A stretch of DNA of 64,000 nt from Hymenobacter sp. HSC-4F20 (GTDB lineage Bacteria; Bacteroidota; Bacteroidia; Cytophagales; Hymenobacteraceae), in the NCBI RefSeq assembly GCF_019599275.1, contig NZ_JAHZTD010000002.1, forward strand, positions 868,001 through 932,000. Direction: 5' to 3'. Under the pieces are notes generated by a model that saw only the letters and a program-made list of their open reading frames with translations, searched no databases and was not told where the DNA came from. The translations under genes were made by a program, and so were the position numbers. This document shows positions 1-64,000 of the stretch, in pieces (positions within the stretch are counted from its first letter, which is position 1; every line of letters begins with the position of its first letter).

Positions 1-647
1 CTCGTGTAATGGTCGCGCACGGCGCGCATTTCCTCCAGGTTCAGGGCGTAGAGGTTGTCTTTCGACAGCTTCACTAGCTCCTCATCGGAAAGGCCAACCA
101 GCGGCACCGTGTTCGTAATAGATTCGGCCCCACCGCCCGGCCGCGGCGTGTAGTCGCGAATCTGGGCTATGGGGCCGACCTCGAAGCGGTTGATCATTTT
201 GTTGCCGAGCAGGTCTTCGGCCAGGCGGCGCAGACTACTCTCCGGCAGCTCGTGCTCCAGGAAGTAGAGCCGTTTGCTGAAGATGTGCTGGGTATGCGTG
301 TCCAGCGGCTGGTTCAGGAAGTCGCCAAGGGCGTTCTGGGCCGATATGCCTTCGTCGTCGGTCACGCCGGGCAGCTTGGCCACCAGGATGTAGCTTTTGT
401 ATTGGGCGCCGTGGCGGAACTCGTCGAGGGCCACATCGTGCAGCACCGGGTCCTGGAGGCAGTGGGTGGCGAAGTCGCGCAGTTGCTCGCCCGAGAGGGG
501 GTAGCGTACCGTGTAGAGGGCGGTGCTTTGCACCCGGCCGGTAGAGAGGCCGAGGTGGCGTTGGGCAGCTTCGGCTACACGGTGGCCCTCGCCATCGTGT
601 TGGCCGGGCTTGAGCAGAAGCTGTATGGTTCTTTGGGTAGCGTCCAA
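1..647 (-). CDS. purL: Phosphoribosylformylglycinamidine synthase, N-terminal part (runs off the window)
   Basis: The gene enters from the left edge and only about the first 215 codons are visible. The first 85 or so residues look like a PurS-type domain (pattern VAEAAQRHLG ... DPVLHDVALDEF), followed by the start of the PurL core (GLSDEELVKLSKDN, then YALNLEEMRAV). The product makes FGAM from FGAR, glutamine and ATP in purine synthesis, so this appears to be a PurS-PurL fusion. The start is uncertain: an in-frame TAG lies at 663-665 and no ATG follows it for a long way, so a TTG at 647 is the best candidate. It lies downstream of, and on the same strand as, the pyr genes. The PurL call is from motif recognition; the PurS fusion is inference. 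Confidence 0.75.
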   Translation of the reverse strand, partial: MDATQRTIQLLLKPGQHDGEGHRVAEAAQRHLGLSTGRVQSTALYTVRYPLSGEQLRDFATHCLQDPVLHDVALDEFRHGAQYKSYILVAKLPGVTDDEGISAQNALGDFLNQPLDTHTQHIFSKRLYFLEHELPESSLRRLAEDLLGNKMINRFEVGPIAQIRDYTPRPGGGAESITNTVPLVGLSDEELVKLSKDNLYALNLEEMRAVRDHYT

Positions 648-773
648 AAGGAGGATGGTTATCTATTTTTCGGGTTTCCCACGCCTGGGCGAAGGTGCCC
701 GCGTGAGGAAGCATACCCGCGCAGGGTACGCCGAAAATGCCTTGCTCAGTAGCCGTTTGCTGGCTGAGTAGGT

Positions 774-1388
774 TTAAGAAAACGCTTTTTCCGGCCGACT
801 GCCGGGTTTCACCACCGGAATACCTGCCCGGCAAAGCGGGCAATCATCGGGTGCGTAGGTGGCCGCCGTTACCGGCAACAGGGCAAAGTTCGGAAAACTT
901 AGCTCAGCTTGGGCACCCGTACGGTCAATTAAACTTGCTACAGCCAAAACTTTTGCGCCTAGTGCCTCCAATACCCGAGCTACCTCCTTGGTGCTCTTGC
1001 CGGTAGTCACCACATCTTCGGCAATGACTATTTTTTGGCCTGGCTCAATGGTAAAGCCTCGCCGCAAGGTCATTTGCCCCGTATCATCCCGCTCCGTAAA
1101 GATGCCTGGTACGCCTAACTGGCGAGCTAGCTCGTAGCCAATCACCACACCGCCCATAGCCGGCCCTACCACTACATCGGGCTGCAACCCCGCCTGCTGA
1201 ATCTGCCGGGCCAGCTCTGCTGCCGCCGGTGCCGCCAAGTCCGGCCGGCGCAGAAACCGGGCGCACTGCACGTAGGTGTCGGAATGCAGGCCGGAGGAAA
1301 GGCGGAAGTGCCCGCGCAGCAGGGCGTCTTCCTGCAACAGTTGCTGCTCCAGGGTTTCGGAGGCGAAGGTGGTTTGGGGGGAAGTCAA
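774..1388 (-). CDS. pyrE: Orotate phosphoribosyltransferase
   Basis: Joins orotate to PRPP to give OMP, the fifth step of UMP synthesis. The 204-aa length is normal. Visible motifs are the substrate region FRLSSGLHSDTY, the sequence VVGPAMGGVVIGYELAR and the PRPP-binding loop IVIAEDVVTTGKST. The C-terminus carries CPLCRAGIPVVKPGSRP, a short cysteine-containing tail seen in this branch of the family. The frame stays open upstream to 1511 but that part runs through a repeat (1433-1527), so the TTG at 1388 (MTSPQTTFASETLEQQLL) is preferred. It follows pyrF on the same strand, with the repeat lying in the gap, and is probably the last pyr gene of the operon. Confidence 0.9.
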   Translation of the reverse strand: MTSPQTTFASETLEQQLLQEDALLRGHFRLSSGLHSDTYVQCARFLRRPDLAAPAAAELARQIQQAGLQPDVVVGPAMGGVVIGYELARQLGVPGIFTERDDTGQMTLRRGFTIEPGQKIVIAEDVVTTGKSTKEVARVLEALGAKVLAVASLIDRTGAQAELSFPNFALLPVTAATYAPDDCPLCRAGIPVVKPGSRPEKAFS

Positions 1389-1432
1389 GAGTAGGACTCT
1401 ATTATATTGAGGTATATGAAACGCTGAACGAT

Positions 1433-1527
1433 GTAGAGACGCAACACTTTGCGTCTCGTCGTTGCTGATGTTGTTTATTCGGCGCGGTCCAGGCTGTTCG
1501 ACGAGACGCAAAGTATTGCGTCTCTAC
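1433..1527. repeat. Interspersed nested inverted repeat between pyrF and pyrE
   Basis: Two 28-bp arms (1433-1460 and 1500-1527) are inverted with a single mismatch, and each arm is itself nearly palindromic around GAGACGCAA...TTTGCGTCTC. The left end of the unit lies in the pyrE leader and the right end stops one base before the pyrF stop codon at 1529-1531. This fits a MITE- or REP-like unit inserted within the operon; the RNA could fold into a cruciform-like structure. Other copies were not found in this window. Confidence 0.75.
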
Positions 1528-1528
1528 A

Positions 1529-2290
1529 CTATACCGCTACCGGACGGAACTGGTTGATCTGTTCTACCAACGCCCGGGCTGCTGCACCGGCATCCTGCGC
1601 TTGCCATAGGGCCCGCGACGTATTGATAAGGAGTCCCGAACCATCAGGCCGCAGGCCAGCTTTCAACGTGGCCTGCAGGTCGCCGCCCTGGGCGCCGACA
1701 CCTGGTACCAGGAACCACTGCTCCGGCGTGAGGCTGCGCATCCGGGCTACAGCTTCGGCGTTGGTGGCTCCTACTACCAGGCCGATACCACCGTGCTCTT
1801 CATCCAGCTGACGCGCTACGCGAGCTGCGCAGTCGGATAGGGTGCCGCCGCGGGTAAGGGCTACGTCTTGCAGGGAATGAGTTGGCTTGTTGGAGGTTTT
1901 GGCTAGCACGAACACCAGCTTGCTGGGGCGGACGAAGGGCACAATCGCATCGTCGCCCATGTAGGGGTTCACCGTTACTCCATCGGCTCCGACGACATCG
2001 TAGGCGAAGCGGGCGTAGTGGTCGGCGGTGTTGGCAATGTCGCCGAACTTACCGTCCAGAATCACCGGAATGCTTTCGGGGATGCGCTGCACCGTTTCGC
2101 GAAGGAGCTTCACCCCGTCTTCCCGACTCAGAAAAAAGGCCAGATTAGGCTTGAAGGCCGCGGCATAGTGGCTGGTCTGGTCAATAACCTCAGCCAGGCG
2201 GCGCGCTACCTGCGCATCCTCCCCCACCGGATCAAGACCGACACAAAGCAGAGAATTAGCGTGCTGAACTCGTTGGGTTAGTTTTTCCAT
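1529..2290 (-). CDS. pyrF: Orotidine 5'-phosphate decarboxylase
   Basis: Converts OMP to UMP, the last step of de novo pyrimidine synthesis. The 253-aa protein is the longer PyrF type: it has LLCVGLDP near the N-terminus, FKPNLAFF, the catalytic-lysine segment VILDGKFGDIANTA, NPYMGDDAI, and the phosphate-binding LVPGVGAQGGD. The ATG at 2290 is chosen because the protein then begins MEKLTQRVQ like its family; further upstream the frame runs inside pyrD. The start overlaps the end of pyrD by 13 bp, which indicates translational coupling in a pyrD-pyrF-pyrE operon. Confidence 0.93.
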   Translation of the reverse strand: MEKLTQRVQHANSLLCVGLDPVGEDAQVARRLAEVIDQTSHYAAAFKPNLAFFLSREDGVKLLRETVQRIPESIPVILDGKFGDIANTADHYARFAYDVVGADGVTVNPYMGDDAIVPFVRPSKLVFVLAKTSNKPTHSLQDVALTRGGTLSDCAARVARQLDEEHGGIGLVVGATNAEAVARMRSLTPEQWFLVPGVGAQGGDLQATLKAGLRPDGSGLLINTSRALWQAQDAGAAARALVEQINQFRPVAV

Positions 2291-3141
2291 TCTGACGAAA
2301 CAGTTTCGGGTTGAAGGTGGGCGCACTCTACTGCCAGGCGTGCCGAAATACCAGGTTCCAGCCACTCGCCGCTGGCAATTTGCACAGCGCTGGCGCCGCA
2401 GCGCAGGTAGTCTGTGACATGGCTGGCCGTGAACACGCCACCTGTTCCAAAGATAGGTAGGCTAATGCTTTCATCGTGAGCTAGCTCCCATACGCAGCGC
2501 AGGGCTACCGGCCGCAATGCCTCGCCAGAGAGGCCGCCTGTTACCGGGGCTGCCGTAGCATCGTCCGGCAGGTGTAAGCCTTTGAGCAGGTTCGTGGCAG
2601 CCAGGGCGGTAGCGCCGCCCTGCTGGGCCCCTAACGCCAAGCCCCGTATGTGCTCCGGCCATGGGGGTAGCTTCACAATTACTGCGGCTTCGGGGCCTAA
2701 CTCGTTGCGCACGGCCTGCGTGGCTTCGCGCACAAAGTGGGCGCTGAGCTCTTCGCCTTTCCCAGTGTCGGGCTGGGCCATGTATACTTCCACGCCAGCT
2801 ATCAGGTCGTGCGCCTCACGGGCCAGGAAGCGGGCAATCTTGCGAAAGCCAGGGATACCCGGGGCCGTGATGCTTACGAATACGGGCACACCGTAGCGCC
2901 GCAGGTTAGGCAGATGTTCCTGCACCAGAATCTCGGCGCTTTCGGTGCGCATGTGGGTGGCGTTGAGCAATGTCTGGTCGGCGACCTGCCAAATGCCTTC
3001 CTCATAGAGTCCGGGCTTTGGCTCCATCGTGACGGTGCGGGTAAAAATACCCCCCAGCCGTTCGTAGCCCGTGCCATCTAGCTGCCAGGGCGCGGCCGCA
3101 AGGCACACAGGGTTTTGCAGCGTGAGGTTACCGAGTTGCAT
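2278..3141 (-). CDS. pyrD: Dihydroorotate dehydrogenase-like FMN protein
   Basis: A 287-aa TIM-barrel flavoprotein resembling class 1B dihydroorotate dehydrogenases, which oxidise dihydroorotate to orotate. Support: the N-terminal LGNLTLQNPVCLAAAPW, TRTVTMEPKPG, VIVKLPPWPEH, ATNLLKG, and the FMN-phosphate site FGTGGVFTASHV...GASAVQIASG. It is the first gene of a tightly coupled pyrD-pyrF-pyrE operon. One odd point: where the family usually has NxSCPN this protein reads VEVYMAQPD, so the usual orotate-binding Asn/Ser are not obvious. No pyrK-like partner lies next to it. It is a probable DHOD by context, but a divergent relative with another substrate is possible. Confidence 0.78.
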   Translation of the reverse strand: MQLGNLTLQNPVCLAAAPWQLDGTGYERLGGIFTRTVTMEPKPGLYEEGIWQVADQTLLNATHMRTESAEILVQEHLPNLRRYGVPVFVSITAPGIPGFRKIARFLAREAHDLIAGVEVYMAQPDTGKGEELSAHFVREATQAVRNELGPEAAVIVKLPPWPEHIRGLALGAQQGGATALAATNLLKGLHLPDDATAAPVTGGLSGEALRPVALRCVWELAHDESISLPIFGTGGVFTASHVTDYLRCGASAVQIASGEWLEPGISARLAVECAHLQPETVSSEWKN

Positions 3142-3157
3142 AGGTTGAAAACGTTAC

Positions 3158-3205
3158 GATTTTGCTGGTTGCGCCCGGCCAAAGCCCTGGGCAACCAGCA
3201 AAATC
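3158..3205 (-). promoter_or_regulatory. Leader hairpin upstream of pyrD
   Basis: Perfect 15-bp arms (3158-3172 and 3191-3205) around an 18-nt loop lie 17 nt upstream of the pyrD ATG, in the expected mRNA leader. No T-run follows on the minus strand, so it is not a classical terminator. It could be a regulatory leader structure for the pyr operon or simply a small repeat. Confidence 0.55.
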
Positions 3206-3417
3206 AGATGAGTGTGCTACCCCTAGCCGCAGCCCGAAGCAGCATTCGTATTTGTAAAGCCCTAAAACACGGGGTGGCCAATTCGCGGACCGACATACGT
3301 CAGAATCCCCCCTGATTTACTATCACCCCGCTGCCTTGCACCACCCCGCCCCGTTGCCGCCGTTGGGTGGGAACGGGTTGTTTTGAGCTAATTGAGTAAC
3401 TGTCCTGAAAACAGTAG

Positions 3418-3832
3418 CTACGCTTCTTCCTTAAAGCAAAGCGCCCAGCCATGAACCGGGCGCTTGCCGGAAAAGAAGAGTACGTTGTCGTGGTTGATCA
3501 GGAAGGGTACGCTGTCCGGGATATCTTTCTGATCGAGGATGAACCGGGCCACGCGAGCCATGCCTACGCCAGCAGCCGAGTGCAGCTTCACATCGTGCTC
3601 CTTGTGAAAATCGAGGCACCAGTTGAAGTCTTTCAGCTTCGAGAACTTCAGCAGTGCGGAACATGGCGTCCCATACTTTGGTGCTGGCCATGCGCTTGGG
3701 GTCCGTGCTCAGGTTCACGTTGCGGGTGGCGGCAGGAGCGGCGGCTACCATCTGCTGACCGAGGCCGGCGTTGTTGTTCATGGGTTGACCGAGTATGGGA
3801 GTTGGAGGTTTAGAAACTGCGTGAGTGGGCAC
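3418..3832 (-). pseudogene. Frameshifted gene of unknown function
   Basis: Two overlapping reading frames on the minus strand look like one broken gene. The upstream part (from about 3832 or the ATG at 3781) reads MNNNAGLGQQMV ... STKVWDAMFRTAEVL. The downstream part continues one frame over as KFSKLKDFNWCLDFHKEH, then VKLHSAAGVGMARVARFILD, and ends in GWALCFKEEA at the stop 3418-3420. The switch must lie around 3625-3665. Both halves have ordinary codon use and protein-like composition, while neither makes sense past the junction. I do not recognise the family. A sequencing error in place of a true mutation cannot be excluded. Confidence 0.5.
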
Positions 3833-3867
3833 AGGTATTAGCTAAGCCAGCCGAGCGGACTAGGCAC

Positions 3868-4018
3868 AAAAAAACCGCTTCGAAAACCGAAGCGGCGAGC
3901 ATGCTAAAAACCAAGAAAACGAAAATCCCAACAGCCGAAATAACCTTCCGGTCATCTCGCAGGACGCTTTCGTGAAAGGCCCCGCGCTTCTTCAATGGAT
4001 GTTGATTGAGGTGAAGCA
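3868..4018 (-). ncRNA. Candidate small structured RNA (about 150 nt)
   Basis: A promoter matching the Bacteroidetes consensus (4024-4053) is followed about 150 nt later by an intrinsic terminator: 8-bp arms 3875-3882 and 3888-3895, then seven T on the minus strand. The interval between contains a 9-bp stem with a GGAA loop around 3930-3955. A frame of 69 codons starting with GTG at 4019 runs through this DNA and encodes one hydrophobic stretch, but it would start at or before the transcription start and run on through the terminator, so an RNA gene seems more likely than a small protein. Not assignable to 4.5S, 6S or tmRNA from the motifs seen. Confidence 0.5.
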
Positions 4019-4023
4019 CGTCG

Positions 4024-4053
4024 CAAAAGTACTACTCCTTCCTACCCTGACAA
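4024..4053 (-). promoter_or_regulatory. Bacteroidetes-type promoter
   Basis: On the minus strand TTG (4053-4051), a 19-nt spacer and TACTTTTG (4031-4024) match the TTG / TAnnTTTG consensus exactly. It drives the small RNA candidate at 4018-3868. Confidence 0.65.
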
Positions 4054-4432
4054 GAGAACCTAAGTTAACTTTATGTTACTAAAACATTACGTGTCTACTT
4101 TATTTTTCCCACTTGCCTTTCACTTACGCATAAAGCATACTTAGTTGCTATTCAATACATTGCACGCTATATGGTCAGCATCTTTCTATTTCAAGAACAA
4201 CTTTAGCCGCTGTATTTTTTACTTTAAGTGCCTATGCTTCATAATGAAGTAACAAGCTCTATTGTTAGAAATATCCTATCCAGGAACTTACCTCTCTCCT
4301 TAACTGTATAGGAACCGATAAACCGATAGAGAATTTACCATTCTATCTGTACTTCCTCCTCACCAGTATGTAGGCCTGCATCTTAACATAATTATAATAG
4401 GCTCATATTCACCTCTACCCAATAGGACCTAT

Positions 4433-4440
4433 TATCTTTG
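4433..4440 (+). promoter_or_regulatory. -7 box of the DUF4468 gene
   Basis: TATCTTTG matches TAnnTTTG and lies 48 nt before the ATG at 4489. The -33 element is weak. Upstream, 4054-4430 is an A+T-rich stretch in which I see no gene. Confidence 0.5.
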
Positions 4441-4488
4441 TTCCACAGGCCTTTTTCCCTGATTTTCTCATTTTCTTCTCAGTTTCAT

Positions 4489-5058
4489 ATGAAAAAAGTG
4501 CTACTAGGTTTGTTGGTAAGCGGGATGCTGGCACTAGCGCCGGGGGTATGGGCCCAAGCCGATGCCCCGGCTCCTATTGAGTACAGTGAGCGAGTTCCAT
4601 CCGAGGGAGCCGGCAAGACCGCCCTTTACCGCCGCGCCCTCGATTGGACCCAGAATAAATTTACTTACGGTCCTAAATCTGGCTTAAAAGCAGAGGAAGG
4701 TGCCGGCGCGGTACGCGTAACCGGAACCGGTAAGGTCAAGAAGGTGGACGGCAAAGGAAAAGAGCAGGACGTAACCGTGCTGTTTGACTTTGTATTTCGG
4801 GCAAATGACAACGGATATGAGTATAGCGTAGGCTCCTTCCGTGTAGTTCCAGACCCTAAGCAACCTGCCCAGGTTATCTCCTTTGACGAATACCGTAGCG
4901 AGCTGCGCGCCGACAAAGCCAATGACCGCACCCATAACGACCGGCGGGTTACGGCCCAGGCCAACTCTCTGGCCAGCGAAGCAGCCATGTCTTTCCGCTC
5001 GTACATGAATAGCACACCCGCGGAAGGCCAGGTTGGTGTCGCCGGTGGCGAAAACTAA
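4489..5058 (+). CDS. Secreted DUF4468 (TBP-like fold) protein
   Basis: A 189-aa exported protein. Residues 1-22 form a signal peptide (MKKVLLGLLVSGMLALAPGV, then WAQA). The region that follows has the DUF4468 layout: conserved YSERVPSEGAGKTALYRRAL, a W in DWTQNKF, then alternating strands ending YEYSVGSFRVVPD. The family is common in Bacteroidetes and predicted to be periplasmic or outer-membrane associated; its role is unknown. The ATG at 4489 is chosen because it begins a signal peptide and has a promoter box at 4433. Two hairpins with T-runs follow. It appears monocistronic. Confidence 0.75.
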   Translation: MKKVLLGLLVSGMLALAPGVWAQADAPAPIEYSERVPSEGAGKTALYRRALDWTQNKFTYGPKSGLKAEEGAGAVRVTGTGKVKKVDGKGKEQDVTVLFDFVFRANDNGYEYSVGSFRVVPDPKQPAQVISFDEYRSELRADKANDRTHNDRRVTAQANSLASEAAMSFRSYMNSTPAEGQVGVAGGEN

Positions 5059-5084
5059 TCCCGACTGAGGAATATTCCCTGCAC

Positions 5085-5127
5085 AGCGCGGCTTCAGTGT
5101 GTAACAGCACAAGAAGCCGCGCTTTCT
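5085..5127 (+). terminator. Terminator of the DUF4468 gene
   Basis: 11-bp arms 5085-5095 and 5113-5123 with a short T-rich tail, just after the stop at 5058. Confidence 0.6.
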
Positions 5128-5196
5128 AGTTTTCTCTGCACAGCCGGTAGTACTAGTTGTTTCCGCAGCAGGCTCCTGTGTACCAGAAGGCAAAAT

Positions 5197-5226
5197 AAAA
5201 AGCCGCGTTGCAGCGCGGCTTTTTTA
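5197..5226 (+). terminator. Second hairpin terminator, possibly bidirectional
   Basis: A-run, GCCGCG stem and T-run (arms 5201-5207 and 5214-5220). The symmetric A and T tracts allow termination from either side. Confidence 0.6.
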
Positions 5227-5399
5227 TTCATACTTGCTCTGCATTCCACCTCACTTCACTCTCGTCAAAACTATAAACTGACGTGCTGGCAACCGCACTG
5301 TTTTAGATCAATAACAAAAATTTAAAGACGAATAGCGCAGTACACCGGTTAAGCTCCTCTTCAGTTGGCATCCAGGTCAACAAGCTTACTATCAAACAC

Positions 5400-5431
5400 A
5401 AAAAGCCCGACTGCTTCCAGCCGGGCTTTTC
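5400..5431 (-). terminator. Terminator of the endonuclease gene
   Basis: AAAAGCCCG ... CGGGCTTTT arms lie just downstream of the stop codon at 5455 on the minus strand. Confidence 0.65.
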
Positions 5432-5454
5432 CTAAGCCTTTGCAAGGATAAGGC

Positions 5455-6342
5455 TTAGCTGGTAGGACCGTTGTCGACGCGGGCCTCGATAACGCTTTGC
5501 ACGGAGGCTGATACGGCCGACAGCAGGTCGTAGCCGGTAGCCGACTCGATGGCATCCACAGTGGTGCGGTACGAGCCCCAGGTCGTGAGCAAGGAGTTGT
5601 TGTTGGGGGTATTGATGGCAATAACGCGGGTTCCGGTGGTTACCCGAGCTGCGTCGCCGGTACCGTTCGGAAGCACCACAATCACTTTCCACACCTGAGC
5701 GGGCACCGTCACGCGGCCGGCGTCCAGGGTAGTGGCGTAGCCGTTAGAACCGGTGCCACCCTTGCCGTAGCTGCCGCAGATGATGTACAGCTCGTTGCCG
5801 GCATCAACTAGGGTGCGGCAGTAGTTTTCCAGACCGGCCCAAGTACGCTGGTTGTTGTTGGGCGCCTGCGGAATCATATTGCTCATCAGGAAGGTAGCCG
5901 AGTTGTCGGCCACGGAGCCCGTGCGGTCGGCGGAAGGGCACTGATGGCCCCGGTCGAAGCCTGAGCCGGTATAGCTGGTGCTGCTGACGCGGTACCAGCC
6001 TGCGGGCAGGGTATTATCGGGAGCAAAATTATCCTGGCGCGGTGTGCTACCCAGCCACGCACTGCTCAAATGCCAGCTTACCCAGTTGGGCGTGCCCCGG
6101 TCGCGGTGATACGACATGGCATACTGCGACTTCGACACCAAGTAGTTCCAGTAGTTGGCCGAGTTGGCTGTAGCACCGCTGGGGTTGCCCAGGGTCAGGT
6201 GGCTGTCGCGGGTGGCGGTGGCATCGGCGGTTCGGGGGGCAGCCGTGGGGACAACCGTGGGAGCTACTTCATTCTTGGAGCAGGACACTACGCAACTGGT
6301 GAGCAGGGCCAAGCCTAGTACGCGGGAAAGGGTGCGGTACAT
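5455..6342 (-). CDS. DNA/RNA non-specific endonuclease (NucA/NucS family) lipoprotein
   Basis: A 295-aa lipoprotein nuclease. The N-terminus has a signal peptide with a lipobox around SCVVSC, so it is expected to be anchored in the envelope. The catalytic beta-beta-alpha metal site is visible as FDRGHQCPSADR (His is the general base), followed by the metal-binding NMIPQAPNNNQRTWAGLE (Asn). The family cleaves single- and double-stranded DNA and RNA without sequence preference and usually serves nutrient scavenging. The ATG at 6342 is chosen over upstream in-frame starts because it begins the signal peptide (MYRTLSRVLGLALL). A terminator lies at 5400-5431. Confidence 0.88.
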   Translation of the reverse strand: MYRTLSRVLGLALLTSCVVSCSKNEVAPTVVPTAAPRTADATATRDSHLTLGNPSGATANSANYWNYLVSKSQYAMSYHRDRGTPNWVSWHLSSAWLGSTPRQDNFAPDNTLPAGWYRVSSTSYTGSGFDRGHQCPSADRTGSVADNSATFLMSNMIPQAPNNNQRTWAGLENYCRTLVDAGNELYIICGSYGKGGTGSNGYATTLDAGRVTVPAQVWKVIVVLPNGTGDAARVTTGTRVIAINTPNNNSLLTTWGSYRTTVDAIESATGYDLLSAVSASVQSVIEARVDNGPTS

Positions 6343-6534
6343 GCAAACGGGTTTTGGTTGGGGAAGGAAAGTAGAGGTCGGGAATGCACTCTGACAGAGC
6401 AAAGTTGGCAGGTCGAACCCACCCAAATGTTACGGCAATGTTATTATTTTCTTGTTTTAATACAATTACGATACAATAGATATATTCTTGATTAGGTGTT
6501 AGTTGCATTCATTCACACTGGCAAGAACGAACGA

Positions 6535-6562
6535 AGCCCCGCTGACCTGCAACAGCGGGGCT
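6535..6562 (-). terminator. Hairpin after the large T9SS gene
   Basis: 10-bp perfect arms (6535-6544, 6553-6562) follow the stop at 6620 on the minus strand. The tail is only moderately T-rich. Confidence 0.5.
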
Positions 6563-6619
6563 CCTAGTCCGATAATGATAAAGCGAAGAAGGATAGAGTA
6601 GGGATAAATAAAGGTAGTG

Positions 6620-8860
6620 TTAGCGCCCGCTCACCACCAGCTGTTGGGTAGCAATGCGCTGGCCCTGAGCATCGGCCAGCACTACTTGGTAAAGCCCTGC
6701 CCGCAGCTGCCGGGTAGCCAGCGTGGTGGTGGAACTAGTAATTTTTTGCTGACTGACCAAGCTGCCCTGCGTGTTGTATACTGACAGCTGATACTGCCCC
6801 TCGGGCAGGGCCGGCAACTCGGCCTGAATGGTTTCCGCCGCGGAGGCAGGGTTGGGGTAAATGGCGAACGTCAGGTTGGCGGTCTTCAGGCTGACTACGA
6901 CCACCGATGAGTACATTTCCTGCCCATCGGTATCTACCTGCCGCAGGCGGTAGTAGAGCAGAGGTACAGCCTGCGCAGCGGCGTCAGCGTCGCGGAGGGA
7001 GTACTGGCGCGTGGTGCTCGATGTGCCCGCGGCAGTTACCCGCCCAATTGCCTGGAAACCAGCAGCAGCTTGCGTGGAGCGCTCTACCACAAAGTAACTG
7101 CTATTCAGCTCGGCGGCCGTTTGCCACACTACGTTTACTGCCGCGCCACTGACGCGGGCCGCAAAGCCCGTCAACTGCACGGGTAGCGGAGCTGGCATCG
7201 TAATAGAAGAGGGGAAGCCCGTGGGCCGATCCTCGGCAAAGCCATAGTAAACCTGCGTATTATCTAGCAGGCTCACCCCATTGGTTAGCTCTACCTCTAC
7301 CCAGTCGAAGTTGCGGGTGGTGCGGAAGGATACTTCCTGCCGGCCATCTGCCAGCAGCTCCACATTCAGCAGGGAGCTACCTACAGCGCTTTCTACCAAC
7401 TCGGTGCCGGTAGTGCTCCCACTGGCCCCATCCGGTGAGCCCGAGTACGTGTTAATCCGAATGCTGGAGAGCAGCTTGGCATCCAGCAAGGTAGAGCCTA
7501 ACCCCAGAATAGCCCCCGCTACGTTACCGGCACTGCCGGGTCCGTTCAGACGCATCTTCAGGCGCGTGGTGCCCCCTACGCTCAAGGTGGTGCGCACGGT
7601 AGCGTAGTTGCCGGTAACATCTTTGTCGGCGGCGTGCTGCGGATTAGTTACGGAGCAGTTTACGCACACCAGGCTACCGTTCACCTGATAGTTACCGGCC
7701 GGGTCAACGAATTCCGAAATGCGGGGAGTCAGGTCGCGGAAGACGCGGGGCTCCAGGCCGAACCCGTAGTACACCCGCAAATCGTCTAGCACGCTGAGCA
7801 GCTTGGTCTGCCGGATTTCTACCCGATCGTAAGGCTTGGTGGTAGGGAAGCTTACATTGTACTGGTTGTTGCCCAGCAATTCCAGGTTGAGCAGCTTACC
7901 ACCAGCGGCTGTTTCCTGAGCCGCACCTCCCAGATACGTCGTGATTTGCAGGCCTTCTAGGGCAGCTACGTCAAGCACGCTACCGCTACCCAGGACGAAG
8001 CCCGCCTGGTAGCCGGCCGGCGCGGTACCTTCCAGCTGCGTTTGCAGAGTGGGCGGGCAACTCACGTCAACCAACGAGTGCATTGTAGCATAATTCGTCA
8101 GGCTTTTATCAACGGCGGCCAGCGGGTTGCTCACGCTAGAATTGACGCATACCGAAACGCCGTTCGTTAGCACATTCGTGCTGTACGTGCTGGCCCCGGG
8201 GTTCTCAAAACGGGAAACATACCCTTTCGCACTTGTAATTACATTGGCGTCGATGGCGTAGGCATAGTAGACTTTCAGGGCGTAGCCGAGGCTCACCACC
8301 GAAGCGGCTTCTATTTCTACTTGGTTGAAGGGCTTGCTAGCTACAAACTCCAGCCGGATTTTGCCCGTGTTGCTACCGAGCAAATGGGCAACTATGGTAC
8401 CATCAACGGGCCTTTCTTCCTGCAGCGTCGAGGTAGTTCCGGTCTTTAGATAAGTCCGGAGAACCACCAGATTAGCCGTATTTACCGATAACAGGTTCAG
8501 AACGTTACCGGCGCGTTCCACTAGTATACCCGCCCGGTAGTTGGCGGGAGCAGTAGCGCCCAAGTCCATGCGCAGGCCGATGGAGCTAGCTATGCCCGTT
8601 ACGGGCACATTTAGGGTAGCGGCGGAGTTAAAGTCGCCATCGGTGGCCAGCTCGGGGTTGGTTACGGAGCCGAAGCACGTAGTAACGGCCAGGGGAGGCA
8701 CTCCTATTGTCGTACATGTTTGCCTAACCTGAGACCCTTTGTCGCCTGTGTTAGAATAGATGGGCGCGCTTGCGGCCCGGGCCTGCTGGGACCCTACGCC
8801 ATAGCAGAACAGTACGACAAGGAGCAGCCAGCGGGATAGAGGTGTGTAAAGAGGCTTCAT
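6620..8860 (-). CDS. Large T9SS-secreted surface protein with three internal repeats
   Basis: A 746-aa protein. A signal peptide spans residues 1-29 (RWLLLVVLFCYGV ... ARA). Three repeats of roughly 170 residues follow (about 36-205, 206-375, 376-555), each with a motif such as CFGSVTNPELATDGDFNSAA, CVNSSVSNPLAAVDKSL or CVNCSVTNPQHAADKDV near its start and a PFNQVEIE / PYDRVEIR / NFDWVEVE motif near its end. A linker with a fibronectin-like module (PVQLTGFAARVSG ... YYRLRQVDTDGQ) leads to a type A T9SS sorting domain (FAIYPNPASAAET ... GLYQVVLADAQGQ). It should be exported through the outer membrane by T9SS and held at the surface or released. Repeat function is unknown; a lectin- or discoidin-like adhesive role is a guess. 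Confidence 0.8.
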   Translation of the reverse strand: MKPLYTPLSRWLLLVVLFCYGVGSQQARAASAPIYSNTGDKGSQVRQTCTTIGVPPLAVTTCFGSVTNPELATDGDFNSAATLNVPVTGIASSIGLRMDLGATAPANYRAGILVERAGNVLNLLSVNTANLVVLRTYLKTGTTSTLQEERPVDGTIVAHLLGSNTGKIRLEFVASKPFNQVEIEAASVVSLGYALKVYYAYAIDANVITSAKGYVSRFENPGASTYSTNVLTNGVSVCVNSSVSNPLAAVDKSLTNYATMHSLVDVSCPPTLQTQLEGTAPAGYQAGFVLGSGSVLDVAALEGLQITTYLGGAAQETAAGGKLLNLELLGNNQYNVSFPTTKPYDRVEIRQTKLLSVLDDLRVYYGFGLEPRVFRDLTPRISEFVDPAGNYQVNGSLVCVNCSVTNPQHAADKDVTGNYATVRTTLSVGGTTRLKMRLNGPGSAGNVAGAILGLGSTLLDAKLLSSIRINTYSGSPDGASGSTTGTELVESAVGSSLLNVELLADGRQEVSFRTTRNFDWVEVELTNGVSLLDNTQVYYGFAEDRPTGFPSSITMPAPLPVQLTGFAARVSGAAVNVVWQTAAELNSSYFVVERSTQAAAGFQAIGRVTAAGTSSTTRQYSLRDADAAAQAVPLLYYRLRQVDTDGQEMYSSVVVVSLKTANLTFAIYPNPASAAETIQAELPALPEGQYQLSVYNTQGSLVSQQKITSSTTTLATRQLRAGLYQVVLADAQGQRIATQQLVVSGR

Positions 8861-9200
8861 GGCAGGGGCAATGGATTGATAATCACTGGAATCTAACTAC
8901 CAGAACTACCTTACCAATTCTCCCGCCATATTGGCCCAAAACAACTAAAAAACTGATTATCAATATTTTACTATCAGAAGGAAAATGCTATATTGTTCCA
9001 TTCCGGGATTACAATTCCCCAAATGAGAAAGTTTGGTATCCCCGCATTTCCCTCTTATACTCGCGCCATTGCGTATTTCTGCCCTTTTCTGAGCTACTGA
9101 AACCCTTTCCACAGGAATTGAACATTCCCGATGCATCTACTTTCCCAAGTAGAGAGTATACGCACTGTTGGTTCCTACGCTTTCCCTATCCTAAATTCCC
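8861..9200. other. A+T-rich divergent intergenic region
   Basis: About 340 bp between the divergently transcribed T9SS cargo gene and the response regulator. It is clearly richer in A+T than its flanks and probably carries both promoters. I see no convincing gene or hairpin in it. Confidence 0.5.
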
Positions 9201-10568
9201 ATGAGCGTACCTTTGTCTGTTTCCATCTTTATTGTCGAGGACAATGCGTGGTATGGTGAGCTGCTGGAGTACAAGCTAGCCCAAAACCCGGATTACGTTA
9301 TCCGCCGCTTTACCACCGCACAGGCCTGCCTGGATAATCTAGCAGACAAGCCCGATATCATCACGCTGGACTACTCCCTGCCCGACGGCAAGGGCGACCA
9401 GGTACTTCGCCAGATTAAGGAGCGGCTACCCGAGGTAGCTGTCATTGCTATTTCCGGGCAGGAAGATGTGCGCACAGCCATTGGCTTGCTCCGGCAGGGA
9501 GCCTTCGACTACTTAGTGAAGGACGAGGAAACAGCCGACCGGCTCTGGAATACGGTGGGCAACATCCGCAAGCAACTGGAGCTACGCCAGGAAAACACCC
9601 GACTCAAGGAGCAGATTGGCCAGAAGTACGATCCACAGCGGGCCATTTTGGGAGAGAGCCCACAAATCAAACAGCTGTACGCCCTAATTGATAAAGCAGC
9701 TCGCACTAATATTACCGTATCTATCAGCGGGGAAACTGGCACGGGCAAGGAGCTGGTAGCGAAAGCCATTCATTTCCGCTCTGACCGCAGCGACGGCGCC
9801 TTTGTAGCCGTGAATGTGGCCGCTATTCCGCGCGACCTGCTGGAGAGTGAGCTGTTCGGTCACGAGAAAGGCGCCTTTACCGGAGCCCTCGGCCGGCGCA
9901 TCGGCCGCTTTGAGGAGGCGCACAAAGGCACCCTGTTCCTGGATGAAATTTCGGAGCTGGACTTAGGCTTGCAGGCCAAACTGCTGCGCGTGCTACAGGA
10001 GCGGGAAGTTACCCGCGTGGGAGGCAACAGCCGCATCCCGTTCGACGCCCGGCTGATGGTGGCTACTCACCGCGACCTGGGCCAGGAAGTGAAAGAAGGC
10101 CGCTTCCGGGAAGATTTGTACTACCGCCTGCTGGGCTTGCCTATTGTGCTGCCGCCCCTGCGGGAGAGAGGCGAGGACATTCTGCTGCTGGCTGATGCCT
10201 TCCTGAAAGACTTCTGCTCCCAGAATAATATGGCTACCTGCTCGCTTTCTTCGCAGGCCCAGCAGAAACTGCTGCATTACAACTTTCCCGGCAACGTGCG
10301 GGAACTGAAAGCTGTGGTGGAACTGGCCGCCGTGCTGGCCGAAGACGACCAGATTCAGCCCCAGGACTTACCCCTCCGCCACAGCTCCTCCGACGCAGCC
10401 GCGCCGGGCGCCATGCCTAATGAATCATTGCGCACCCAAATGGCCGCCATTGTGCAGCGGTACCTAGACGTGCACAACGGAAATATTCTGCAAGTAGCCG
10501 CCAAGCTGCAAATCGGAAAGTCTACCATTTATCGTATGGTTCAGAACAACGAGGTCCGTATCCGCTGA
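9201..10568 (+). CDS. Sigma54-dependent response regulator (NtrC family)
   Basis: A 455-aa regulator with an N-terminal receiver (acidic pocket VEDN, phospho-acceptor D57 in [10 protein letters not shown], and K in YLVKD). The AAA+ domain (about 150-385) has Walker A GETGTGKE, the sigma54-contacting loop [26 protein letters not shown] and [10 protein letters not shown] Fis-type helix-turn-helix forms the end ([19 protein letters not shown]). On phosphorylation it should activate RpoN-dependent promoters. It sits 23 nt before the hybrid kinase gene, which is very likely its partner. Its targets are not evident from the window. Confidence 0.92.
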
Positions 10569-10591
10569 CCCCTGGGGCTAACCACCATACT

Positions 10592-13500
10592 ATGAGTTCA
10601 ACCAGTACTCGTCACCTGGCGCGCCTTCTGCGCCGTACACAACGGTCGTGGCAAACGGCACAGACTGAATGCGAAGAGGCCAGGCGCCAAGTTGCCGAGC
10701 TGAAAGCCCGGTCATTGGCGGCGGCCGAGCAAGCTACGGCTCTGCTCGAAACGATGAGTACCGCTATTCTGGCCGAGGACCAGGATGGAATGATTACCCT
10801 GCTGAACCAGCGCCTCTGTGACCTGTTTAAGCTGCGTCATTCTCCCCGCCACTACCTTGGCAAAGGCGTCACGGACTTGATGCAGGAAAGCCAGGCTCAG
10901 TTGCAGCACGAACCTACTGTTCGCCAACGCAACCAGGAGCTGCGGGCCGGACAGGTGCGGGTAAGCGGCGAAATTTTTCAGCTGCAAAATGGCATCATCG
11001 TGCAGCAGGACTATTTGCCCGTGGTGCAGAACGGCGTAACGATGCTTCACATCTGGAGCTACGAGGACGTGACGGTGCACCAGCAGGCGCAACAACGGGT
11101 CCAGGAGCTTTCCCGCCTCGCCGAGCAAAGCCCGCAGCCCATCATCCGATTCAACCGGGAGGCGCAAGCCCAGTATGCCAACCCGGCTGCCACTGCGGCC
11201 CTGGAAGCGCTGTACCAGCCGGACGCAATGGAGAACGTCCGGCTGCTCCGCCAAGAAATTGCTCAGGCCCTAAGTACGGGTCAGCCCCGCTCCGTGGAAA
11301 AGCGGCTGGGCAACGAGTTTTACCTCTGGACCATTGCGCCCCTACCCGAGGAGCAGGCGGCCAACGTCTACCTCACGACCATCACGGAGCGCCGCCGCGC
11401 GGAAGCCGAGCTAGTACGCAGCCAGCTGTTTACGGCGCGCATCAATGACACCGTGCCCAACATCGTGTTTCTGTACGACATGGACACACGGTCCCTGCTG
11501 TACTGCAACCGCCAATCTGAGCAGATGCTGGGGTACACGGAGGCTGAAATTCGGGATATGGGTTCTCAGCTCACTACCCTTCTGATGCACCCGGACGACC
11601 TAAACGCTACGCGGCAGAAACACCTGCTGCTCCAGCATTTGAAAGAAGGACAAGTATCTACCTCAGAATACCGGTTTCAGCACCGGAACGGCCAGTGGCG
11701 GTGGCTTAGCCTGAAGAGCACCTGCTTTACCCGTCATCCCGATGGCACAGTCTGGCAGATAGTGGGGTCGGCAACTGACGTGACGGAGCGGCGCATTACG
11801 GAAGAAGAGCTGCGCCAGAGTCGCCTGTTCGTGGAGCGCATTACCAACACCACGCCCAACTTAATTTACATCTACGACGTGCCGACGGGCATCAACGTCT
11901 ACTGCAACCGCTTTGTGGAATCCATGCTGGGGTATTCGCAGCAGGAGTTGCAGGCCATGGGCGGCAGCATGTTCGCTAACCTGATGCCGTCGGCCGAGGG
12001 CCGCCGCCTGCGGCAGCATTTTGAGGAAGTAGCCCAGGTTGACGATGGCGAAATCCTGCACCTGGAATTTTTTCTTTACCACCGGAACGGCTCCATCCGC
12101 TGGCTACGCATCAGCAACACGCCCTTTGAGCGCGATGAGCAAGGACAGGTGCTGCGCGTGGTAGGCTCGGCGGAGGACATTACGCGCTGGAAGATTGCCG
12201 ACGAGCAGCGGCGTTCCGCCAACCGGCGCCTAGCCGAGCAAAACCGTCTGTTTCGCCAGGTTATTGACACGGTACCCAACCTTATTTATCTGAAAGACGG
12301 CAGCGGAAACTATATCCTGGCCAACCAATCTACAGCCCGCCTCTATGGCCTGAGCAACGATGTGCTGCTGCAAACGCCCGCCGCCGAGCTGCAAAGCACC
12401 TTTCCGGATTTGGCCCGCCACCGCGTCCAGGATGACCTAGTTATCCAGACCCGCCAGGAGGTAGCCCACGAGGATACGTTTACCGATGCCCGCGGCCAGA
12501 TGCACTGGTTTCACACCATTAAGCGGCCCTTCATTCTGGCCGATGGCACGGTGCAGGTGCTAGGCGTCGACAACGACATCACGGAACTCAAGCACACGGG
12601 CCAGGCCCTGCACCAAGCCAAGGAGATAGCCGAGCAAAATGCCCAGGCCCGGCAAACCTTCCTCACCAACATGAGCCACGAAATCCGCACGCCCATGAAC
12701 GGCATCATGGGCCTGGCGGAACTGCTGGCCAAAACTCCCTTGTCGGCCGAGCAAAGCCAGTACCTGCACCATATCCGTCACTCGGCGGAGCACCTGCTGG
12801 TGGTTATCAACGACATCCTGGACATGGCGCAGCTCGGGGCTGGGCGGGTGCGGCTGGAGTCGATGCCGTTTGAACTGCAAGAAGTCCTGAAAGCCAGCTG
12901 CCAGGCCCTGATGCCCAAGGCTGCTGAAAAAGGCATCAGTCTGCGCCTGCAGCTCCCCCCGGAGACCGGCTCGGAGTGGGTGCAGGGCGACCCGTACCGC
13001 CTGCGCCAGGTGCTGCTCAACCTGCTAAGCAATGCCATCAAGTTCACCGACAAGGGCCACGTGCTGCTGACCTGCCGCCGGCTCAGCCCCCCGGGCGCGG
13101 AGCCAGAGTACCAGTTCGCGGTAATGGATACCGGCATTGGCATCTCCGAAGACCAGCTGCAGCAGCTTTTCGAGCCCTTCACCCAGGCCGAGGCCAGCAC
13201 GGCTCGCGAGTACGGCGGCTCGGGGCTGGGTCTGAGCATTTCGCGGGGCCTGGTGGAATTGTTGGGCGGCGAGCTGACGGCCGAAAGCCGTTTGCACCAA
13301 GGCAGTACCTTCCGTTTCACCCTGCGCTTCGGGGCCGCGTCAGCGCCCACGGCCACCCTGGCCACACCCGCCCCCGACTACCAGCGCCTGCGCGGGCGCC
13401 GGGTGCTGCTTACCGAAGACAACCGCGTAAACCAATTGCTGGTGCAGGTGATGTTGCGGGGCTGGGGGATGGAAGTAGATACGGCGTCCTCCGGCTCTGA

Positions 13501-14176
13501 AGCCCTTACCCTATTTCGCCAGCACCGCTACGATGTGGTGCTGATGGACATTCAGATGCCCGGCATGGATGGGGTAGCGGCCACGCGCCTGCTGCGCGAA
13601 CATCCCGATGCCGAGCGGGCCGCTACGCCGGTTGTAGCCCTGACGGCCCACGCTATGCAGGGCGAAGCGGAACGATACCGGGCGGCCGGCCTCGATGCCT
13701 ACTTATCGAAGCCGTTCAAAGAGGACGACTTGTTCCGCACAATTGTGGATCTGCTGCACCTTGAGTACGCAGTGCCGGAGCCACCCGCCCCCGCCGTGGT
13801 GCAGGAACCGGAGCTGACCCTTCCGGCCGGCAAGCTGTACGATTTAAGCGGCCTGCGTCAGTTCTCCAACAACGATGAAAGCTTTATCCGCCGGCTAGCT
13901 CAGTTATTCATCAGCACTACTCCTCCCGTGGTAGCAGAGATGGAAGACCAGTTGCTCAAGCGCAACCTTGAGCAGCTTGGAGCCGCCGCCCACCACCTGA
14001 AAAGCTCCGTTGATGGCCTGCAGATTCAGGCGTTGCGCACCATCCTGCGCGATATAGAAGCTGCTGCCTACGCGCCTGAAACTGCTGAATGGCCCATACT
14101 GGAACGCGGAGTGCAGCAAGTGCGCCAGTTCATAGACGAAGCAATCCGCCAGCTTCAGGAGGAGTTTCCGGCCTAG
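10592..14176 (+). CDS. Multi-PAS hybrid histidine kinase with receiver and Hpt domains
   Basis: A 1194-aa phosphorelay kinase. After an N-terminal coiled coil there are about five PAS-like segments, of which three are clear (VPNIVFLYDMDTRSLLYCN, TPNLIYIYDVPTGINVYCN, VPNLIYLKDGSGNYILANQ). Then come HisKA with H696 (FLTNMSHEIRTPMNG), HATPase_c (LLNLLSNAIKFTDKGHV; DTGIGI; GSGLGLSIS), a receiver with D986 (VVLMDIQMPG) and a C-terminal Hpt with H1134 (AAHHLKSS). No transmembrane segment is apparent, so it is probably a cytoplasmic sensor. The His-Asp-His chain could hand phosphate to the NtrC-type regulator 23 nt upstream. Confidence 0.92.
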   Translation: MSSTSTRHLARLLRRTQRSWQTAQTECEEARRQVAELKARSLAAAEQATALLETMSTAILAEDQDGMITLLNQRLCDLFKLRHSPRHYLGKGVTDLMQESQAQLQHEPTVRQRNQELRAGQVRVSGEIFQLQNGIIVQQDYLPVVQNGVTMLHIWSYEDVTVHQQAQQRVQELSRLAEQSPQPIIRFNREAQAQYANPAATAALEALYQPDAMENVRLLRQEIAQALSTGQPRSVEKRLGNEFYLWTIAPLPEEQAANVYLTTITERRRAEAELVRSQLFTARINDTVPNIVFLYDMDTRSLLYCNRQSEQMLGYTEAEIRDMGSQLTTLLMHPDDLNATRQKHLLLQHLKEGQVSTSEYRFQHRNGQWRWLSLKSTCFTRHPDGTVWQIVGSATDVTERRITEEELRQSRLFVERITNTTPNLIYIYDVPTGINVYCNRFVESMLGYSQQELQAMGGSMFANLMPSAEGRRLRQHFEEVAQVDDGEILHLEFFLYHRNGSIRWLRISNTPFERDEQGQVLRVVGSAEDITRWKIADEQRRSANRRLAEQNRLFRQVIDTVPNLIYLKDGSGNYILANQSTARLYGLSNDVLLQTPAAELQSTFPDLARHRVQDDLVIQTRQEVAHEDTFTDARGQMHWFHTIKRPFILADGTVQVLGVDNDITELKHTGQALHQAKEIAEQNAQARQTFLTNMSHEIRTPMNGIMGLAELLAKTPLSAEQSQYLHHIRHSAEHLLVVINDILDMAQLGAGRVRLESMPFELQEVLKASCQALMPKAAEKGISLRLQLPPETGSEWVQGDPYRLRQVLLNLLSNAIKFTDKGHVLLTCRRLSPPGAEPEYQFAVMDTGIGISEDQLQQLFEPFTQAEASTAREYGGSGLGLSISRGLVELLGGELTAESRLHQGSTFRFTLRFGAASAPTATLATPAPDYQRLRGRRVLLTEDNRVNQLLVQVMLRGWGMEVDTASSGSEALTLFRQHRYDVVLMDIQMPGMDGVAATRLLREHPDAERAATPVVALTAHAMQGEAERYRAAGLDAYLSKPFKEDDLFRTIVDLLHLEYAVPEPPAPAVVQEPELTLPAGKLYDLSGLRQFSNNDESFIRRLAQLFISTTPPVVAEMEDQLLKRNLEQLGAAAHHLKSSVDGLQIQALRTILRDIEAAAYAPETAEWPILERGVQQVRQFIDEAIRQLQEEFPA

Positions 14177-14390
14177 TCGGCAGCCCTGGCTTCGCTGCGG
14201 CCGGTACGCGGGGGTAGCCCCTTCTGCTTCCTTCCGGGTAGGCGGACGCCAGCCCCCGGAAAAAGACATAATTATGCTGCAACTACCTATGCTGCTTTAG
14301 GGTTATACTAGCATCAACATTGCTACGAGAGATGCTGGTACGCTGGCTTTACCCCGGGCACTGTTTTCTTTTCTCCTAATTCTCTTTGGT

Positions 14391-14510
14391 ATGACTCTCT
14401 TAATTTTCTTCGGGATTGCGCTGGCAACTGCTTTGCTCGCCCTCGATACGGTGAACAAAGTAAAAGCTATGCTGAAGCCTGAGCCCGTACGGGTCCGGAA
14501 TGACCGCTAG
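14391..14510 (+). CDS. 39-aa single-span membrane peptide
   Basis: A short frame, ATG at 14391 to TAG at 14508-14510, encodes a hydrophobic helix (LLIFFGIALATALLALD) followed by a basic tail (VKAMLKPEPVRVRNDR). A strong terminator directly follows (14540-14574), which supports real expression. No family is recognised. It lies alone after the hybrid kinase with its own upstream region, so a functional tie to the kinase is unproven. Confidence 0.5.
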   Translation: MTLLIFFGIALATALLALDTVNKVKAMLKPEPVRVRNDR

Positions 14511-14539
14511 GCAGCTTGCCCGCTGCTTTTAGGATACTA

Positions 14540-14574
14540 GGCGCCTTCGCTTCCCGCGAAGGCGCCTTTCTTTT
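14540..14574 (+). terminator. Terminator of the 39-aa peptide gene
   Basis: 11-bp perfect GC-rich arms (14540-14550, 14556-14566) followed by TTCTTTT. Confidence 0.75.
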
Positions 14575-14589
14575 CGCACTCCTCTAACG

Positions 14590-14638
14590 GGCATACGCAG
14601 CACGAGCCACCCAAAGGGCGGCTCGTGCTGCGTATGCC
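14590..14638. repeat. 19-bp perfect inverted repeat
   Basis: Arms 14590-14608 and 14620-14638 with an 11-nt loop, downstream of the T9SS mini-protein gene. It is probably a terminator for that minus-strand gene, though no T-run follows. Confidence 0.6.
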
Positions 14639-14643
14639 TAGAT

Positions 14644-14687
14644 TGTATAGCTAGCGAATTACGAGTGTATAGCTAGCGAATTACGAG
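14644..14687. repeat. 22-bp tandem duplication over the end of a gene
   Basis: The 22-mer beginning TGTATAGCTAGCG occurs twice without a gap (14644-14665, 14666-14687). The right copy holds the last codons and the stop of the T9SS mini-protein. Confidence 0.85.
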
Positions 14688-15050
14688 CTTGCGCATTTCG
14701 CTGGCATTATCGGCTTCCAGCTTTACGTAGTACAACCCATTGGCGAACTTGCTTAAATCCAGGGTGCGAGTGTCGCGGCCGTTCAGCTCACTTAGGGTTT
14801 CGCGGTACATTAGCGTGCCGATAACGTTGAGCACACGCAGCTCTACTTTGCGACCTTCAAACCCGTTGATAGAAATATGCACGATGCCTGTACTGGGGTT
14901 AGGGTACACAAGCAACGCCTTCTCATCAGCGGCGGGCCGTGCCGCCGGGGCCGGACGCGGCGCTACCGGCTGAGCGGCCGTTGGCAAGCTCCAGCGGAAG
15001 CCGCCGAGCAGTAAAACGAATAAAAGTAAATAGCGTAAGGGTTGCATCAT
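14673..15050 (-). CDS. Small exported protein consisting almost only of a T9SS sorting domain
   Basis: A 125-aa protein: signal peptide (residues 1-26, LRYLLLFVLLLGGFRW), a Pro/Ala-rich linker (about 27-45) and then a complete type A C-terminal sorting domain (LLVYPNPSTGIVHISINGFE, VELRVLNVIGTLMYRE, LDLSKFANGLYYVKLE, KLVIR). Normal T9SS cargo carries a large passenger before this domain; here there is none. It may be a remnant, a competitor or adaptor for the sorting machinery, or a small surface protein. The gene has a hairpin and a tandem repeat at its 3' end. Confidence 0.8.
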   Translation of the reverse strand: MMQPLRYLLLFVLLLGGFRWSLPTAAQPVAPRPAPAARPAADEKALLVYPNPSTGIVHISINGFEGRKVELRVLNVIGTLMYRETLSELNGRDTRTLDLSKFANGLYYVKLEADNASEMRKLVIR

Positions 15051-15224
15051 ACGAAGTGGTGGGAGAAATGAAAAGCGCGGAGGCGGAATGCGTATAAACG
15101 ATGGCCGCTTATTTAGGTTAGCAAAAGTAACAGGCCTTTTAAGTTATACGGGCAGAATATAACGCATCTTCGATAAAAGAACTCTGTTTATCTTCGTTCC
15201 CACCCTTTTACCCGATGAATTAAG

Positions 15225-16343
15225 TTGGACGTTGTCATTATTGGTGGGGGCCTGGGAGGCTTGTGCGCGGCCCTGGATCTACGCCGGCGCGGCCACGCCG
15301 TGACGCTGCTGGAACGGCGGCAGTATCCGTTTCACCGGGTGTGCGGCGAGTACATTTCCAATGAAGTGCTTCCCTACCTGCGCCGTCTCGGCGTCGACCC
15401 CACCCCGCTCCAGCCGGCCCACATTACCCGCTTCCAGGTTAGCTCTCCGGCAGGAAGGCTACTCACTGCCCCTCTCGATTTGGGCGGGTTTGGAATAAGC
15501 CGCTACCGCCTCGATGCATTCCTGTATCAGGCAGCCGTAGCGGCGGGCGTAACGGTGCGCCAGCAAACTACGGCCACTGCCGTAGAGTTTGATGCAGGTG
15601 CCAACCTGCATACCGTGCAACTGGCCGGGGGCGAGCAACTACCGGCGCGGGTGGTGCTAGGGGCCTATGGTAAGCGCAGCAGCCTGGACCGCCACCTGCA
15701 ACGAGCTTTCTTCAGCCAACGCTCACCGTATCTGGGAGTGAAGTACCACGTGCGCTACCCCGCCATGCCCCGCGACCTGATTGCCCTGCACAACTTCGCC
15801 GATGGGTACGCGGGCATCTCGGCAGTCGAAGACGATATCTACTGCTTCTGCTACCTCACCACGCGCCGCAACCTCAAGGCTCACGGTACCATCCCGCAGT
15901 TGGAAGCCCAGGTGCTGGCCCAAAATCCTCATCTGCGCCAACTACTGGCCTCCGCCGAGGTGCTTTATCCGCAGCCGGAGGTTATCAACGAAATTTCGTT
16001 TGCCCCCAAAAGCTGCGTGGAAAACCATGTGCTGCTCTGTGGCGACGCGGCCGGGCTCATCACACCTCTCTGCGGCAATGGCATGGCGATGGCCGTGCAT
16101 GGGGCTCAACTGGCCGCCGTCCGCGTTGATGCTTTTCTGCGGGGCCAACTCTCGCGCGCGGCTCTGGAAGCCGCCTACCACTACGACTGGCACCAGGAGT
16201 TTGCCCCGCGGCTGCGCGTGGGCCGGGCCGTGCAGCGCCTGTTTGGCCAGCCGCTGCTTAGTGAGGTGGCCGTAGGCACCCTCCGCCTATGGCCCGCGGC
16301 TCTTCGTACTCTGATGCGCGGCACACACGGGCAAGCATTTTAA
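15225..16343 (+). CDS. FAD-dependent oxidoreductase of the geranylgeranyl-reductase / UbiH-like family
   Basis: A 372-aa flavoprotein with the N-terminal dinucleotide fold (VVIIGGGLGGLCAALDLRRR), CGEYISNEVLPYLRRLG, and the second FAD motif LLCGDAAGLITPLCGNGMAM. Proteins of this kind hydroxylate or reduce lipid-like or aromatic substrates. The TTG at 15225 gives the standard start, with Rossmann strand residues from position 2. It opens a three-gene cassette with a type III polyketide synthase (111 nt downstream) and a methyltransferase, so it probably oxidises the polyketide product. The exact reaction is inferred from context only. Confidence 0.82.
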   Translation: MDVVIIGGGLGGLCAALDLRRRGHAVTLLERRQYPFHRVCGEYISNEVLPYLRRLGVDPTPLQPAHITRFQVSSPAGRLLTAPLDLGGFGISRYRLDAFLYQAAVAAGVTVRQQTTATAVEFDAGANLHTVQLAGGEQLPARVVLGAYGKRSSLDRHLQRAFFSQRSPYLGVKYHVRYPAMPRDLIALHNFADGYAGISAVEDDIYCFCYLTTRRNLKAHGTIPQLEAQVLAQNPHLRQLLASAEVLYPQPEVINEISFAPKSCVENHVLLCGDAAGLITPLCGNGMAMAVHGAQLAAVRVDAFLRGQLSRAALEAAYHYDWHQEFAPRLRVGRAVQRLFGQPLLSEVAVGTLRLWPAALRTLMRGTHGQAF

Positions 16344-16454
16344 GTGAACAGGCAAGGGGCTGCATCGGTTGGGATATCTTCCTACGTGCCCGCTTTCCTA
16401 GCAACCCCAAAAAAACGAACAGCGCGTGGGGGGTATTTTGCGTAAACTGCACTG

Positions 16455-17636
16455 ATGAGTAGCTACCTGTGTGCCATTGGCACGGCCAATCCGCCCCACC
16501 GCATTCCCCAACTCCAGATTGCCGACTTCATGGCCAGCGCCTTGCAGCTGGATCCGGCCGGTACACGCAAGCTCCGGGCGTTGTACCGCGTGTCGGGCAT
16601 TGGCCAGCGCTACACTGTCCTCCCCGACTACGGCCGGGCCACTGGCAGCTTTGAGTTTTTCCCCAATACCGTAGGGCTGGAGCCTTTTCCTTCGGTGGGC
16701 CAGCGCATGGCCGAGTACCGCCGCCACGCCCTCCCTCTCTCGGTGCAGGCGGTGCAGGGCTGCCTGCAGCAGCTGCCGGAAGTGTCCGTGACCAGCATTA
16801 CCCACCTGATTACCGTTAGCTGCACGGGCATGTACGCACCGGGCCTGGACATTGAGCTGGTGGCGGCCTTGGGCCTACCCAGCCACGTGCAGCGTACCTG
16901 CGTGAACTTTATGGGATGCTACGCCGCCGTCAATGCCCTGAAGCTGGCTGATGCCTTTTGCCGCGCCACCCCCGAAGCCCGGGTGCTGGTAGTATGCACC
17001 GAGTTGTGTACCCTGCATTTCCAGAAAAGTACGGAAGAAGATCATTTGGTGTCCAATGCCTTGTTTGGGGATGGCTCGGCGGCGGTATTGGTGCAGGGCC
17101 GCCCCCGCGAGCAGGGCCCGAGCCTGGCTCTCACGGCCTTTCACTGCGGCCTGGAGCCTGACGGCCACGCCGATATGGCCTGGCACATCAGCAATTTCGG
17201 CTTTGAAATGACCTTGTCGTCCTACGTGCCCCGCATGATTCAACAGGGTATTGGGCGGCTTACGGCCACCCTGCTGGCCGAACTACCAGTGGAGCTGGCC
17301 GATATCCGGGCGTTTGCCATCCATCCGGGCGGGCGGAAAATCCTGGAATCCATTGAACAGGCTCTGGGGCTGACCACCCACGACAACCGTTTTGCCTACC
17401 AGGTCCTGCGCGACTACGGCAATATGTCCTCGGCTACGGTGCTGTTCGTCCTGCAGGAGCTGTTGCACACCCTTACCGCCGCCGATGCGGGTGCCCCGGT
17501 GCTCAGCTTTGCCTTTGGGCCGGGCCTCACGCTGGAAGCCATGCTGCTAACCGTTGCCTGGGGTGAGGAAACACCTGCCCGACACCTGCACCACGTAGCC
17601 CAGCCAGTCCCCGCCACGGTTGTTGTGTCAGCCTAA
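16455..17636 (+). CDS. Type III polyketide synthase (chalcone/stilbene synthase family)
   Basis: A 393-aa ketosynthase homodimer-type enzyme. The catalytic triad is visible: C123 in SCTGMYAPGLD, H290 in AIHPGGRKIL and N323 in YGNMSSATV. The C-terminal GFGPG-like loop reads FAFGPGLTLEAML. Such enzymes condense an acyl-CoA starter with malonyl-CoA units to give alkylresorcinols, alkylpyrones or phloroglucinols. The N-terminus (ANPPHRIPQ) is typical of bacterial members. It is flanked on the same strand by a flavoprotein and a SAM methyltransferase, together a likely biosynthetic operon. Starter and product cannot be read from sequence by eye. Confidence 0.92.
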   Translation: MSSYLCAIGTANPPHRIPQLQIADFMASALQLDPAGTRKLRALYRVSGIGQRYTVLPDYGRATGSFEFFPNTVGLEPFPSVGQRMAEYRRHALPLSVQAVQGCLQQLPEVSVTSITHLITVSCTGMYAPGLDIELVAALGLPSHVQRTCVNFMGCYAAVNALKLADAFCRATPEARVLVVCTELCTLHFQKSTEEDHLVSNALFGDGSAAVLVQGRPREQGPSLALTAFHCGLEPDGHADMAWHISNFGFEMTLSSYVPRMIQQGIGRLTATLLAELPVELADIRAFAIHPGGRKILESIEQALGLTTHDNRFAYQVLRDYGNMSSATVLFVLQELLHTLTAADAGAPVLSFAFGPGLTLEAMLLTVAWGEETPARHLHHVAQPVPATVVVSA

Positions 17637-17693
17637 CCCTACCCCTCTTTCCCGGTTCCGTACCCCCTCTACCCTAGCTGCCGCCTCCCTGCC

Positions 17694-18404
17694 ATGCCCG
17701 ATTTTCGTTTCCGAGCCACGGAGCAGGAGCTGATGGATGACCTGACGCTGGCCTCCGATGAGTTGCGACAGAACCTGGAGGAGCTGGAGAGCATTAATAC
17801 GTGGCTCGGTGGCTACACACCCGTACTGCACGCCCTGGAGGAGCTGCGCCCCCGCTTCCCCTCGAACCGCCCCCTGCGCCTAGCCGACCTGGGCAGCGGC
17901 GGTGGCGACACCTTACGGCAGATTGCCCGCTGGGCCCGGCGCCAAGGCGTAGCCGTGGAGCTGACTGGCGTCGATGCCAACGCCTTTATGCTGGACTACG
18001 CCGCCAGCCGCAGCACCGGTTACCCCGAGATCCGCTACCAGCAGGCCGATATTTTCACCGCCGAGTTTCAGCAGCAGCCCTTTGATATACTGACTGCCAG
18101 CCTGTTCTGCCACCACTTCCCCGACGTGCAGTTGGCCACCTTACTGCGGCGCTGGCACCAGCAGGCCCGGGTGGCCGTCATCATCAACGATTTACACCGT
18201 CACTTCCTGGCCTATTACAGCATCCGGTGGCTTACGCGCCTGCTGGGCGGCTCCCGCCTCGTGCGCCACGATGCTCCCCTTTCCGTGGCCCGGGCCTTCA
18301 CCCGCCGCGACTGGCAGCAGTTACTCGCCAGCGCCGGCATTCGCCACTACCGCCTGCGCTGGCGCTGGGCCTTCCGCTGGCAGGTGATAATAGAGAGCCA
18401 ATAA
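17694..18404 (+). CDS. Class I SAM-dependent methyltransferase
   Basis: A 236-aa protein with motif I LADLGSGGGDTLRQIARW, an acidic motif II residue in LTGVDANAFML, and motif III/IV QQADIFTAE ... FDILTASLFCHHFPD. The N-terminal 50 residues (MDDLTLASDELRQNLEELE) are a helical cap seen with this subgroup. It follows the type III PKS gene by 57 nt and is very probably in the same operon, where it would methylate the polyketide ring or a hydroxyl. In the known Streptomyces srsABC pathway a PKS, methyltransferase and flavoprotein together make methylated alkylquinones; an analogous job here is inference. Confidence 0.85.
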   Translation: MPDFRFRATEQELMDDLTLASDELRQNLEELESINTWLGGYTPVLHALEELRPRFPSNRPLRLADLGSGGGDTLRQIARWARRQGVAVELTGVDANAFMLDYAASRSTGYPEIRYQQADIFTAEFQQQPFDILTASLFCHHFPDVQLATLLRRWHQQARVAVIINDLHRHFLAYYSIRWLTRLLGGSRLVRHDAPLSVARAFTRRDWQQLLASAGIRHYRLRWRWAFRWQVIIESQ

Positions 18405-18608
18405 GCCGGTGAGCGAGTGAGCTATTATGGCGCTGACCCAGGATGCCATCTATTCTTCACGCAGCACTACCCCGCAGGAACAGCACCACACTCTGATTAT
18501 CAGCACGAACGGAATGAACTCGTCAGGTGAGGAAGTGTATCACGCTGGATGGCGCCGCGCCGCTCGCCGTAATACAACGCACTACGTCACAAACTCGTCA
18601 TTTCATCC
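18405..18608. other. Convergent intergenic region
   Basis: About 200 bp between the methyltransferase and the convergent HDAC gene. No gene, strong hairpin or repeat seen. Confidence 0.4.
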
Positions 18609-19517
18609 TTACCCCCACAGCGCCGCCGCAGCGCGGAAGGTATTACTGTGGGCATCCACAATGTCGGCTATACGGGGGGAGTAGCCGCCGCCCATGCACA
18701 CGACTACCGGCAGGTTGTGCTGGTGACAGAGGCCCAGCACGTACTCGTCGCGGCGGCGGCAGCCGTCGCGGCTAAGGGCCAGGTGACCCAGCTTATCGGT
18801 GGCCAGCACATCTACGCCGCTAAGGTAAAACACGAAATCGGGCTGATGCTGGCTGAGCAAGCGGGGCAAGGTTTCGCGCAGCAGACGCAGGTAGGCCACG
18901 TCGTCGGTGCCGTCGGGCAGGGCCAGGTCCAAGTCGGAGTGCTCCTTGCGGTGGGGGTAGTTGCGGGCTCCGTGCATGGAGAAGGTAAACACGCGCGGCT
19001 CGGTCTGGAAGATGCTGGCGGTACCGTTACCCTGGTGCACATCCAAGTCTATAATGAGCACCCGCTGCACGCCTAGCTCCGGGTGGGCTAGCAGGTAGGC
19101 GGCTGCGGCAGCCTGGTCGTTGAGCAGGCAGAACCCCTCGCCCCGGGCACGGAAAGCGTGGTGGGTGCCGCCGGCAATGTTTAGGGCTACCCCATACTGG
19201 TGGGCCCGGCGGGCACACTCCAGCGTACCGCCCAAAATGGTGGTTTCCCGCGCTATTAGTTCGGGGCTCCACGGAAAGCCGGTGGCGCGCTCCTCGGCGC
19301 GGGTAAGCTGCCCGGCACTCAGGCGCTGGTAGTAGTCGGACTCGTGCACCCGCAGCATATCTACAACGGGGGGCGGCTGCGGGGTGAAAAAGGCGCTTTC
19401 CGGTACTATACCTTCCCGGAGCAGCTGCTCCGGCAACAGCTCGTACTTGAGCATGGGAAAGCGGTGGGTGGCTGGCAGCGGGTGAGCATAAAGCGGAGCC
19501 CAAGCAATAGAAATCAT
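18609..19517 (-). CDS. Histone deacetylase family amidohydrolase
   Basis: A 302-aa zinc hydrolase of the HDAC/AcuC superfamily. Visible active-site parts are the tandem His in GGTHHAFRARGEGFCLLND, the metal ligands in IIDLDVHQGNG, and SGVDVLATDKLGHLAL. Bacterial members deacetylate small molecules such as acetylpolyamines or protein lysines. The ATG at 19517 (MISIAWAPLYAHPLP) is chosen because it begins the conserved N-terminal strand; the frame upstream of it has no family match. It is convergent with the polyketide cassette and looks independent of it. Confidence 0.88.
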   Translation of the reverse strand: MISIAWAPLYAHPLPATHRFPMLKYELLPEQLLREGIVPESAFFTPQPPPVVDMLRVHESDYYQRLSAGQLTRAEERATGFPWSPELIARETTILGGTLECARRAHQYGVALNIAGGTHHAFRARGEGFCLLNDQAAAAAYLLAHPELGVQRVLIIDLDVHQGNGTASIFQTEPRVFTFSMHGARNYPHRKEHSDLDLALPDGTDDVAYLRLLRETLPRLLSQHQPDFVFYLSGVDVLATDKLGHLALSRDGCRRRDEYVLGLCHQHNLPVVVCMGGGYSPRIADIVDAHSNTFRAAAALWG

Positions 19518-19624
19518 AGCTCCGAACCTACGCAGGTGCCGCTGAAAAGTAACTGCCCGCACATGCCGCACACAAAAATAACCGCCTTCGCAAGCGGTTA
19601 TCTTCGGATTCGGGGGTTTTGACG

Positions 19625-19699
19625 TGGGGCGTACTGGGCTCGAACCAGTGACCCCTACCTTGTCGAGGTAGTGCTCTAAACCAACTGAGCTAACGCCCC
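19625..19699 (-). tRNA. tRNA-Val (anticodon GAC)
   Basis: A full cloverleaf can be drawn: acceptor GGGGCGT/ACGCCCC, D stem GCTC/GAGC, anticodon stem CTACC/GGTAG with loop TCGACAA, T arm ACTGG-TTCGAGC-CCAGT, discriminator A. The anticodon at loop positions 3-5 is GAC. CCA is not encoded. Position 33 reads C, where U is nearly universal. Confidence 0.85.
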
Positions 19700-19899
19700 G
19701 GCAAAACCACGTGGCGGCGGCCGTAAAGAGCCAAAGGTAATTTTTTACCGAAGATTATCCTTCCGGACTACGTACAAAATTTCTGCCTTTACTACCCAGG
19801 CGCTGTAACCTTCTGAGCCGCCGCAAGTATAGCGGCTTACCAACGCTACTTTATCCTTAGCAGGTAGCGCTTTTCTGCACTATTTCTCTCCCCTGCCCC

Positions 19900-20613
19900 A
19901 TGAAACACATTGCACTCCTAGCAGCCGGCTGCGCCCTGAGCGCCACCGCCCTGGCTCAAGCTCCTACCGAAACTCCTCGCGTCAGCGGCCTGCGTTCCTC
20001 CAACGACTACGCACCCGCTACCGGTAGCGACTCGCGCAACAATGGCTTCGGCATTAAAGGTGGCTTCACGGCCTCGAACTTCCGCGGCGACGACAAAAAG
20101 AACTTTGGCGACGAGGGTATCTATAATACCTTCCACGCTGGGGTGTACGCTCAGTTTGGCTTCAACGATAAGTTTTCCATCCAGCCGGAGGTACTCTACA
20201 GCCGCCAGGGCTTCAAGGGCGACAACCCTTCCACTACCTCGCAGGCGGGCACCTATACCACCCGCCTCGATTACGTGCAGGTACCCGTGCTGCTGGTGTA
20301 CAACTTCCTCGACAACGTGAGTGTGCACGTAGGCCCCCAGGTTTCCCTGCTCACGAAAGTGAAAGAAGGCGACGTGGAACGCAAGATTTCGGATGAGAAC
20401 AACACCTTTGGCTACAGCTACAACAGCCTCGACTACGGGGTAGCTGCTGGTGTAGAAGCTCGCGTAGGTCCGGCCCGCGTAGGAGGCCGCTACACGGCTG
20501 GCTTCGCCGATATTATTCAGGACCAGAACCTGGCCAAAACCGGCGCCAAAACCATCACCGACATCAAGAACGGTATGTTCCAGGTGTACGTGGGCATCGG
20601 TATTGCTAACTAG
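19900..20613 (+). CDS. Outer-membrane beta-barrel (porin family, PorT-like) protein
   Basis: A 237-aa exported protein with a signal peptide (residues 1-19, ending ATALAQA) and a disordered linker of about 25 residues. A compact barrel of alternating strands follows (FGIKGGFTASNFR, FHAGVYAQFGFNDKFSIQPE, VLYSRQGFKG, LDYVQVPVLLVYNF, VSVHVGPQVSLL, LDYGVAAGVEARVGPARVGG). It ends with a strand finishing FQVYVGIGIAN. The layout matches the OMP_b-brl_2 family, common in Bacteroidetes with unknown cargo. The ATG at 19900 begins the signal peptide. A terminator follows at 20633-20664. Confidence 0.82.
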   Translation: MKHIALLAAGCALSATALAQAPTETPRVSGLRSSNDYAPATGSDSRNNGFGIKGGFTASNFRGDDKKNFGDEGIYNTFHAGVYAQFGFNDKFSIQPEVLYSRQGFKGDNPSTTSQAGTYTTRLDYVQVPVLLVYNFLDNVSVHVGPQVSLLTKVKEGDVERKISDENNTFGYSYNSLDYGVAAGVEARVGPARVGGRYTAGFADIIQDQNLAKTGAKTITDIKNGMFQVYVGIGIAN

Positions 20614-20632
20614 TGCCCCTACTTGCTACCTC

Positions 20633-20664
20633 AAAAAGGAAGTCTCCCGAGGCTTCCTTTTTTT
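20633..20664 (+). terminator. Terminator of the beta-barrel gene
   Basis: AAAAAGGAAG ... CTTCCTTTTTTT stem and T-run after the stop at 20613. Confidence 0.7.
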
Positions 20665-20698
20665 ATGCGTGTCAGTTGAGCCGGCTACTGTGTTGCTT

Positions 20699-21211
20699 AT
20701 GAACTTTTTGTCCGTTCCGGCGGCATTACCCGCCATCAACCACGCCCGCGAACTGCTGGCCGAGCGCGGCATGGGCGTGCTCGGCGCCTGGGCTCTGCTG
20801 AATCTGGTGGTGAGCGGCTACTACGTGGCTCGCACCGACATCCGCACGGAAACGCACCATTTCCACCTCATGAATGTGGGCTGGAACGTGGTAAACGCCC
20901 TGCTGGCCGTATGGGGAATTTTGCGGGCTCACCCTCAGCAGGTGGCCGGCCTTACCCTACCCGCCAGCCTCGATGCTCAGTTTGCCTTCGAAAAATTGCT
21001 GCTCTTCAATGCGGGGCTCGATGTGGCCTACCTCTGCCTTGGTAGCTGGCTCCGGGCCCGGGCGGCCCATTCCGCCGCCGCCCGCCCGGAACGCTTAGCG
21101 GGCTTTGGGCGCTCCTTGTGGGTGCAGGGTGGGTTTCTGCTCCTTTTCGATGTGGGGCTGTACCTTCTCTACCACCGCTACGCGGCCGAGCTACTGGCTC
21201 TGGTGCCGTGA
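20699..21211 (+). CDS. Four-helix inner-membrane protein of unknown function (DUF6992-like)
   Basis: A 170-aa integral membrane protein with about four hydrophobic segments (GVLGAWALLNLVVSGYYVA; MNVGWNVVNALLAVWGI; LLLFNAGLDVAYLCLG; GGFLLLFDVGLYLLY). Conserved-looking polar residues lie in HFHLMNVGWNVVN and FEKLLLFNAGLDVAY. The ATG at 20699 is preferred to an earlier in-frame start inside the preceding terminator. No enzymatic motif is seen. The assignment to the DUF6992 group is by recall of the pattern only. Confidence 0.6.
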   Translation: MNFLSVPAALPAINHARELLAERGMGVLGAWALLNLVVSGYYVARTDIRTETHHFHLMNVGWNVVNALLAVWGILRAHPQQVAGLTLPASLDAQFAFEKLLLFNAGLDVAYLCLGSWLRARAAHSAAARPERLAGFGRSLWVQGGFLLLFDVGLYLLYHRYAAELLALVP

Positions 21212-21218
21212 GCAACAC

Positions 21219-21253
21219 AAAAAAGCTTCGCTAAACGGTTCAGCGGGCTTTTT
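21219..21253 (+). terminator. Terminator of the membrane protein gene
   Basis: AAAAAAGC stem with GCTTTTT after the stop at 21211; the stem includes G-T pairs. Confidence 0.55.
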
Positions 21254-21290
21254 ATGCAGGAAAAGCTGCTGACTTGTTAGCTCCAGGACT

Positions 21291-21560
21291 ATGAAGGCAA
21301 CTTACTACGCCGCTATCTGGTCTCTTTCTGCCTGCTCCCAGGCTCCAACTCTTACCCCCGAACAGCAGACGATTGCAGATTACTTAAACAGCACTGGTAA
21401 GGACGGGGAGCGATATGGGAATATATATTGGGACAAACCTCAACCATTTACTCGTAGAGACTCTGCTCGGTTGGCCTTTTTAGCTACGGGTGAATTTCAC
21501 CGGCGGCATGAGGCTAGAGACACGATACGTATTGGGACTACACTAGGAATTTCTTATTAG
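21291..21560 (+). CDS. Small putative lipoprotein, unknown
   Basis: An 89-aa protein with a short hydrophobic N-terminus and possible lipobox (SLSACSQ). A polar domain with TLTPEQQTIADYLNSTGKDG and ARLAFLATGEFHRRHE follows. It is richer in A+T than its neighbours. The signal region is shorter than usual and lacks a basic n-region beyond one Lys, so export is uncertain. I do not recognise a family. A shared hairpin lies at 21659-21698. Confidence 0.45.
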   Translation: MKATYYAAIWSLSACSQAPTLTPEQQTIADYLNSTGKDGERYGNIYWDKPQPFTRRDSARLAFLATGEFHRRHEARDTIRIGTTLGISY

Positions 21561-21658
21561 AAAAAGACAGCTTGCGAGCCTATCATTTTGATAGAACGGT
21601 GTTTATTCTGTACTGAAATGGGGCAGTAGAAACTATACCTTAGCACTGCTTATAAAGT

Positions 21659-21698
21659 AAAACGCCCTTCCGGCCCTATGGCTGGAAAGGCGTTTTAG
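21659..21698. terminator. Bidirectional terminator between convergent genes
   Basis: TAAAACGCC ... GGCGTTTTA stem lies between the small lipoprotein gene (plus) and the DJ-1 family gene (minus), with A/T runs on both sides. Confidence 0.7.
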
Positions 21699-21737
21699 CG
21701 TAGTTCGGCGGAAATCTTCCAGAGTAAGCCGGCAAGC

Positions 21738-22295
21738 TTACTTCTGGCCCACCAAAGCTTCCTTGATTTTCTCGTTGAAGTTAGGAATGTCCTGGGGGTT
21801 GCGGCTGGTAATGATGTTGCCATCTACTACCACCGTTTCGTCGATCCAATGACCGCCGGCGTTTTTTACGTCGGTTTTCAGGCTGGGCCAGCTGGTGAGC
21901 TGCTTGCCACGCACGGCGTCGGCCTCAATCAGGGTCCAGGGACCGTGGCAAATGGCTGCTACAGGCTTACCGGAGCGCACAAATTCGCCTATAAAACTTA
22001 CTACCTCGGGCTTGGTGCGCAGCACGTCGGGGTTGATTTGCCCGCCGGGCAGCACCAGGGCGTCGTAGTCGGCTACCTTCACCTCCCCAATAACCTTGTC
22101 CACGTCCACACTGTCGCCCCAGTCTTTTTCGTCCCAGCCCTTGATGGAGCCGCTTTTCAGGGAAATGACGTGGGTTTCGGCGCCCTCGCCCTCCAGAAAC
22201 TTCTTGGGCTTTTCCAGCTCCGACTGCTCAAAGCCGTCGGTGGCGACAATAGCTATTTTTTTACCCTTCAGGTCGTTGCTACCAAAAATACTCAT
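21738..22295 (-). CDS. DJ-1/PfpI family protein (class I glutamine amidotransferase-like)
   Basis: A 185-aa cytosolic protein of the PfpI/YhbO type. It has KKIAIVATDGFEQSELEKPK at the start, LVLPGGQINPDVLR, and the nucleophile elbow AAICHGPWTLIEADAVRGK containing the reactive Cys and neighbouring His. WIDETVVVDGNIITSRNPQD is the usual C-terminal block. Members act as protein or methylglyoxal deglycases or chaperones under stress. The ATG at 22295 (MSIFGSNDLKGK) is chosen because the extension upstream has no family counterpart. Confidence 0.9.
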   Translation of the reverse strand: MSIFGSNDLKGKKIAIVATDGFEQSELEKPKKFLEGEGAETHVISLKSGSIKGWDEKDWGDSVDVDKVIGEVKVADYDALVLPGGQINPDVLRTKPEVVSFIGEFVRSGKPVAAICHGPWTLIEADAVRGKQLTSWPSLKTDVKNAGGHWIDETVVVDGNIITSRNPQDIPNFNEKIKEALVGQK

Positions 22296-22320
22296 GCTAA
22301 AATGCAGGTTTAGGGAAAAC

Positions 22321-22356
22321 AAAGCCCCGGCCACGGGAGGTAGCCGGGGTTTTGTT
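22321..22356 (-). terminator. Terminator of the thioesterase gene
   Basis: GCCCCGGC/GCCGGGG stem; on the minus strand it is followed by CTTTGTTTT. Confidence 0.6.
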
Positions 22357-22404
22357 TAACGCGCGCCTCGCGCCAGAGTTGGCCTATCATTTTGGCATTA
22401 CGGC

Positions 22405-22923
22405 TCAGTCCTGCTCGTTTCGCTCGCGCTTAAGCTGCTTACGCAGGCGGCGCACCCGCTCGTCGAAGCCGTCAGGGTCGTAGCTGACCTCCTCCACGTC
22501 CAGCTTTTCGAGCATGTCCATCAGGTCGTCGGAGTGCTCGGTGCGGGTGCCGGCGGGCACCTTCACAAATGCCATTTCTGACCACAGCACTGCCTTGAGC
22601 CGCTGTCCGTCTTCGCTGAGCATCTGCATTTCCACCACCAGGTTGGAGTTATCGAAGTGGATGAGCTGGGTACGAATGCGCACTACCTCAGCGTGGCCGG
22701 CAGGCCGCAGATAGGCCAGCTGGTGCTTGGTAATCACCCAGCTAGCGCTTAACTCGCGGCTGACCTGGCCCAGGTTGAGGGCATAGTGCTGCATGGTGTG
22801 GTCCTCGCGGGCATTGAGGAAGTAGTCAAGGTAGCGGGCGTTGTTGAGGTGGCCCAGCATATCACAATCCTGAAACCGGATGCGGTGGGTGGTTTCGGGA
22901 GTTTTAATCAGAGGAGAAGCCAT
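22405..22923 (-). CDS. Acyl-CoA thioesterase, hotdog fold (4HBT family)
   Basis: A 172-aa hotdog-fold protein. The catalytic region IRFQDCDMLGHLNNARYLDY has the Asp-x-x-Gly-His-x-Asn arrangement of 4-hydroxybenzoyl-CoA thioesterases such as YbgC and FadM. Strands VVRIRTQLIHFDNSNLVVEM and AVLWSEMAFVKV follow, and a charged C-terminal helix (VRRLRKQLKRERNE) ends it. It should hydrolyse acyl-CoA esters; chain length is unknown. The ATG at 22923 is favoured because it begins close to the conserved core. A DUF3616 gene lies 66 nt upstream on the same strand. Confidence 0.85.
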   Translation of the reverse strand: MASPLIKTPETTHRIRFQDCDMLGHLNNARYLDYFLNAREDHTMQHYALNLGQVSRELSASWVITKHQLAYLRPAGHAEVVRIRTQLIHFDNSNLVVEMQMLSEDGQRLKAVLWSEMAFVKVPAGTRTEHSDDLMDMLEKLDVEEVSYDPDGFDERVRRLRKQLKRERNEQD

Positions 22924-22989
22924 GAAAAAGCACGGACTGGTTACGGGGTGCAAGGTAGGTAGCGGGCGCAGAAGAGCAGACCCGGCAAC

Positions 22990-24105
22990 TCACCCCTTCT
23001 GACTTGAGACTTTTACCCCATCGGCCAGTACCTGGTGGGCGGCGGGTTTGCGCGCGTCCGTGGGACTGTCGAAGACGATAAGCACGTGCTCATCATCGAG
23101 CAGGGCCATGCCCTCGGCTTTGTCCTGGCCGGCGGTAGGCCCGAAGCCGTGGGGCACGTCGAAGAGGCGCTCTAGCTTATTGGGCCCGACGAGGCTGTCC
23201 TCGGTGCAGCGTAGGGCATCAGACCAGCAGTACACGGCAATAGTACCGTCCAGGTCCATGGTGGGACCGGCCAGCAGCAGCAAATCGGTGCCGCGCTGGC
23301 GCAGCTCGCGCACGCCCATGCCACCCAAAGCCAGGAAGTGCTTTTTGTAGTAGGTTTCGGTGGCGCCGGGCAGCTCGCTCAGCCGCAGCCGGCCGTGTTT
23401 GTCCTCGCGGGGTAGCAATTCCAGCACCAGGGCCCAGCCGCGCAGCACGGGCCCGCGCAAGCCCACGAACAGGCGGCCGTCGGGGGCGCAGGCCAGCCCT
23501 TCAATGTCAAACCCGTTGTCTTTGCCCGGAATAGAGAGAAAGGGCTTGAGGTGGGCATCTGCGGCCAGCAGGTCGCGCAGGTCGTTGGAGTCGGCGGAGC
23601 CGCGGAGCTGGGCCGCCCGTAGGGTCTGGGCCGGGTCGGTAGGGTGCGGGGCTTCGCGGTGCAGCTCATAGTCGCCAGTGACGGGGTTACGCAGCAGCGG
23701 CACCCGGGCCAGCAGGTAGCGGTTGGCCTCCGATTTCACCTGGGCCAGGCGGGCAATTTCCTTGGCCGCGTCGGGGCCATCGGGGTCAGGCTTCTTGCGG
23801 GCCAGGCTGTGCGAGCCCACAATCCAGAGGTAATGCTCACTTTCGGCCAGGCCTTCAATGTCAATTTCCTCGCTCTTATCCGAAGGCAGGTCCAGCAGCT
23901 CAGTTAGCTCATAGGAGGTGTGCTGGCTGAACTCGCGCGGGCCCGTCAGGCGCAGCCGCTCGATGGACGTGCGCTCGTCGCAGCTCAGCCAGAGGTTGTC
24001 GCCGGTGCGCAACACCGACGACAGCCCGTCGCGCACGTGCTTGCCCGCGGCATTCAGACTGTGTTTCGAGTTAAAATGGAGGGTATAAGTCTGGCGACGC
24101 GGCAT
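22990..24105 (-). CDS. DUF3616 protein
   Basis: A 371-aa protein with the features of DUF3616: an N-terminal LSSVLRTGDNLWLSCDERT, EEIDIEGLAESEHYLWIVGSH, GFDIEGLACAPDGRLFVGLR, and a C-terminal AEGMALLDDEHVLIVFDSP. These blocks suggest a beta-propeller of repeated DIEGLA/EGMAL blades with phytase- or esterase-like layout. No signal peptide is visible, so it is probably cytoplasmic. The function is unknown. It lies 66 nt upstream of the thioesterase gene and may be cotranscribed. Confidence 0.78.
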   Translation of the reverse strand: MPRRQTYTLHFNSKHSLNAAGKHVRDGLSSVLRTGDNLWLSCDERTSIERLRLTGPREFSQHTSYELTELLDLPSDKSEEIDIEGLAESEHYLWIVGSHSLARKKPDPDGPDAAKEIARLAQVKSEANRYLLARVPLLRNPVTGDYELHREAPHPTDPAQTLRAAQLRGSADSNDLRDLLAADAHLKPFLSIPGKDNGFDIEGLACAPDGRLFVGLRGPVLRGWALVLELLPREDKHGRLRLSELPGATETYYKKHFLALGGMGVRELRQRGTDLLLLAGPTMDLDGTIAVYCWSDALRCTEDSLVGPNKLERLFDVPHGFGPTAGQDKAEGMALLDDEHVLIVFDSPTDARKPAAHQVLADGVKVSSQKG

Positions 24106-24175
24106 ACTGCAAAGGCGGGAAAGGATAGAGGAGTTTGTGGCAAACGTACCCGGCCGCCGAAGGTTGAGCCCGGCC

Positions 24176-24694
24176 TTACTCGCCGCAGCGCCGCCGTACC
24201 TGCTCTAGTTGCCGCAGTATGTCGCGGGCCACCGCCTCATTGGAGGTGTACAGGGGTAGCTCCAGGGTAGTACTGCTGGTGCCAGAGCCATTGGGGGCGG
24301 CGCGCTCCCGCTTTATTTTCACCTCGAAGTAGCGCCGGTTGGTTTTCTCGTCGAGGGCCGGGGCATAGGTCAGGGAGGTTACTTGGCTCCATTCTACTCC
24401 CAGCTTCAGCTCAAACTCTACTTTATCATCCGACTTCACGGCCCAGTCGGCTCCGTTTTTCTGGTGGCTTACCTGAAAAACCGCCGACTCGTTTTGCTTG
24501 CCTGCGGTGCGGTATTTCCGGATTATCTGCGTGAAATGGCAATTGTCCAGCAAGGCTTGCACTTCCGTTTCCGGGGCTGCCGGGTCGCGCATCAATTGGT
24601 TTAGCCGCTTGGTAAGAGCCGCATCCGACGATGCCGTTTGGGCGGAGGCCGCCGAGGCGGCCAGCAGGGCCGCAGCTAGGAATAGCGTTTTCAT
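24176..24694 (-). CDS. Secreted protein of unknown function
   Basis: A 172-aa exported protein with a clear signal peptide (LFLAAALLAASAASAQ). The mature part is polar, includes a single Cys early (LLDNCHFTQIIRKYR) and one at the C-terminus (QVRRRCGE), and has strand-like patterns (VEFELKLGVEWSQVTSLTYA, RRYFEVKIKRE). The two cysteines could form a disulphide. I do not recognise the family. It is followed by the DUF3616 gene on the same strand, 70 nt away. Confidence 0.55.
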   Translation of the reverse strand: MKTLFLAAALLAASAASAQTASSDAALTKRLNQLMRDPAAPETEVQALLDNCHFTQIIRKYRTAGKQNESAVFQVSHQKNGADWAVKSDDKVEFELKLGVEWSQVTSLTYAPALDEKTNRRYFEVKIKRERAAPNGSGTSSTTLELPLYTSNEAVARDILRQLEQVRRRCGE

Positions 24695-25013
24695 CAGGTT
24701 CCGGAAGGTAATAGTACACGCTGCCCACCGTACTTCGGCAGGCTCTTACCCGGCCAGATGGTATTCAGTATAAAAGGGTTGCCCAGCAGCGAGTGAGTAT
24801 TTGAGCAAGTAAGTGAAGTAGTTTCCTGGCCCAAACGCCGAACGGGAGCTACCCCGGCCGCTTCTCTACTCCCTACTAACGCGACAAGCCCCTACCGCCG
24901 GACGGGAAGCAAGGGCTTGTGCGGGTTACAAGGGGTAGGGCGGCCGTAAAGGAATAGCGTTACAGGGCTTTTTCTTTCTGACACCATTCAGTTACTCCTT
25001 CATCGTCTCACCA
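24695..25013. other. Intergenic region with one hairpin
   Basis: About 320 bp without a gene. It contains an imperfect stem with ACAAGCCC / GGGCTTGT arms near 24882-24920, plausibly a terminator for the Spy-like gene on the minus strand. Confidence 0.4.
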
Positions 25014-25430
25014 CTACTGCGCTTTGCGGGCCTGCATCTGGGCCTGCACCTGGCGCTGCTTGGCCTTGAGCTGCTTGTACTGCGTGACGGTGAGAATGGT
25101 CTGCAGCTCCTGGTCGGAGGCGGTATTGATGCGCTTTAGCTCGGTGAGCAGGGCCGGGCGGTTGTTGCCCAGGCGCTGCTTAGCGGCATTGGCCTGCTCA
25201 GCCGTGTTCGTGAAAACGGCCCGCACCTTCCGGCGCTGGTCGCCGGTAAGGTTAAGCTCTTCGGTGAGCACATCGGTTAGGTCGCGGGCGGCGGTGGAGG
25301 CCACCACGGGCGCCGGGGCCGCTACCGGCTCCGACTTGGCGGTGGGAATAGTGGCATTGTGGCGGCGGGCACAGCCGGCCAGCAGGCTAGCCGCCAACGC
25401 GAGGGCGAGGGTAAAACGGGAAGCAAACAT
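25014..25430 (-). CDS. Spy/CpxP-like lipoprotein
   Basis: A 138-aa protein with a signal peptide and lipobox (SLLAGCARR), a Pro/Ala linker, and a helical domain beginning LTDVLTEELNLTGDQRRKVR and ending TILTVTQYKQLKAKQRQV. The two LTxxQ-like motifs are those of the Spy/CpxP family of small periplasmic chaperones and stress sensors, but similarity is weak. Being a lipoprotein it should sit on a membrane facing the periplasm. The C-terminus is a charged Gln-rich helix (VQAQMQARKAQ). Confidence 0.6.
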   Translation of the reverse strand: MFASRFTLALALAASLLAGCARRHNATIPTAKSEPVAAPAPVVASTAARDLTDVLTEELNLTGDQRRKVRAVFTNTAEQANAAKQRLGNNRPALLTELKRINTASDQELQTILTVTQYKQLKAKQRQVQAQMQARKAQ

Positions 25431-25495
25431 AAGCGCAAGGAAAGGCGTGTGCTTCCCCTACGCGAAAAATGTGCCGATGGCTATATTCTCACGGC

Positions 25496-27547
25496 TCAGC
25501 TGACGACCACTGGCCGGAGCGAGGCCGGCTCTGCTAGCAAGCTCGCCTTCAGATGCTGAGCCGTATGGTGGGCTAAAGCCATGATGGTGAGCATAGGATT
25601 GACGCCGCTGCACGCCGGAAATGCCGAGGCATCAGCTACAAACAGGTTTCTGACTTCGTACAACTCGCCCGTAGGGCTGGTGGGATGGGTAGCCGCCTGG
25701 CCGCCCATGCGGCAGGTGCTCATCTGGTGGGCGCTGTAAAGGCCAAACTGGTTGGGCTTCCAGCTTAGGTAAGGTAGCCCGGCCAGCACCTCCGGGTTGC
25801 GGAGCCGGCCGTTTTCGGCGTGCAGGGTGGGCAGGGTACCGTGGGGCAGCAGCACGGTATGAGCACCAGCGGCTACGTGCACTTCCGCCGCGGCCCGCAC
25901 CCCGTGTAGCAAATGGCCCCGGTCATAGTCGCTGAGCACGTAGTTGAGCAGGGGCATGCCGTGCCGGTCGATGGTTACCCGGCCTGCGTCCCGGTCGCGG
26001 GTCAGCACAATAAAAGAGCCCAAGTGAGCCGCCTGTTGCATCAGTTCTTTGTGCTGTTGGCCTGAGCGCCAGGGCAGCACCATGGCCATGAGGCCCGGAT
26101 GAGCGGGCGGCGTTTCCAGCTTCACCCCAAAGTTGCTGCCTTCCAACCGGGTAAAGGCGTCATTCACTACCGACATCATCGGGCCGTGCCAAGGCTCGAT
26201 GCGCTGGGGGTACAGGGCCGAAACGGCCACTGTGGGGTGCAGATGCAGGTGCTGACCCAGGTGGGGATGGTGCAGCCCGCTCCGCAGCAGCAGGGCCGGC
26301 GTCTGGATGGCCCCCGCGGCCACTACCACCCGCTGGGCACGCACCCGCACCCGGATAGGGCGTCCGTCGGGGGTGGTGTAGGTAGCTTCGGCGCCGGTAG
26401 CCCGGCCCCGGGCGGTGGTTACGCGCGTAACGCAGGCCTGGCAGAGGAGGCGGGCACCGTGGTCAAAGGCCGTTTGCAGGTAGGTATTGAGGGTACCCTG
26501 CTTCACGCCGTGCCGGTCGCCCAGGCCACTGTAGCCCAGGCCCTGGTAGTGCTGCTCCGAGTCGGTCAGGCCCTTTTCGTTGCGGGCAATCAGCTTTACA
26601 TCCTGGCCCAGGGCCCGGGAGCCGTCCCAGAGCGCCTGGTTTTGGCCATTGTGGCGGGGGTAGTCCGTATTCACGCTCAGGGCCTCGCTTACGGCATCGA
26701 GGCTGCGGGTAAAGTCGGAGCTAGTGAAGTGCGGAACCGCGTGCTCCTGGGCCCACTCCTCGCGCACGTAGCTGGGGGTGCGGAAGGCCCCGGCCCAGTT
26801 TACGGTGGTACCACCGCCCAGGCAGGAGCCGGCCAGCAGGGCAATGCCCCCGTCCTGGGTGCTTATCCCCCCCCGACCATCATAGAGTGCCCCGAGCATG
26901 TCCACTTCGCGCTGGGTGAAGTCGGGGCCGTGGAAGTAGGGGCCCTTCTCCAGCACCAGCACGTCGTGGCCCGCGGCGGCCAGCTCGCCCGCTACCACTC
27001 CTCCGCCGGCTCCGCTGCCAATCACCAACACCTCACAGGTATACTCCACATCCTGGGTAGGCTGCAGCGGCCGGATGGGCTTTTCGGCGGCCACGACCGG
27101 GTCCGGTACCTGCGGCCCGGGGTAGCCGATATGCTCCCACACACCCTTTCCCTGCTCGGTGGTAGAGCCGCCATAAAACAGAAACACGAACAGCTTACGC
27201 AGGGCGTGAAATCCTTTGCGCAACTGGGGCACATTGCTGGCCGCCCAGCTTTGCAGCAACTTCTCGCGCTGCTCTGGCGCCAGGAGCCGGAAGGGGCGCA
27301 ACGGACCAAACCAAGTCAGGCCCAGAGCCGGCGTATCCAGCAGCTGCAGCAGCTGCAAAAACTCCTGCCGGACACTGGCTGGCTGGGCGGCCACCAGTTC
27401 CGCCGCCTTATCTAGCGCCACGCCCGCCGAGCCACACCGCCCCCAGTAGGCCGGGTCCGGAGCAGCACCAGGTGGCGGCGGCAGGCAAGGAATAAAGGTA
27501 TCGGCGAGGGCGCGCAGGGTAGCACACTGCGTTTCGGTGAACTGCAT
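25496..27547 (-). CDS. GMC oxidoreductase, long-chain fatty-alcohol-oxidase-like
   Basis: A 683-aa FAD enzyme. The N-terminal 150 residues (LRALADTFIPCLPPP; FRLLAPEQREKLLQSW; FHALRKLFVFLFYGG) match the extra region of plant and bacterial long-chain alcohol oxidases. Then comes the FAD fold (EVLVIGSGAGGGVVAGELAA), GSCLGGGTTVNWAGAFRTP, VVVAAGAIQTPALLLRSG and the C-terminal GMC block HQMSTCRMGG...DASAFPACSGVNPMLTIMALA with the catalytic His/Asn region. It should oxidise fatty alcohols to aldehydes. An aldehyde dehydrogenase gene lies upstream on the same strand, consistent with an alcohol to acid route. Substrate is inferred. Confidence 0.82.
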   Translation of the reverse strand: MQFTETQCATLRALADTFIPCLPPPPGAAPDPAYWGRCGSAGVALDKAAELVAAQPASVRQEFLQLLQLLDTPALGLTWFGPLRPFRLLAPEQREKLLQSWAASNVPQLRKGFHALRKLFVFLFYGGSTTEQGKGVWEHIGYPGPQVPDPVVAAEKPIRPLQPTQDVEYTCEVLVIGSGAGGGVVAGELAAAGHDVLVLEKGPYFHGPDFTQREVDMLGALYDGRGGISTQDGGIALLAGSCLGGGTTVNWAGAFRTPSYVREEWAQEHAVPHFTSSDFTRSLDAVSEALSVNTDYPRHNGQNQALWDGSRALGQDVKLIARNEKGLTDSEQHYQGLGYSGLGDRHGVKQGTLNTYLQTAFDHGARLLCQACVTRVTTARGRATGAEATYTTPDGRPIRVRVRAQRVVVAAGAIQTPALLLRSGLHHPHLGQHLHLHPTVAVSALYPQRIEPWHGPMMSVVNDAFTRLEGSNFGVKLETPPAHPGLMAMVLPWRSGQQHKELMQQAAHLGSFIVLTRDRDAGRVTIDRHGMPLLNYVLSDYDRGHLLHGVRAAAEVHVAAGAHTVLLPHGTLPTLHAENGRLRNPEVLAGLPYLSWKPNQFGLYSAHQMSTCRMGGQAATHPTSPTGELYEVRNLFVADASAFPACSGVNPMLTIMALAHHTAQHLKASLLAEPASLRPVVVS

Positions 27548-27659
27548 AGCAAGGGGTGAAACAGCCGGAACAACTCCGCCTGACCGAGCAGACGGGGCCG
27601 TAAAAGTTCGGCATTATTTCGCAGAATTACTCGGCTTGCATAACGAGTGAGGGGGCGGG

Positions 27660-27836
27660 GGCGTGAAGTTCGTCATTGCGAGTGGAGCGAAGCAATCTGT
27701 CCTAGCCAACATGCTACTCCCTGAGAGCGTGGCAAGCCCTTACTGCCTGCACAGAAATAAGAGCTTGTCAGATTAGGAGGCGTGTCACAGGCAGAGGAAG
27801 GATTGCTTCGCTCCGCTCGCAATGACGAACTTCACG
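27660..27836. repeat. Inverted-repeat element (MITE-like) between the GMC and ALDH genes
   Basis: Terminal arms of about 36 bp (27660-27696 and 27801-27836), near-perfectly inverted, bracket about 104 bp without a gene. The arms contain GTCATTGCGAG and GAAGCAATC. This is the form of a non-autonomous mobile or interspersed element; no transposase is present. Confidence 0.7.
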
Positions 27837-27859
27837 CCCTCACGCCCTCCCTCACCACT

Positions 27860-29290
27860 TCAGAGCCACTTTAGCAGCCAGTTTACCAGTTTCTTTACCT
27901 GGGGGGTGTAGGGGGGGTAGATGGGTTTGAGCCCCGTGCGCCCCACCCGCTGTTTGAGTACCGATTTCTCGTTGCTAAACGCCTGGAAGCCCGCCAGGCC
28001 GTGAGCCCGCCCCAAGCCGCTGTTGCCCAGCCCGCCGAAGGGTAGCTCAGGGTGGCCCAGGTGCAGAATGGTTTCATTAACGCAGGCCCCACCGGCCGGA
28101 ATGTTCTGAAGCAGGTAACGCTGGTGTTCGGCGCTTTGGGTAAAAATGTACAGGGCTAGTGGGTGGGGCCGGGAATTCACCTCCGCCACGGCCTCCGGCA
28201 GGGCGTGGAAGGTGCGGATGGGCAGCAGTGGGCCGAAGATTTCTTCCTGCATCAGGCGGCTCTCGGCGGGCACCTCTATTAGTACGGTAGGCTCAATAAA
28301 GCGCTGAGCCGCGTCGGTGTGGCCGCCCAGAGCCACGGTAGCACCTTGGGCCCGGGCCTCCGTGAGCAGACCGGCGACCCGGGCGTAGTGATGGTCGTTG
28401 ACGATGCGGGCGTAGGAGGCCGACGCGGCAATGCCCTCACCGGCGGGATTGTAGAAACGCTGCACCACGGCCCTAATTTCCTCTACCAACTGGTCGCGCA
28501 CAGCTTCGTGCACGAGCAGGTAGTCGGGGGCCACGCAGGTTTGACCGGCGTTGAGACCCTTGCCCCACACTAGCTTCTCGGCTGCGTCGCGCAGGTTGGC
28601 CGTTTCATCAACGATGGCGGGGCTTTTGCCGCCCAGCTCCAGCGTAACGCTGCTCAGGTGCTCGGCCGCGGCGCGCATCACCAGCTTACCTACCTGAGGG
28701 CTGCCAGTAAAGAAAATGTGGTGAAAAGGCAATTGCAGCAGGGCCGTGGCTACCTCCTTGTCGCCCTCTACTACGGCTACCTCGGCGGGGTCGAACAGCT
28801 CCTGGCACATGCGGCTGAGCAGGGCGGCTACCGTGGGGGTCATCTCCGAGGGCTTGATGATGCAGCAGTTGCCGGCTGCCAGCGCCGATATCAGCGGGTC
28901 GAGGGCCAGGTAGAAGGGGTAGTTCCAGGGGGCCATAATCAGGCAGACGCCTTTGGGCTCATACTGCACCCACCCGCGCGTGCCCACCAGCGAGAGGGGC
29001 GTTCCTACCTTGCGGGGCCGGGCCCACTGCCGCAGGTGGCGCAGCGTGTGCCTTAGCTCGGTTTGCGTCGACCAGATTTCGGTTACATCGGTTTCGGCGG
29101 TGGGCTTGCGAAAATCAGAGTACAGAGCCTGCTGAATGGCAGCCCGGTTATTGGTAATCCAGGTGCCGAGCTTGCGCAGCCGGACGGCGCGGGCGTTTAC
29201 CGCCTCGGAGCGCAGCGCTTCGGCGCGGGTGCGCTGGCGGGCGAACAGTTCGGCCAGCGCAGCGGAGGCGGAGGAGGGTATGGTAGGCAT
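27860..29290 (-). CDS. Aldehyde dehydrogenase (NAD(P)-dependent, fatty aldehyde type)
   Basis: A 476-aa ALDH. Visible motifs: APWNYPFYLALDPLISALAA (cofactor site), IIKPSEMTP, FFTGSPQVGK, the general-base segment VTLELGGKSPAIVDE and the nucleophile in NAGQTCVAPDYLL. EEIFGPLLPI and LPFGGLGNSGLGR complete the family pattern. The C-terminus ends in a hydrophobic/basic stretch (VKKLVNWLLKWL) typical of membrane-associated fatty aldehyde dehydrogenases. The ATG at 29290 (MPTIPSSAS) is used because residues before it have no family counterpart. It pairs with the alcohol oxidase gene downstream, though a repeat element separates them. Confidence 0.92.
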   Translation of the reverse strand: MPTIPSSASAALAELFARQRTRAEALRSEAVNARAVRLRKLGTWITNNRAAIQQALYSDFRKPTAETDVTEIWSTQTELRHTLRHLRQWARPRKVGTPLSLVGTRGWVQYEPKGVCLIMAPWNYPFYLALDPLISALAAGNCCIIKPSEMTPTVAALLSRMCQELFDPAEVAVVEGDKEVATALLQLPFHHIFFTGSPQVGKLVMRAAAEHLSSVTLELGGKSPAIVDETANLRDAAEKLVWGKGLNAGQTCVAPDYLLVHEAVRDQLVEEIRAVVQRFYNPAGEGIAASASYARIVNDHHYARVAGLLTEARAQGATVALGGHTDAAQRFIEPTVLIEVPAESRLMQEEIFGPLLPIRTFHALPEAVAEVNSRPHPLALYIFTQSAEHQRYLLQNIPAGGACVNETILHLGHPELPFGGLGNSGLGRAHGLAGFQAFSNEKSVLKQRVGRTGLKPIYPPYTPQVKKLVNWLLKWL

Positions 29291-29532
29291 GAAAGCAGAA
29301 AATGCGGCCAGGTAGCTATTACTCGTCAAAAGGTATTCATAGTCCTGGTTGTTCCATTTCCGCTCAGCATCTTGGCTCCACAAAGCCCTAAGCTGCTCCG
29401 TTTTGGCTTAGCAGGAGGCAGCGGGTGAGCGTTGACCGGAATCTGGCAGGCACCCGCTTAACTCCGCAGCCAGCCACTACCACCGTTTCGCGCTGGTACT
29501 CACTACTTTTCTGGCCCCTGCGTAGTGCGGCC

Positions 29533-29578
29533 GGGCACCCGGGGCGGCGGCTGGTACCGGCCGCTGCCCCGGGTGCCC
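29533..29578. repeat. GC-rich long palindrome
   Basis: 13-bp perfect arms (29533-29545, 29566-29578) continue inward with few mismatches to form an almost complete palindrome. It lies in the 490-bp gap upstream of the ALDH gene, where no coding sequence is credible. Confidence 0.65.
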
Positions 29579-29780
29579 CAAGCTGCGGTCCGGCCGCTGC
29601 CGTGCGGGCGTGCGCCGTAGCTCCCGCTATAGTTGCTGCTTGCCCACACGGCGGAGTTACTGCAGGAGGCAACCAGCCGCAAGCCCCTATGGCCCTGCAC
29701 AAACCGCAACCGGCCAAACGAAGGTCGGGAACTATGTAATCAGAGAGAAGTAGCCTGGCCGACCGAGGGCAGGCACTTGT

Positions 29781-30278
29781 TTAGGCGTGCAGGCAGCCGG
29801 CTGCGCAGCTGCGCCGGCGCACCCGCAATACCAGCGGCTGCTGCTTGCGTCGGGGCCAGTCGCTTTCGGACGTAGCTATTTCCGCATCGGTCAGCCAGTC
29901 CAGGGCGGCGGGCAATTCCGTGAAGTATTGCACTTCATAGGGCAGGTGCTCGTGGGCCGAAACCCAGAGCATACTTTCCACCAGCATCTTGTTATATGTA
30001 TCGGTGGGTAGCAGCAGGGCCAGGCGCCGCAAGCCGCAGCCCCGCAGCCGGGGCAGCCAGGTGGTTTGCAGCCACTGCTGCACGCTAAGGTCCAGGGCCG
30101 GTAGCTTGCGCAAATCCAGCAGCAGCTGCTGGGCCCGGCGGCGGCGAACGGTGCGCAGGAGCCGGTTCAGCACCTGGGGCACCAGCGTCGACGTGTTTAT
30201 TTCCTGCCACCAGAACTGCAGCAAGCTCCAGCGGAAATTGTAGCGAAAAACTAATCGAGGGGAGTACTCATTTTCCAT
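29781..30278 (-). CDS. Putative STAS/SpoIIAA-like protein
   Basis: A 165-aa soluble protein. The core pattern QQLLLDLRKLPALDLSVQQW followed by LRGCGLRRLALLLPTDTYN and YFTELPAALDWL resembles the beta-alpha layout of SpoIIAA/STAS-like domains, where a strand ending in D-x-R is followed by a helix. It would be a regulatory or signal-binding module. The ATG at 30278 (MENEYSPRLVF) is chosen because the frame before it has no protein-like composition. The last 15 residues (VLRVRRRSCAAGCLHA) are basic and Cys-rich. Assignment is tentative. Confidence 0.5.
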   Translation of the reverse strand: MENEYSPRLVFRYNFRWSLLQFWWQEINTSTLVPQVLNRLLRTVRRRRAQQLLLDLRKLPALDLSVQQWLQTTWLPRLRGCGLRRLALLLPTDTYNKMLVESMLWVSAHEHLPYEVQYFTELPAALDWLTDAEIATSESDWPRRKQQPLVLRVRRRSCAAGCLHA

Positions 30279-30468
30279 AATACGGCAACGGCCTGATGCA
30301 AAAAGCTCATCAGCATGCCGACTATACGAAGCTGCCCCAGGTTCCCGATTTAGCCCAGCAGCCCATTTGGCCGTTTTTCCGACGAAACGGGCCGTAATTA
30401 CCATCAGCCGGACCGTTTCCTCGATTAATGCGACAGATAGAGCGTACCGAAGAATGTCTCTCAGCGGG

Positions 30469-31701
30469 TTACTTACGCTTCTTTTTAAGATAGTTCCGCG
30501 CCTCGTTGTAGGCTTCCGACTTGCGCTCCGCCTTCTGCTGCACTTCTTTGTAGTAGCGCGTGGCAGCCGGTACATCCTTCTGCTTATCGGCAATGCGGCC
30601 CAGGTTTAGTAACGAGTAAAGGTAGAAGCCCTGCTTGGTGTCGTTGGTGCTTTCGGCAAACACAATACAGCGCTGATAGTACTCCTTGGCCTTGACCAGG
30701 TCCTTATACTGGTTCTGCATGAGGCTGCCCAGAAAGAACGTGGCGTAGCGCCCGCTGATACCCTCGTAGCCAGGCAGGCCGCGGTTTATCTTGTCCAGAA
30801 TGTCGCGGCTGACCCGCTCGCACTCGTTCAGGTCGCCTACCTGATAGCTCATCAGGGCGTAAAAGCGCTGGAAGTAGCCGTTATCGGGGTAAGTAGTGGC
30901 CATAATGCGGGCCAGGGCCAGGGCTTCGTCGGGCTTGTTTTCCTGGTTTTGCAGGATTTTCATCAGGAACACCCGCGCCTCAGTGCCCGTGTAAAACCCA
31001 TTGGCGGCCACACTGCGCAGCTGCGAGAGGCCTAGCTTCTTGTTGCCCTTCGGGAAGAACAGCAGCACCGGCCGCAGCAGCGGATACGTATCCGAAATCC
31101 AGGGGGCGTAGTAGTTGATCAGGGCTTGGCCAAACAGGAACTCCGGGCTGAGGCCATTGGCTTCCTGGCTCTTATCGAGGTAGTCGAGGGCGTTTTTGCT
31201 GGCAAAGGTGGCCTTACGCCAGTTGTGCCGCTCGGCGTGCAGGCGGGCCGCAAAGCCGTAGGCCGCAGAAAGAAAAAAGCACGCCTCGTAGTTTTTGCGG
31301 TCCTGGCGGTAGAGCGTTTCGCCCTTGGTAATGGCCGTATCCATGTAGGCCAGGAACACCTTATCGTACTGCTCGGAGGTGATGTTGGAGGGCATGATTT
31401 TCCACCACGTCGTCAGGCCCAGCAGGAAGTAGGGCATGGGGTGCTGGGGGTAGCGGCGGCGCAGGCTACGGAATTGCCGCTCGGCCCGGTCATGCTTGAA
31501 GTTGTATATGTTCTGCACGGCCCCTTCCAGCTCCGTCTGGATGTCTTTATCCAGCAGCAGCCACCCGGAAATATCTACGGCGCTGGGGGCTACATCTACG
31601 TTGGAAAGGTCAATCTGGCGGGCCGGGCGGGTGGTATCGGGCCGCTGCGCCCACGCTCCCAAGGAGAGCAGCAACAGGCAGCCGAGCAAGTATAGGCGCA
31701 T
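30469..31701 (-). CDS. Exported TPR-repeat protein
   Basis: A 410-aa protein with a signal peptide (LYLLGCLLLLSLGAWAQ). Helical repeats run through the rest: an early TPR pair around NFKHDRAERQFRSLRRRYPQ and YFLLGLTTWWKI, and later ones around ALALARIMATTYPDNGYFQR and AKEYYQRCIVF. It ends in a TPR-like KDVPAATRYYKEVQQKAERK and a basic tail. Such periplasmic TPR proteins act as scaffolds; no partner is evident. The ATG at 31701 begins the signal peptide. Confidence 0.72.
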   Translation of the reverse strand: MRLYLLGCLLLLSLGAWAQRPDTTRPARQIDLSNVDVAPSAVDISGWLLLDKDIQTELEGAVQNIYNFKHDRAERQFRSLRRRYPQHPMPYFLLGLTTWWKIMPSNITSEQYDKVFLAYMDTAITKGETLYRQDRKNYEACFFLSAAYGFAARLHAERHNWRKATFASKNALDYLDKSQEANGLSPEFLFGQALINYYAPWISDTYPLLRPVLLFFPKGNKKLGLSQLRSVAANGFYTGTEARVFLMKILQNQENKPDEALALARIMATTYPDNGYFQRFYALMSYQVGDLNECERVSRDILDKINRGLPGYEGISGRYATFFLGSLMQNQYKDLVKAKEYYQRCIVFAESTNDTKQGFYLYSLLNLGRIADKQKDVPAATRYYKEVQQKAERKSEAYNEARNYLKKKRK

Positions 31702-31789
31702 AAAGGACAACTTGGAATCCTAAGTATAGGAAAAAGACGGGAGCCCGACCGCCGGGCACCCGCTTCCGGCACCTCATACGTGCGCAAAC

Positions 31790-31832
31790 AAAAAAAAGAG
31801 GCTGAAGCTCCCACAGCCTCAACCTCTTTTTG
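31790..31832 (-). terminator. Terminator of the Spy-like gene
   Basis: GAGGCT/AGCCTC stem with a long T-run on the minus strand, just after the stop at 31920. Confidence 0.7.
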
Positions 31833-31919
31833 CGTTTACCGGGTGCCAAAGGTACCTGGGAAACGGCCAGCGGCTAAAATTCCCACCCAAAGCCGCTGGA
31901 TGTCTGTGCCGCGCAAAGC

Positions 31920-32321
31920 CTAGCGGCTTTCCTCGGGCTGGTGCTCACGCAGCCAGCTATAGGCCGTATACTGGCCGGGCGTGAGAATCCGCGCCAGGGC
32001 CAGGGTATATTCTTTCTCTGCTTCCGCGGCCGTCTGGCCGGTCAGGAGGCGCTCCGGCGTGGAGGCTGCCACCAGCCCGGGCTTTACGGCCACTAACTCA
32101 AGTTGTTGCAAATACTTACGGGTACTCTGCGCTACCTGCTTCTGCTGGGGCTGGCTTAGGTGCAGGGTACGGGCCAAGTAGTTGGTCAGGTGGCTGGTAC
32201 GCTGCGCAACCGAGCCCTGGGCGGGCGGAAGCACGGGCCGGGCTGCCTGAGCAAAGCGCGAGCCTACTCCCAGAATCAGCAGCATAGCCAATGCAAGTAC
32301 GTAGGTAGGCAAAGTTTTCAT
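31920..32321 (-). CDS. Small secreted helical protein, Spy/CpxP-like
   Basis: A 133-aa exported protein. Residues 1-27 are a signal peptide (YVLALAMLLILGVGSRFAQA). The mature part is helical with TLHLSQPQQKQVAQSTRKYL and TLALARILTPGQYTAYSWLR; these LSxxQ and LTPxQ motifs recall Spy/CpxP and the protein at 25014-25430. The ATG at 32321 begins the signal peptide. Its start faces that of an AraC-family regulator (GTG 32462), so regulation from the 140-bp shared region is possible. Confidence 0.55.
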   Translation of the reverse strand: MKTLPTYVLALAMLLILGVGSRFAQAARPVLPPAQGSVAQRTSHLTNYLARTLHLSQPQQKQVAQSTRKYLQQLELVAVKPGLVAASTPERLLTGQTAAEAEKEYTLALARILTPGQYTAYSWLREHQPEESR

Positions 32322-32461
32322 GCAAAAGGGCCTGAATTGAGACTGCAAGTTCGGCATAACCCAGGCGGGAATACCACTGCTAGGTTCGCCTTTTTTGGTG
32401 CTATATTGACTGCACGTATTAATTTTACGTTCCCACTCAGCCATTAGGGCACCACCGCGCC

Positions 32462-33331
32462 GTGAAGTTACAATTTGAACCCATTCATCCTACTGTAGAT
32501 AGCTCGTTTACCCTGCTTCACTACACGGAAGTAGGCAAAGCCGAGCTGCTCTGGCACTACCACCCCGAGTACGAGCTGGTATACATTCCGCAGGGCCACG
32601 GCCGGCGGCATATCGGCCAGCACATTTCCCGCTTCGAAGATGGGGAACTGGTCTTGATTGGCCCCGATCTGCCCCACCTCACGTTTAGCTACGGTCACCC
32701 GGCCGGCACGCCGTTCGAGGAGATTGTGGTGCAGCTTCGTGGCGACTTTCTGGGTGCCGACTTCTGGGAAAAGCCCGAAATGGCTGCTATCCGGCAGCTA
32801 CTGGCCCGCTCACACGAGGGCTTATCGTTTCGGGGGGGCACGCGCACGGCAGTAGGGCCGGCCCTGCGGCAGCTGCTCAGCGCGCCGCCGTTCATGCGCC
32901 TGCTGCTGCTCCTGCAGGTACTGCAGGAGCTGGCCCAGGCTCCGGCCAACGACTGCCTGCCCCTGCACGCGGGCACTGGCGGGCAGGGCCTGAGCGGGAA
33001 GGAGCAGCAGCGCCTGAGCCGGGTGTATCAGTTTGTAGAGCAGAACTATCAACGGGCCAGCCTCTCGGTACAGGAAGTGGCCGACGTGGCCCATCTTTCG
33101 GTGCCTGCGTTCTGCCGCTACTTCAAGAAAATGACCCGTCACACCCTCACTGACTTCCTGCAGGAATACCGGGTAGGGCAAGCCTGTCGCCTATTGCTCG
33201 ACGATGACCTGGCCGTGACGGAGGTGTGCTACTCCTGCGGGTTCAACAACCTGTCGCACTTCAACAAAACTTTCCGCAAATACACCGGCCAGAGTCCCAC
33301 TGAGTACCGCCGCCAGCGCATGGGCAAGTAA
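32462..33331 (+). CDS. AraC family transcriptional regulator
   Basis: A 289-aa protein. An N-terminal cupin-like sensor domain carries LLWHYHPEYELVYIPQGHGR and VLIGPDLPHLTF. The C-terminal 100 residues hold two helix-turn-helices: SVQEVADVAHLSVPAFCRYF and VTEVCYSCGFNNLSHFNKTF, followed by GQSPTEYRRQR. The effector is probably a sugar or similar ligand, as in related cupin-type regulators. The GTG at 32462 gives the usual N-terminus. It is divergent from the Spy-like gene. Confidence 0.9.
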   Translation: MKLQFEPIHPTVDSSFTLLHYTEVGKAELLWHYHPEYELVYIPQGHGRRHIGQHISRFEDGELVLIGPDLPHLTFSYGHPAGTPFEEIVVQLRGDFLGADFWEKPEMAAIRQLLARSHEGLSFRGGTRTAVGPALRQLLSAPPFMRLLLLLQVLQELAQAPANDCLPLHAGTGGQGLSGKEQQRLSRVYQFVEQNYQRASLSVQEVADVAHLSVPAFCRYFKKMTRHTLTDFLQEYRVGQACRLLLDDDLAVTEVCYSCGFNNLSHFNKTFRKYTGQSPTEYRRQRMGK

Positions 33332-33442
33332 GAGAGTGAGTGAAGTAGTGGTTCGGCGACCCATTAAAACCAGCCCAACAGCCCCCTTCACTCATTCACT
33401 ATCCGGGAACGAGAGACGGGCGGCGGGTGTCTGACAGAAGAG

Positions 33443-34576
33443 ATGGCTGTCATGAAAAAAATGCTGTTTGTTCGTTGGGCGGGGCGGAGCTGGGCAGGGG
33501 CGCTGGCTGGCCTGCTGGCGCTGCTGACTACTGCCGGAGCACCTGCTACCGATAAGCCGCTAGCCTTGCTGCCGGCCACCCCTTCGTTTACCCCTACCCT
33601 CTTCACCATCAAGCAAGTGCGCGACGAGCGGCCGGGCCGACCCGCGGTAGCCTGGCTCCTGCCCGCCGTGCCTTCGGCTGCTACTCCCCTGGTGCCCCGG
33701 CCGCTGGAGCTGCAGGGTGGCACCGAGGCGGCGTTGCGGCAGTTTGTGGCCCGCACCCTACCCGCCCACCCGGCCCGTTACGGAGTAACTATGCGGGTGC
33801 GCGAGTGTCGGGTACAGGAAAGCGCCGGGGCGGCCGGACAGGCGGCCGGGCAGGTGAGCATACACCTGGCCTTCGACTGGGTAAATCCGGAGGGCCGCGC
33901 AATTACGCTGACTGAATACCGCGGCGGGGCCCGCTACCTGCGTCCCCTGGCCAGCCGGGCAGTGGTAGAGCCCACCCTGCGACAGGCTTTGCTCGGGGGG
34001 CTGGCCTACTTCAATACGTGGCTTACCCGCGCCGCCACTCATGATGTGCGCCTGGCTACGGCCGTGCATCCTACCTTCCGCTACCACACCGCCCAAACAG
34101 AAGCCGATACCGTGTTCTACGACCCGGCCCGCCCCCTGGCATGGTCTGACTTTACGGGCCAGCCCCGACCGAAAGGCCGCTACGCGGCATCGGTGTTTCC
34201 GAGCTTTGCCTACCAGGGCCGGCCGCGCGTAGTGAATGGGGTAGTGGAGCTGGAGATGATTCTGAAAGTGTTTGTGGTGCGCAGCTCCTCCTGGGTTGAC
34301 CCCGGTCAGCAAACCGCCGAGCACTTAAACCACGAGCAGCGCCACTTTGATATTGTGCGGCTGGTGGCCGAGAGGTTCCGCCGCAAGGCTACCCCCGACA
34401 GCCTTACGGTGGAAGACTACAACAGCATTCTGCAACTCCAGTATTTGAAGTCGTTCACCGAAATGAATCACATTCAGGAGCAATACGACGCGGAAACCCA
34501 CGGCAATCCTGTTGCCCAGGAACGCTGGAACCGCCGCATCGACGAAGAATTACGTCAGTACGGCATCAAGAAGTAA
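33443..34576 (+). CDS. DUF922-type putative zinc protease, exported
   Basis: A 377-aa exported protein (signal peptide about 1-33, ending TTAGAPA). The second half has DPARPLAWSDFTGQ, typical of DUF922 families, and a metal-site-like HLNHEQRHFDIVRL followed by a Glu/Asp-rich helix and IQEQYDAETHGNP. This arrangement recalls HExxH-type peptidases, with the His-Glu pairs spaced as in the DUF922 group. The alternative start at 33452 would shorten it by three residues. A terminator shared with the convergent gene lies at 34594-34629. Confidence 0.7.
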   Translation: MAVMKKMLFVRWAGRSWAGALAGLLALLTTAGAPATDKPLALLPATPSFTPTLFTIKQVRDERPGRPAVAWLLPAVPSAATPLVPRPLELQGGTEAALRQFVARTLPAHPARYGVTMRVRECRVQESAGAAGQAAGQVSIHLAFDWVNPEGRAITLTEYRGGARYLRPLASRAVVEPTLRQALLGGLAYFNTWLTRAATHDVRLATAVHPTFRYHTAQTEADTVFYDPARPLAWSDFTGQPRPKGRYAASVFPSFAYQGRPRVVNGVVELEMILKVFVVRSSSWVDPGQQTAEHLNHEQRHFDIVRLVAERFRRKATPDSLTVEDYNSILQLQYLKSFTEMNHIQEQYDAETHGNPVAQERWNRRIDEELRQYGIKK

Positions 34577-34593
34577 GTCTTAGCATCTGCCAC

Positions 34594-34629
34594 AAAAAAG
34601 CCCGCTTCCGGTTCAGGGAGCGGGCTTTA
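34594..34629. terminator. Terminator between convergent genes
   Basis: AAAAAAGCCCGCT and AGCGGGCTTT arms between the stops at 34576 (plus) and 34652 (minus). Confidence 0.65.
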
Positions 34630-34651
34630 CTGCCTTTAAAGGGGTAGGCGC

Positions 34652-35314
34652 TTAGCGCTTTACTTTTACTTCCCCATCATCGGCGTCGCGCTTTACTTTG
34701 GTGCCGTTGGGGTACTCAACTTTGGTGTCGCCGTCTTTGTCGCGCTTCACGACTTTGCCGTTGGCGTACACGATTTTCAGTTCGCCGTTTTTCTTCTTCT
34801 CATACTTCACCACAGCCGGGCCACGGCGGGCCGGGCGAGGCGCTGCTTCACGCGTTACCACTACTGTATAGGGCGTGCCCTCGTAGTACGTGCCGCGGTT
34901 GGCCGAGTAGGTGTTGTATTGTGGCTCCGTCACGATGGTTTTCACGGAACGGTCCGTCTCGTCATTCACGGAACGGAGGGCAGCATAACGGCCCGTGGTA
35001 TCGGTGGTGTAGCGGCTGTTTACCTGATTGAGACGGCGGCCCCGGCTGTAGTACGTCTGGCCGATGCGGCTCACGGTGGTGGTGTCGGTTAGCTCCAGGT
35101 CGTTGGTGATGCGGTTCACCACTTCATCGGCATCAGAGCGGTAGGCCAGTGTGTCGGAGGTAGCATCGGCGTTGGCCATGCTGGCGTCGTTCACAACTAC
35201 AGCCGTATCGGCTGAGGGCGTGGTGGCGGCTTCGGTAGCAGCCTTCTGATCCTGATTGCAGGCAGCAACGGCCAAGGTGGAGGCCGCCGAGAGTAAGAGC
35301 AAGGACTTATTCAT
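34652..35314 (-). CDS. Lipoprotein of unknown function with a basic C-terminal repeat
   Basis: A 220-aa lipoprotein (signal and lipobox TLAVAACNQ). The middle part is rich in Thr/Asp and has DLELTDTTTVSRIGQTYYSR, suggesting a short helical domain. The last 60 residues contain YANGKVVKRDKDGDTKVEYP and PNGTKVKRDADDGEVKVKR, three related short repeats of alternating basic and acidic residues, like the MORN/toxin_YwqK strand repeats. No function is recognised. It is divergent from the DUF2807 gene. Confidence 0.6.
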   Translation of the reverse strand: MNKSLLLLSAASTLAVAACNQDQKAATEAATTPSADTAVVVNDASMANADATSDTLAYRSDADEVVNRITNDLELTDTTTVSRIGQTYYSRGRRLNQVNSRYTTDTTGRYAALRSVNDETDRSVKTIVTEPQYNTYSANRGTYYEGTPYTVVVTREAAPRPARRGPAVVKYEKKKNGELKIVYANGKVVKRDKDGDTKVEYPNGTKVKRDADDGEVKVKR

Positions 35315-35551
35315 GATGGAGAGAGTTCGGTCAGAGAAATACCCCAGTGGTATCCGGGGGATGGTGGCGCTTACGCAGGCCAGCGCCCCGATGTTTCCGG
35401 CCTGTTACGGGCAAGTTGGTGCACCAGAAGGGGGTAGCAGATCAGTACATTTCTGATATTGAGTGAAAAGCAGAAGCCTGGGCAACGGTTTGGGCTGGCT
35501 CTGCATCTGACCTGCTGCCTACCCTCTTTCTTCACCTTAACCCCATAGGCC

Positions 35552-36214
35552 ATGAAAACGACTACTTTCTTCCGGACCCTAGCTACGGCCGCTGTCCTGG
35601 GGGCCAGCGCCCTAACCGCCGCCGCTCAGCAAACCCGCACGGTTAGCTCTTTTCAGGCTATAAAAGCCAGCGGGGCTATCAATCTGTTCCTGAAGCAGGG
35701 CGCCACGACCGAAGTGAAGGTAGATGCCCCGGCCGACGTGCTGGCGCGCATCAAAACCGAAGTGCAAGGCAACACCCTGGCCATCTACCGCGAGAAGGGC
35801 TCCATGCTGTCCTGGGGCAATGAGAAAGTGAACGTGTACATCACCTGCCCTACCCTCACGGGCCTGGAAGTAAGCGGCGCTTCGGACGTGAAAAGCGACA
35901 CGCCCTTCACGGCTGATGCCTTCACCATCCGGGCCAGCGGCGCCTCGGATGTAACAATGGCCCTGAACGCCAAAAGCCTGACCGCCCATGCCTCCGGAGC
36001 CAGCGACGTGCGCCTGACCGGCCGTGTAGAGCGCCAGCAGGTACACATCAGCGGCAGCAGCGACTACCAGGCCTACAACCTGCAGAGCCGCACCGCCGCT
36101 GTGGAAGCCAGCGGCTCGTCTGATGCCTACGTGGCTGTCAGCGAGGAGCTGTCGTCGCGCACCAGCGGCTCCAGCGACATTCACTACAAAGGCAAGCCGC
36201 GGGTAACCAAGTAG
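35552..36214 (+). CDS. Exported DUF2807 (GIN domain) protein
   Basis: A 220-aa protein with a signal peptide (TLATAAVLGASALTAAAQ). It forms a single head-GIN domain: FQAIKASGAINLFLKQG, LTGLEVSGASDVKS, FTIRASGASDVTM, LTAHASGASDVRLTG, VHISGSSDYQ, and VEASGSSDAYV. These repeated SGASDV/SGSSD turns form a right-handed beta-helix. The family is frequent in Bacteroidetes and is thought to sit in the periplasm or at the outer membrane; role unknown. The ATG at 35552 begins the signal peptide, and a strong terminator follows. Confidence 0.85.
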   Translation: MKTTTFFRTLATAAVLGASALTAAAQQTRTVSSFQAIKASGAINLFLKQGATTEVKVDAPADVLARIKTEVQGNTLAIYREKGSMLSWGNEKVNVYITCPTLTGLEVSGASDVKSDTPFTADAFTIRASGASDVTMALNAKSLTAHASGASDVRLTGRVERQQVHISGSSDYQAYNLQSRTAAVEASGSSDAYVAVSEELSSRTSGSSDIHYKGKPRVTK

Positions 36215-36238
36215 TAGCATTAGCTACCGAACGAAAAC

Positions 36239-36276
36239 AAGCGGCGGCCGCTCTCAGGAGCGGCCGCCGCTTTTAT
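36239..36276 (+). terminator. Terminator of the DUF2807 gene
   Basis: GC-rich 14-bp arms (36239-36252, 36259-36272) followed by a T-run, 24 nt after the stop. Confidence 0.75.
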
Positions 36277-36327
36277 TATTCACGAAGGATAAAGCACCTC
36301 GATAGGACACCTACATAAGACGTTGGG

Positions 36328-37671
36328 TTAGCGCAGGGGGGTAGCGGCCGTGCCCTGGCGCACGAAGAGCATGGCATCGTAGGTGACGCCGAGCTGAGTG
36401 TCGGCGTAGTAGTCCTCGCCTCCAACTGTTTGGCCTACTAGGCGGTGTGGGCGCTTCAGGTCCTGGGCTCCCAACTGGTGAGTATTAAAGAAGTAGAGCG
36501 GGCTGCTCACCTGGCTCATAGCTGCTTCCCAGGAGCCGGCCTTGGGCGCCGAAAGGGGGTAGGACGCCATGATGCTGGCCGGAGAAATGAACACATCCTT
36601 GGTAGCCGCGAAGGTGCCCGCGCCGGTAGCCGTAGCCAGCACGAAATACTGGCCGGGGAACATGCGCTCAATGTAGTCGCCGGTGCCGCCACCGTTGCTG
36701 CGGTCGTCGGCAGCGGCTATCGTGCGGCCCACGTGGGCGTCGTGGGCCCAGATAATTACCTTGTGGTTGCCGCTGGCAATGAACTTGGTCATTTCGGCAA
36801 AGGCGCTGTCGCGGGAAGAGTTGCGCTTGAATTTCTCGTACTGATAGAACACATCGAAGCCCAGGTGCGCGTTTTTGGCGGCGCCGGCCAGCACTTCCCG
36901 CTGCTTGCGGGGCAGCTTGGTGGTGGGCAGGAGCTGCACCAGCTTTTCGGCGGCCAGGTAGCCCGCGTAGCCGCTGCTGAGCCACTCGGCGCGGTTGCGC
37001 TTGAACGTCTTGTCGCTCATTTTATAGTAGTAGTTATCGTTGTACTGGGCGCTTTTCAGGAGTTGCGCTACCGCGGTCTGTACCTCGGGGCTTTTCGCCT
37101 TGGCCAAGCCTTGTTGCAGCAGCTGCGCATCGGCGGTGGCGAACATGATGTCGATGCCCGTAAGCTCCACTTGGCGGCGCTGGGTGCGGTTGCGGACTTG
37201 CATCCAGGTGAGCACCTCCTCCATCTCGCGGTTTTGCCACATACCGATCAGGTGCTTCTGCATCAGGGGCTTGAGGTCGGTAGCAGTGGTGCGCTGTTGC
37301 AGGGCCTGGTTGAGCAGGTAGGTGTCGCCGTAGGTGTTTTCCAGGCCCAGGCGGTCGAAGCCGTACTCCTCCATCAGGATGCGCGTCAGCCAGAAGCGCA
37401 GCTTGTAGAACTCCGCGGTGCCGTGGGTGCCTTCGCCCATGGCCACCACCTTTTTACCAGTCATTTGCTTTACCAGGGGCTGCACGGCGGTGCGGAAAGC
37501 CTCGAAGCTCTGCATGCTCACGGGGTTGATCAGGCGAGGGTCGAGGGTGAAGCGGGCAGTGTCGGCGGGAGCAACGGCGGCCGCAGCGGGGGCACTGGGT
37601 TGGGCCTGGGCCGCGAGGGTAGCAGTGGTCAGCAGGGCCGAGGCGAGCAGGGAGCGGAAGAAGGTTTTCAT
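36328..37671 (-). CDS. Erythromycin esterase family protein, exported
   Basis: A 447-aa protein with a signal peptide (LLASALLTTATLAAQAQ). The core has the Ere/EreA-like motifs: GEGTHGTAEFYKLRFWLTR (Glu and His of the active site), FDRLGLENTYGDTY, IGMWQNREMEEVLTWM, and the later IIWAHDAHVGR. In enzymes of this family a macrolactone ring is opened, but most Bacteroidetes members are exported with unknown substrate. The ATG at 37671 is chosen since it begins the signal peptide. Confidence 0.85.
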   Translation of the reverse strand: MKTFFRSLLASALLTTATLAAQAQPSAPAAAAVAPADTARFTLDPRLINPVSMQSFEAFRTAVQPLVKQMTGKKVVAMGEGTHGTAEFYKLRFWLTRILMEEYGFDRLGLENTYGDTYLLNQALQQRTTATDLKPLMQKHLIGMWQNREMEEVLTWMQVRNRTQRRQVELTGIDIMFATADAQLLQQGLAKAKSPEVQTAVAQLLKSAQYNDNYYYKMSDKTFKRNRAEWLSSGYAGYLAAEKLVQLLPTTKLPRKQREVLAGAAKNAHLGFDVFYQYEKFKRNSSRDSAFAEMTKFIASGNHKVIIWAHDAHVGRTIAAADDRSNGGGTGDYIERMFPGQYFVLATATGAGTFAATKDVFISPASIMASYPLSAPKAGSWEAAMSQVSSPLYFFNTHQLGAQDLKRPHRLVGQTVGGEDYYADTQLGVTYDAMLFVRQGTAATPLR

Positions 37672-37897
37672 GGGGAAGAGGGGGTAGGGAGTGTCAGAGG
37701 AAAGCCGGCCGTTCAGCGACTGGCAACGACACAAAGGAATGGCCCTCAGAGGCTGAAATGAAGCTTTATTAGACCAAGCCCGCCCCGCATCCGACCAAAC
37801 CGGAGGCCCCATTTTTTGGTCGAAAAAACACCCCGCTTAGTCGAAATAGCCGCTGGCCGGAGTACCAGCCCGTCGGGAAATCTGCCAACTTGCCCCC

Positions 37898-38989
37898 ATG
37901 CAACACAACGCCCCCGACCGGCCCAGCCGCTTCCCCCTCATCTTCGAAATCCTGGTTTGGGGCCTCTACGTGGGCATGTACAAGTACGCTGTGTACATGG
38001 AAAGCGTGGCCGTGCGCCCAGCGGGCCGAGCCAATTTTCCCTACCCCCAACTTATCCTGTTTGCGCTGGCAGCTACCCTCTACATCATCCCGTACTACCG
38101 TTGGCTGGTGCCCACGCTGCTACGCCGTAGGCGCTACGCACTGCTGGGAGTAGCCTCGGTGTTGTTCTTGTGGTGGGGCATCAAGGTGAACGTGGCCGCC
38201 GCGCACTGGGCGTTTCAGGGGGTAGCGAGTCCGCCGTTGCTGCGCGGGTTTTACCAGCAGGGGTTTGCCGAGGCGGCGGCCCAGGCACTGGCCCTGCGCA
38301 ATACCTACATCAGTTTGCTGTTCACCGATTTGCTGGCCTTTAGCTGCGTGGCCTTTGTGCGCTATGCCTTTGAGAATGAGTACCGGCGGCGCCACCTGGA
38401 GAAGGACCACTTAGCCCTGCAGCTGGAGCAGCTCAAAAGCCAGCTGCAGCCCCACTTCCTGTTTAACACGCTCAACAGCATTTACGGCCTGAGCCTGGCG
38501 GGCTCGCCGGAAACGCCGCGCTTTATTCTGCTGCTCTCGGAGCTGATGCGCTACGTGCTCTACGACAGCGGCAAGGAATACATTGGCCTGCCCGAGGAGG
38601 TAGCGTTTCTGGAAAACTACTTTGAGATGGAGCAGCGCAAGTACCCCGGCGCCCAGATTCAGCTCACTACCCAGGGCCCGACGGCCGGGGTGCAGGTGCC
38701 CCCACTACTGCTGCTGCCTTTGGTAGAAAACAGCTTCAAGCACGGCCGCCACCACTTCTCGGACCAAGCCAGCGTGCAGGCTACCCTTAGCAGCCAGCCC
38801 GGCCGCCTGCACTTCCGCATCGAAAACGATATGCTGCCCGAAGCGCCGACTACGGCCACCAAACGCAGCGGCGGCATCGGGCTGGTCAACATCCGGCAGC
38901 GCCTGCAGCTCTACTACCCCGGCGCCCACGAGCTGCACCTCACGGAGCACAATGGCCGCTACCGCGCCGAGCTGACGCTTACCCTGTAA
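37898..38989 (+). CDS. LytS-family sensor histidine kinase
   Basis: A 363-aa membrane kinase with about four transmembrane helices in the first 150 residues (LIFEILVWGLYVG; LILFALAATLYIIPY; YALLGVASVLFLWWG; TYISLLFTDLLAFSCVAF). The His_kinase domain (PF06580 type) has H186 in QLQPHFLFNTLNSIYGLS, then LLLLPLVENSFKHGR and GGIGLVNIRQRL. Start and stop are normal. The LytTR response regulator follows after 42 nt, so the two are cognate partners in one operon. Confidence 0.93.
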   Translation: MQHNAPDRPSRFPLIFEILVWGLYVGMYKYAVYMESVAVRPAGRANFPYPQLILFALAATLYIIPYYRWLVPTLLRRRRYALLGVASVLFLWWGIKVNVAAAHWAFQGVASPPLLRGFYQQGFAEAAAQALALRNTYISLLFTDLLAFSCVAFVRYAFENEYRRRHLEKDHLALQLEQLKSQLQPHFLFNTLNSIYGLSLAGSPETPRFILLLSELMRYVLYDSGKEYIGLPEEVAFLENYFEMEQRKYPGAQIQLTTQGPTAGVQVPPLLLLPLVENSFKHGRHHFSDQASVQATLSSQPGRLHFRIENDMLPEAPTTATKRSGGIGLVNIRQRLQLYYPGAHELHLTEHNGRYRAELTLTL

Positions 38990-39031
38990 TACTGCCCGCT
39001 ACCTATCTTCCTACCCCTATTCCTTTCGCTG

Positions 39032-39736
39032 ATGACGACTACCCCTGCTCCGGTCCGGTGCCTGATTGTGGACGATGAGCCGCTGGCCCACCAGGTACTT
39101 ACCCAGTTTATCGGCCAGACGCCCGGCCTCACCCTCACGGGCAAGTGCCGCAACGCCATGGAAGCCTACGAGCATTTGGCCCAGCAGCCGGTGGATTTGC
39201 TGTTTCTGGATATTGAAATGCCCCTGATGACGGGCCTCGACTTCTTGCGTAACCTGCGCCAGCCGCCCAAAACCGTCCTGACTACGGCCTACCGCGAGTA
39301 CGCCTACGAAGGCTACGAGCTGGACGTGCTCGACTACCTGCTCAAGCCGTTTTCCTACGAGCGGTTCATGAAGGCCATCAGCCGCTTGCCGGCCCTACAG
39401 CCCGCCCCGCCTGCCGAGGAAACCGCGGAAAAATACTTGCTGGTGAAGGAGCGCCAAGGCCTGCTGAAAGTCCCGCACCGCGACATTATTTACGTGGAAG
39501 GCTGCAAGGACTATGTGAAGCTGATGACGGCCACCAAAACCTACCTACTCCACCAAACTATGAAGGAAATGGTGGAAATACTGGGTCCCAGCTACCTACG
39601 CGTGCACCGCTCTTTCATCGTGGCCGCCGCCCACATCAAGCTCCTGCAGCCCGACACGGTGCACCTCCTCGATGCTACCCTCATTCCCATCGGCAACTCC
39701 TACAAGGCCGAGTTGCTGGCTTTCTTTAAGAAGTAG
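39032..39736 (+). CDS. LytTR response regulator (AlgR/AgrA type)
   Basis: A 234-aa protein with an N-terminal receiver (VDDEP, phospho-acceptor D60 in LLFLDIEMPLMTG, Lys in YLLKPFSYERF) and a C-terminal LytTR DNA-binding domain (EKYLLVKERQGLLKVPHRDI; YVEGCKDYVKLMTATKTYLL; LRVHRSFIVA). It is cotranscribed with the LytS-like kinase. In Bacteroidetes such pairs often control envelope or transport genes; targets here are unknown. Confidence 0.94.
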   Translation: MTTTPAPVRCLIVDDEPLAHQVLTQFIGQTPGLTLTGKCRNAMEAYEHLAQQPVDLLFLDIEMPLMTGLDFLRNLRQPPKTVLTTAYREYAYEGYELDVLDYLLKPFSYERFMKAISRLPALQPAPPAEETAEKYLLVKERQGLLKVPHRDIIYVEGCKDYVKLMTATKTYLLHQTMKEMVEILGPSYLRVHRSFIVAAAHIKLLQPDTVHLLDATLIPIGNSYKAELLAFFKK

Positions 39737-39951
39737 CCACGTCTGGCATAGCCATTCCCCGACACAGCCCGATGACTATTTAACTAGCCGTATTATAGCA
39801 CAACCTTCTACTTCGAGTTCACCCCTACCCCGTCAGCTCAACATAACCCTATCCCACCACGCGGCCGTAGCTTGCCGGAGTTGCAGCCGCTTTTGGCGCC
39901 TGAAGGTTCAGGGCCGGTTGTAGCTTTGGCCCGAACCAGGAGCAGCAGCGC

Positions 39952-41106
39952 ATGACACAGGTACTTGAGGAGAAGATTACGCCCCGGCAGGCGCGGTGGG
40001 CCATTACGTTGTTTTTCTTTGTCTCGGGCTTCGGTTACGCCACGTGGGCCTCCCGCATTCCCGTTATTCAGCAGCAGCTGCACCTGAGCGAGGCCGAGCT
40101 GGGTGGGGTGCTGTTTGCGTTGCCGGCCGGCCTGATGCTGACCCTGCCCGTGACGGGCCGGCTACTCCAGCGCTTCAGCAGCCGGCAGGTAATGCTGGTG
40201 GGGGCCATCCTCTACAACCTGGCGCTGGCCCTGCTGGGCTTCGTGGGCCACACGTGGCAGCTGGTGGCGGTGCTGTTCTGCTTCGGCTCGTCGCGCAACC
40301 TGCTCAACATCTCCATGAACGCCCAGTCGGTGGGGGTACAGGCCCGCTACGACACCTCCATTATTGCCACCTTCCACGGCGTGTGGAGCGTGGCCGGCTT
40401 TGCGGCGGCGGCCGTGGGTACCTTACTTATTGGACAGCGCGTGCCCACGGGCATCCACTTCGTTACGGTTGCGGCGGTGCTTACCGGCGTGGCCTTGTAC
40501 AACTACCGCCACAGCCTGGTGCTGCCGCCTGCTCCGGAAGCCAAGCGCAGCGGTTTCAGCTGGCCCGATAAAGCCCTGCTCAAGTTTGGCCTCATTGCCT
40601 TTGCCTCCATGGCCTGCGAGGGCACCATGTACGATTGGAGCGCCATCTATTTCCAGAAAGCTGTGCTGGTACCCAAGGAAACGGCCACCCTGGGCTTCAC
40701 CATTTACATGGTGGCCATGACGGCCGGGCGCTTCAGCGGCGACCCACTGGCTAACCGCTTCGGGGTGAAGCCCCTGCTCCACTACAGCGGCCTGCTTATG
40801 CTCACGGGGCTACTGCTGGCGGCCCTGCTGCCGGTACCGCTGGCGGCTGGCCTGGGCTTTGCCCTGGTGGGCCTGGGCGTTTCCTGCGTCATTCCGATGG
40901 TATTCGGCATGGCGGGCCGCTCGGCCGCGCTTAGCTCCGGCTCAGCCATTGCGGCTGTTTCTACGGTAGGCTACGTAGGATTTCTGCTGGTACCTCCGGT
41001 GGTAGGGTTTATTGCCGAGTCGGCGGGGCTGCGGTGGTCGTTCGGACTAATGGCCGTGCTGGGAGCCCTGGTGGTGTGGCTGGTGCGGCGCCTACCGGAG
41101 CACTAG
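39952..41106 (+). CDS. MFS transporter
   Basis: A 384-aa polytopic membrane protein with about 12 hydrophobic helices. The first loop motif is visible as GRLLQRFSSRQVMLVGAIL after helix 2, and another repeat in the C-terminal half as GRFSGDPLANRFGVKPLL. It resembles the YbjJ/fucose-permease branch of the major facilitator superfamily. Substrate cannot be assigned. The nearest neighbours on the same strand are the LytTR regulator (215 nt upstream) and a secreted protein, so regulation by that pair is possible but unproven. Confidence 0.82.
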   Translation: MTQVLEEKITPRQARWAITLFFFVSGFGYATWASRIPVIQQQLHLSEAELGGVLFALPAGLMLTLPVTGRLLQRFSSRQVMLVGAILYNLALALLGFVGHTWQLVAVLFCFGSSRNLLNISMNAQSVGVQARYDTSIIATFHGVWSVAGFAAAAVGTLLIGQRVPTGIHFVTVAAVLTGVALYNYRHSLVLPPAPEAKRSGFSWPDKALLKFGLIAFASMACEGTMYDWSAIYFQKAVLVPKETATLGFTIYMVAMTAGRFSGDPLANRFGVKPLLHYSGLLMLTGLLLAALLPVPLAAGLGFALVGLGVSCVIPMVFGMAGRSAALSSGSAIAAVSTVGYVGFLLVPPVVGFIAESAGLRWSFGLMAVLGALVVWLVRRLPEH

Positions 41107-41290
41107 GCTCCCTCTTGTGGCAACACCGGAGAATTCCTGGTTTCCACTCAAGGCACTACCCCTGATTCTTCCGGCGTTGGAGTGATATGCAGGCGCCCCT
41201 TATGCGGCTCAGTTTCACCGGTATTCTGCGTACCTTAGAGGTTTGGCAACCGTGCCCAGGTGGGAGTTACGGGCAGCTGATACGTGTTTG

Positions 41291-42136
41291 ATGAAGTATA
41301 TTCTTGTGCTGCTTCTCTGGGGCCTTTCCCTGCAGGGGTGGGCCGGCCCACCCCTGGAGCCCCTCCAAATTGCCGAGCAGTTTGTGGCCCCCGGCGGCTG
41401 GGCCGATATGAAAGGCTACCTGAGTGGAGAGGCCGCCGGGCAAGCCCGCCGCCAGAGCCTGGGCCAGCAGATTCCGGCTACCCTGCAGCGCCATTGCCAG
41501 CTCCTGCAGCAAGGCCCAGCTACTGCCGTAGTAACCGTGGAGCTGCGCGACTCAGTAAGCCGCAACGATATTTACCTGCACTTCCGCCGCGACTCCACTA
41601 CCTCCGCTACCCCCTGGAAGCTAGCGGCCGTGCGCAGCCTGGCTATGACGCAGCTCGGCCCACCCATGCTTCAGCTGCTCACCGATATGGCCCCCGCCGA
41701 AGTAGCACAGTACAACCAGAAGCACCCCGAGGCCAGCCACGAGTTTATGCTCGGCAACATCCGCCTCTGGATTGGCTCCGATGCCGACATCAGCCAGCAC
41801 TTCCGCCGCAACCAGGCTGCGTTTCAGCGCGCCGCCCGCCTGATTCAGGCCCGCCGCTTCTTCGCCGCCCCTGCTGATTCGGCTGCTACCGGCGAGCAGC
41901 TCGCCAACACCGACGCCGAGGTACAGGCCCTGCTGCGCCCACTCTACATCAGCCGGGTAACCCAGCGTACCCTGGGTGGCGCCGGCGGCCTGGAGTTCAT
42001 CATTGGGGGCGTTACCAACAATACCGTGGGCCTGCTCTACCAGCCCACGGCGGCCCTGGTTCCGGCCATGAGCCCCGAGCGGGTGATTGTGGTCAAACCC
42101 CTGGGCAACGGCTGGTATTTATATAAAACCACCTGA
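41291..42136 (+). CDS. Secreted protein of unknown function
   Basis: A 281-aa exported protein. Residues 1-19 are a signal peptide (YILVLLLWGLSLQGWAG). Later stretches include MLGNIRLWIGSDADISQHF, FQRAARLIQARRFF, LLRPLYISRVTQRTLGG and a hydrophobic IGGVTNNTVGLLYQPT. No cysteine or metal-binding motif stands out. I do not recognise the family. It stops 73 nt before the RluE-like gene and may be cotranscribed with it. Confidence 0.6.
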   Translation: MKYILVLLLWGLSLQGWAGPPLEPLQIAEQFVAPGGWADMKGYLSGEAAGQARRQSLGQQIPATLQRHCQLLQQGPATAVVTVELRDSVSRNDIYLHFRRDSTTSATPWKLAAVRSLAMTQLGPPMLQLLTDMAPAEVAQYNQKHPEASHEFMLGNIRLWIGSDADISQHFRRNQAAFQRAARLIQARRFFAAPADSAATGEQLANTDAEVQALLRPLYISRVTQRTLGGAGGLEFIIGGVTNNTVGLLYQPTAALVPAMSPERVIVVKPLGNGWYLYKTT

Positions 42137-42209
42137 TAGTTTCTGGCGCCGTAGCTTTGTCTCCTCGCCGCGCCCTCCCGGGCCGCCGTTTGGCCCGCTT
42201 CCCGCCCGC

Positions 42210-42821
42210 ATGCTTCCACCTGCTCACCAGCACTTTTTGCTCTACAAACCCTACGGCTACCTCAGCCAGTTCACCAGCGACTTTGCCCGTGAGCTGCGCA
42301 AAAAACGCTTTTTGGGCGAGCTATACCCTTTCCCGGCGGGCACCATGGCCGTTGGCCGCCTTGATGAGCACAGCGAAGGGCTGCTGCTGCTGACCACCGA
42401 CGGGCGCGTGAGTGAGCAGCTGCGCCGCAAAGACGTGGAAAAGGAATACTACGCCCAGCTTGACGGCCTGATTACCGACGAGGCCCTGGCGCAGCTGCAG
42501 AGCGGGGTAGAAATTGGCTTGCGCGAGGGCCGCTACCAGACGCTGCCGGCCCAGGTGCGGCACCTGCCCACCCCCCCTACCCTGCCGCCGCGGGGCCGCA
42601 GTATCCGCTCCGACCGCCACGGCCCCACCAGCTGGGTGGCCATTATTGTCACGGAGGGCAAGTTCCGGCAGGTGCGCAAGATGACGGCCGCCGCCGGCTT
42701 TCCTACCCTGCGCCTGGTGCGCGTACGCATCGGCAACATCACGCTGGGAGCGTTGCAGCCCGGCGAAGCCCGACCAGTATCGGCGCAGGAGCTGCCGCTG
42801 GCTCCCACGGACCCCGGGTAG
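42210..42821 (+). CDS. rRNA pseudouridine synthase (RluE-like)
   Basis: A 203-aa RsuA/RluE-family enzyme lacking an S4 domain. It has the N-terminal HFLLYKPYGYLSQFTSD, the catalytic Asp in TMAVGRLDEHSEGLLLLT, EKEYYAQLDG and the C-terminal ITEGK-type block IIVTEGKFRQVRKMTAAAGF with LVRVRIG. It modifies a uridine in 23S rRNA. The ATG at 42210 (MLPPAHQHFLLYKPYGY) fits the family length. A hairpin with a T-rich tail lies at 42971-42998. Confidence 0.9.
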   Translation: MLPPAHQHFLLYKPYGYLSQFTSDFARELRKKRFLGELYPFPAGTMAVGRLDEHSEGLLLLTTDGRVSEQLRRKDVEKEYYAQLDGLITDEALAQLQSGVEIGLREGRYQTLPAQVRHLPTPPTLPPRGRSIRSDRHGPTSWVAIIVTEGKFRQVRKMTAAAGFPTLRLVRVRIGNITLGALQPGEARPVSAQELPLAPTDPG

Positions 42822-42970
42822 CCACCCGGCCTTGCCTGCGCCGCCCCAACGGGTATATTCCCTTATCTTTCTGGCAGTTCGCTACCTCAGCAGTCGAGGC
42901 CAGGTTATTTGGGGCCGGAATGAAATTTATTATCCCCGCTGCTAGTTAATACCTACTAGCCCGCGCGTAT

Positions 42971-42998
42971 CCGCCGGCTGTACCGGCGGGCCTTTTCC
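42971..42998 (+). promoter_or_regulatory. Hairpin in the cold-shock gene leader
   Basis: CCGCCGG/CCGGCGG stem (42971-42977, 42983-42989) with a GCCTTTTCC tail. It lies 150 nt after the rluE-like stop and 63 nt before the cold-shock ATG. It may be a terminator for rluE or an attenuator in the cold-shock leader. Confidence 0.45.
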
Positions 42999-43060
42999 GG
43001 ACTCTCCGGGCGCTTACCCTCTCTTACATCTCCTACACTTTTTCACCAACGATACTGGCC

Positions 43061-43516
43061 ATGGGCAAACCGCAAACCTCTTTTGGAAAGAAGGAAAACG
43101 AAAAAAAGCGCATTAAGAAGCGCAACGACAAGGCTGAGCGCAAGGAAGAGCGCCAGGCCAACTCCCGGAACGGCGGCAACCTGGACGAGATGCTCGCCTA
43201 CGTCGACGAGGATGGCAACATCACCTCTACCCCGCCCGATCCGAACAAGAAAAAGGAAGTAAACCTGGAGGACATCGTGCTGGGTGCCCGCAAGCAGGAA
43301 GCCGAGGATCCCGCCGACGCCATTCACCAGGGCACGGTCTCCTTCTTCAATGGCTCCAAGGGCTACGGCTTTATTAAAGACCAGAAAACCCAGGAAAGCA
43401 TTTTCGTGCACGCCAACGGGCTCATCAACCAAATCAAGGAAAACGATAAGGTGACCTTTGAGGTGGAAATGGGCCAGAAAGGACCGAACGCCGTGCGCGT
43501 CCGCCTGGCCGTATAA
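43061..43516 (+). CDS. Cold-shock domain protein with a long basic N-terminal extension
   Basis: A 151-aa nucleic-acid-binding protein. Residues 1-40 are extremely Lys/Arg/Glu-rich (KKENEKKRIKKRNDKAERK) and coil-forming, followed by an acidic linker. From about residue 88 comes a cold-shock domain with RNP1 KGYGFIKDQ and RNP2-like SIFVHANGL, ending VTFEVEMGQKGPNAVRVRL. Such CSD proteins with a basic head occur in Bacteroidetes and bind RNA or single-stranded DNA. A leader of more than 180 nt precedes it. Confidence 0.88.
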   Translation: MGKPQTSFGKKENEKKRIKKRNDKAERKEERQANSRNGGNLDEMLAYVDEDGNITSTPPDPNKKKEVNLEDIVLGARKQEAEDPADAIHQGTVSFFNGSKGYGFIKDQKTQESIFVHANGLINQIKENDKVTFEVEMGQKGPNAVRVRLAV

Positions 43517-43572
43517 CCGCCCCGGCATGCTGATACGACTACGTGCCTAGGCAGCTTGCCTACTTCCTATCC

Positions 43573-43615
43573 AACGCCCCAGACCCCGCCCGTTGCGCGG
43601 CCGTCCGGGGCGTTT
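43573..43615. terminator. Terminator between convergent genes
   Basis: AACGCCCC ... GGGGCGTTT stem between the cold-shock stop and the stop of the DACNV gene. Confidence 0.55.
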
Positions 43616-43637
43616 GTGGTACCAGGGGTAGCCGGCT

Positions 43638-44765
43638 TCAAAGCAGCAGCACATCAATCCGGTGGGCGTGCACCATCTGCAGGGTTTCCGACCAGGCGAA
43701 CAACGTAAAAAAGCCATCTTGGGAGGCCACCAAAGCTACGGCATCGTGCTGGTCGTGCACGAACTGAGCAGCGGCCAGGTGGCGGGTGCCGCCGTTCTGG
43801 GCCGGGTGCAGGTAGCGGGCCACGCTATCCACCACGGGCTCAGTGAGCACCATCTGGTCTACGGGCGCGCCGGACTCGGCCCGGGCCACTTTGGCTCCGA
43901 ACGCCAGCAGGTGGTAGTCGCGGGTGATGACGGTGGCCCCGTCTACGGCCGTGAAGCCCCCTACAATTCCGATGCTGCGCTGAATTTCCTCCAGCCACTT
44001 GCGTTTGGAGTGCTCCTGCTGGCCCTGGGCAATGCCCGTGTAGGGCGGCTGGACGGGGTAGGTCATGGGCTGCACAATGGACTCCTGCCAGCGCGTAGAG
44101 CCGGGTGGCACCACCAGCACCAGTCCGCCCCGGCCGTGGGCCCGCATGGCGGCGGCCAGCTCCACCAGCACGTTGTCGATTTCGCCGGTACCGGCGGGCA
44201 GGCCGGGGGTAGGCAGAAACAGGTGCAGGGCCGGGCACCCCTCCACGGCCGCGTTTTCCGCGTCCACGAGCTGCAGCTGGTCGCCGCGCAGGATGGCCAC
44301 GTTCACGAACTTCCCGAACCCATCGGCACGGCGGTGCTTTATTACCAGCAGCCCCGGCTCCACTACCTCCAGCACAAAGCAGAGGGGCGGAATCTCAGTG
44401 GCCGTGCCCCACACATACAGGCCTTCGTCATCAAACCACACGCCCAGGTGAATTCCGGGCTGCTCCACGGCGGGGGCCAGCTTCAGCAGGTTGTAGGGCG
44501 TGAGGCGGCGCGGCCCGAACACTACCGGCTGGCCGGCCTGCTCGGGCTGCAGCAGCGCCAGCGAAATGCGGGGCGGGTGGCCTTCTTCCCGGCGCAGGCT
44601 GGCCCAGAATGCGGCGTCAATGATGGCCTCCACCCACGGGGCGGGCGGCGGGGCCGCGGCGCGGGCTACGTCGGCGGCCAGGGCGGCGGCGCGGTGCCGG
44701 GCAAAGTGCGCTTCAACCATGGGGGCCACCATGCGAGCGGCCAGGTACGTAGGTTCAGAAAGCAT
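43638..44765 (-). CDS. DisA-related DACNV domain protein (putative nucleotide sensor)
   Basis: A 375-aa cytosolic protein. The C-terminal half carries marks of a diadenylate-cyclase-like (DAC) fold: the DGA motif at D275 (GGFTAVDGATVITRDYHLL) and the TRH motif at 326-329 (NGGTRHLAAAQFVHDQHDAV). In c-di-AMP synthases the second motif reads RHR; here it is RHL, and the gap between the two motifs is about 20 residues longer. That pattern fits the DACNV-type domain described for nucleotide-signalling systems rather than a proven cyclase. The N-terminal half (VVFGPRRLTPYNLLKLAPAV; HLGVWFDDEGLYVWGTATE) is the co-occurring sensor part. The ATG at 44765 is used. Confidence 0.72.
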   Translation of the reverse strand: MLSEPTYLAARMVAPMVEAHFARHRAAALAADVARAAAPPPAPWVEAIIDAAFWASLRREEGHPPRISLALLQPEQAGQPVVFGPRRLTPYNLLKLAPAVEQPGIHLGVWFDDEGLYVWGTATEIPPLCFVLEVVEPGLLVIKHRRADGFGKFVNVAILRGDQLQLVDAENAAVEGCPALHLFLPTPGLPAGTGEIDNVLVELAAAMRAHGRGGLVLVVPPGSTRWQESIVQPMTYPVQPPYTGIAQGQQEHSKRKWLEEIQRSIGIVGGFTAVDGATVITRDYHLLAFGAKVARAESGAPVDQMVLTEPVVDSVARYLHPAQNGGTRHLAAAQFVHDQHDAVALVASQDGFFTLFAWSETLQMVHAHRIDVLLL

Positions 44766-45166
44766 GAGCAGTTGGTAGTACAAGACGGAAACTCGGGGCA
44801 ACGTAGGCCCGGCGCCCACCGGCATACCTACCAGTGATAAGCTGGGCTGACATAACCACCGGAGGGGCCAGGGGGTTTGGGGCCGCGGCAGAGAGTACCA
44901 CGGTGCGGTGCCAAAGCTACCTGCCGCTCCCGCAAAGTAGTCGGCTTTCGACTACAGGGCGCGGCCTGCACGGCAGTTTCAAGGAGCCAGCCCGGCCGCA
45001 GCCTCGCTTTCCTGTACTGGCTCCGTATTTCCTACCAGATTGATTCCGTATAAATGCGGAATCAGGCGTGGAAAGCAAGCAGTGCGTTGGCCCTGAGCGG
45101 GTGAGGCTGCGTAAAGGAGGGCGGGCGCAGCGGGCGCCGCAACTTCTCTCCTATCTGACTTTCGTG
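44766..45166. other. Divergent intergenic region
   Basis: About 400 bp between the DACNV gene (minus) and the MRJP-like gene (plus). No gene or strong hairpin was seen; it should hold both promoters. Confidence 0.4.
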
Positions 45167-46264
45167 ATGAAACAGCTACTTATGATGGGCCTGGCGGCGC
45201 TGCTGCTAAGCGGGTGCAACAACGACGACGATGACAATGCGGCCCCCTCCCTGACTGCCCTCAACCTGGCCCTGACCCCGGTGGCTACCTCTACCGTGCA
45301 GTGGACGGGGGTGGCCGTAACTCAGCAGAGCCGCGTGTTTGCCAACTTTCCGCGCATGGAAACCGATACCATTCCGTACTCGGTGGCGGAAGTAAGCGGT
45401 GCCCAGGCCACCCCCTTCCCCGATGCCGAGTGGAATACCTGGAACCGCACGCTGCCACCCCAGAACCGCTTTGTGTGCGTGCAAAGCGTGTACGTAGATG
45501 CCAACAACTTCCTGTGGGTGCTGGATGCGGCCTCGCCCCAGATGCGGGGGGTAGTGCCCGGCGGAGCCAAGCTGCTCAAGTTCGACCCCACCACGCGCCA
45601 GCTGGTCCAGCGCATCGACTTCAGTGAGCCGGTTATCTTCCCCACCAGCTACCTCAACGATGTGCGGGTAGACACCCAGAACAACTTCGCCTACATCACC
45701 GATTCAGGGGCCGGGGCCCTTATTGTGGTGAACCTGGCTACTAAAAGCAGCCGCCGCCTGCTGGGCAACCACCCCTCTACCAAGTCGGAAAACCTGATTC
45801 TGACCGTGGAAGGGCGTGTGTGGCGCAACCGCAGCGGAGAGCTGCCCTCCATCGACTCCGATGGCCTAGCCCTCTCGCCCGCCCGCGACTACCTCTACTA
45901 CCACGCCCTCACGGGCCGGGCTCTGTACCGCATTGCTACCCAGTACCTGCGCGACGAAGCCCTATCCCCTACGCAGCTGCCGCAGCGGGTAGAGTACCTG
46001 GGCAACACCAATCCGCCCGACGGCATGATCTTCGACCCGGCCGGCAACCTCTACCTCACCGATGTGGAAAATAATGCCGTAACGCGCGTAACGCCCAGCG
46101 GCCAGCTGCAACTGGTGGTGCAGGATACCCAGCTCAAGTGGCCCGACAGCTTTTCTACTGGCCCCGACAACTCCCTTTACGTGACGACCTCCCAGCTCCA
46201 CATTCCGCGGGCCCAGCGCACCGAGCCATTCCGCATCTTTAAGATGACGCTGCCCCAGCAGTAG
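45167..46264 (+). CDS. Major royal jelly protein/yellow-like lipoprotein
   Basis: A 365-aa lipoprotein (signal with lipobox LLLSGCNNDDDD). It has the beta-propeller signatures of the MRJP/yellow family: RVFANFPRMETDTIPYSVAE, VQSVYVDANNFLWVLD, YLNDVRVDTQNNFAYITDSG, SDGLALSPARDYLYYHAL, and PPDGMIFDPAGNLYLTDVE. Bacterial homologues are envelope proteins of unclear role. The ATG at 45167 begins the lipoprotein signal; longer in-frame starts have no signal features. A hairpin follows the stop. Confidence 0.85.
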   Translation: MKQLLMMGLAALLLSGCNNDDDDNAAPSLTALNLALTPVATSTVQWTGVAVTQQSRVFANFPRMETDTIPYSVAEVSGAQATPFPDAEWNTWNRTLPPQNRFVCVQSVYVDANNFLWVLDAASPQMRGVVPGGAKLLKFDPTTRQLVQRIDFSEPVIFPTSYLNDVRVDTQNNFAYITDSGAGALIVVNLATKSSRRLLGNHPSTKSENLILTVEGRVWRNRSGELPSIDSDGLALSPARDYLYYHALTGRALYRIATQYLRDEALSPTQLPQRVEYLGNTNPPDGMIFDPAGNLYLTDVENNAVTRVTPSGQLQLVVQDTQLKWPDSFSTGPDNSLYVTTSQLHIPRAQRTEPFRIFKMTLPQQ

Positions 46265-46291
46265 GCCAGGAGCAGCTCCCAGTTAGTTCAG

Positions 46292-46321
46292 CGGCCGAAG
46301 CTCCTGCGGGGGCTTCGGCCG
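46292..46321 (+). terminator. Terminator of the MRJP-like gene
   Basis: CGGCCGAAGC/GCTTCGGCCG stem 28 nt after the stop. Little T-run follows, so it may act with other factors. Confidence 0.5.
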
Positions 46322-46362
46322 TTGCCGTAGCATGCGCCCAGGCACCCAGTGCAGCGTGCGGC

Positions 46363-46782
46363 CTACCCGGGGCGGCGGTACCGTTTCTGCCAGAGCCGCC
46401 CGGCCAGCACCAGCACCACCACGGCAAACACCACTACCCCGCCCAGGGCCCATTGCAGGCCCGGGCTCAGGGGCGCGGGCGTCGGAATGGGGGCGGCACT
46501 TTGCCGTAAGCCCGCGGCCAGCCGCAGCGTCCGAAACGACAGGTACTGCATGCGGGCCAGCACGAGCAGGCAGAATCCGAACGTAGCAATGACCAGGGCT
46601 TTCCGGCGCAGGTAATAGGCCGCCAGCCCCATAAACAGCGCGTACAAAACGGCTCCGGCCACTATGCCACCCACGCCGCCCACGAGCAGGACCGTGTACT
46701 TTTCCTCTCGTTCCCCGGCCTGAGCCACCAGGGGCCCGAGTAGCGCCCCCCCACGCAGAAGGCTACGCACCAATTTCTTCAT
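46363..46782 (-). CDS. Membrane protein of unknown function
   Basis: A 139-aa integral membrane protein with three to four hydrophobic segments (TVLLVGGVGGIVAGAVLYAL; LAAYYLRRKALVIATFGFCL; ALGGVVVFAVVVLVLAG) and a basic tail (WQKRYRRPG). A signal-like first segment ends at LVAQAGERE. No family is recognised. It lies 59 nt downstream of the S41 peptidase stop on the same strand, so it may be in its transcript. Confidence 0.55.
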   Translation of the reverse strand: MKKLVRSLLRGGALLGPLVAQAGEREEKYTVLLVGGVGGIVAGAVLYALFMGLAAYYLRRKALVIATFGFCLLVLARMQYLSFRTLRLAAGLRQSAAPIPTPAPLSPGLQWALGGVVVFAVVVLVLAGRLWQKRYRRPG

Positions 46783-46841
46783 CGGCTCAAGATAAAACGG
46801 CCCCGGGCGCCATCCAAGCGGCGTCGCGGCCCCAGGAACCG

Positions 46842-48095
46842 CTATTTCGCGTTGCGTAGCTGTTTCACGGCTGCTTCCAGGAGCGTGTCCACGGTGCCTG
46901 GTGCCTCATCGGTTATGCGCTGGGCCGGCACAAAGTTTTCGCGGGGCATTTTGTTGACGTGGTACAGGCGCTCAGTGGGAATGTTAAAACCAACACCCGT
47001 ATTGGGCAGCCAGAAGGAGGTGATGCCGCCGTTCAGGCGGGCCATTTCGGTACCCATGATGGTAGCCCGGCCCAGAGCATCAAAGCCAATCGTAAGGCCC
47101 TCGCCCATGCTGCTGGTCCAGCGGCCTACCAGCACCACCACCGGCCCGGAGTAGGGCCGCCCCCGCGGCGAGACCAGCTCCAGAGTGCTGCGCTTGATGC
47201 CAAACGCCCGCTCCTCGGCCGCAAACTCGTGGCGCTGGTAGGGTTGCTCCCGCGTGATGAAACGTCCCATAATAGCCCGGGCCACGGTGGTGTTGCCCCC
47301 GCTGGGTGTCTCGCGCAAGTCCAGCACGAGGCCGGCGGTAGCACGCAGCGCGTTCAGGGTGCTGTCGAAGGCCGCTATCAGGGCGTTGTTGCCCAGGCTA
47401 TTGTTGATTTTGATGTAGCCGATGCTTCCCAGTTGCCGACTTTCCAGCAGAGCGGGGTACTGCATGTTCTCTAGCTGCGCCACGGGCCGATCCGGATACA
47501 GCTCCAGCGTGCGGCCCTGAGCGCGCACGGTCAGCTTACGCGGGGTGTTATGCGTGCCGGCCAACGCCTGGTTGAGGGCCACCTCGCGGGCTGCTTCGTC
47601 CACGGTTTTCAGAGCTTGCCCTAGCAGCGGAGGGAGGGCCTGGGCGAGGGGCACGTCGTTGACCGCCACGATTTCCATGCCCGGCCGCACGCCTACCCGC
47701 TCGGCCCCGAAGCCCGCGCGCACGGCCACTACCACGGCCCTACCCTGCCGGAACTGCGCCCACACGTCCGTTCCCGTGGGTAGCAGGCGGCGCGAGTCGG
47801 GCAGGTTAGTGGAAAGCGAGGCGTGGGTATCGTAGAGCTCGTTCAGGGCATTTTCCAGCAGCCGGATAAACGCCGCTTTGGTAGTAATGCCCGGCAGCTG
47901 CGCGGCGTAGAGCGTACGCACCTTGCCCCAATCCGTCTGCTTCTTGTCGAAGTAAGCGTAGTTCTCGTTGAGGGTGGTCCAGAAATACTCGAAGTCCTGC
48001 TGGTACTGCTCCGGCGTGAGCTTGGTCTGGGCATGAAGGGGAGCGGGGAGGAATACCAGCAGGCAAACCAAGCCACGGAGGAAGGATAGTAGCAC
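46842..48095 (-). CDS. S41 family peptidase (C-terminal processing protease-like)
   Basis: A 417-aa exported protease (signal peptide LVCLLVFLPAPLHAQ). The N-terminal helical part (YQQDFEYFWTTLNENYAYFD) and the PDZ-like segment AERVGVRPGMEIVAVNDVPL precede the catalytic domain with GSIGYIKINNSLGNN, GLVLDLRETPSGG and the Ser site VVLVGRWTSSMGEGLTIGF. TIMGTEMARLNGGITSFWLP follows. The Ser/Lys dyad layout fits tricorn-core or interphotoreceptor-type S41 proteins. The GTG at 48095 gives the signal peptide. Two inverted repeats lie just upstream at 48212-48306. Confidence 0.85.
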   Translation of the reverse strand: MLLSFLRGLVCLLVFLPAPLHAQTKLTPEQYQQDFEYFWTTLNENYAYFDKKQTDWGKVRTLYAAQLPGITTKAAFIRLLENALNELYDTHASLSTNLPDSRRLLPTGTDVWAQFRQGRAVVVAVRAGFGAERVGVRPGMEIVAVNDVPLAQALPPLLGQALKTVDEAAREVALNQALAGTHNTPRKLTVRAQGRTLELYPDRPVAQLENMQYPALLESRQLGSIGYIKINNSLGNNALIAAFDSTLNALRATAGLVLDLRETPSGGNTTVARAIMGRFITREQPYQRHEFAAEERAFGIKRSTLELVSPRGRPYSGPVVVLVGRWTSSMGEGLTIGFDALGRATIMGTEMARLNGGITSFWLPNTGVGFNIPTERLYHVNKMPRENFVPAQRITDEAPGTVDTLLEAAVKQLRNAK

Positions 48096-48211
48096 GGGGT
48101 AGAATTGCTTATCAACAGACTGGCTATAACCTAGCTACAGAAAGCAGCTGGCATTACATCGTTACCCCGGCCTGGGCAGGAAAAGCTGGTAGCACCTGCT
48201 CAAATCCTGGC

Positions 48212-48306
48212 GTTTGTGCGGAATATTCTACGATATACTAAATTCCGCACAAACCTTTTCCGGCCTTTGTGCTGAAAAATACGAATATCAGGAAATACCG
48301 CACAAC
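48212..48306. promoter_or_regulatory. Tandem inverted-repeat operator-like sites
   Basis: A perfect 13-bp inverted repeat (48212-48224, 48242-48254; TTTGTGCGG / CCGCACAAA) is followed at once by a degenerate second one (TTTGTGCTG near 48266, CCGCACAA near 48298-48305). They lie between the S41 gene and the Xre-type HTH gene, so they may be binding sites for the HTH protein. Confidence 0.5.
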
Positions 48307-48371
48307 CTCTCGTTTTGAAATGCAGTAAGGGATATGAACCCGCCAATATACTTGTCTTCTGCCTCCTGCCC

Positions 48372-48920
48372 ATGGCCCGCCGTGCTGCTGCTTCCACAAA
48401 TGTTCTGGCCCGCATCCGGGCCTGGTTTGGACTGAGCCAGGACGAGCTGGGCCTGTACCTGGGCGTAAGCCCGGCCCTGATCCGGGGTATTGAGTCTAGC
48501 CGCCGCACGCTTAGCCAGCAGGTTACGGCCGGCACGCTGGCCCTGGCCCGCTACCTGCCTACCCCCGTTACCCTGGTGGAGGCCCCCCTGCCCACCGCCC
48601 TGCCGGCCGGCACCCCACCCCCCGATGCAGCGGCCCTTGATGGTCGGCGGCGCGTGTGCTTGCAGCGGGCCGCCCGGCTGCGCGAGGAGGCCGAGCAACT
48701 TACCCGCCAGGCCCACTACGCCCACCGCTGGGCCCAGGCCCTGCCCGGCTTGCTCCCCCCCGCCGACACCCCGCCTACCGACCGCACCACCTGGCTTACC
48801 GACTGGCTGCAGCGCCGGGCCCGGCCCCTGTCGGCGGAGGAGGCCACGCGCTGGCACCTGCTGCACGCCCAGGCCCGCGCCCTCGAAGCCGAAGCTACTA
48901 CGCTGGCTTCCCTGCTCTGA
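48372..48920 (+). CDS. Xre-type helix-turn-helix protein
   Basis: A 182-aa protein. Residues 15-48 form a Cro/Xre HTH (AWFGLSQDELGLYLGVSPAL, then IRGIESSRRTLS). The rest is helical, Ala/Arg-rich, with two long amphipathic helices (RLREEAEQLTRQAHYAHRWA; RWHLLHAQARALEAEATTL). The size and layout suggest a single HTH with a C-terminal oligomerisation or sensor domain. The ATG at 48372 is used since upstream starts add an unrelated Cys-rich stretch. It probably binds the repeats at 48212-48306. Confidence 0.72.
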   Translation: MARRAAASTNVLARIRAWFGLSQDELGLYLGVSPALIRGIESSRRTLSQQVTAGTLALARYLPTPVTLVEAPLPTALPAGTPPPDAAALDGRRRVCLQRAARLREEAEQLTRQAHYAHRWAQALPGLLPPADTPPTDRTTWLTDWLQRRARPLSAEEATRWHLLHAQARALEAEATTLASLL

Positions 48921-49090
48921 GCCGGTAGGGTAGCGCAGCCACGTTTCTTCCGGCCCTGCGTTTACTCCTCATCCTCCTGCATCACTTTTTTCGCCCAGTC
49001 GAAAACTGGTGCCTGGGGCATATACCCTCTGCCTGAATTCTAGTACCTTAGCCCTGTTAGTTATTTTTTACCCTCTTATTCAGTTATCCT

Positions 49091-49510
49091 ATGTCAGTAG
49101 CGTATTCCACCCTGACCGACCGCGCCCAGTGCGACGCGGCCACCGCCCAAATCGATTTTGAGCTGCGCACCTTTGCCGTGCGCGACGCCAACCTCGACCT
49201 CTCTGACGAGCGCGCCACGCGCACTCAAACCAGCACGGCCGCCCAACTAGCCAAAGTAACGGCCCAGATTGCCTCGGCCGACGCCATCCTGGCGGCCCCC
49301 GGCATCGACGAGGACACCCGCGCCGATGCCGCCGACAACCGGGCCGCCCTGCTGGTGCAGCAAACGCGCCTGCAAAAACGGGCCCGGCAAACCGGCGGCC
49401 TCACGGAGTTTCTGGCCGATGTGGACGCCGCCCAAACCGCTCAGCAGATTACCCTGCTTACGGCTATTAAAGACGGTATTGCCCGGCACCGCGCTACCCT
49501 GCCGGCCTAG
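49091..49510 (+). CDS. Alpha-helical protein of unknown function
   Basis: A 139-aa, Ala/Thr/Asp-rich protein with near-continuous helical heptads (ATAQIDFELRTFAVRDANLD; AAQLAKVTAQIASADAILA; AALLVQQTRLQKRARQTGG). Likely a small coiled-coil protein. There is no signal peptide. I do not recognise the family. A very long hairpin terminator follows at 49527-49593, which supports a real transcript. Confidence 0.5.
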   Translation: MSVAYSTLTDRAQCDAATAQIDFELRTFAVRDANLDLSDERATRTQTSTAAQLAKVTAQIASADAILAAPGIDEDTRADAADNRAALLVQQTRLQKRARQTGGLTEFLADVDAAQTAQQITLLTAIKDGIARHRATLPA

Positions 49511-49526
49511 CCGGGCCTAAGCCGGG

Positions 49527-49593
49527 CCAGCCCGCGCACAAAAAAGGCGCCCGCCGCTTCTAGCAGTGGGCGCCTTTTTTGTGCGCGGGCTGG
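49527..49593. terminator. Long bidirectional terminator hairpin
   Basis: 26-bp perfect arms (49527-49552, 49568-49593) containing an A6 and matching T6 tract, loop of 15 nt, directly after the coiled-coil gene. Confidence 0.8.
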
Positions 49594-49803
49594 ACAAACC
49601 GGTGGCAGTAGCAAGAGCAGTCTGACCGTAATACCACTCATGGCAGGTGTTTTCCAGCCACCCGGCCTTACTTCGGCAAGAGTGCGGACACCTTCGCCTA
49701 GCAGGCAGCCTGGCCGCTACCACCGCTTTGCAGCGTAACGGCATAGTCTTACATTTCGTGACGTATCCCTACTACGGCTTACCTTCCTCATCCTTCCCAT
49801 ACC

Positions 49804-50577
49804 ATGACCGAGCAAGAGCACGATTCAGAACAGGAAATGTCGCCTTCCGGGGCGCCGGTGTACCGCTACGAGGGCGTAGAGCCCGCCGAGTTCAGCCTGG
49901 CCTCCGGCGACGACGAGGCTATTGAGGCCATATCCAACCACATTGAGCGCCACATTGGCCCGGTGAGCGGCGTCTTCCACGAAATCCTCTCGGATAAGGT
50001 GCACATTGATGTGCATTTCGTGGAGCCCAGCGCCGATTTTCCCTTCAAGGTGCTGGTCACCTCCGGCATGAGCGACCTACCCATGACGGTGCCCGAAGGC
50101 GCCGAGGACTGGCGCTACGCCGAGCTGTGCATCTTGCTGCCCAGCACCTGGGAGTTCCCGCCGCTGGGCCCCGACGCCAACCACGAGGACGAGGACATTG
50201 AAGATAAGTACTGGCCCATCCGGTGGCTGAAATACCTGGCCCGCTTCCCCCACGAGTACCGCACCTGGCTGGGCTCCGGCCACACCATCCCGAACGGAGA
50301 AGCCGCCGAGCCCTTTGCCTCCAACACCAAGCTGGGCTGCATGCTGCTGCTGCCTTCTTTCAGCTTGCCCGAAGAATTTACGACGCTGAAAATCAGCGAG
50401 GAGAAAACGATTTACTTCTACTCCCTCTACGCCATTTACAAGGAAGAAATGGACCTGAAGATGCGCAAAGGCGTGGAGGCCCTCATCGACAAGTTCGAAG
50501 AGCACGGCATCACCGACGTAGTAGACCTGGACCGCCCCAACGTAGCCGCCAAAAAAGGCTTCCTGGGCTTGTGGTAG
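49804..50577 (+). CDS. Suppressor-of-fused (SUFU) domain protein
   Basis: A 257-aa cytosolic protein. After an acidic N-terminus comes ISNHIERHIGPVSGVFHEIL, VHIDVHFVEPSADFPFKVLV, TSGMSDLPMTVPEGAEDWRY and LCILLPSTWEF, the pattern of the bacterial SUFU family. HEYRTWLGSGHTIPNGE and LLLPSFSLPEEF follow. Such proteins occur as stand-alone genes or as immunity proteins of polymorphic toxins in bacteria. No toxin gene is next to this one. A 19-bp-arm terminator lies at 50600-50642. Confidence 0.8.
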   Translation: MTEQEHDSEQEMSPSGAPVYRYEGVEPAEFSLASGDDEAIEAISNHIERHIGPVSGVFHEILSDKVHIDVHFVEPSADFPFKVLVTSGMSDLPMTVPEGAEDWRYAELCILLPSTWEFPPLGPDANHEDEDIEDKYWPIRWLKYLARFPHEYRTWLGSGHTIPNGEAAEPFASNTKLGCMLLLPSFSLPEEFTTLKISEEKTIYFYSLYAIYKEEMDLKMRKGVEALIDKFEEHGITDVVDLDRPNVAAKKGFLGLW

Positions 50578-50599
50578 CCCAAACAGCAAGGTGCTACCC

Positions 50600-50642
50600 C
50601 GCAAAAGCGGCTGAAGCTCTGGTAGCTTCAGCCGCTTTTGCG
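50600..50642 (+). terminator. Terminator of the SUFU gene
   Basis: Perfect 19-bp arms (50600-50618, 50624-50642) with internal A4/T4 tracts. Confidence 0.8.
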
Positions 50643-50752
50643 TTGCTGAATTCCGCATCAAGGAGTAAGCCGAACGCCTACAGGCAGCCATACGCTCCTG
50701 CCCTACCTTACGTGTGTTATGCTGATATAAATCTGATATAAATAGAAGGGCT

Positions 50753-50845
50753 GTCATGTCGAGCGCAGTCGAGACATCTTGCGTGCTGACGTTGCCAAAG
50801 TACTTCAACGATTCGGGCAAAATGCCTCGGCAAGCTCGGCATGAC
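50753..50845. repeat. Interspersed inverted-repeat element
   Basis: A diverged inverted repeat (50753-50777 and 50822-50845) with ends reading GTCATGTCGAGC and GCTCGGCATGAC. It is related in sequence to the inner repeat at 58524-58615, so at least two members of one family are in the window. Confidence 0.65.
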
Positions 50846-50944
50846 GGTTTGTACAGCACCTATTTTCCTACCCCTGCTACTTAAGCAAGGCCACTTCCGG
50901 GCAAACCCGTATTTTGCACTCTCTTGTGTTTGCTATCCTATTGC

Positions 50945-52618
50945 ATGTCCTGCGTATCCTTTCGGGCTTTTCTCTGTGGCATTATTCTGTTGCTGACCAC
51001 CAGCGCTGCACATGCCCAATCTCCTACCCCTGAGGCGGAGCTGAACACCTTCTACGACCAGCTGAACGCCTACCGCACCACCCGCTACCAGCCCCTACCC
51101 GACCTGGAAGCGCTGCAGTTGCCTTCCACCTTCTCGGGTGCCGATTTACAGGCCCTGCACCTGCAGGACCGCCACATCGTGCGGGTTGATTTGGTATACA
51201 CCGCTTTCCGCCTGAACCCAGCTTTTAATCAGCGCCAGCTCAACCTCAACCGCATCCGCAACCTGGCGGCGGGCGTGCCGGGCCTGCTCCAGGATGAGTC
51301 CGTGACCTGGACGCTGGTAGAGCAAACCGGCTGCAACAGCCCCGCCGAGTGCCAGCCGTTTTTCCACGGGTTTGTGGTATACGTGGCCCGGCACGCCACC
51401 ACTGCTACCTCCCGCGCCGACCTCGACAGCCTCACGCGCAAGCTGCGCATCCTGGAAAAGAAGCGCCCCAAAGCCGCCAAAAAAGCTCCCGGCAAAAAGG
51501 TGGCCTGCAACCTGCCCTCCAGCCGCTTCAGCAACCGCCAGATGGCCCGCAGCCTGCGCCGACTTTACCACTGCCCCCAGCGCGACGCCCAACTGGTGAA
51601 GTTTGAGCTAACCGTAGATGCTCGCGGCACTATCCAAACCGTGAAGGTGCTACCCCCTGCCAGGCCCCTGTGCACGACGGAACTGGAAGAGGCCATCCGG
51701 AAAAGCGTGGTCTTCAACTCCGGTTTCCCCATCAACCGGAAGATGTTTCCCTTCATTGCAAAGGGAGTTATCCGGCTCCCCATTGGGCCCTTCCAGCTGC
51801 TAGGGGAAGCCGACATGGGCTTCACCAACTTTGCCCTCCCCGACTCGGCCGCCCGGCTCTACCGCGTCTTCCTGAAAAAGAAGAACAAGCAGCACAAAAA
51901 CGACTACTGCGAGGCGCGCATCACGAAGAAAGGCGAGCTGCTGGCCGCCTCAGATACCGCCACCGAAACCCTACTCCTCCCGCCCGATGCAAACGTGGTT
52001 ACCCGCGTGATGCAGCGCCACCCCGAGTGGAACAAGGAGGTGGTGGTGACGGACGCCACCGGCAGCATGTTCCCCTACACCTACGACCTGCTGGCCTGGC
52101 TGCAGCTCAGCGCCCTCGAAGACCCGAAAACCTTTGTGTTCTTCAACGATGGCAACGACCAGCCCGACAAAGACAAGCGCGTGGGCGAAACCGGCGGCTT
52201 CCACCACGTAAAAACCGACAGCTACGAGGCCGTCAAAAACAAACTGATTGAAACCATGAAGGCCGGCGGGGGCGGCGACGCGCCCGAAAATGATGCCGAA
52301 GCCCTGCTCTACGCCCAGCAGCTCGCCGGCCCCGACGCCTCCCCCGACCTCATCCTGATTGCCGACAACTACACCTTCCCCCGCGACGCCAAGCTCCTCA
52401 AAAACACCACGGCCCAGGTCCGCATCATCCTCTGCGGCGTCCACGACTACATTAACCCCAAGTACCTCGCCCTGGCTCGCAAGCACGGCTTCACCCTGCA
52501 CACCATCGAAGGAGACATTGAGAATCTAAGCAAGCTGCTGGAAGGCGAAACCATCACTATCCAGGGCCAGCAGTACCAAGTGACGAAGGACGGGTTTAAG
52601 CTGATTCAGAAGACATAG
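50945..52618 (+). CDS. Exported protein with TonB_C-like and von Willebrand A-like domains
   Basis: A 557-aa protein with a signal peptide (FLCGIILLLTTSAAHAQ). A helical N-terminal part has YDQLNAYRTTRYQPLPD. Around residues 210-290 a segment resembles a TonB C-terminal domain (FELTVDARGTIQTVKVLPPA; LEEAIRKSVVFNSGFPIN). A VWA-like domain follows: EVVVTDATGSMFPYTYDLLA is a MIDAS-type D-x-T-x-S start, and LILIADNYTFPRDAKLL and RIILCGVHDYINPKYLALA continue it. Start at 50945 preferred to GTG 50924. It is the last chromosome-like gene before the foreign island. Confidence 0.65.
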   Translation: MSCVSFRAFLCGIILLLTTSAAHAQSPTPEAELNTFYDQLNAYRTTRYQPLPDLEALQLPSTFSGADLQALHLQDRHIVRVDLVYTAFRLNPAFNQRQLNLNRIRNLAAGVPGLLQDESVTWTLVEQTGCNSPAECQPFFHGFVVYVARHATTATSRADLDSLTRKLRILEKKRPKAAKKAPGKKVACNLPSSRFSNRQMARSLRRLYHCPQRDAQLVKFELTVDARGTIQTVKVLPPARPLCTTELEEAIRKSVVFNSGFPINRKMFPFIAKGVIRLPIGPFQLLGEADMGFTNFALPDSAARLYRVFLKKKNKQHKNDYCEARITKKGELLAASDTATETLLLPPDANVVTRVMQRHPEWNKEVVVTDATGSMFPYTYDLLAWLQLSALEDPKTFVFFNDGNDQPDKDKRVGETGGFHHVKTDSYEAVKNKLIETMKAGGGGDAPENDAEALLYAQQLAGPDASPDLILIADNYTFPRDAKLLKNTTAQVRIILCGVHDYINPKYLALARKHGFTLHTIEGDIENLSKLLEGETITIQGQQYQVTKDGFKLIQKT

Positions 52619-52720
52619 ATTGCTTTTACAGGAAGTAAATTTATACGCTAACATCAGTTTTCTTTCTTTAAATTCACCCTCCAAAATATTCAATAAAACA
52701 CATTTTAAATCAATCAGTCA

Positions 52721-54006
52721 ATGTTTCACATAGAACGCGTAGAAATAGATGGATTTTGGAGAAAATACTCAGCCATTACAAAATTACATCCTGATGTAAA
52801 TATTTTTATTGGGTATAATGGAACAGGAAAAACAACATTTATGAATTTATTATTAGCTGCCCTTAGAGCAGATATAAGTACACTAGCAGCTAATGATTTT
52901 AACTCTATAGAAATACTTTTAAAAGAAAATAAAAGGACTAGAAAAATAAGCTTAACCAAACAGACTTTCGAATCATCCCCTTACGATTTTGTCAAATACA
53001 AAGTAGGTAGTTATACATGGGAGCTTCCACTAATTCCAATAGATTCACCCTACCCTAGACACAGCAGCAGATATATGGGTTTACAAAAGTCCATAGAATT
53101 AAAAAATCTCAAAGAGGAATTAAACAGTTTAATGAGCATAAGTAGTTTATCAGTACATAGAACTACGGAGGAAAATTCATATGAAGAAGATATAAATCCA
53201 AGACAGAGAAAATCCATATCACCTATTGACCTTCGACTTGATAAACTTGTTCAGCAATTAACAGTATATCAACTGTCTTTGGCAGAACAATCAAGCAAAG
53301 TTTCATCAACTTTTCAAAAGGATGTTTTGTTGTCAATGTTATATGAAGAAAAATTCGACAACTTTACGTTCCAAGAAGGAAAAAATACCGAGTTAATTAA
53401 AGAAAAAGAAGGTTTAACAAAAGCCTATAAAGAACTAGGAGCTTTGGATGACAATTCTAAAGCTAAAATTGAAATTCACATATCTGCATTGAGAAAGAGC
53501 TTAACAGCTTTAAGAAAATCAAATGAAGATGGAATTGGCATATCAATAAATGATATAATGCCCTTTTCTCTACTAAAGAGAACACAACATGTTATAAATT
53601 TATCACTTAAAGCAAGAAGCAAGAAATATTTTCACCAATACGAAAATTTATTAAAATTTTAAGTAATTTTTTACAAGACAAGAAAATTTACACTAACCAA
53701 AGTGGTGAATTAACTGTCGAGAAAGACGGAAGTATCATTCCTATTCCGCAACTTTCTTCAGGTGAAAAACAACTTATAATTTTACTAACTGAAACGCTAC
53801 TGCAAAGAAATCAGCCTTTTATTTTCCTAGCAGATGAACCTGAATTGTCACTACATATTGAATGGCAAGCACAAGTAATTTCCTCAATTAAACAACTGAA
53901 TCCCAAATCACAAATAATAGTTGCTACACATTCTCCGGAAATCACCTCTGGATGGATAAATAATGTACTTCAAATGGAATCAGTTGTTACCAATGGAAAG
54001 TCTTAG
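52721..54006 (+). pseudogene. AAA ATPase of a PARIS-like defence module (AriA-like), frameshifted
   Basis: An AAA_15/SMC-like ATPase in two frames. The first part (52721-53662) has Walker A GYNGTGKTT at residues 31-39 (K37), a coiled-coil region, and ends at a TAA. One frame back, from about 53611 to 54006, the protein goes on with EIFSPIRKFIKILSNFL, the signature SSGEKQL, Walker B FLADEPELSLH and the ATHSPEIT loop. Together this gives about 428 residues, a complete ATPase. The region is A+T-rich, unlike the rest of the window. The next gene, DUF4435, overlaps its end by 14 bp, which is the AriA-AriB order of PARIS phage-defence systems. Whether the shift is a mutation, an error or programmed is open. 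Confidence 0.72.
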
Positions 54007-54829
54007 TTACTCTGAAAAAGCATTATCTGCTCTGCCATTATTTCATAGAAAAAAATATGTTATTTATGTTGAAGGACCAGATGATATATTATTTTGGGAC
54101 AATGTTTTACAACAACTTGGATTAACCAATTACATTATAAAACCAGCCGGCGGAGTAGAAGAAATTAAAAAATACAGCTTTAGTATAATAGAAGCATCTG
54201 CCAATATTGTAGTAGCAAGAGACAGAGATTACGAGGATTTTGATGGAACTATACATAACCATCCAAGGATTATATACACGTATGGACATTCAATTGAAAA
54301 TTCTTTGCAATGCAGTAGAATAATAAGCAAACTCATAGCTAACTATTTACGAAGCACTTCTTCCTTTGAACAAGAAGTTGCGAACTGGCATAGAGATTTC
54401 GAAGGTTTAGCACAAGATTTGCTTTTGCTAGAAATAGCAAATACTATTAATAGTAAAAAATACGAAATAACAGGGAAAAGTTGTGTAAAATTCTTACCAA
54501 CTAATAAGGCCTATCTACTTTGTTCTAAAAAGACAAAAAAACACTATGAAAACTTAATACTTAACTTTTCAGATATACATTTAGAAACTGCAGCATCATT
54601 ACTATCTCAAGTGAAAAAAAATATTATCTGGCTAGTAAGAGGGCATTTTCTAACTGCCGCTTCATTAAATTTCATTAAACACATTGTAAAACGAGAAAGA
54701 GGGTCTGACTTCAGCATGGACCATGATTCATTTTACACAATGTTAATTAGTATACTCAATATCAGTTTATTAGATGATGAAGACAGGAATTATCTAAATG
54801 CACAGATTACTACTCTTCTTGCAGCATAA
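53993..54829 (+). CDS. DUF4435 TOPRIM-like protein (AriB-like effector)
   Basis: A 278-aa protein. It has the DUF4435 features: YVIYVEGPDDILFWDNVL with Glu27, then ANIVVARDRDYEDFDG with D77 and D79, and TYGHSIENSL. The Glu plus DxD pattern is that of a TOPRIM nuclease-like fold. In PARIS systems AriB is the effector released from the AriA ATPase after a phage anti-restriction protein is sensed. Here it overlaps the ATPase end by 14 bp. The start ATG at 53993 fits that coupling. It is intact although its partner is frameshifted. A+T-rich, with rare-looking codons for this genome. Confidence 0.8.
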   Translation: MESLSYSEKALSALPLFHRKKYVIYVEGPDDILFWDNVLQQLGLTNYIIKPAGGVEEIKKYSFSIIEASANIVVARDRDYEDFDGTIHNHPRIIYTYGHSIENSLQCSRIISKLIANYLRSTSSFEQEVANWHRDFEGLAQDLLLLEIANTINSKKYEITGKSCVKFLPTNKAYLLCSKKTKKHYENLILNFSDIHLETAASLLSQVKKNIIWLVRGHFLTAASLNFIKHIVKRERGSDFSMDHDSFYTMLISILNISLLDDEDRNYLNAQITTLLAA

Positions 54830-54833
54830 ATCG

Positions 54834-54870
54834 AAAGAGGCTGCAGCTCCTAGGAGCTGCAGCCTCTTTT
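54834..54870 (+). terminator. Terminator of the PARIS-like module
   Basis: 17-bp perfect arms (54834-54850, 54853-54869) around a 2-nt loop with A and T tracts. Confidence 0.8.
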
Positions 54871-54895
54871 GCGTTTAAACCGCAAGCGCGGGAAA

Positions 54896-55070
<175 letters not shown>

Positions 55071-55131
55071 TAAGTGGCATCCTCTATATTGAGAGGCTTT
55101 TACATGTTATCCTGATTCTTAGTCAACTTCT

Positions 55132-56077
55132 ATGGCAGCTACGCCTGAGCTGGTTTCCTGGATCTTTAATGGGCGCACGTATAAAGTGCTACAAGGACAC
55201 TACGGCTTCCACCAAGGCATTGACTACGTGGGGCGACCCAGCACCACGGTTCGGCCGCAGGTGGTTACGCTTACCCTCGACGCCTCCGACGAGGACGCCC
55301 GACTGAGCAGCTACGTGCTTGACCCCCTATCAGCGAGCCAGCAGCCACCTGGAGCAGTATCGCCCCGATGGGTCCCGGCTGCATCGCCTGCACATTCAGG
55401 CGGCACACTGGGTAGGACTGCGTAGCTACTTTGCGCCCGAAGACCCAGCCGGCTGGCCCAGTGAAACCATTACGCTTCGCCTGACGGCCGCTGCCCTGAC
55501 CCTGGATGGCATGACCATCGAATCGCACAGCGTGCTGCCCTGGGATGCACCGGAAGAAGTGCGCCGCCGCGCCCGCATCCTTGGCAACGAAACCAACCTG
55601 GCGGCCGACCGCGCCGTGGCTAAACCTACCGGCCAACCGGCCAAAGTGCAGGCTCCAACGCTAAGCAACGTACCCAGGCTGACTGACAATTCGGAAAAGG
55701 GCGTGTATGGGGAGCACATTTCCGATACCTACATGCGGGCGCAGGGCCACACCAAACTCAACGATGGTGGCCTGGTAACGCCCCCTCCTCCCGGCGGCAC
55801 GGCCCGCGGCAACGGCATCGACGGGGTGTGGAAGCACGGTAACCCGCCACCCGACTATATCATCACGGAAGCCAAGTTTGGCAAGAGCCGCCTGGGCAAG
55901 ACCCAGGATGGCCGCCAGATGAGCGATACGTGGATAGTAGGGAGCAAGCGTCTAACAAAAGCGGTTGGAGAAGATGAAGCTTTTGAAATAGAACGTGCTA
56001 TACGGTTGAGGCGTGTAGAAAAGCGTCTACACCACGTAGATGCCACTGGGCAGCTCACCGAAACCATTTTGTTGTAA
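55132..56077 (+). pseudogene. T6SS tube protein (TssD/Hcp) fused to a PoNe DNase toxin, frameshifted
   Basis: The N-terminal part (from ATG 55132) matches TssD, the Bacteroidetes Hcp-type tube protein of type VI secretion: FNGRTYKVLQGHYGFHQGID followed by YVGRPSTTVRPQVVTLTLD. After the C5 tract at 55323-55327 the frame must shift by one base to continue (DPYQRASSHLEQYRPDGS; TITLRLTAAALTLDG). A linker leads to a PoNe-type nuclease domain: KGVYGEHISDTYM, GNGIDGVW (D230) and PDYIITEAKFG (E246 and K248), then DGRQMSDTWI and LTKAVG. This PD-(D/E)xK DNase kills competitors when injected. As written, the single base breaks the fusion; one fewer C gives about 314 residues. Confidence 0.8.
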
Positions 56078-56086
56078 CCTGATCTT

Positions 56087-56839
56087 ATGAACAAACGCGA
56101 GCTACTGCTAACGGAGGATCACTTCGATAAATCTATTCAACGCCGTACCCGGTTTATTGCTGTCTCTGAAGAGGATGCACAACTGCCAGCCGACGAAGTC
56201 CGCCACGACCTAGTGTATTTAGGTATTTTCAACCGCCGCGTGGAATTGGCGGAATTGAAGTACTCTCGCGGTTACCCCGTCGAAGAAGTGAAACAAGAGT
56301 TGTTGGCCGCTATTGAGGCCTTAGAGCAATACAAGCAGCAGACGCAGGCGGATGAGTTCTTCTTCAACGGGGAGCAAGATGAGTACATGCAGGCCGTGGA
56401 GCTCCTATCATTGGCCTTGCTGCTGCATGTTGACCTGGATGTGTTCCGTCGCTTGGCAGACGCCATCGGAGCTACCGGGCAAGACTACGTGCTGGAATGG
56501 CTCATTAGCCGCCGCCTGCCTGAGCGCCAGCCGACCACCACCAAGCTACTCTTTCCCAAAACCTACGCCCGCCTGCGCGATGCTATCCAAGCCCCGCCGG
56601 ACCTGCAGCCGCAGCTTTTGCGCAGCTTCCTGGCTGGCTGGTACGAGAGCCTCAACACAACCTGGTACAACATCCACGCCCACCGCCTGGATGCTGCCGG
56701 CTTCACGGGCTACTGGTGCTGGGAAGCCGCGGCCGCGGCCTATAGCTTGGGCCTAGATGACTCAGTGCTGCAAACCATGCGCTACTACCCCAAAGACCTG
56801 GCCGACTACGCCTTCGGCCGTAAGCCAACCCTAGCCTAA
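56087..56839 (+). CDS. PoNi-type immunity protein (DUF1910/DUF1911)
   Basis: A 250-aa cytosolic protein nine nt after the toxin gene. The N-terminal half (LTEDHFDKSIQRRTRFIAVS; VELAELKYSRGYPVEEVKQE; RDLV-like HDLVYLGIFNRR) is the DUF1910-type part. The C-terminal half has the DUF1911 mark FTGYWCWEAAAAAYSLGLDD followed by YYPKDLADYA. Together these define PoNi, the specific antidote of PoNe DNases, which binds and neutralises the nuclease inside the producer. It is intact, as expected if it must stay protective whether or not the toxin is on. A terminator follows. Confidence 0.87.
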   Translation: MNKRELLLTEDHFDKSIQRRTRFIAVSEEDAQLPADEVRHDLVYLGIFNRRVELAELKYSRGYPVEEVKQELLAAIEALEQYKQQTQADEFFFNGEQDEYMQAVELLSLALLLHVDLDVFRRLADAIGATGQDYVLEWLISRRLPERQPTTTKLLFPKTYARLRDAIQAPPDLQPQLLRSFLAGWYESLNTTWYNIHAHRLDAAGFTGYWCWEAAAAAYSLGLDDSVLQTMRYYPKDLADYAFGRKPTLA

Positions 56840-56847
56840 CGTAAAGC

Positions 56848-56887
56848 ACACGCGCCCCCTCTGTTCGCAGAGGGGGCGCGTGTATTT
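56848..56887 (+). terminator. Terminator of the toxin/immunity pair
   Basis: 16-bp perfect arms (56848-56863, 56868-56883) with a TTCG tetraloop and a T-rich tail. It also faces the end of lpdA. Confidence 0.8.
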
Positions 56888-56909
56888 TCCCGCACATGCG
56901 GAAGTAGAA

Positions 56910-58316
56910 CTACATGTGAATTGCGCGGTTCTCGGTGGCGGCTAGGCAGGCTTCCTTCATGGCTTCGGCGTAGGTGGGGTGGGCGTGGCTCATGCGGGCG
57001 ACGTCCTCGGCGGAGGCGCGGAACTCCATGGCCGTTACGGCTTCGGCAATGAGGTCGGCGATGCGGGGACCGATCATGTGCACCCCCAGGATTTCGTCGG
57101 TTTCCTTGTCGGCCAGTACTTTCACGAAGCCGTCGAGGTCCATGGAGGCGCGGGCGCGGCCCGAGGCCCGGAAGGGGAAGTTGCCGATTTTGTAGGCCTT
57201 GCCCTGCTCCTTCAGCTGCTCTTCGGTGTAGCCTACGCCGGCCACTTCCGGCCAGGTGTACACTACCCCGGGGATGAGCAGATAGTTTACGTGCGGCTTC
57301 TGGCCGGCAATGGTTTCGGCCACGAACACGCCTTCTTCCTCGGCCTTGTGGGCCAGCATAGCGCCCCGAATCACGTCGCCGATGGCGTAGATGCCGGGCA
57401 CGTTGGTTTGCAGGTGCTCATCAACCTTAATGCGGCCGCGCTCTTCCATTTCAATGCCAGCCGCTTCCAGGTTCAGGCCCGCCGTGTAGGGCACGCGGCC
57501 CACGGCTACCAGGCAGTAGTCGCCTTCAAATTTCACTTCCTCGCCTTTCGGGTTGGTAGCGGTTACGGTCACGGCGTCGCCCTCGCGGGTAGCGCCGGTT
57601 ACTTTGTGGCTCAGGAAAAACTCGATGCCGATTTTGCCCAGAATGCGCTTCAGCTCTTTGCCCAGGGCGCGGTCCATGGTCGGGATGAGGGAGTCCATGA
57701 ACTCCACCACCGATACTTTCGCGCCGAGGCGGGCGTACACCGACGCCATTTCCAGCCCGATTACGCCGCCGCCAATCACAATCATGTGCTTGGGCACCTC
57801 CCGGATGTTCAGGGCCTCGGTGCTGGTGATGATGCGCTGCTTATCCTGCTGAATGAAGGGTAGTACGGTGGGCTTAGAGCCGGTAGCAATGATGACGTTT
57901 TTCGTCTCGATCTGCTGCTCCTCGCCGCCCGCGGTGGGGGTAATCTTGATGTGATTCTTATCCACGAACGAACCCACGCCCTTCAGCACGTCGATTTTGT
58001 TCTTCTTCATCAGGAACTGGATGCCGTCGGTGTTGGCCTTCACTACCCCGTTCTTCCGGTCGATGAGCTGGTTCATGTTGATCTGCAGGTCGCTCAGCTC
58101 AATGCCGTGCTCCTTGAAGGTGTGGCCGGCATTGTGGAAGTGCTCCGTCGAGTCGAGGAGGGCTTTGCTGGGGATGCAGCCTACGTTGAGGCAGGTGCCG
58201 CCCAGGGTGTCGTACTTCTCAATCAGGGCAGTTTTGAGGCCTAGCTGGGAGCAGCGGATGGCCGCCACATAACCGCCCGGCCCGGAGCCGATGACGGTAA
58301 CGTCGTATTGGTTCAT
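56910..58316 (-). CDS. lpdA: Dihydrolipoyl dehydrogenase (E3)
   Basis: A 468-aa pyridine nucleotide-disulphide oxidoreductase that reoxidises lipoyl groups in 2-oxo acid dehydrogenases. Motifs: FAD fold VIGSGPGGYVAAIRCSQLG, the redox-active disulphide GGTCLNVGCIPSKALL, NAD fold IGGGVIGLEMASVYARLG, the second FAD site YAIGDVIRGAMLAHKA, and the dimer-interface His in [10 protein letters not shown]. The ATG at 58316 (MNQYDVTVIGSG) is used. Its 3' end is the site where the conflict-gene locus is attached: a partial copy of these last codons lies 2 kb downstream at 54896-55070. Confidence 0.96.
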   Translation of the reverse strand: MNQYDVTVIGSGPGGYVAAIRCSQLGLKTALIEKYDTLGGTCLNVGCIPSKALLDSTEHFHNAGHTFKEHGIELSDLQINMNQLIDRKNGVVKANTDGIQFLMKKNKIDVLKGVGSFVDKNHIKITPTAGGEEQQIETKNVIIATGSKPTVLPFIQQDKQRIITSTEALNIREVPKHMIVIGGGVIGLEMASVYARLGAKVSVVEFMDSLIPTMDRALGKELKRILGKIGIEFFLSHKVTGATREGDAVTVTATNPKGEEVKFEGDYCLVAVGRVPYTAGLNLEAAGIEMEERGRIKVDEHLQTNVPGIYAIGDVIRGAMLAHKAEEEGVFVAETIAGQKPHVNYLLIPGVVYTWPEVAGVGYTEEQLKEQGKAYKIGNFPFRASGRARASMDLDGFVKVLADKETDEILGVHMIGPRIADLIAEAVTAMEFRASAEDVARMSHAHPTYAEAMKEACLAATENRAIHM

Positions 58317-58424
58317 ATTCAACGAGTGAATTCGGTGGAAATCAACAGGGCAAAGGTAGGCAAGCCGAAGTTGTGAGGTAGGGAAATTGTGAAATGCTGA
58401 CCAAGCATATGTTCTACCAGAGCC

Positions 58425-58687
58425 AAGGCTGTCTCCCTTCTTGTGTAACGAGCGGTAGAGGGTGGTTGACTAGCCTGAAACGGTGACAGTAAAACGACCG
58501 GAACCGTACGACTACCCCAGACTGTCATGTCGAGCTTGTCGAGACATCTCGCTGGAATCGTTGAGGTAGCAATGCAACATCAGCACGCGAGATGTCTCGA
58601 CAAGCTCGACATGACGTGTGGAAATAGACTGTTTACTGATTATCAACCTCCCCTACCCCCTCGTTACACAAGAAGGGAAACAGCCTT
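58425..58687. mobile_element. Nested MITE-like inverted-repeat element upstream of lpdA
   Basis: Imperfect outer inverted repeats of about 44 bp (58425-58468 and 58643-58687; ends AAGGCTGT ... ACAGCCTT) enclose a second, perfect inverted repeat of 29 bp (58524-58552, 58587-58615). The inner arms share GTCATGTCGAGC with the element at 50753-50845. No transposase is encoded. This looks like one non-autonomous element inserted into another. Confidence 0.7.
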
Positions 58688-58722
58688 TAACTCCGCGCTT
58701 GTGGCTACTAGAAGTTGTAGTG

Positions 58723-59097
58723 CTAGGGCTGTTGCTTAACCGATGCTGTGCAGTGCGCAGGAGTAACAGGTAGAGCGGCAGCCTCACAGCTGCTGGTCCA
58801 TTCGCTGAGGCTTTTGAGGATGGGTAGCAGCCGCAATCCGTTTTCAGTGAGGGAATAGTCCACGCGGGGAGGCACCTCATTGAAGGCTTCGCGCCGGATC
58901 AGGCCGGATTCTTCCAGCTCCTTCAGCTGCTCGGCCAGAACTTTGCGTGATATCAACGGTATATGCGCCGCCAGTTGCCCGAACCGGATGCGGCGCTGGC
59001 CTATGCCCCAAATAATGAGGGGTTTCCATTTCCCGCCGAGGATGCCCATGGTGCGCGTCATGGAGCAGGAAGAGCTTAGCATCTGGTCGTTTTTCAT
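58723..59097 (-). CDS. HxlR-family transcriptional regulator
   Basis: A 124-aa winged-helix regulator with the HxlR pattern: an N-terminal Cys (C11, SSSCSMTRTMGILGGKWKPL), LIIWGIGQRRIRFGQLAAHI, LISRKVLAEQLKELEESGLI and VDYSLTENGLRLLPIL. HxlR proteins often sense reactive electrophiles through the N-terminal Cys. It is divergent from a short-chain dehydrogenase gene, and the region between holds three TAACTAGT-type palindromes, so it probably represses or activates that gene and its own. Confidence 0.9.
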   Translation of the reverse strand: MKNDQMLSSSCSMTRTMGILGGKWKPLIIWGIGQRRIRFGQLAAHIPLISRKVLAEQLKELEESGLIRREAFNEVPPRVDYSLTENGLRLLPILKSLSEWTSSCEAAALPVTPAHCTASVKQQP

Positions 59098-59112
59098 GAT
59101 AGTTACCTTGAG

Positions 59113-59173
59113 GTTACTAGTAACGTGCTTGTAACTAGTTTCTTCACAAACTTACTACCTATTAGTAACTAAT
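59113..59173. promoter_or_regulatory. Cluster of palindromic operator sites
   Basis: GTTACTAGTAAC (59113-59124) is a perfect palindrome; AACTAGTT (59133-59140) and ATTAGTAACTAAT (59161-59173) share its core. They lie between the HxlR gene and the SDR gene and fit an HxlR dimer binding repeatedly. Confidence 0.65.
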
Positions 59174-59374
59174 ACACACTATTAGCAGTTCCTTTGCGTA
59201 ACAAATGCCCTCAAGCTGCTAGCAACCTCTGCTTTGTTTGCCGCAGAAAGCCGACCTGATCAGCGGCTGACTGCGGATGGAGTGGCCAAACCACTCTGGT
59301 TTAGTAACCGCCGCAAAACAAGTGCGCGGGCTTATACACCCATAGATCAGCTCCTCTTTATTGAGGATACCCAC

Positions 59375-60121
59375 ATGAAAAAATTAGAAGGAAAAGTCGC
59401 TGTTATCACGGGCGGAAACAGCGGAATCGGCCTGGCTACGGCCAAACGGTTTGTAGAAGAAGGTGCCTACGTGTTCATTACCGGCCGCCGCCAGCAGGAG
59501 CTGGACGCCGCCGTGCAGCAAATCGGCCGCAACGTAACCGCCGTGCAAGGCGACGTAGCCAACCTCACCGACCTCGACCGGCTGTTTGCCACCGTACAGG
59601 CCGAGAAAGGCACCTTGGATATTGTGTTTGCCAATGCCGGGGGCGGCGAGTTTGTACCCCTAGGCGCCATCACGGAAGAGCATTACGACAAGACCTTCAA
59701 CAGCAACGTAAAAGGGCTGGTGTTTACGGTGCAGAAAGCGTTACCCCTGCTCAAGGATGGCAGCTCTATTATTCTGAACGCCTCCATCACCTCCATTAAA
59801 GGCAGTGAGGCCTTCAGCGTGTACAGTGCCACGAAGGCAGCCGTCCGCTCCTTTGCCCGCACCTGGACCACGGACCTGAAGCAGCGCAAGATCCGGGTGA
59901 ATGCCCTCAGCCCCGGCCCAATTGCTACGCCCGCCCTAGATGGCCTCGTCAGCCCGGAGGAGACCGAGCAGCTCAAAGCCAACCTGGTGAGCAGTGTGCC
60001 CCTGGGCCGCCTCGGCGACCCCGACGAAATAGCCAAAGCCGCTTCCTTCCTCGCCTCCGACGAGAGCAGCTTCATCACGGGCATTGAGTTGTTCGTGGAT
60101 GGGGGCGCGGCTCAAATTTAA
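59375..60121 (+). CDS. Short-chain dehydrogenase/reductase (SDR)
   Basis: A 248-aa classical SDR. It has the nucleotide-binding [19 protein letters not shown], the NAG-like motif [12 protein letters not shown], the catalytic Ser in [11 protein letters not shown], the YxxxK pair in [16 protein letters not shown], and the C-terminal [11 protein letters not shown]. The ATG at 59375 ([14 protein letters not shown]) is the family start; earlier in-frame starts have no match. It is controlled from the same region as the divergent HxlR regulator, suggesting a stress-induced redox role with unknown substrate. A terminator follows. Confidence 0.92.
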
Positions 60122-60211
60122 GGCCTGAGCCGGCTACAGCCAATGGCCTTACACCGGCCCCAGAACCCTTGTACGAAAGGCCGCAAATCAGGCGGGTTCC
60201 TGCTTACGCAA

Positions 60212-60249
60212 CAAAGCTCCTCTTCTGGATATAGAAGAGGAGCTTTTGT
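60212..60249 (+). terminator. Terminator of the SDR gene
   Basis: AAAGCTCCTCTTCT and AGAAGAGGAGCTTTT arms with a T-run, 90 nt after the stop. Confidence 0.7.
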
Positions 60250-60275
60250 AGTATGGGCCGCCCTTGCGGCCAGAG

Positions 60276-60713
60276 CTAGGTGGCGGGCTCCAACCGCTCT
60301 ACCTGAGCGCGCAGCACAGCTCGGGCAATGCCCAGGTTAGTGGTGCTGGAATCAACTACCAGGTAGATAAAACGCCCACCGTTGCCTGTGAGTCGCAGCA
60401 GATGCAGCTGGCTGGTAAGCGTAATGAGGATATCCTCAATGGTTTCGCTGGCCAATTGCAGGGCTGTAAGGGCCTTGAGCTTGTGCTTTACCACTTCGGC
60501 ATTGTAGGCGGCAGCGGTAGCGGGATCAAACTCGGGCGTGGTGGTGTGCGCCGCCAGGCTAGCGCCTGAGCTTACATCTACCACGGCCACGGCCAGCAAA
60601 TCGGGCAGCTCGGCTAGTACCTGCTGCACTACTTGGGTAGCGCGGGGGTCGGGAGGAGCGGGTGCCTTTAGCGTTCGGCCTGAAGCCTTTTTACGATATG
60701 ATTTAGGTTTCAC
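60276..60713 (-). CDS. Roadblock/LC7-like protein, paralogue 1
   Basis: A 145-aa cytosolic protein. After a basic N-terminus (KPKSYRKKASGRTLK) the Roadblock/LC7-like core follows: VLAELPDLLAVAVVDVSSGA, HKLKALTALQLASETIEDIL, ITLTSQLHLLRLTG and YLVVDSSTTNLGIARAVLR. These small domains act with Ras-like (MglA-type) GTPases in bacteria, for example in cell polarity or motility. It is one of three similar genes here (with 61523-61972 and 62124-62501). The start is a GTG at 60713. No GTPase gene is in the window. Confidence 0.7.
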   Translation of the reverse strand: MKPKSYRKKASGRTLKAPAPPDPRATQVVQQVLAELPDLLAVAVVDVSSGASLAAHTTTPEFDPATAAAYNAEVVKHKLKALTALQLASETIEDILITLTSQLHLLRLTGNGGRFIYLVVDSSTTNLGIARAVLRAQVERLEPAT

Positions 60714-60757
60714 GCCTTGAACATACTAGAATACTCCGGCTTAGCCGGTGGCGAGGC

Positions 60758-61456
60758 CTAGAAAAACAGCCACCGCTTCTTTTTCTGCTCGCGGGGCAGC
60801 AGGGTCACATCGGCCGTACGGGAGCCTTTCACAGCCACTTCCTCGTCGTGGTAGCCGCCGTAACCGTATTTAAGGGAGGTAGTGCCGGCTGGTACGGTCA
60901 GCACGTACTCGCCCTGGGCGTTGGTTGATACGCCGCGCAGGCTGCCGGGCTGCATTACGGTAGCCCCTACCAGGGGTTGGCCGTTTTCACCCTTGATCTG
61001 CCCGCGTACGGTAATCATGCGCATGGAGGCGGCTGAGGACAGCATTTCTGCCGAAGTAGCCGCGCCGGCATCCAGGGCTTCCGTGGTAGCCACGTCGGTA
61101 GGCAGGCTGTTCGTGGGCGTGCGCTCCGTGGGCAGGCTGGTACCAGCAAACACCATGGTGCCTACCAGCACGGCCGAGGCGGCCAGGGTAGTAGCCCGGC
61201 GGCGGAAGCGCACGGGCTCAGCCCGGATGTACTGAATCTGCTTCTGCACCCAGGTAGGCGCCGCACCGGCCTCTTCGGCGGCTTGCAGCTCTTGCCAACG
61301 CGTGAGCGTGCCGTGGGCCTCGTCGGCGTCGCGGCGCAGGTACTCTTCTACGGCTCGGGCCGAGGCTTTGCTCAAGTCGCCACGCAGGTAGGCGTCCTGA
61401 TACACCGGCAACAGCTCACCGGTCTGCGGATCAAAAGGAGAAGCGGTAAGTTTCAT
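60758..61456 (-). CDS. Membrane protein with CarboxypepD_reg-like domain
   Basis: A 232-aa single-span protein. The N-terminal 80 residues are soluble (FDPQTGELLPVYQDAYLRGD; LTRWQELQAAEEAGAAPTW) like the cytoplasmic part of anti-sigma-type proteins. One transmembrane helix follows around 87-106 (TTLAASAVLVGTMVFAGTS). The outer part carries a carboxypeptidase-regulatory-like fold (VRGQIKGENGQPLVGATVMQ; GVSTNAQGEYVLTVPAGTTS), as in TonB-receptor plugs and their partners. It sits between two Roadblock-like genes and probably belongs to their operon. Confidence 0.7.
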   Translation of the reverse strand: MKLTASPFDPQTGELLPVYQDAYLRGDLSKASARAVEEYLRRDADEAHGTLTRWQELQAAEEAGAAPTWVQKQIQYIRAEPVRFRRRATTLAASAVLVGTMVFAGTSLPTERTPTNSLPTDVATTEALDAGAATSAEMLSSAASMRMITVRGQIKGENGQPLVGATVMQPGSLRGVSTNAQGEYVLTVPAGTTSLKYGYGGYHDEEVAVKGSRTADVTLLPREQKKKRWLFF

Positions 61457-61522
61457 GACATGCAGTGGGGGTGAAGGGTGAGTAATAGAAAAAACAGCCG
61501 CTGCTATGGCCTACGCCCCGGC

Positions 61523-61972
61523 TTACTCGCCGTCCTCGCAGCTGCGCATCACGGCCCGGGCAATGCCCAGGTTAGTATCACGGCAGTCGACGACCACGTA
61601 TAGAAACCGGCGGCCGTCGGGGAGCAGCCGCAATAAGTGTAATTGCGTGTGGAGCGTAATAAGCACCTCTTCCAGCTGCTCCTCGGCTGGTAGGCGTAGG
61701 GCAGCCAGCGCCAAGCGCTGCTGCCGGATAACTTCGGCGTTGTGGCCGACTACTTTGCCCACGTTGAATTCGCGGGCGGTGGTATAGGAGGCCAGCGCCT
61801 GCCCCGAGTCGAGGTGCACCACGGCCATGGCCAGCAGTTCGGGCAGGCCGGCCAGCACGTTCTGCAAGATTCGCTCAGCAGCGGCCCGCTCGGCACCCGT
61901 CGCCGATGATACAATTTTGTTGACCACAGGCCCGGTCAGGTCCTGTAGCCGGTTCAAAAAAGGTAGTTGCAT
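61523..61972 (-). CDS. Roadblock/LC7-like protein, paralogue 2
   Basis: A 149-aa protein with the same core as its neighbours: LAGLPELLAMAVVHLDSGQA, VRQQR-like RLALAALRLPAEEQLEEVLI, TLHTQLHLLRLLPDGR and FLYVVVDCRDTNLGIARAVM. It has a longer N-terminal helix (MQLPFLNRLQDLTGPVVNKI) than the others. The ATG at 61972 is chosen over earlier starts that have no family match. It is the most diverged of the three paralogues. Role with a small GTPase is inferred from the family only. Confidence 0.7.
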   Translation of the reverse strand: MQLPFLNRLQDLTGPVVNKIVSSATGAERAAAERILQNVLAGLPELLAMAVVHLDSGQALASYTTAREFNVGKVVGHNAEVIRQQRLALAALRLPAEEQLEEVLITLHTQLHLLRLLPDGRRFLYVVVDCRDTNLGIARAVMRSCEDGE

Positions 61973-62059
61973 GCAAGCCTTCGAAAAAGCGTCACCTCGC
62001 AGCACAACTCCGGGGGCGGCCTGGGTGGCGCAGCCCTCCGGAAGCGCTGTGCTCAGTGG

Positions 62060-62089
62060 AAAACGGCAGGCTAGGGCCTGCCGTTTTCT
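62060..62089 (-). terminator. Terminator downstream of the third Roadblock gene
   Basis: AAAACGGCAGGC and GCCTGCCGTTTT perfect 12-bp arms with A/T tracts, just after the stop of the gene at 62124. Confidence 0.7.
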
Positions 62090-62123
62090 AAATTACTGTA
62101 GAGATAGAAGCATTCAGTGAAGC

Positions 62124-62501
62124 TTAGTTGAGGCTGCTGGCGTGAGTGCGCAGTACTTCGCGGGCAATGGCCAGATTAGTGTCGCGGGAGTTTACCACCA
62201 AGTAAATAAACTTGTTGTTTTCCGTCAGCTTCAGCAAATGAATCTGATTGGTGAGGGTAATGAGAATGTCCTCAATAGTTTCGCCGGCCAGCTTCAGGGC
62301 CGACATAGCCTTCTGCTTCTGCTTTACTACTTCCGTGTTATAGGCAGCCGCCGTGTCGGGGTTAATAGAGGGCGAGTTGGAGTGCGAAGCCAGGCTCATG
62401 CCGGAGTTAGTATCTACTACGGCTACGGCCACTAGGCTGGGCAGGTCGTTCAGGATGCCTTCTACTACTTTACCGGCGGGGTTATTAACTGAGTAAGCCA
62501 T
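62124..62501 (-). CDS. Roadblock/LC7-like protein, paralogue 3
   Basis: A 125-aa protein, the shortest of the three. Core motifs: ILNDLPSLVAVAVVDTNSGM, KQKAMSALKLAGETIEDILI, TLTNQIHLLKLTENNKFIYL and VVNSRDTNLAIAREVL. Its core is close to paralogue 1 (both have GETIEDILITLT/SETIEDILITLT). It is first in transcription order and has its own terminator, so it may be expressed separately from the other two. No kinase or GTPase is next to it. Confidence 0.72.
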   Translation of the reverse strand: MAYSVNNPAGKVVEGILNDLPSLVAVAVVDTNSGMSLASHSNSPSINPDTAAAYNTEVVKQKQKAMSALKLAGETIEDILITLTNQIHLLKLTENNKFIYLVVNSRDTNLAIAREVLRTHASSLN

Positions 62502-63206
62502 GCTACTGGGTTGAAGAAAATATGGAGATGAGGAAGTGAAAAATCAATCTGCACAAGCCGCCTGTTCCTCTTCTGCCACCATGCCCAAGCCCACGCGTTG
62601 GCCTGCTTCCGGCGACGTAAAAGAAGTTGTAAAAAAACTTGTGGGTAAATCAGTGAGGCTGTTGTGTCTAGCCCCAGATCATGACCGATCTACTCCACAA
62701 ATATCCCCCAGCACTTCCCTTGAAAAAATGATAATGATCAATCTTAAAAATGATTATCATCACTTATTTCCCGCAGTTTTAATTTGGTCTCCCACAATGG
62801 GATTAGCAAAATTATATTTCCGCTAATTTACAAAACATTTGCGCGGCGCCCAGCCTCCCAGCACAGTATTTCTTTCAAGCACAGATACGAAACAGGATAT
62901 TTTCTGGTTTCAACACGGCTTATCTTTCAATAAAAATAGTGTCCATCCACTCCTGCTGGCTCCCCTGTACCCCACGTCTACCTAAGGAAGTGGTGCGGAT
63001 TTGCCGTAGGGGAGCTAGCACCGACTGTCAACGCCCTATACTTCCCGACTAAAGGCTTTGCAGGGCGTTGACAGTCGGTGCTGGCTTTGTGCAGGGGGAG
63101 CCACCCAACCAAGAGCAGAGCCACCGGCACACGCGTGTTTTCAGGCGGCAGTAGCCGTTTCTGGCCCTGCCTACCGAAACCCAAAGCGCAACCCCGCTCT
63201 GGGAAT
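62502..63206. other. Long intergenic region with repeats
   Basis: About 700 bp without a credible gene. It has an A+T-rich centre with an ATGATAAT ... ATTATCAT dyad (62728-62760), and a 21-bp inverted repeat at 63017-63082. Confidence 0.45.
63017..63082. repeat. 21-bp perfect inverted repeat
   Basis: Arms 63017-63037 and 63062-63082 with a 24-nt loop. It is downstream of the Crp/Fnr gene and may act as its terminator or be an interspersed repeat. Confidence 0.65.
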
Positions 63207-63914
63207 CTAGCTGTACAAGGACGCCAAGTGGGTAAGTTTGGCCAGGTTCAGCACCGTAATACGACTCCCTTGGGTGGCTACAATGCCTTCCTCCCGCAAT
63301 TCGGACAGCAGACGGCTGGCAGTTTCCTTGGCCGTGCCCGTTAGGGCGGCCAGGTCGTCGCGGGAAATGGGGATGCTGAAGTGCGTATCGGTATCGGGCC
63401 TGAACAGGTTGTAGAGCAGCAACAGGGCTTCGGCCAACCGCTCACGCACGGGCTTGTAAGCCGTATGCAGCAAACGCTCCTCAGTTTCGCCTAAGGCTTG
63501 GGCTAGCAGGCGCAGTAAGGACTGGGAAAACTGCGGATTCTGGTTAATGATGCTAAAGAAATCGGTGCGCGGCACCAAGCACACTACGCAGTCGGTGAGG
63601 GCCGTAGCCGCAGTAGAATACGTGCCACCCATCATCAGGGAGCGGTAGCCCAGCACGTCGCCTTCTTTGGCCAAGCGCACAATCTGCTCCTTGCCATCGG
63701 GGCTGATCTTGGAGACTTTTACCTTCCCCTGGTAAATACAATAGAGCCCGCCCGGCCGACCACCCTGCTGAAAGATAACTTGGCCCTTGTGGTAGGACTG
63801 ATGGACTTTTCCTCCCGAAATGAGCGCCAACTCACTGTGCTGGCAGGAACCCAGCAACGACTGCCCCAGATGCGGACAGCCTTGGCAGTTCGCCGGAATT
63901 GACGGTACAACCAT
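63207..63914 (-). CDS. Crp/Fnr-family regulator with N-terminal cysteines
   Basis: A 235-aa regulator. It has a cyclic-nucleotide-binding-type fold (VIFQQGGRPGGLYCIYQGKV; EGDVLGYRSLMMGGTYST) and a C-terminal winged helix (ISRDDLAALTGTAKETASRL). The N-terminus carries C10, C13 and C24 (NCQGCPHLGQSLLGSC) with two more cysteines in TDCVVCLVP. The CxxC layout recalls FNR-type iron-sulphur sensors, although spacing differs from E. coli FNR. It may sense oxygen or redox state. The ATG at 63914 is used. Confidence 0.85.
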   Translation of the reverse strand: MVVPSIPANCQGCPHLGQSLLGSCQHSELALISGGKVHQSYHKGQVIFQQGGRPGGLYCIYQGKVKVSKISPDGKEQIVRLAKEGDVLGYRSLMMGGTYSTAATALTDCVVCLVPRTDFFSIINQNPQFSQSLLRLLAQALGETEERLLHTAYKPVRERLAEALLLLYNLFRPDTDTHFSIPISRDDLAALTGTAKETASRLLSELREEGIVATQGSRITVLNLAKLTHLASLYS

Positions 63915-64000
63915 AACCTAAGCTTAAGCGAGTAGAATTATTGCACAACTATGACTTTCCATTCACTACGCACTGAGCCGATAGCCAGGGGGCAGGACTG

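Follow-up and report, generated by a model that had tools for sequence, protein, structure and literature searches.

A DACNV-DAC protein of Hymenobacter with a clade-wide RHL variant of the diadenylate cyclase RHR motif

Relatives of the DACNV-DAC family make the bacterial messenger c-di-AMP. The architecture of this family, a DACNV domain followed by a diadenylate cyclase (DAC) domain in proteins of Bacteroidota, is already catalogued in Pfam (PF21751), and DACNV-DAC proteins are reportedly covered in the review of DAC families by Galperin (J. Bacteriol. 2023, e0002323). Among related systems, DisA consists of an N-terminal DAC, a linker, and a helix-hairpin-helix DNA-binding domain, while CdaA/DacA proteins have a C-terminal DAC domain with DGA and TRH motifs. 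CBASS-associated DACs (NCBIfam DS2_3_antiphage), with the architecture DACNG-DACNH-DAC, are cytosolic proteins with N-terminal DACN-type domains and a C-terminal DAC. As for the nucleotide pocket, an ATP analogue bound to Staphylococcus aureus DacA is contacted at its ribose by D176 and G177 and at its phosphate by T207, which precedes the RHR motif (PMC6368335). Replacing RHR by AAA abolishes both ATP binding and activity in Mycobacterium tuberculosis DacA (PMC3328451), and the same replacement in Mycobacterium bovis CdaM leads to loss of activity (PMC13022847). Both are triple mutants, and mutation of the third Arg by itself is absent from this cited work (PMC3328451, PMC13022847). The defense system DS-2 no longer protected against phage once predicted catalytic residues of its DAC had been mutated (PMC13092281).

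The gene studied here lies within a 64,000-nucleotide stretch of the genome of Hymenobacter sp. HSC-4F20 (the window; contig NZ_JAHZTD010000002.1, positions 868,001 to 932,000), on its minus strand (43638..44765), and encodes a standalone, cytosolic DACNV-DAC protein of 375 residues. The open reading frame (ORF) proposed in a first-pass annotation is borne out and its coordinates are correct: it opens with the ATG at position 44765, and its stop codon ends at 43638. An alternative start at 44825 appears less likely because conservation among orthologs starts at MLSEP. When compared with six Hymenobacter orthologs, the gene shows dN/dS values of 0.11-0.20 and codon changes mainly at third positions, and therefore is under purifying selection; the closest ortholog found, in Hymenobacter glacieicola, is 86% identical. 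A chance match or a noncoding ORF was rejected on the basis of dN/dS and conservation. A 391-aa open frame runs antisense over the whole gene (43662-44837, plus strand). Since long antisense frames over the DACNV gene recur in most of 81 orthologous loci, it is probably just a shadow of the gene that arises from codon usage at high G+C.

The DACNV domain, which Pfam describes as a probable sensor domain, matches residues 37-122 (PF21751; 44400..44657, minus strand) with an E-value of 2.4e-30 and 105.1 bits, well above the curated cutoff of 27. The match to DAC (PF02457), near the C terminus, is below threshold (16.7 bits for a cutoff of 27; E 0.0056), and 13 of 15 DACNV C-terminal domains match this model at E≤1. 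Pfam found no domain besides these two, and no effector domain. Searching PDB sequences with the protein or its profile returned no DAC, and a mixed DACNV profile reached DACs weakly, the best of them (E 0.0095) ranking below a designed TIM barrel. An AlphaFold2 model of the whole protein, produced from 45 sequences, has a mean pLDDT of 82 and a pTM of 0.76. When this model was compared with the PDB using Foldseek and VIA-align, DAC proteins were the only ones among the matches listed, with Z-scores of up to 15.9 across residues 173-375. The best match is M. tuberculosis DisA (9y4s; Foldseek E ~1e-5, VIA-align Z 15.9), which aligns with residues 175-373 of the model with an RMSD of 2.2 Å over 135 residues and about 13% identity. 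The C-terminal DAC module spans residues 195-375 (43641..44183, minus strand).

Family membership is thus beyond chance, for DACNV by sequence and for DAC by the predicted fold, and the DAC-like fold that a structure prediction was meant to check is what the model displays. The earlier label of "DisA-like DACNV protein" stands for the DACNV domain and for the DAC-like fold of the catalytic domain, but not for the architecture of DisA, since the DAC is C-terminal and Pfam detects neither a linker nor a DNA-binding region. The protein further differs from DisA by RHL in place of RHR and by an insertion between motifs. In contrast to the CdaA of the source genome (L001), it lacks a CdaA_N transmembrane domain and any membrane helices, and in contrast to the DAC of DS-2, it lacks DACNG/DACNH domains and an operon with CD-NTase and effector genes. 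It is a lone, soluble, two-module member of the DAC superfamily.

We examined the pocket in 120 distinct orthologs, from Hymenobacteraceae, other families of Cytophagales, and Sphingobacteriaceae (Sphingobacteriales). Both motifs noticed at first pass are present: DGA is formed by D275-G276-A277 (43935..43943, minus strand; D and G in 120/120, A in 119/120), and TRH by residues 327-329 (43779-43787, minus strand), as part of GTRH (326-329), with Thr at position 327 in 111 orthologs and Ser in 9. D275, G276, and T327 correspond to D176, G177, and T207 of S. aureus DacA. At the place of SEETG in CdaA, the protein has SQDG (348-351; 43713..43724, minus strand), Q349 being found in 109/120. Eleven positions are invariant (D275, G276, F289, G290, G325, G326, R328, H329, S348, D350, and G351). 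The complete RHR motif, which is a feature of DAC (PF02457), is absent, and the annotated change to RHL is confirmed at residues 328-330, within GGTRHL (325-330; 43776..43793, minus strand). Position 330 is Leu in 116 orthologs, Met in 2, and Phe in 2.

The longer spacing between DGA and RHR also proved correct: from Asp to Arg it is 53 residues, compared with 32-33 in 53 CdaA domains from Bacteroidota (32 when set against CdaA/DacA). A value of at least 50 is common to the DACNV proteins measured (50-51 in other DACNV clades). The additional residues (approximately 300-321; 43803..43868, minus strand) are predicted to form a β-hairpin, AlphaFold2 modeling two extra short strands between DGA and TRH. 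Since RH[LMF] is found in all 120 orthologs, RHL is a fixed property of the clade and, like the long spacing, not an oddity of one gene. Recent decay of a DAC gene was rejected because orthologs from two orders all have RH[LMF] and keep the remaining pocket fixed; on this evidence the RHL form is an ancient and presumably working variant, not a broken gene.

More distant DACNV proteins are found in Hymenobacter genomes and in two Sphingobacteriaceae genomes. A tree splits the family into clade A (120 rows), to which the RHL form belongs, clade B (7), and clade C (4), with high support values and long joining branches. The motif reads GGTRHRAAYR in clade B (SGTRHRAAYR in one member) and GTRHRSM in clade C (GTRHCSM once), while DG, FG, GTRH, and SQDG are invariant in a 15-sequence alignment of the three clades. 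Because canonical DACs and nearly all clade B and C proteins have Arg, the Leu at position 330 was probably derived in clade A. Since the same pocket is combined with RHR in clade B and with RHR or once RHC in clade C, the aligned sequences point to the third Arg as a labile position in a pocket that is otherwise kept. One family thus offers a natural series, RHR, RHC, and RHL/M/F, with nearly all other pocket residues fixed, which would reveal the role of the third Arg and whether c-di-AMP is made or read. As far as checked, a clade-wide RHL with RHR-bearing sisters is apparently new, as is the possibility that the DACNV module descends from a DAC (see below). Clade B and C proteins (L154-L163, L171-L173) sometimes share a genome with the RHL form.

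The third residue of RHR is replaced in CBASS-associated DACs too (RYN), although their N-terminal domains are different. In the Citrobacter example, a plasmid-borne DAC encoded beside phospholipase and CD-NTase genes reads GSRYNSG and hence misses the third Arg, and the gene order is as in DS-2. Some DACs that are likely functional thus do without the third Arg, and we infer that RHL would be compatible with catalysis. On this conjugative plasmid (NZ_CP029730.1; L175 370-4044), the order is HTH, patatin-like phospholipase, CD-NTase, and DAC, the last annotated merely as a hypothetical protein. The source genome encodes, besides its single DACNV protein, one DACNG-DACNH-DAC protein (G000:C9:649943-650254; L002 1474-2925, minus strand; L174 9917-11368, minus strand), with GSRYNSA for GTRHRAA. 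It is related to the DAC of DS-2, scoring 450 bits with NF053872, below the NCBIfam cutoff of 630, and no CBASS genes were recognized by eye among its neighbors.

The N-terminal module (residues 41-166; 44268..44645, minus strand) is predicted to adopt a DAC-like fold without catalytic motifs. A separate prediction of residues 1-190 used 35 sequences and reached a pTM of 0.81. With this model, an unbiased Foldseek search placed two chains of the DAC CdaM from Mycoplasma pneumoniae first, with a weak E-value of 0.1 and a probability of 0.82. VIA-align gave Z-scores of 5.8-7.6 over ~105 residues to 31 DAC entries, which hold ranks 1-31, the next match scoring 2.9; DACs are the only matches above Z 3 among those listed, though a best Z of 7-8 is by itself no proof. 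The order of elements is alike in both halves of the protein (helix, strand, strand, helix, strand, strand, extra hairpin, strand, strand). At the HDGA place of DACs, the N-terminal half has H106-L-G-V109 (44439..44450, minus strand; H106 in 119/120, G108 in 118/120), so that in the model the place of the catalytic Asp would be hydrophobic (LGV for DGA). The RHR-bearing helix is missing from the modeled N-terminal half, and its place is taken by a loop with the basic residues K143-H-R-R146 (44328..44339, minus strand) followed by GxGK (149-152). This loop is clade-specific: K143 and K152 are found in 120/120 orthologs, H144 and R146 in 118/120, while the clade B and C sequences have no such loop. 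Profile-profile comparison, whether the N-terminal module was set against CdaA DACs or against the C-terminal half, gave no significant match (probability under 1%) and does not support homology, so its likeness to DACs, seen in the predicted structure, is a lead.

A tentative reading of this model, which we consider possible but rather doubtful, takes the DACNV "sensor" for a DAC domain that has degenerated and the protein for a tandem of pseudo-DAC and DAC in one chain. If so, a fold whose chemistry needs two facing domains would have a built-in unequal partner, much as mammalian adenylyl cyclase is built from two unlike halves, and the fixed RHL and the KHRR loop would line a single nucleotide site from either side, one that has been reshaped and may be asymmetric. 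Such a descent would explain where DACN domains come from and suggest a mechanism of regulation that can be tested.

DACNV is present in 27 of the 32 genomes sampled in the genus, 68 of 291 in the order, and 11 of 395 in the phylum sample. Shadows aside, no conserved neighbor or operon partner was found in 81 loci with flanks of up to 10 kb, the sole recurrent neighbor being a cold-shock-domain gene, in 24-25 of the 81. In the window, a gene for a small protein with a cold-shock-like C terminus (GTVSFFNGSKGYGFI) converges on the DACNV gene (43061-43516, plus strand). A DAC scoring over the family cutoff is also present in 48/48 carriers outside Hymenobacter and in 81/81 Hymenobacter genomes tested; in nearly all cases this extra DAC is a full-length, full-scoring CdaA type. 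Because all genomes tested have such a second DAC, the DACNV protein is not needed as a source of c-di-AMP. In the source genome, CdaA adjoins folP, and no c-di-AMP phosphodiesterase of the PgpH type (PF07697) was found.

Our best explanation for these findings, which we hold with about even confidence from pocket conservation and the modeled fold, is that the protein is a cytosolic, regulated member of the DAC family with an intact nucleotide pocket, most likely cyclizing nucleotides. The C-terminal DAC domain would bind ATP in the pocket formed by DG(A), FG, GTRH, and SQDG, and two DAC domains placed face to face would join a pair of nucleotides to form a cyclic dinucleotide, by default c-di-AMP. 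Loss of the third RHR residue would be tolerated, and fixed, in clade A. The N-terminal module (DACNV and the strands that follow), perhaps a degenerate DAC fold, would act as a regulatory partner, either controlling how catalytic domains pair or binding a ligand. The analysis establishes the gene, its family, its predicted fold, and its conservation, whereas nucleotide binding, catalysis, the nature of the product, and this N-terminal role are what we infer. Cyclization is favored because the substrate-contact residues are kept; in a relic that only binds, the Asp should have been the first residue to go. Counting against it are the inactivity of RHR-to-AAA mutants, the presence of a second DAC, and the lack of a conserved partner gene.

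The strongest alternative is a pseudo-cyclase receptor whose noncatalytic DAC pocket would bind either ATP or the c-di-AMP that CdaA makes and would signal this to a partner. A pocket of Asp, Gly, Arg, and His would suit binding without catalysis just as well, and the third Arg is fixed as a hydrophobic residue in all 120 orthologs; in M. tuberculosis DacA the AAA replacement kills ATP binding along with activity (PMC3328451). The clade-specific KHRR..GxGK loop could mark a second anion site. The RHL protein is also always accompanied, in the genomes tested, by a second DAC above the cutoff, but this is weak evidence since CdaA is common in these groups. As the Asp that contacts metal and ribose is invariant, like the rest of the pocket, and both an effector domain and a conserved neighbor are absent, we regard a pure receptor as a serious possibility, but a less likely one than an active cyclase.

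An active cyclase might also yield an altered product, residue 330 and the 21-residue insertion shifting which nucleotides are joined, so that a mixed or linear molecule would be the putative result. The fixed, hydrophobic change at position 330 would fit, as would the place of the hairpin, which follows the DGA strands and precedes the RHR helix, and c-di-AMP is already supplied by a separate CdaA. However, the RHR-bearing sister clades have an insertion of nearly equal length, which makes this version improbable. A part in an anti-phage defense module, like that of CBASS-linked DACs, was rejected as very improbable because, although there is a defense-linked DAC family that also has DACN-type N-terminal domains, the DACNV protein has no PADLOC or NCBIfam match, no plasmid copy of it was found, and its carriage by most genomes of the genus without conserved neighbors is a housekeeping pattern.

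Finally, in the tree (L045-L124), most Mucilaginibacter DACNV-DAC proteins form a group with the Hymenobacter proteins that leaves out the other genera of Hymenobacteraceae. This suggests that DACNV-DAC genes have been transferred between Mucilaginibacter and Hymenobacter.
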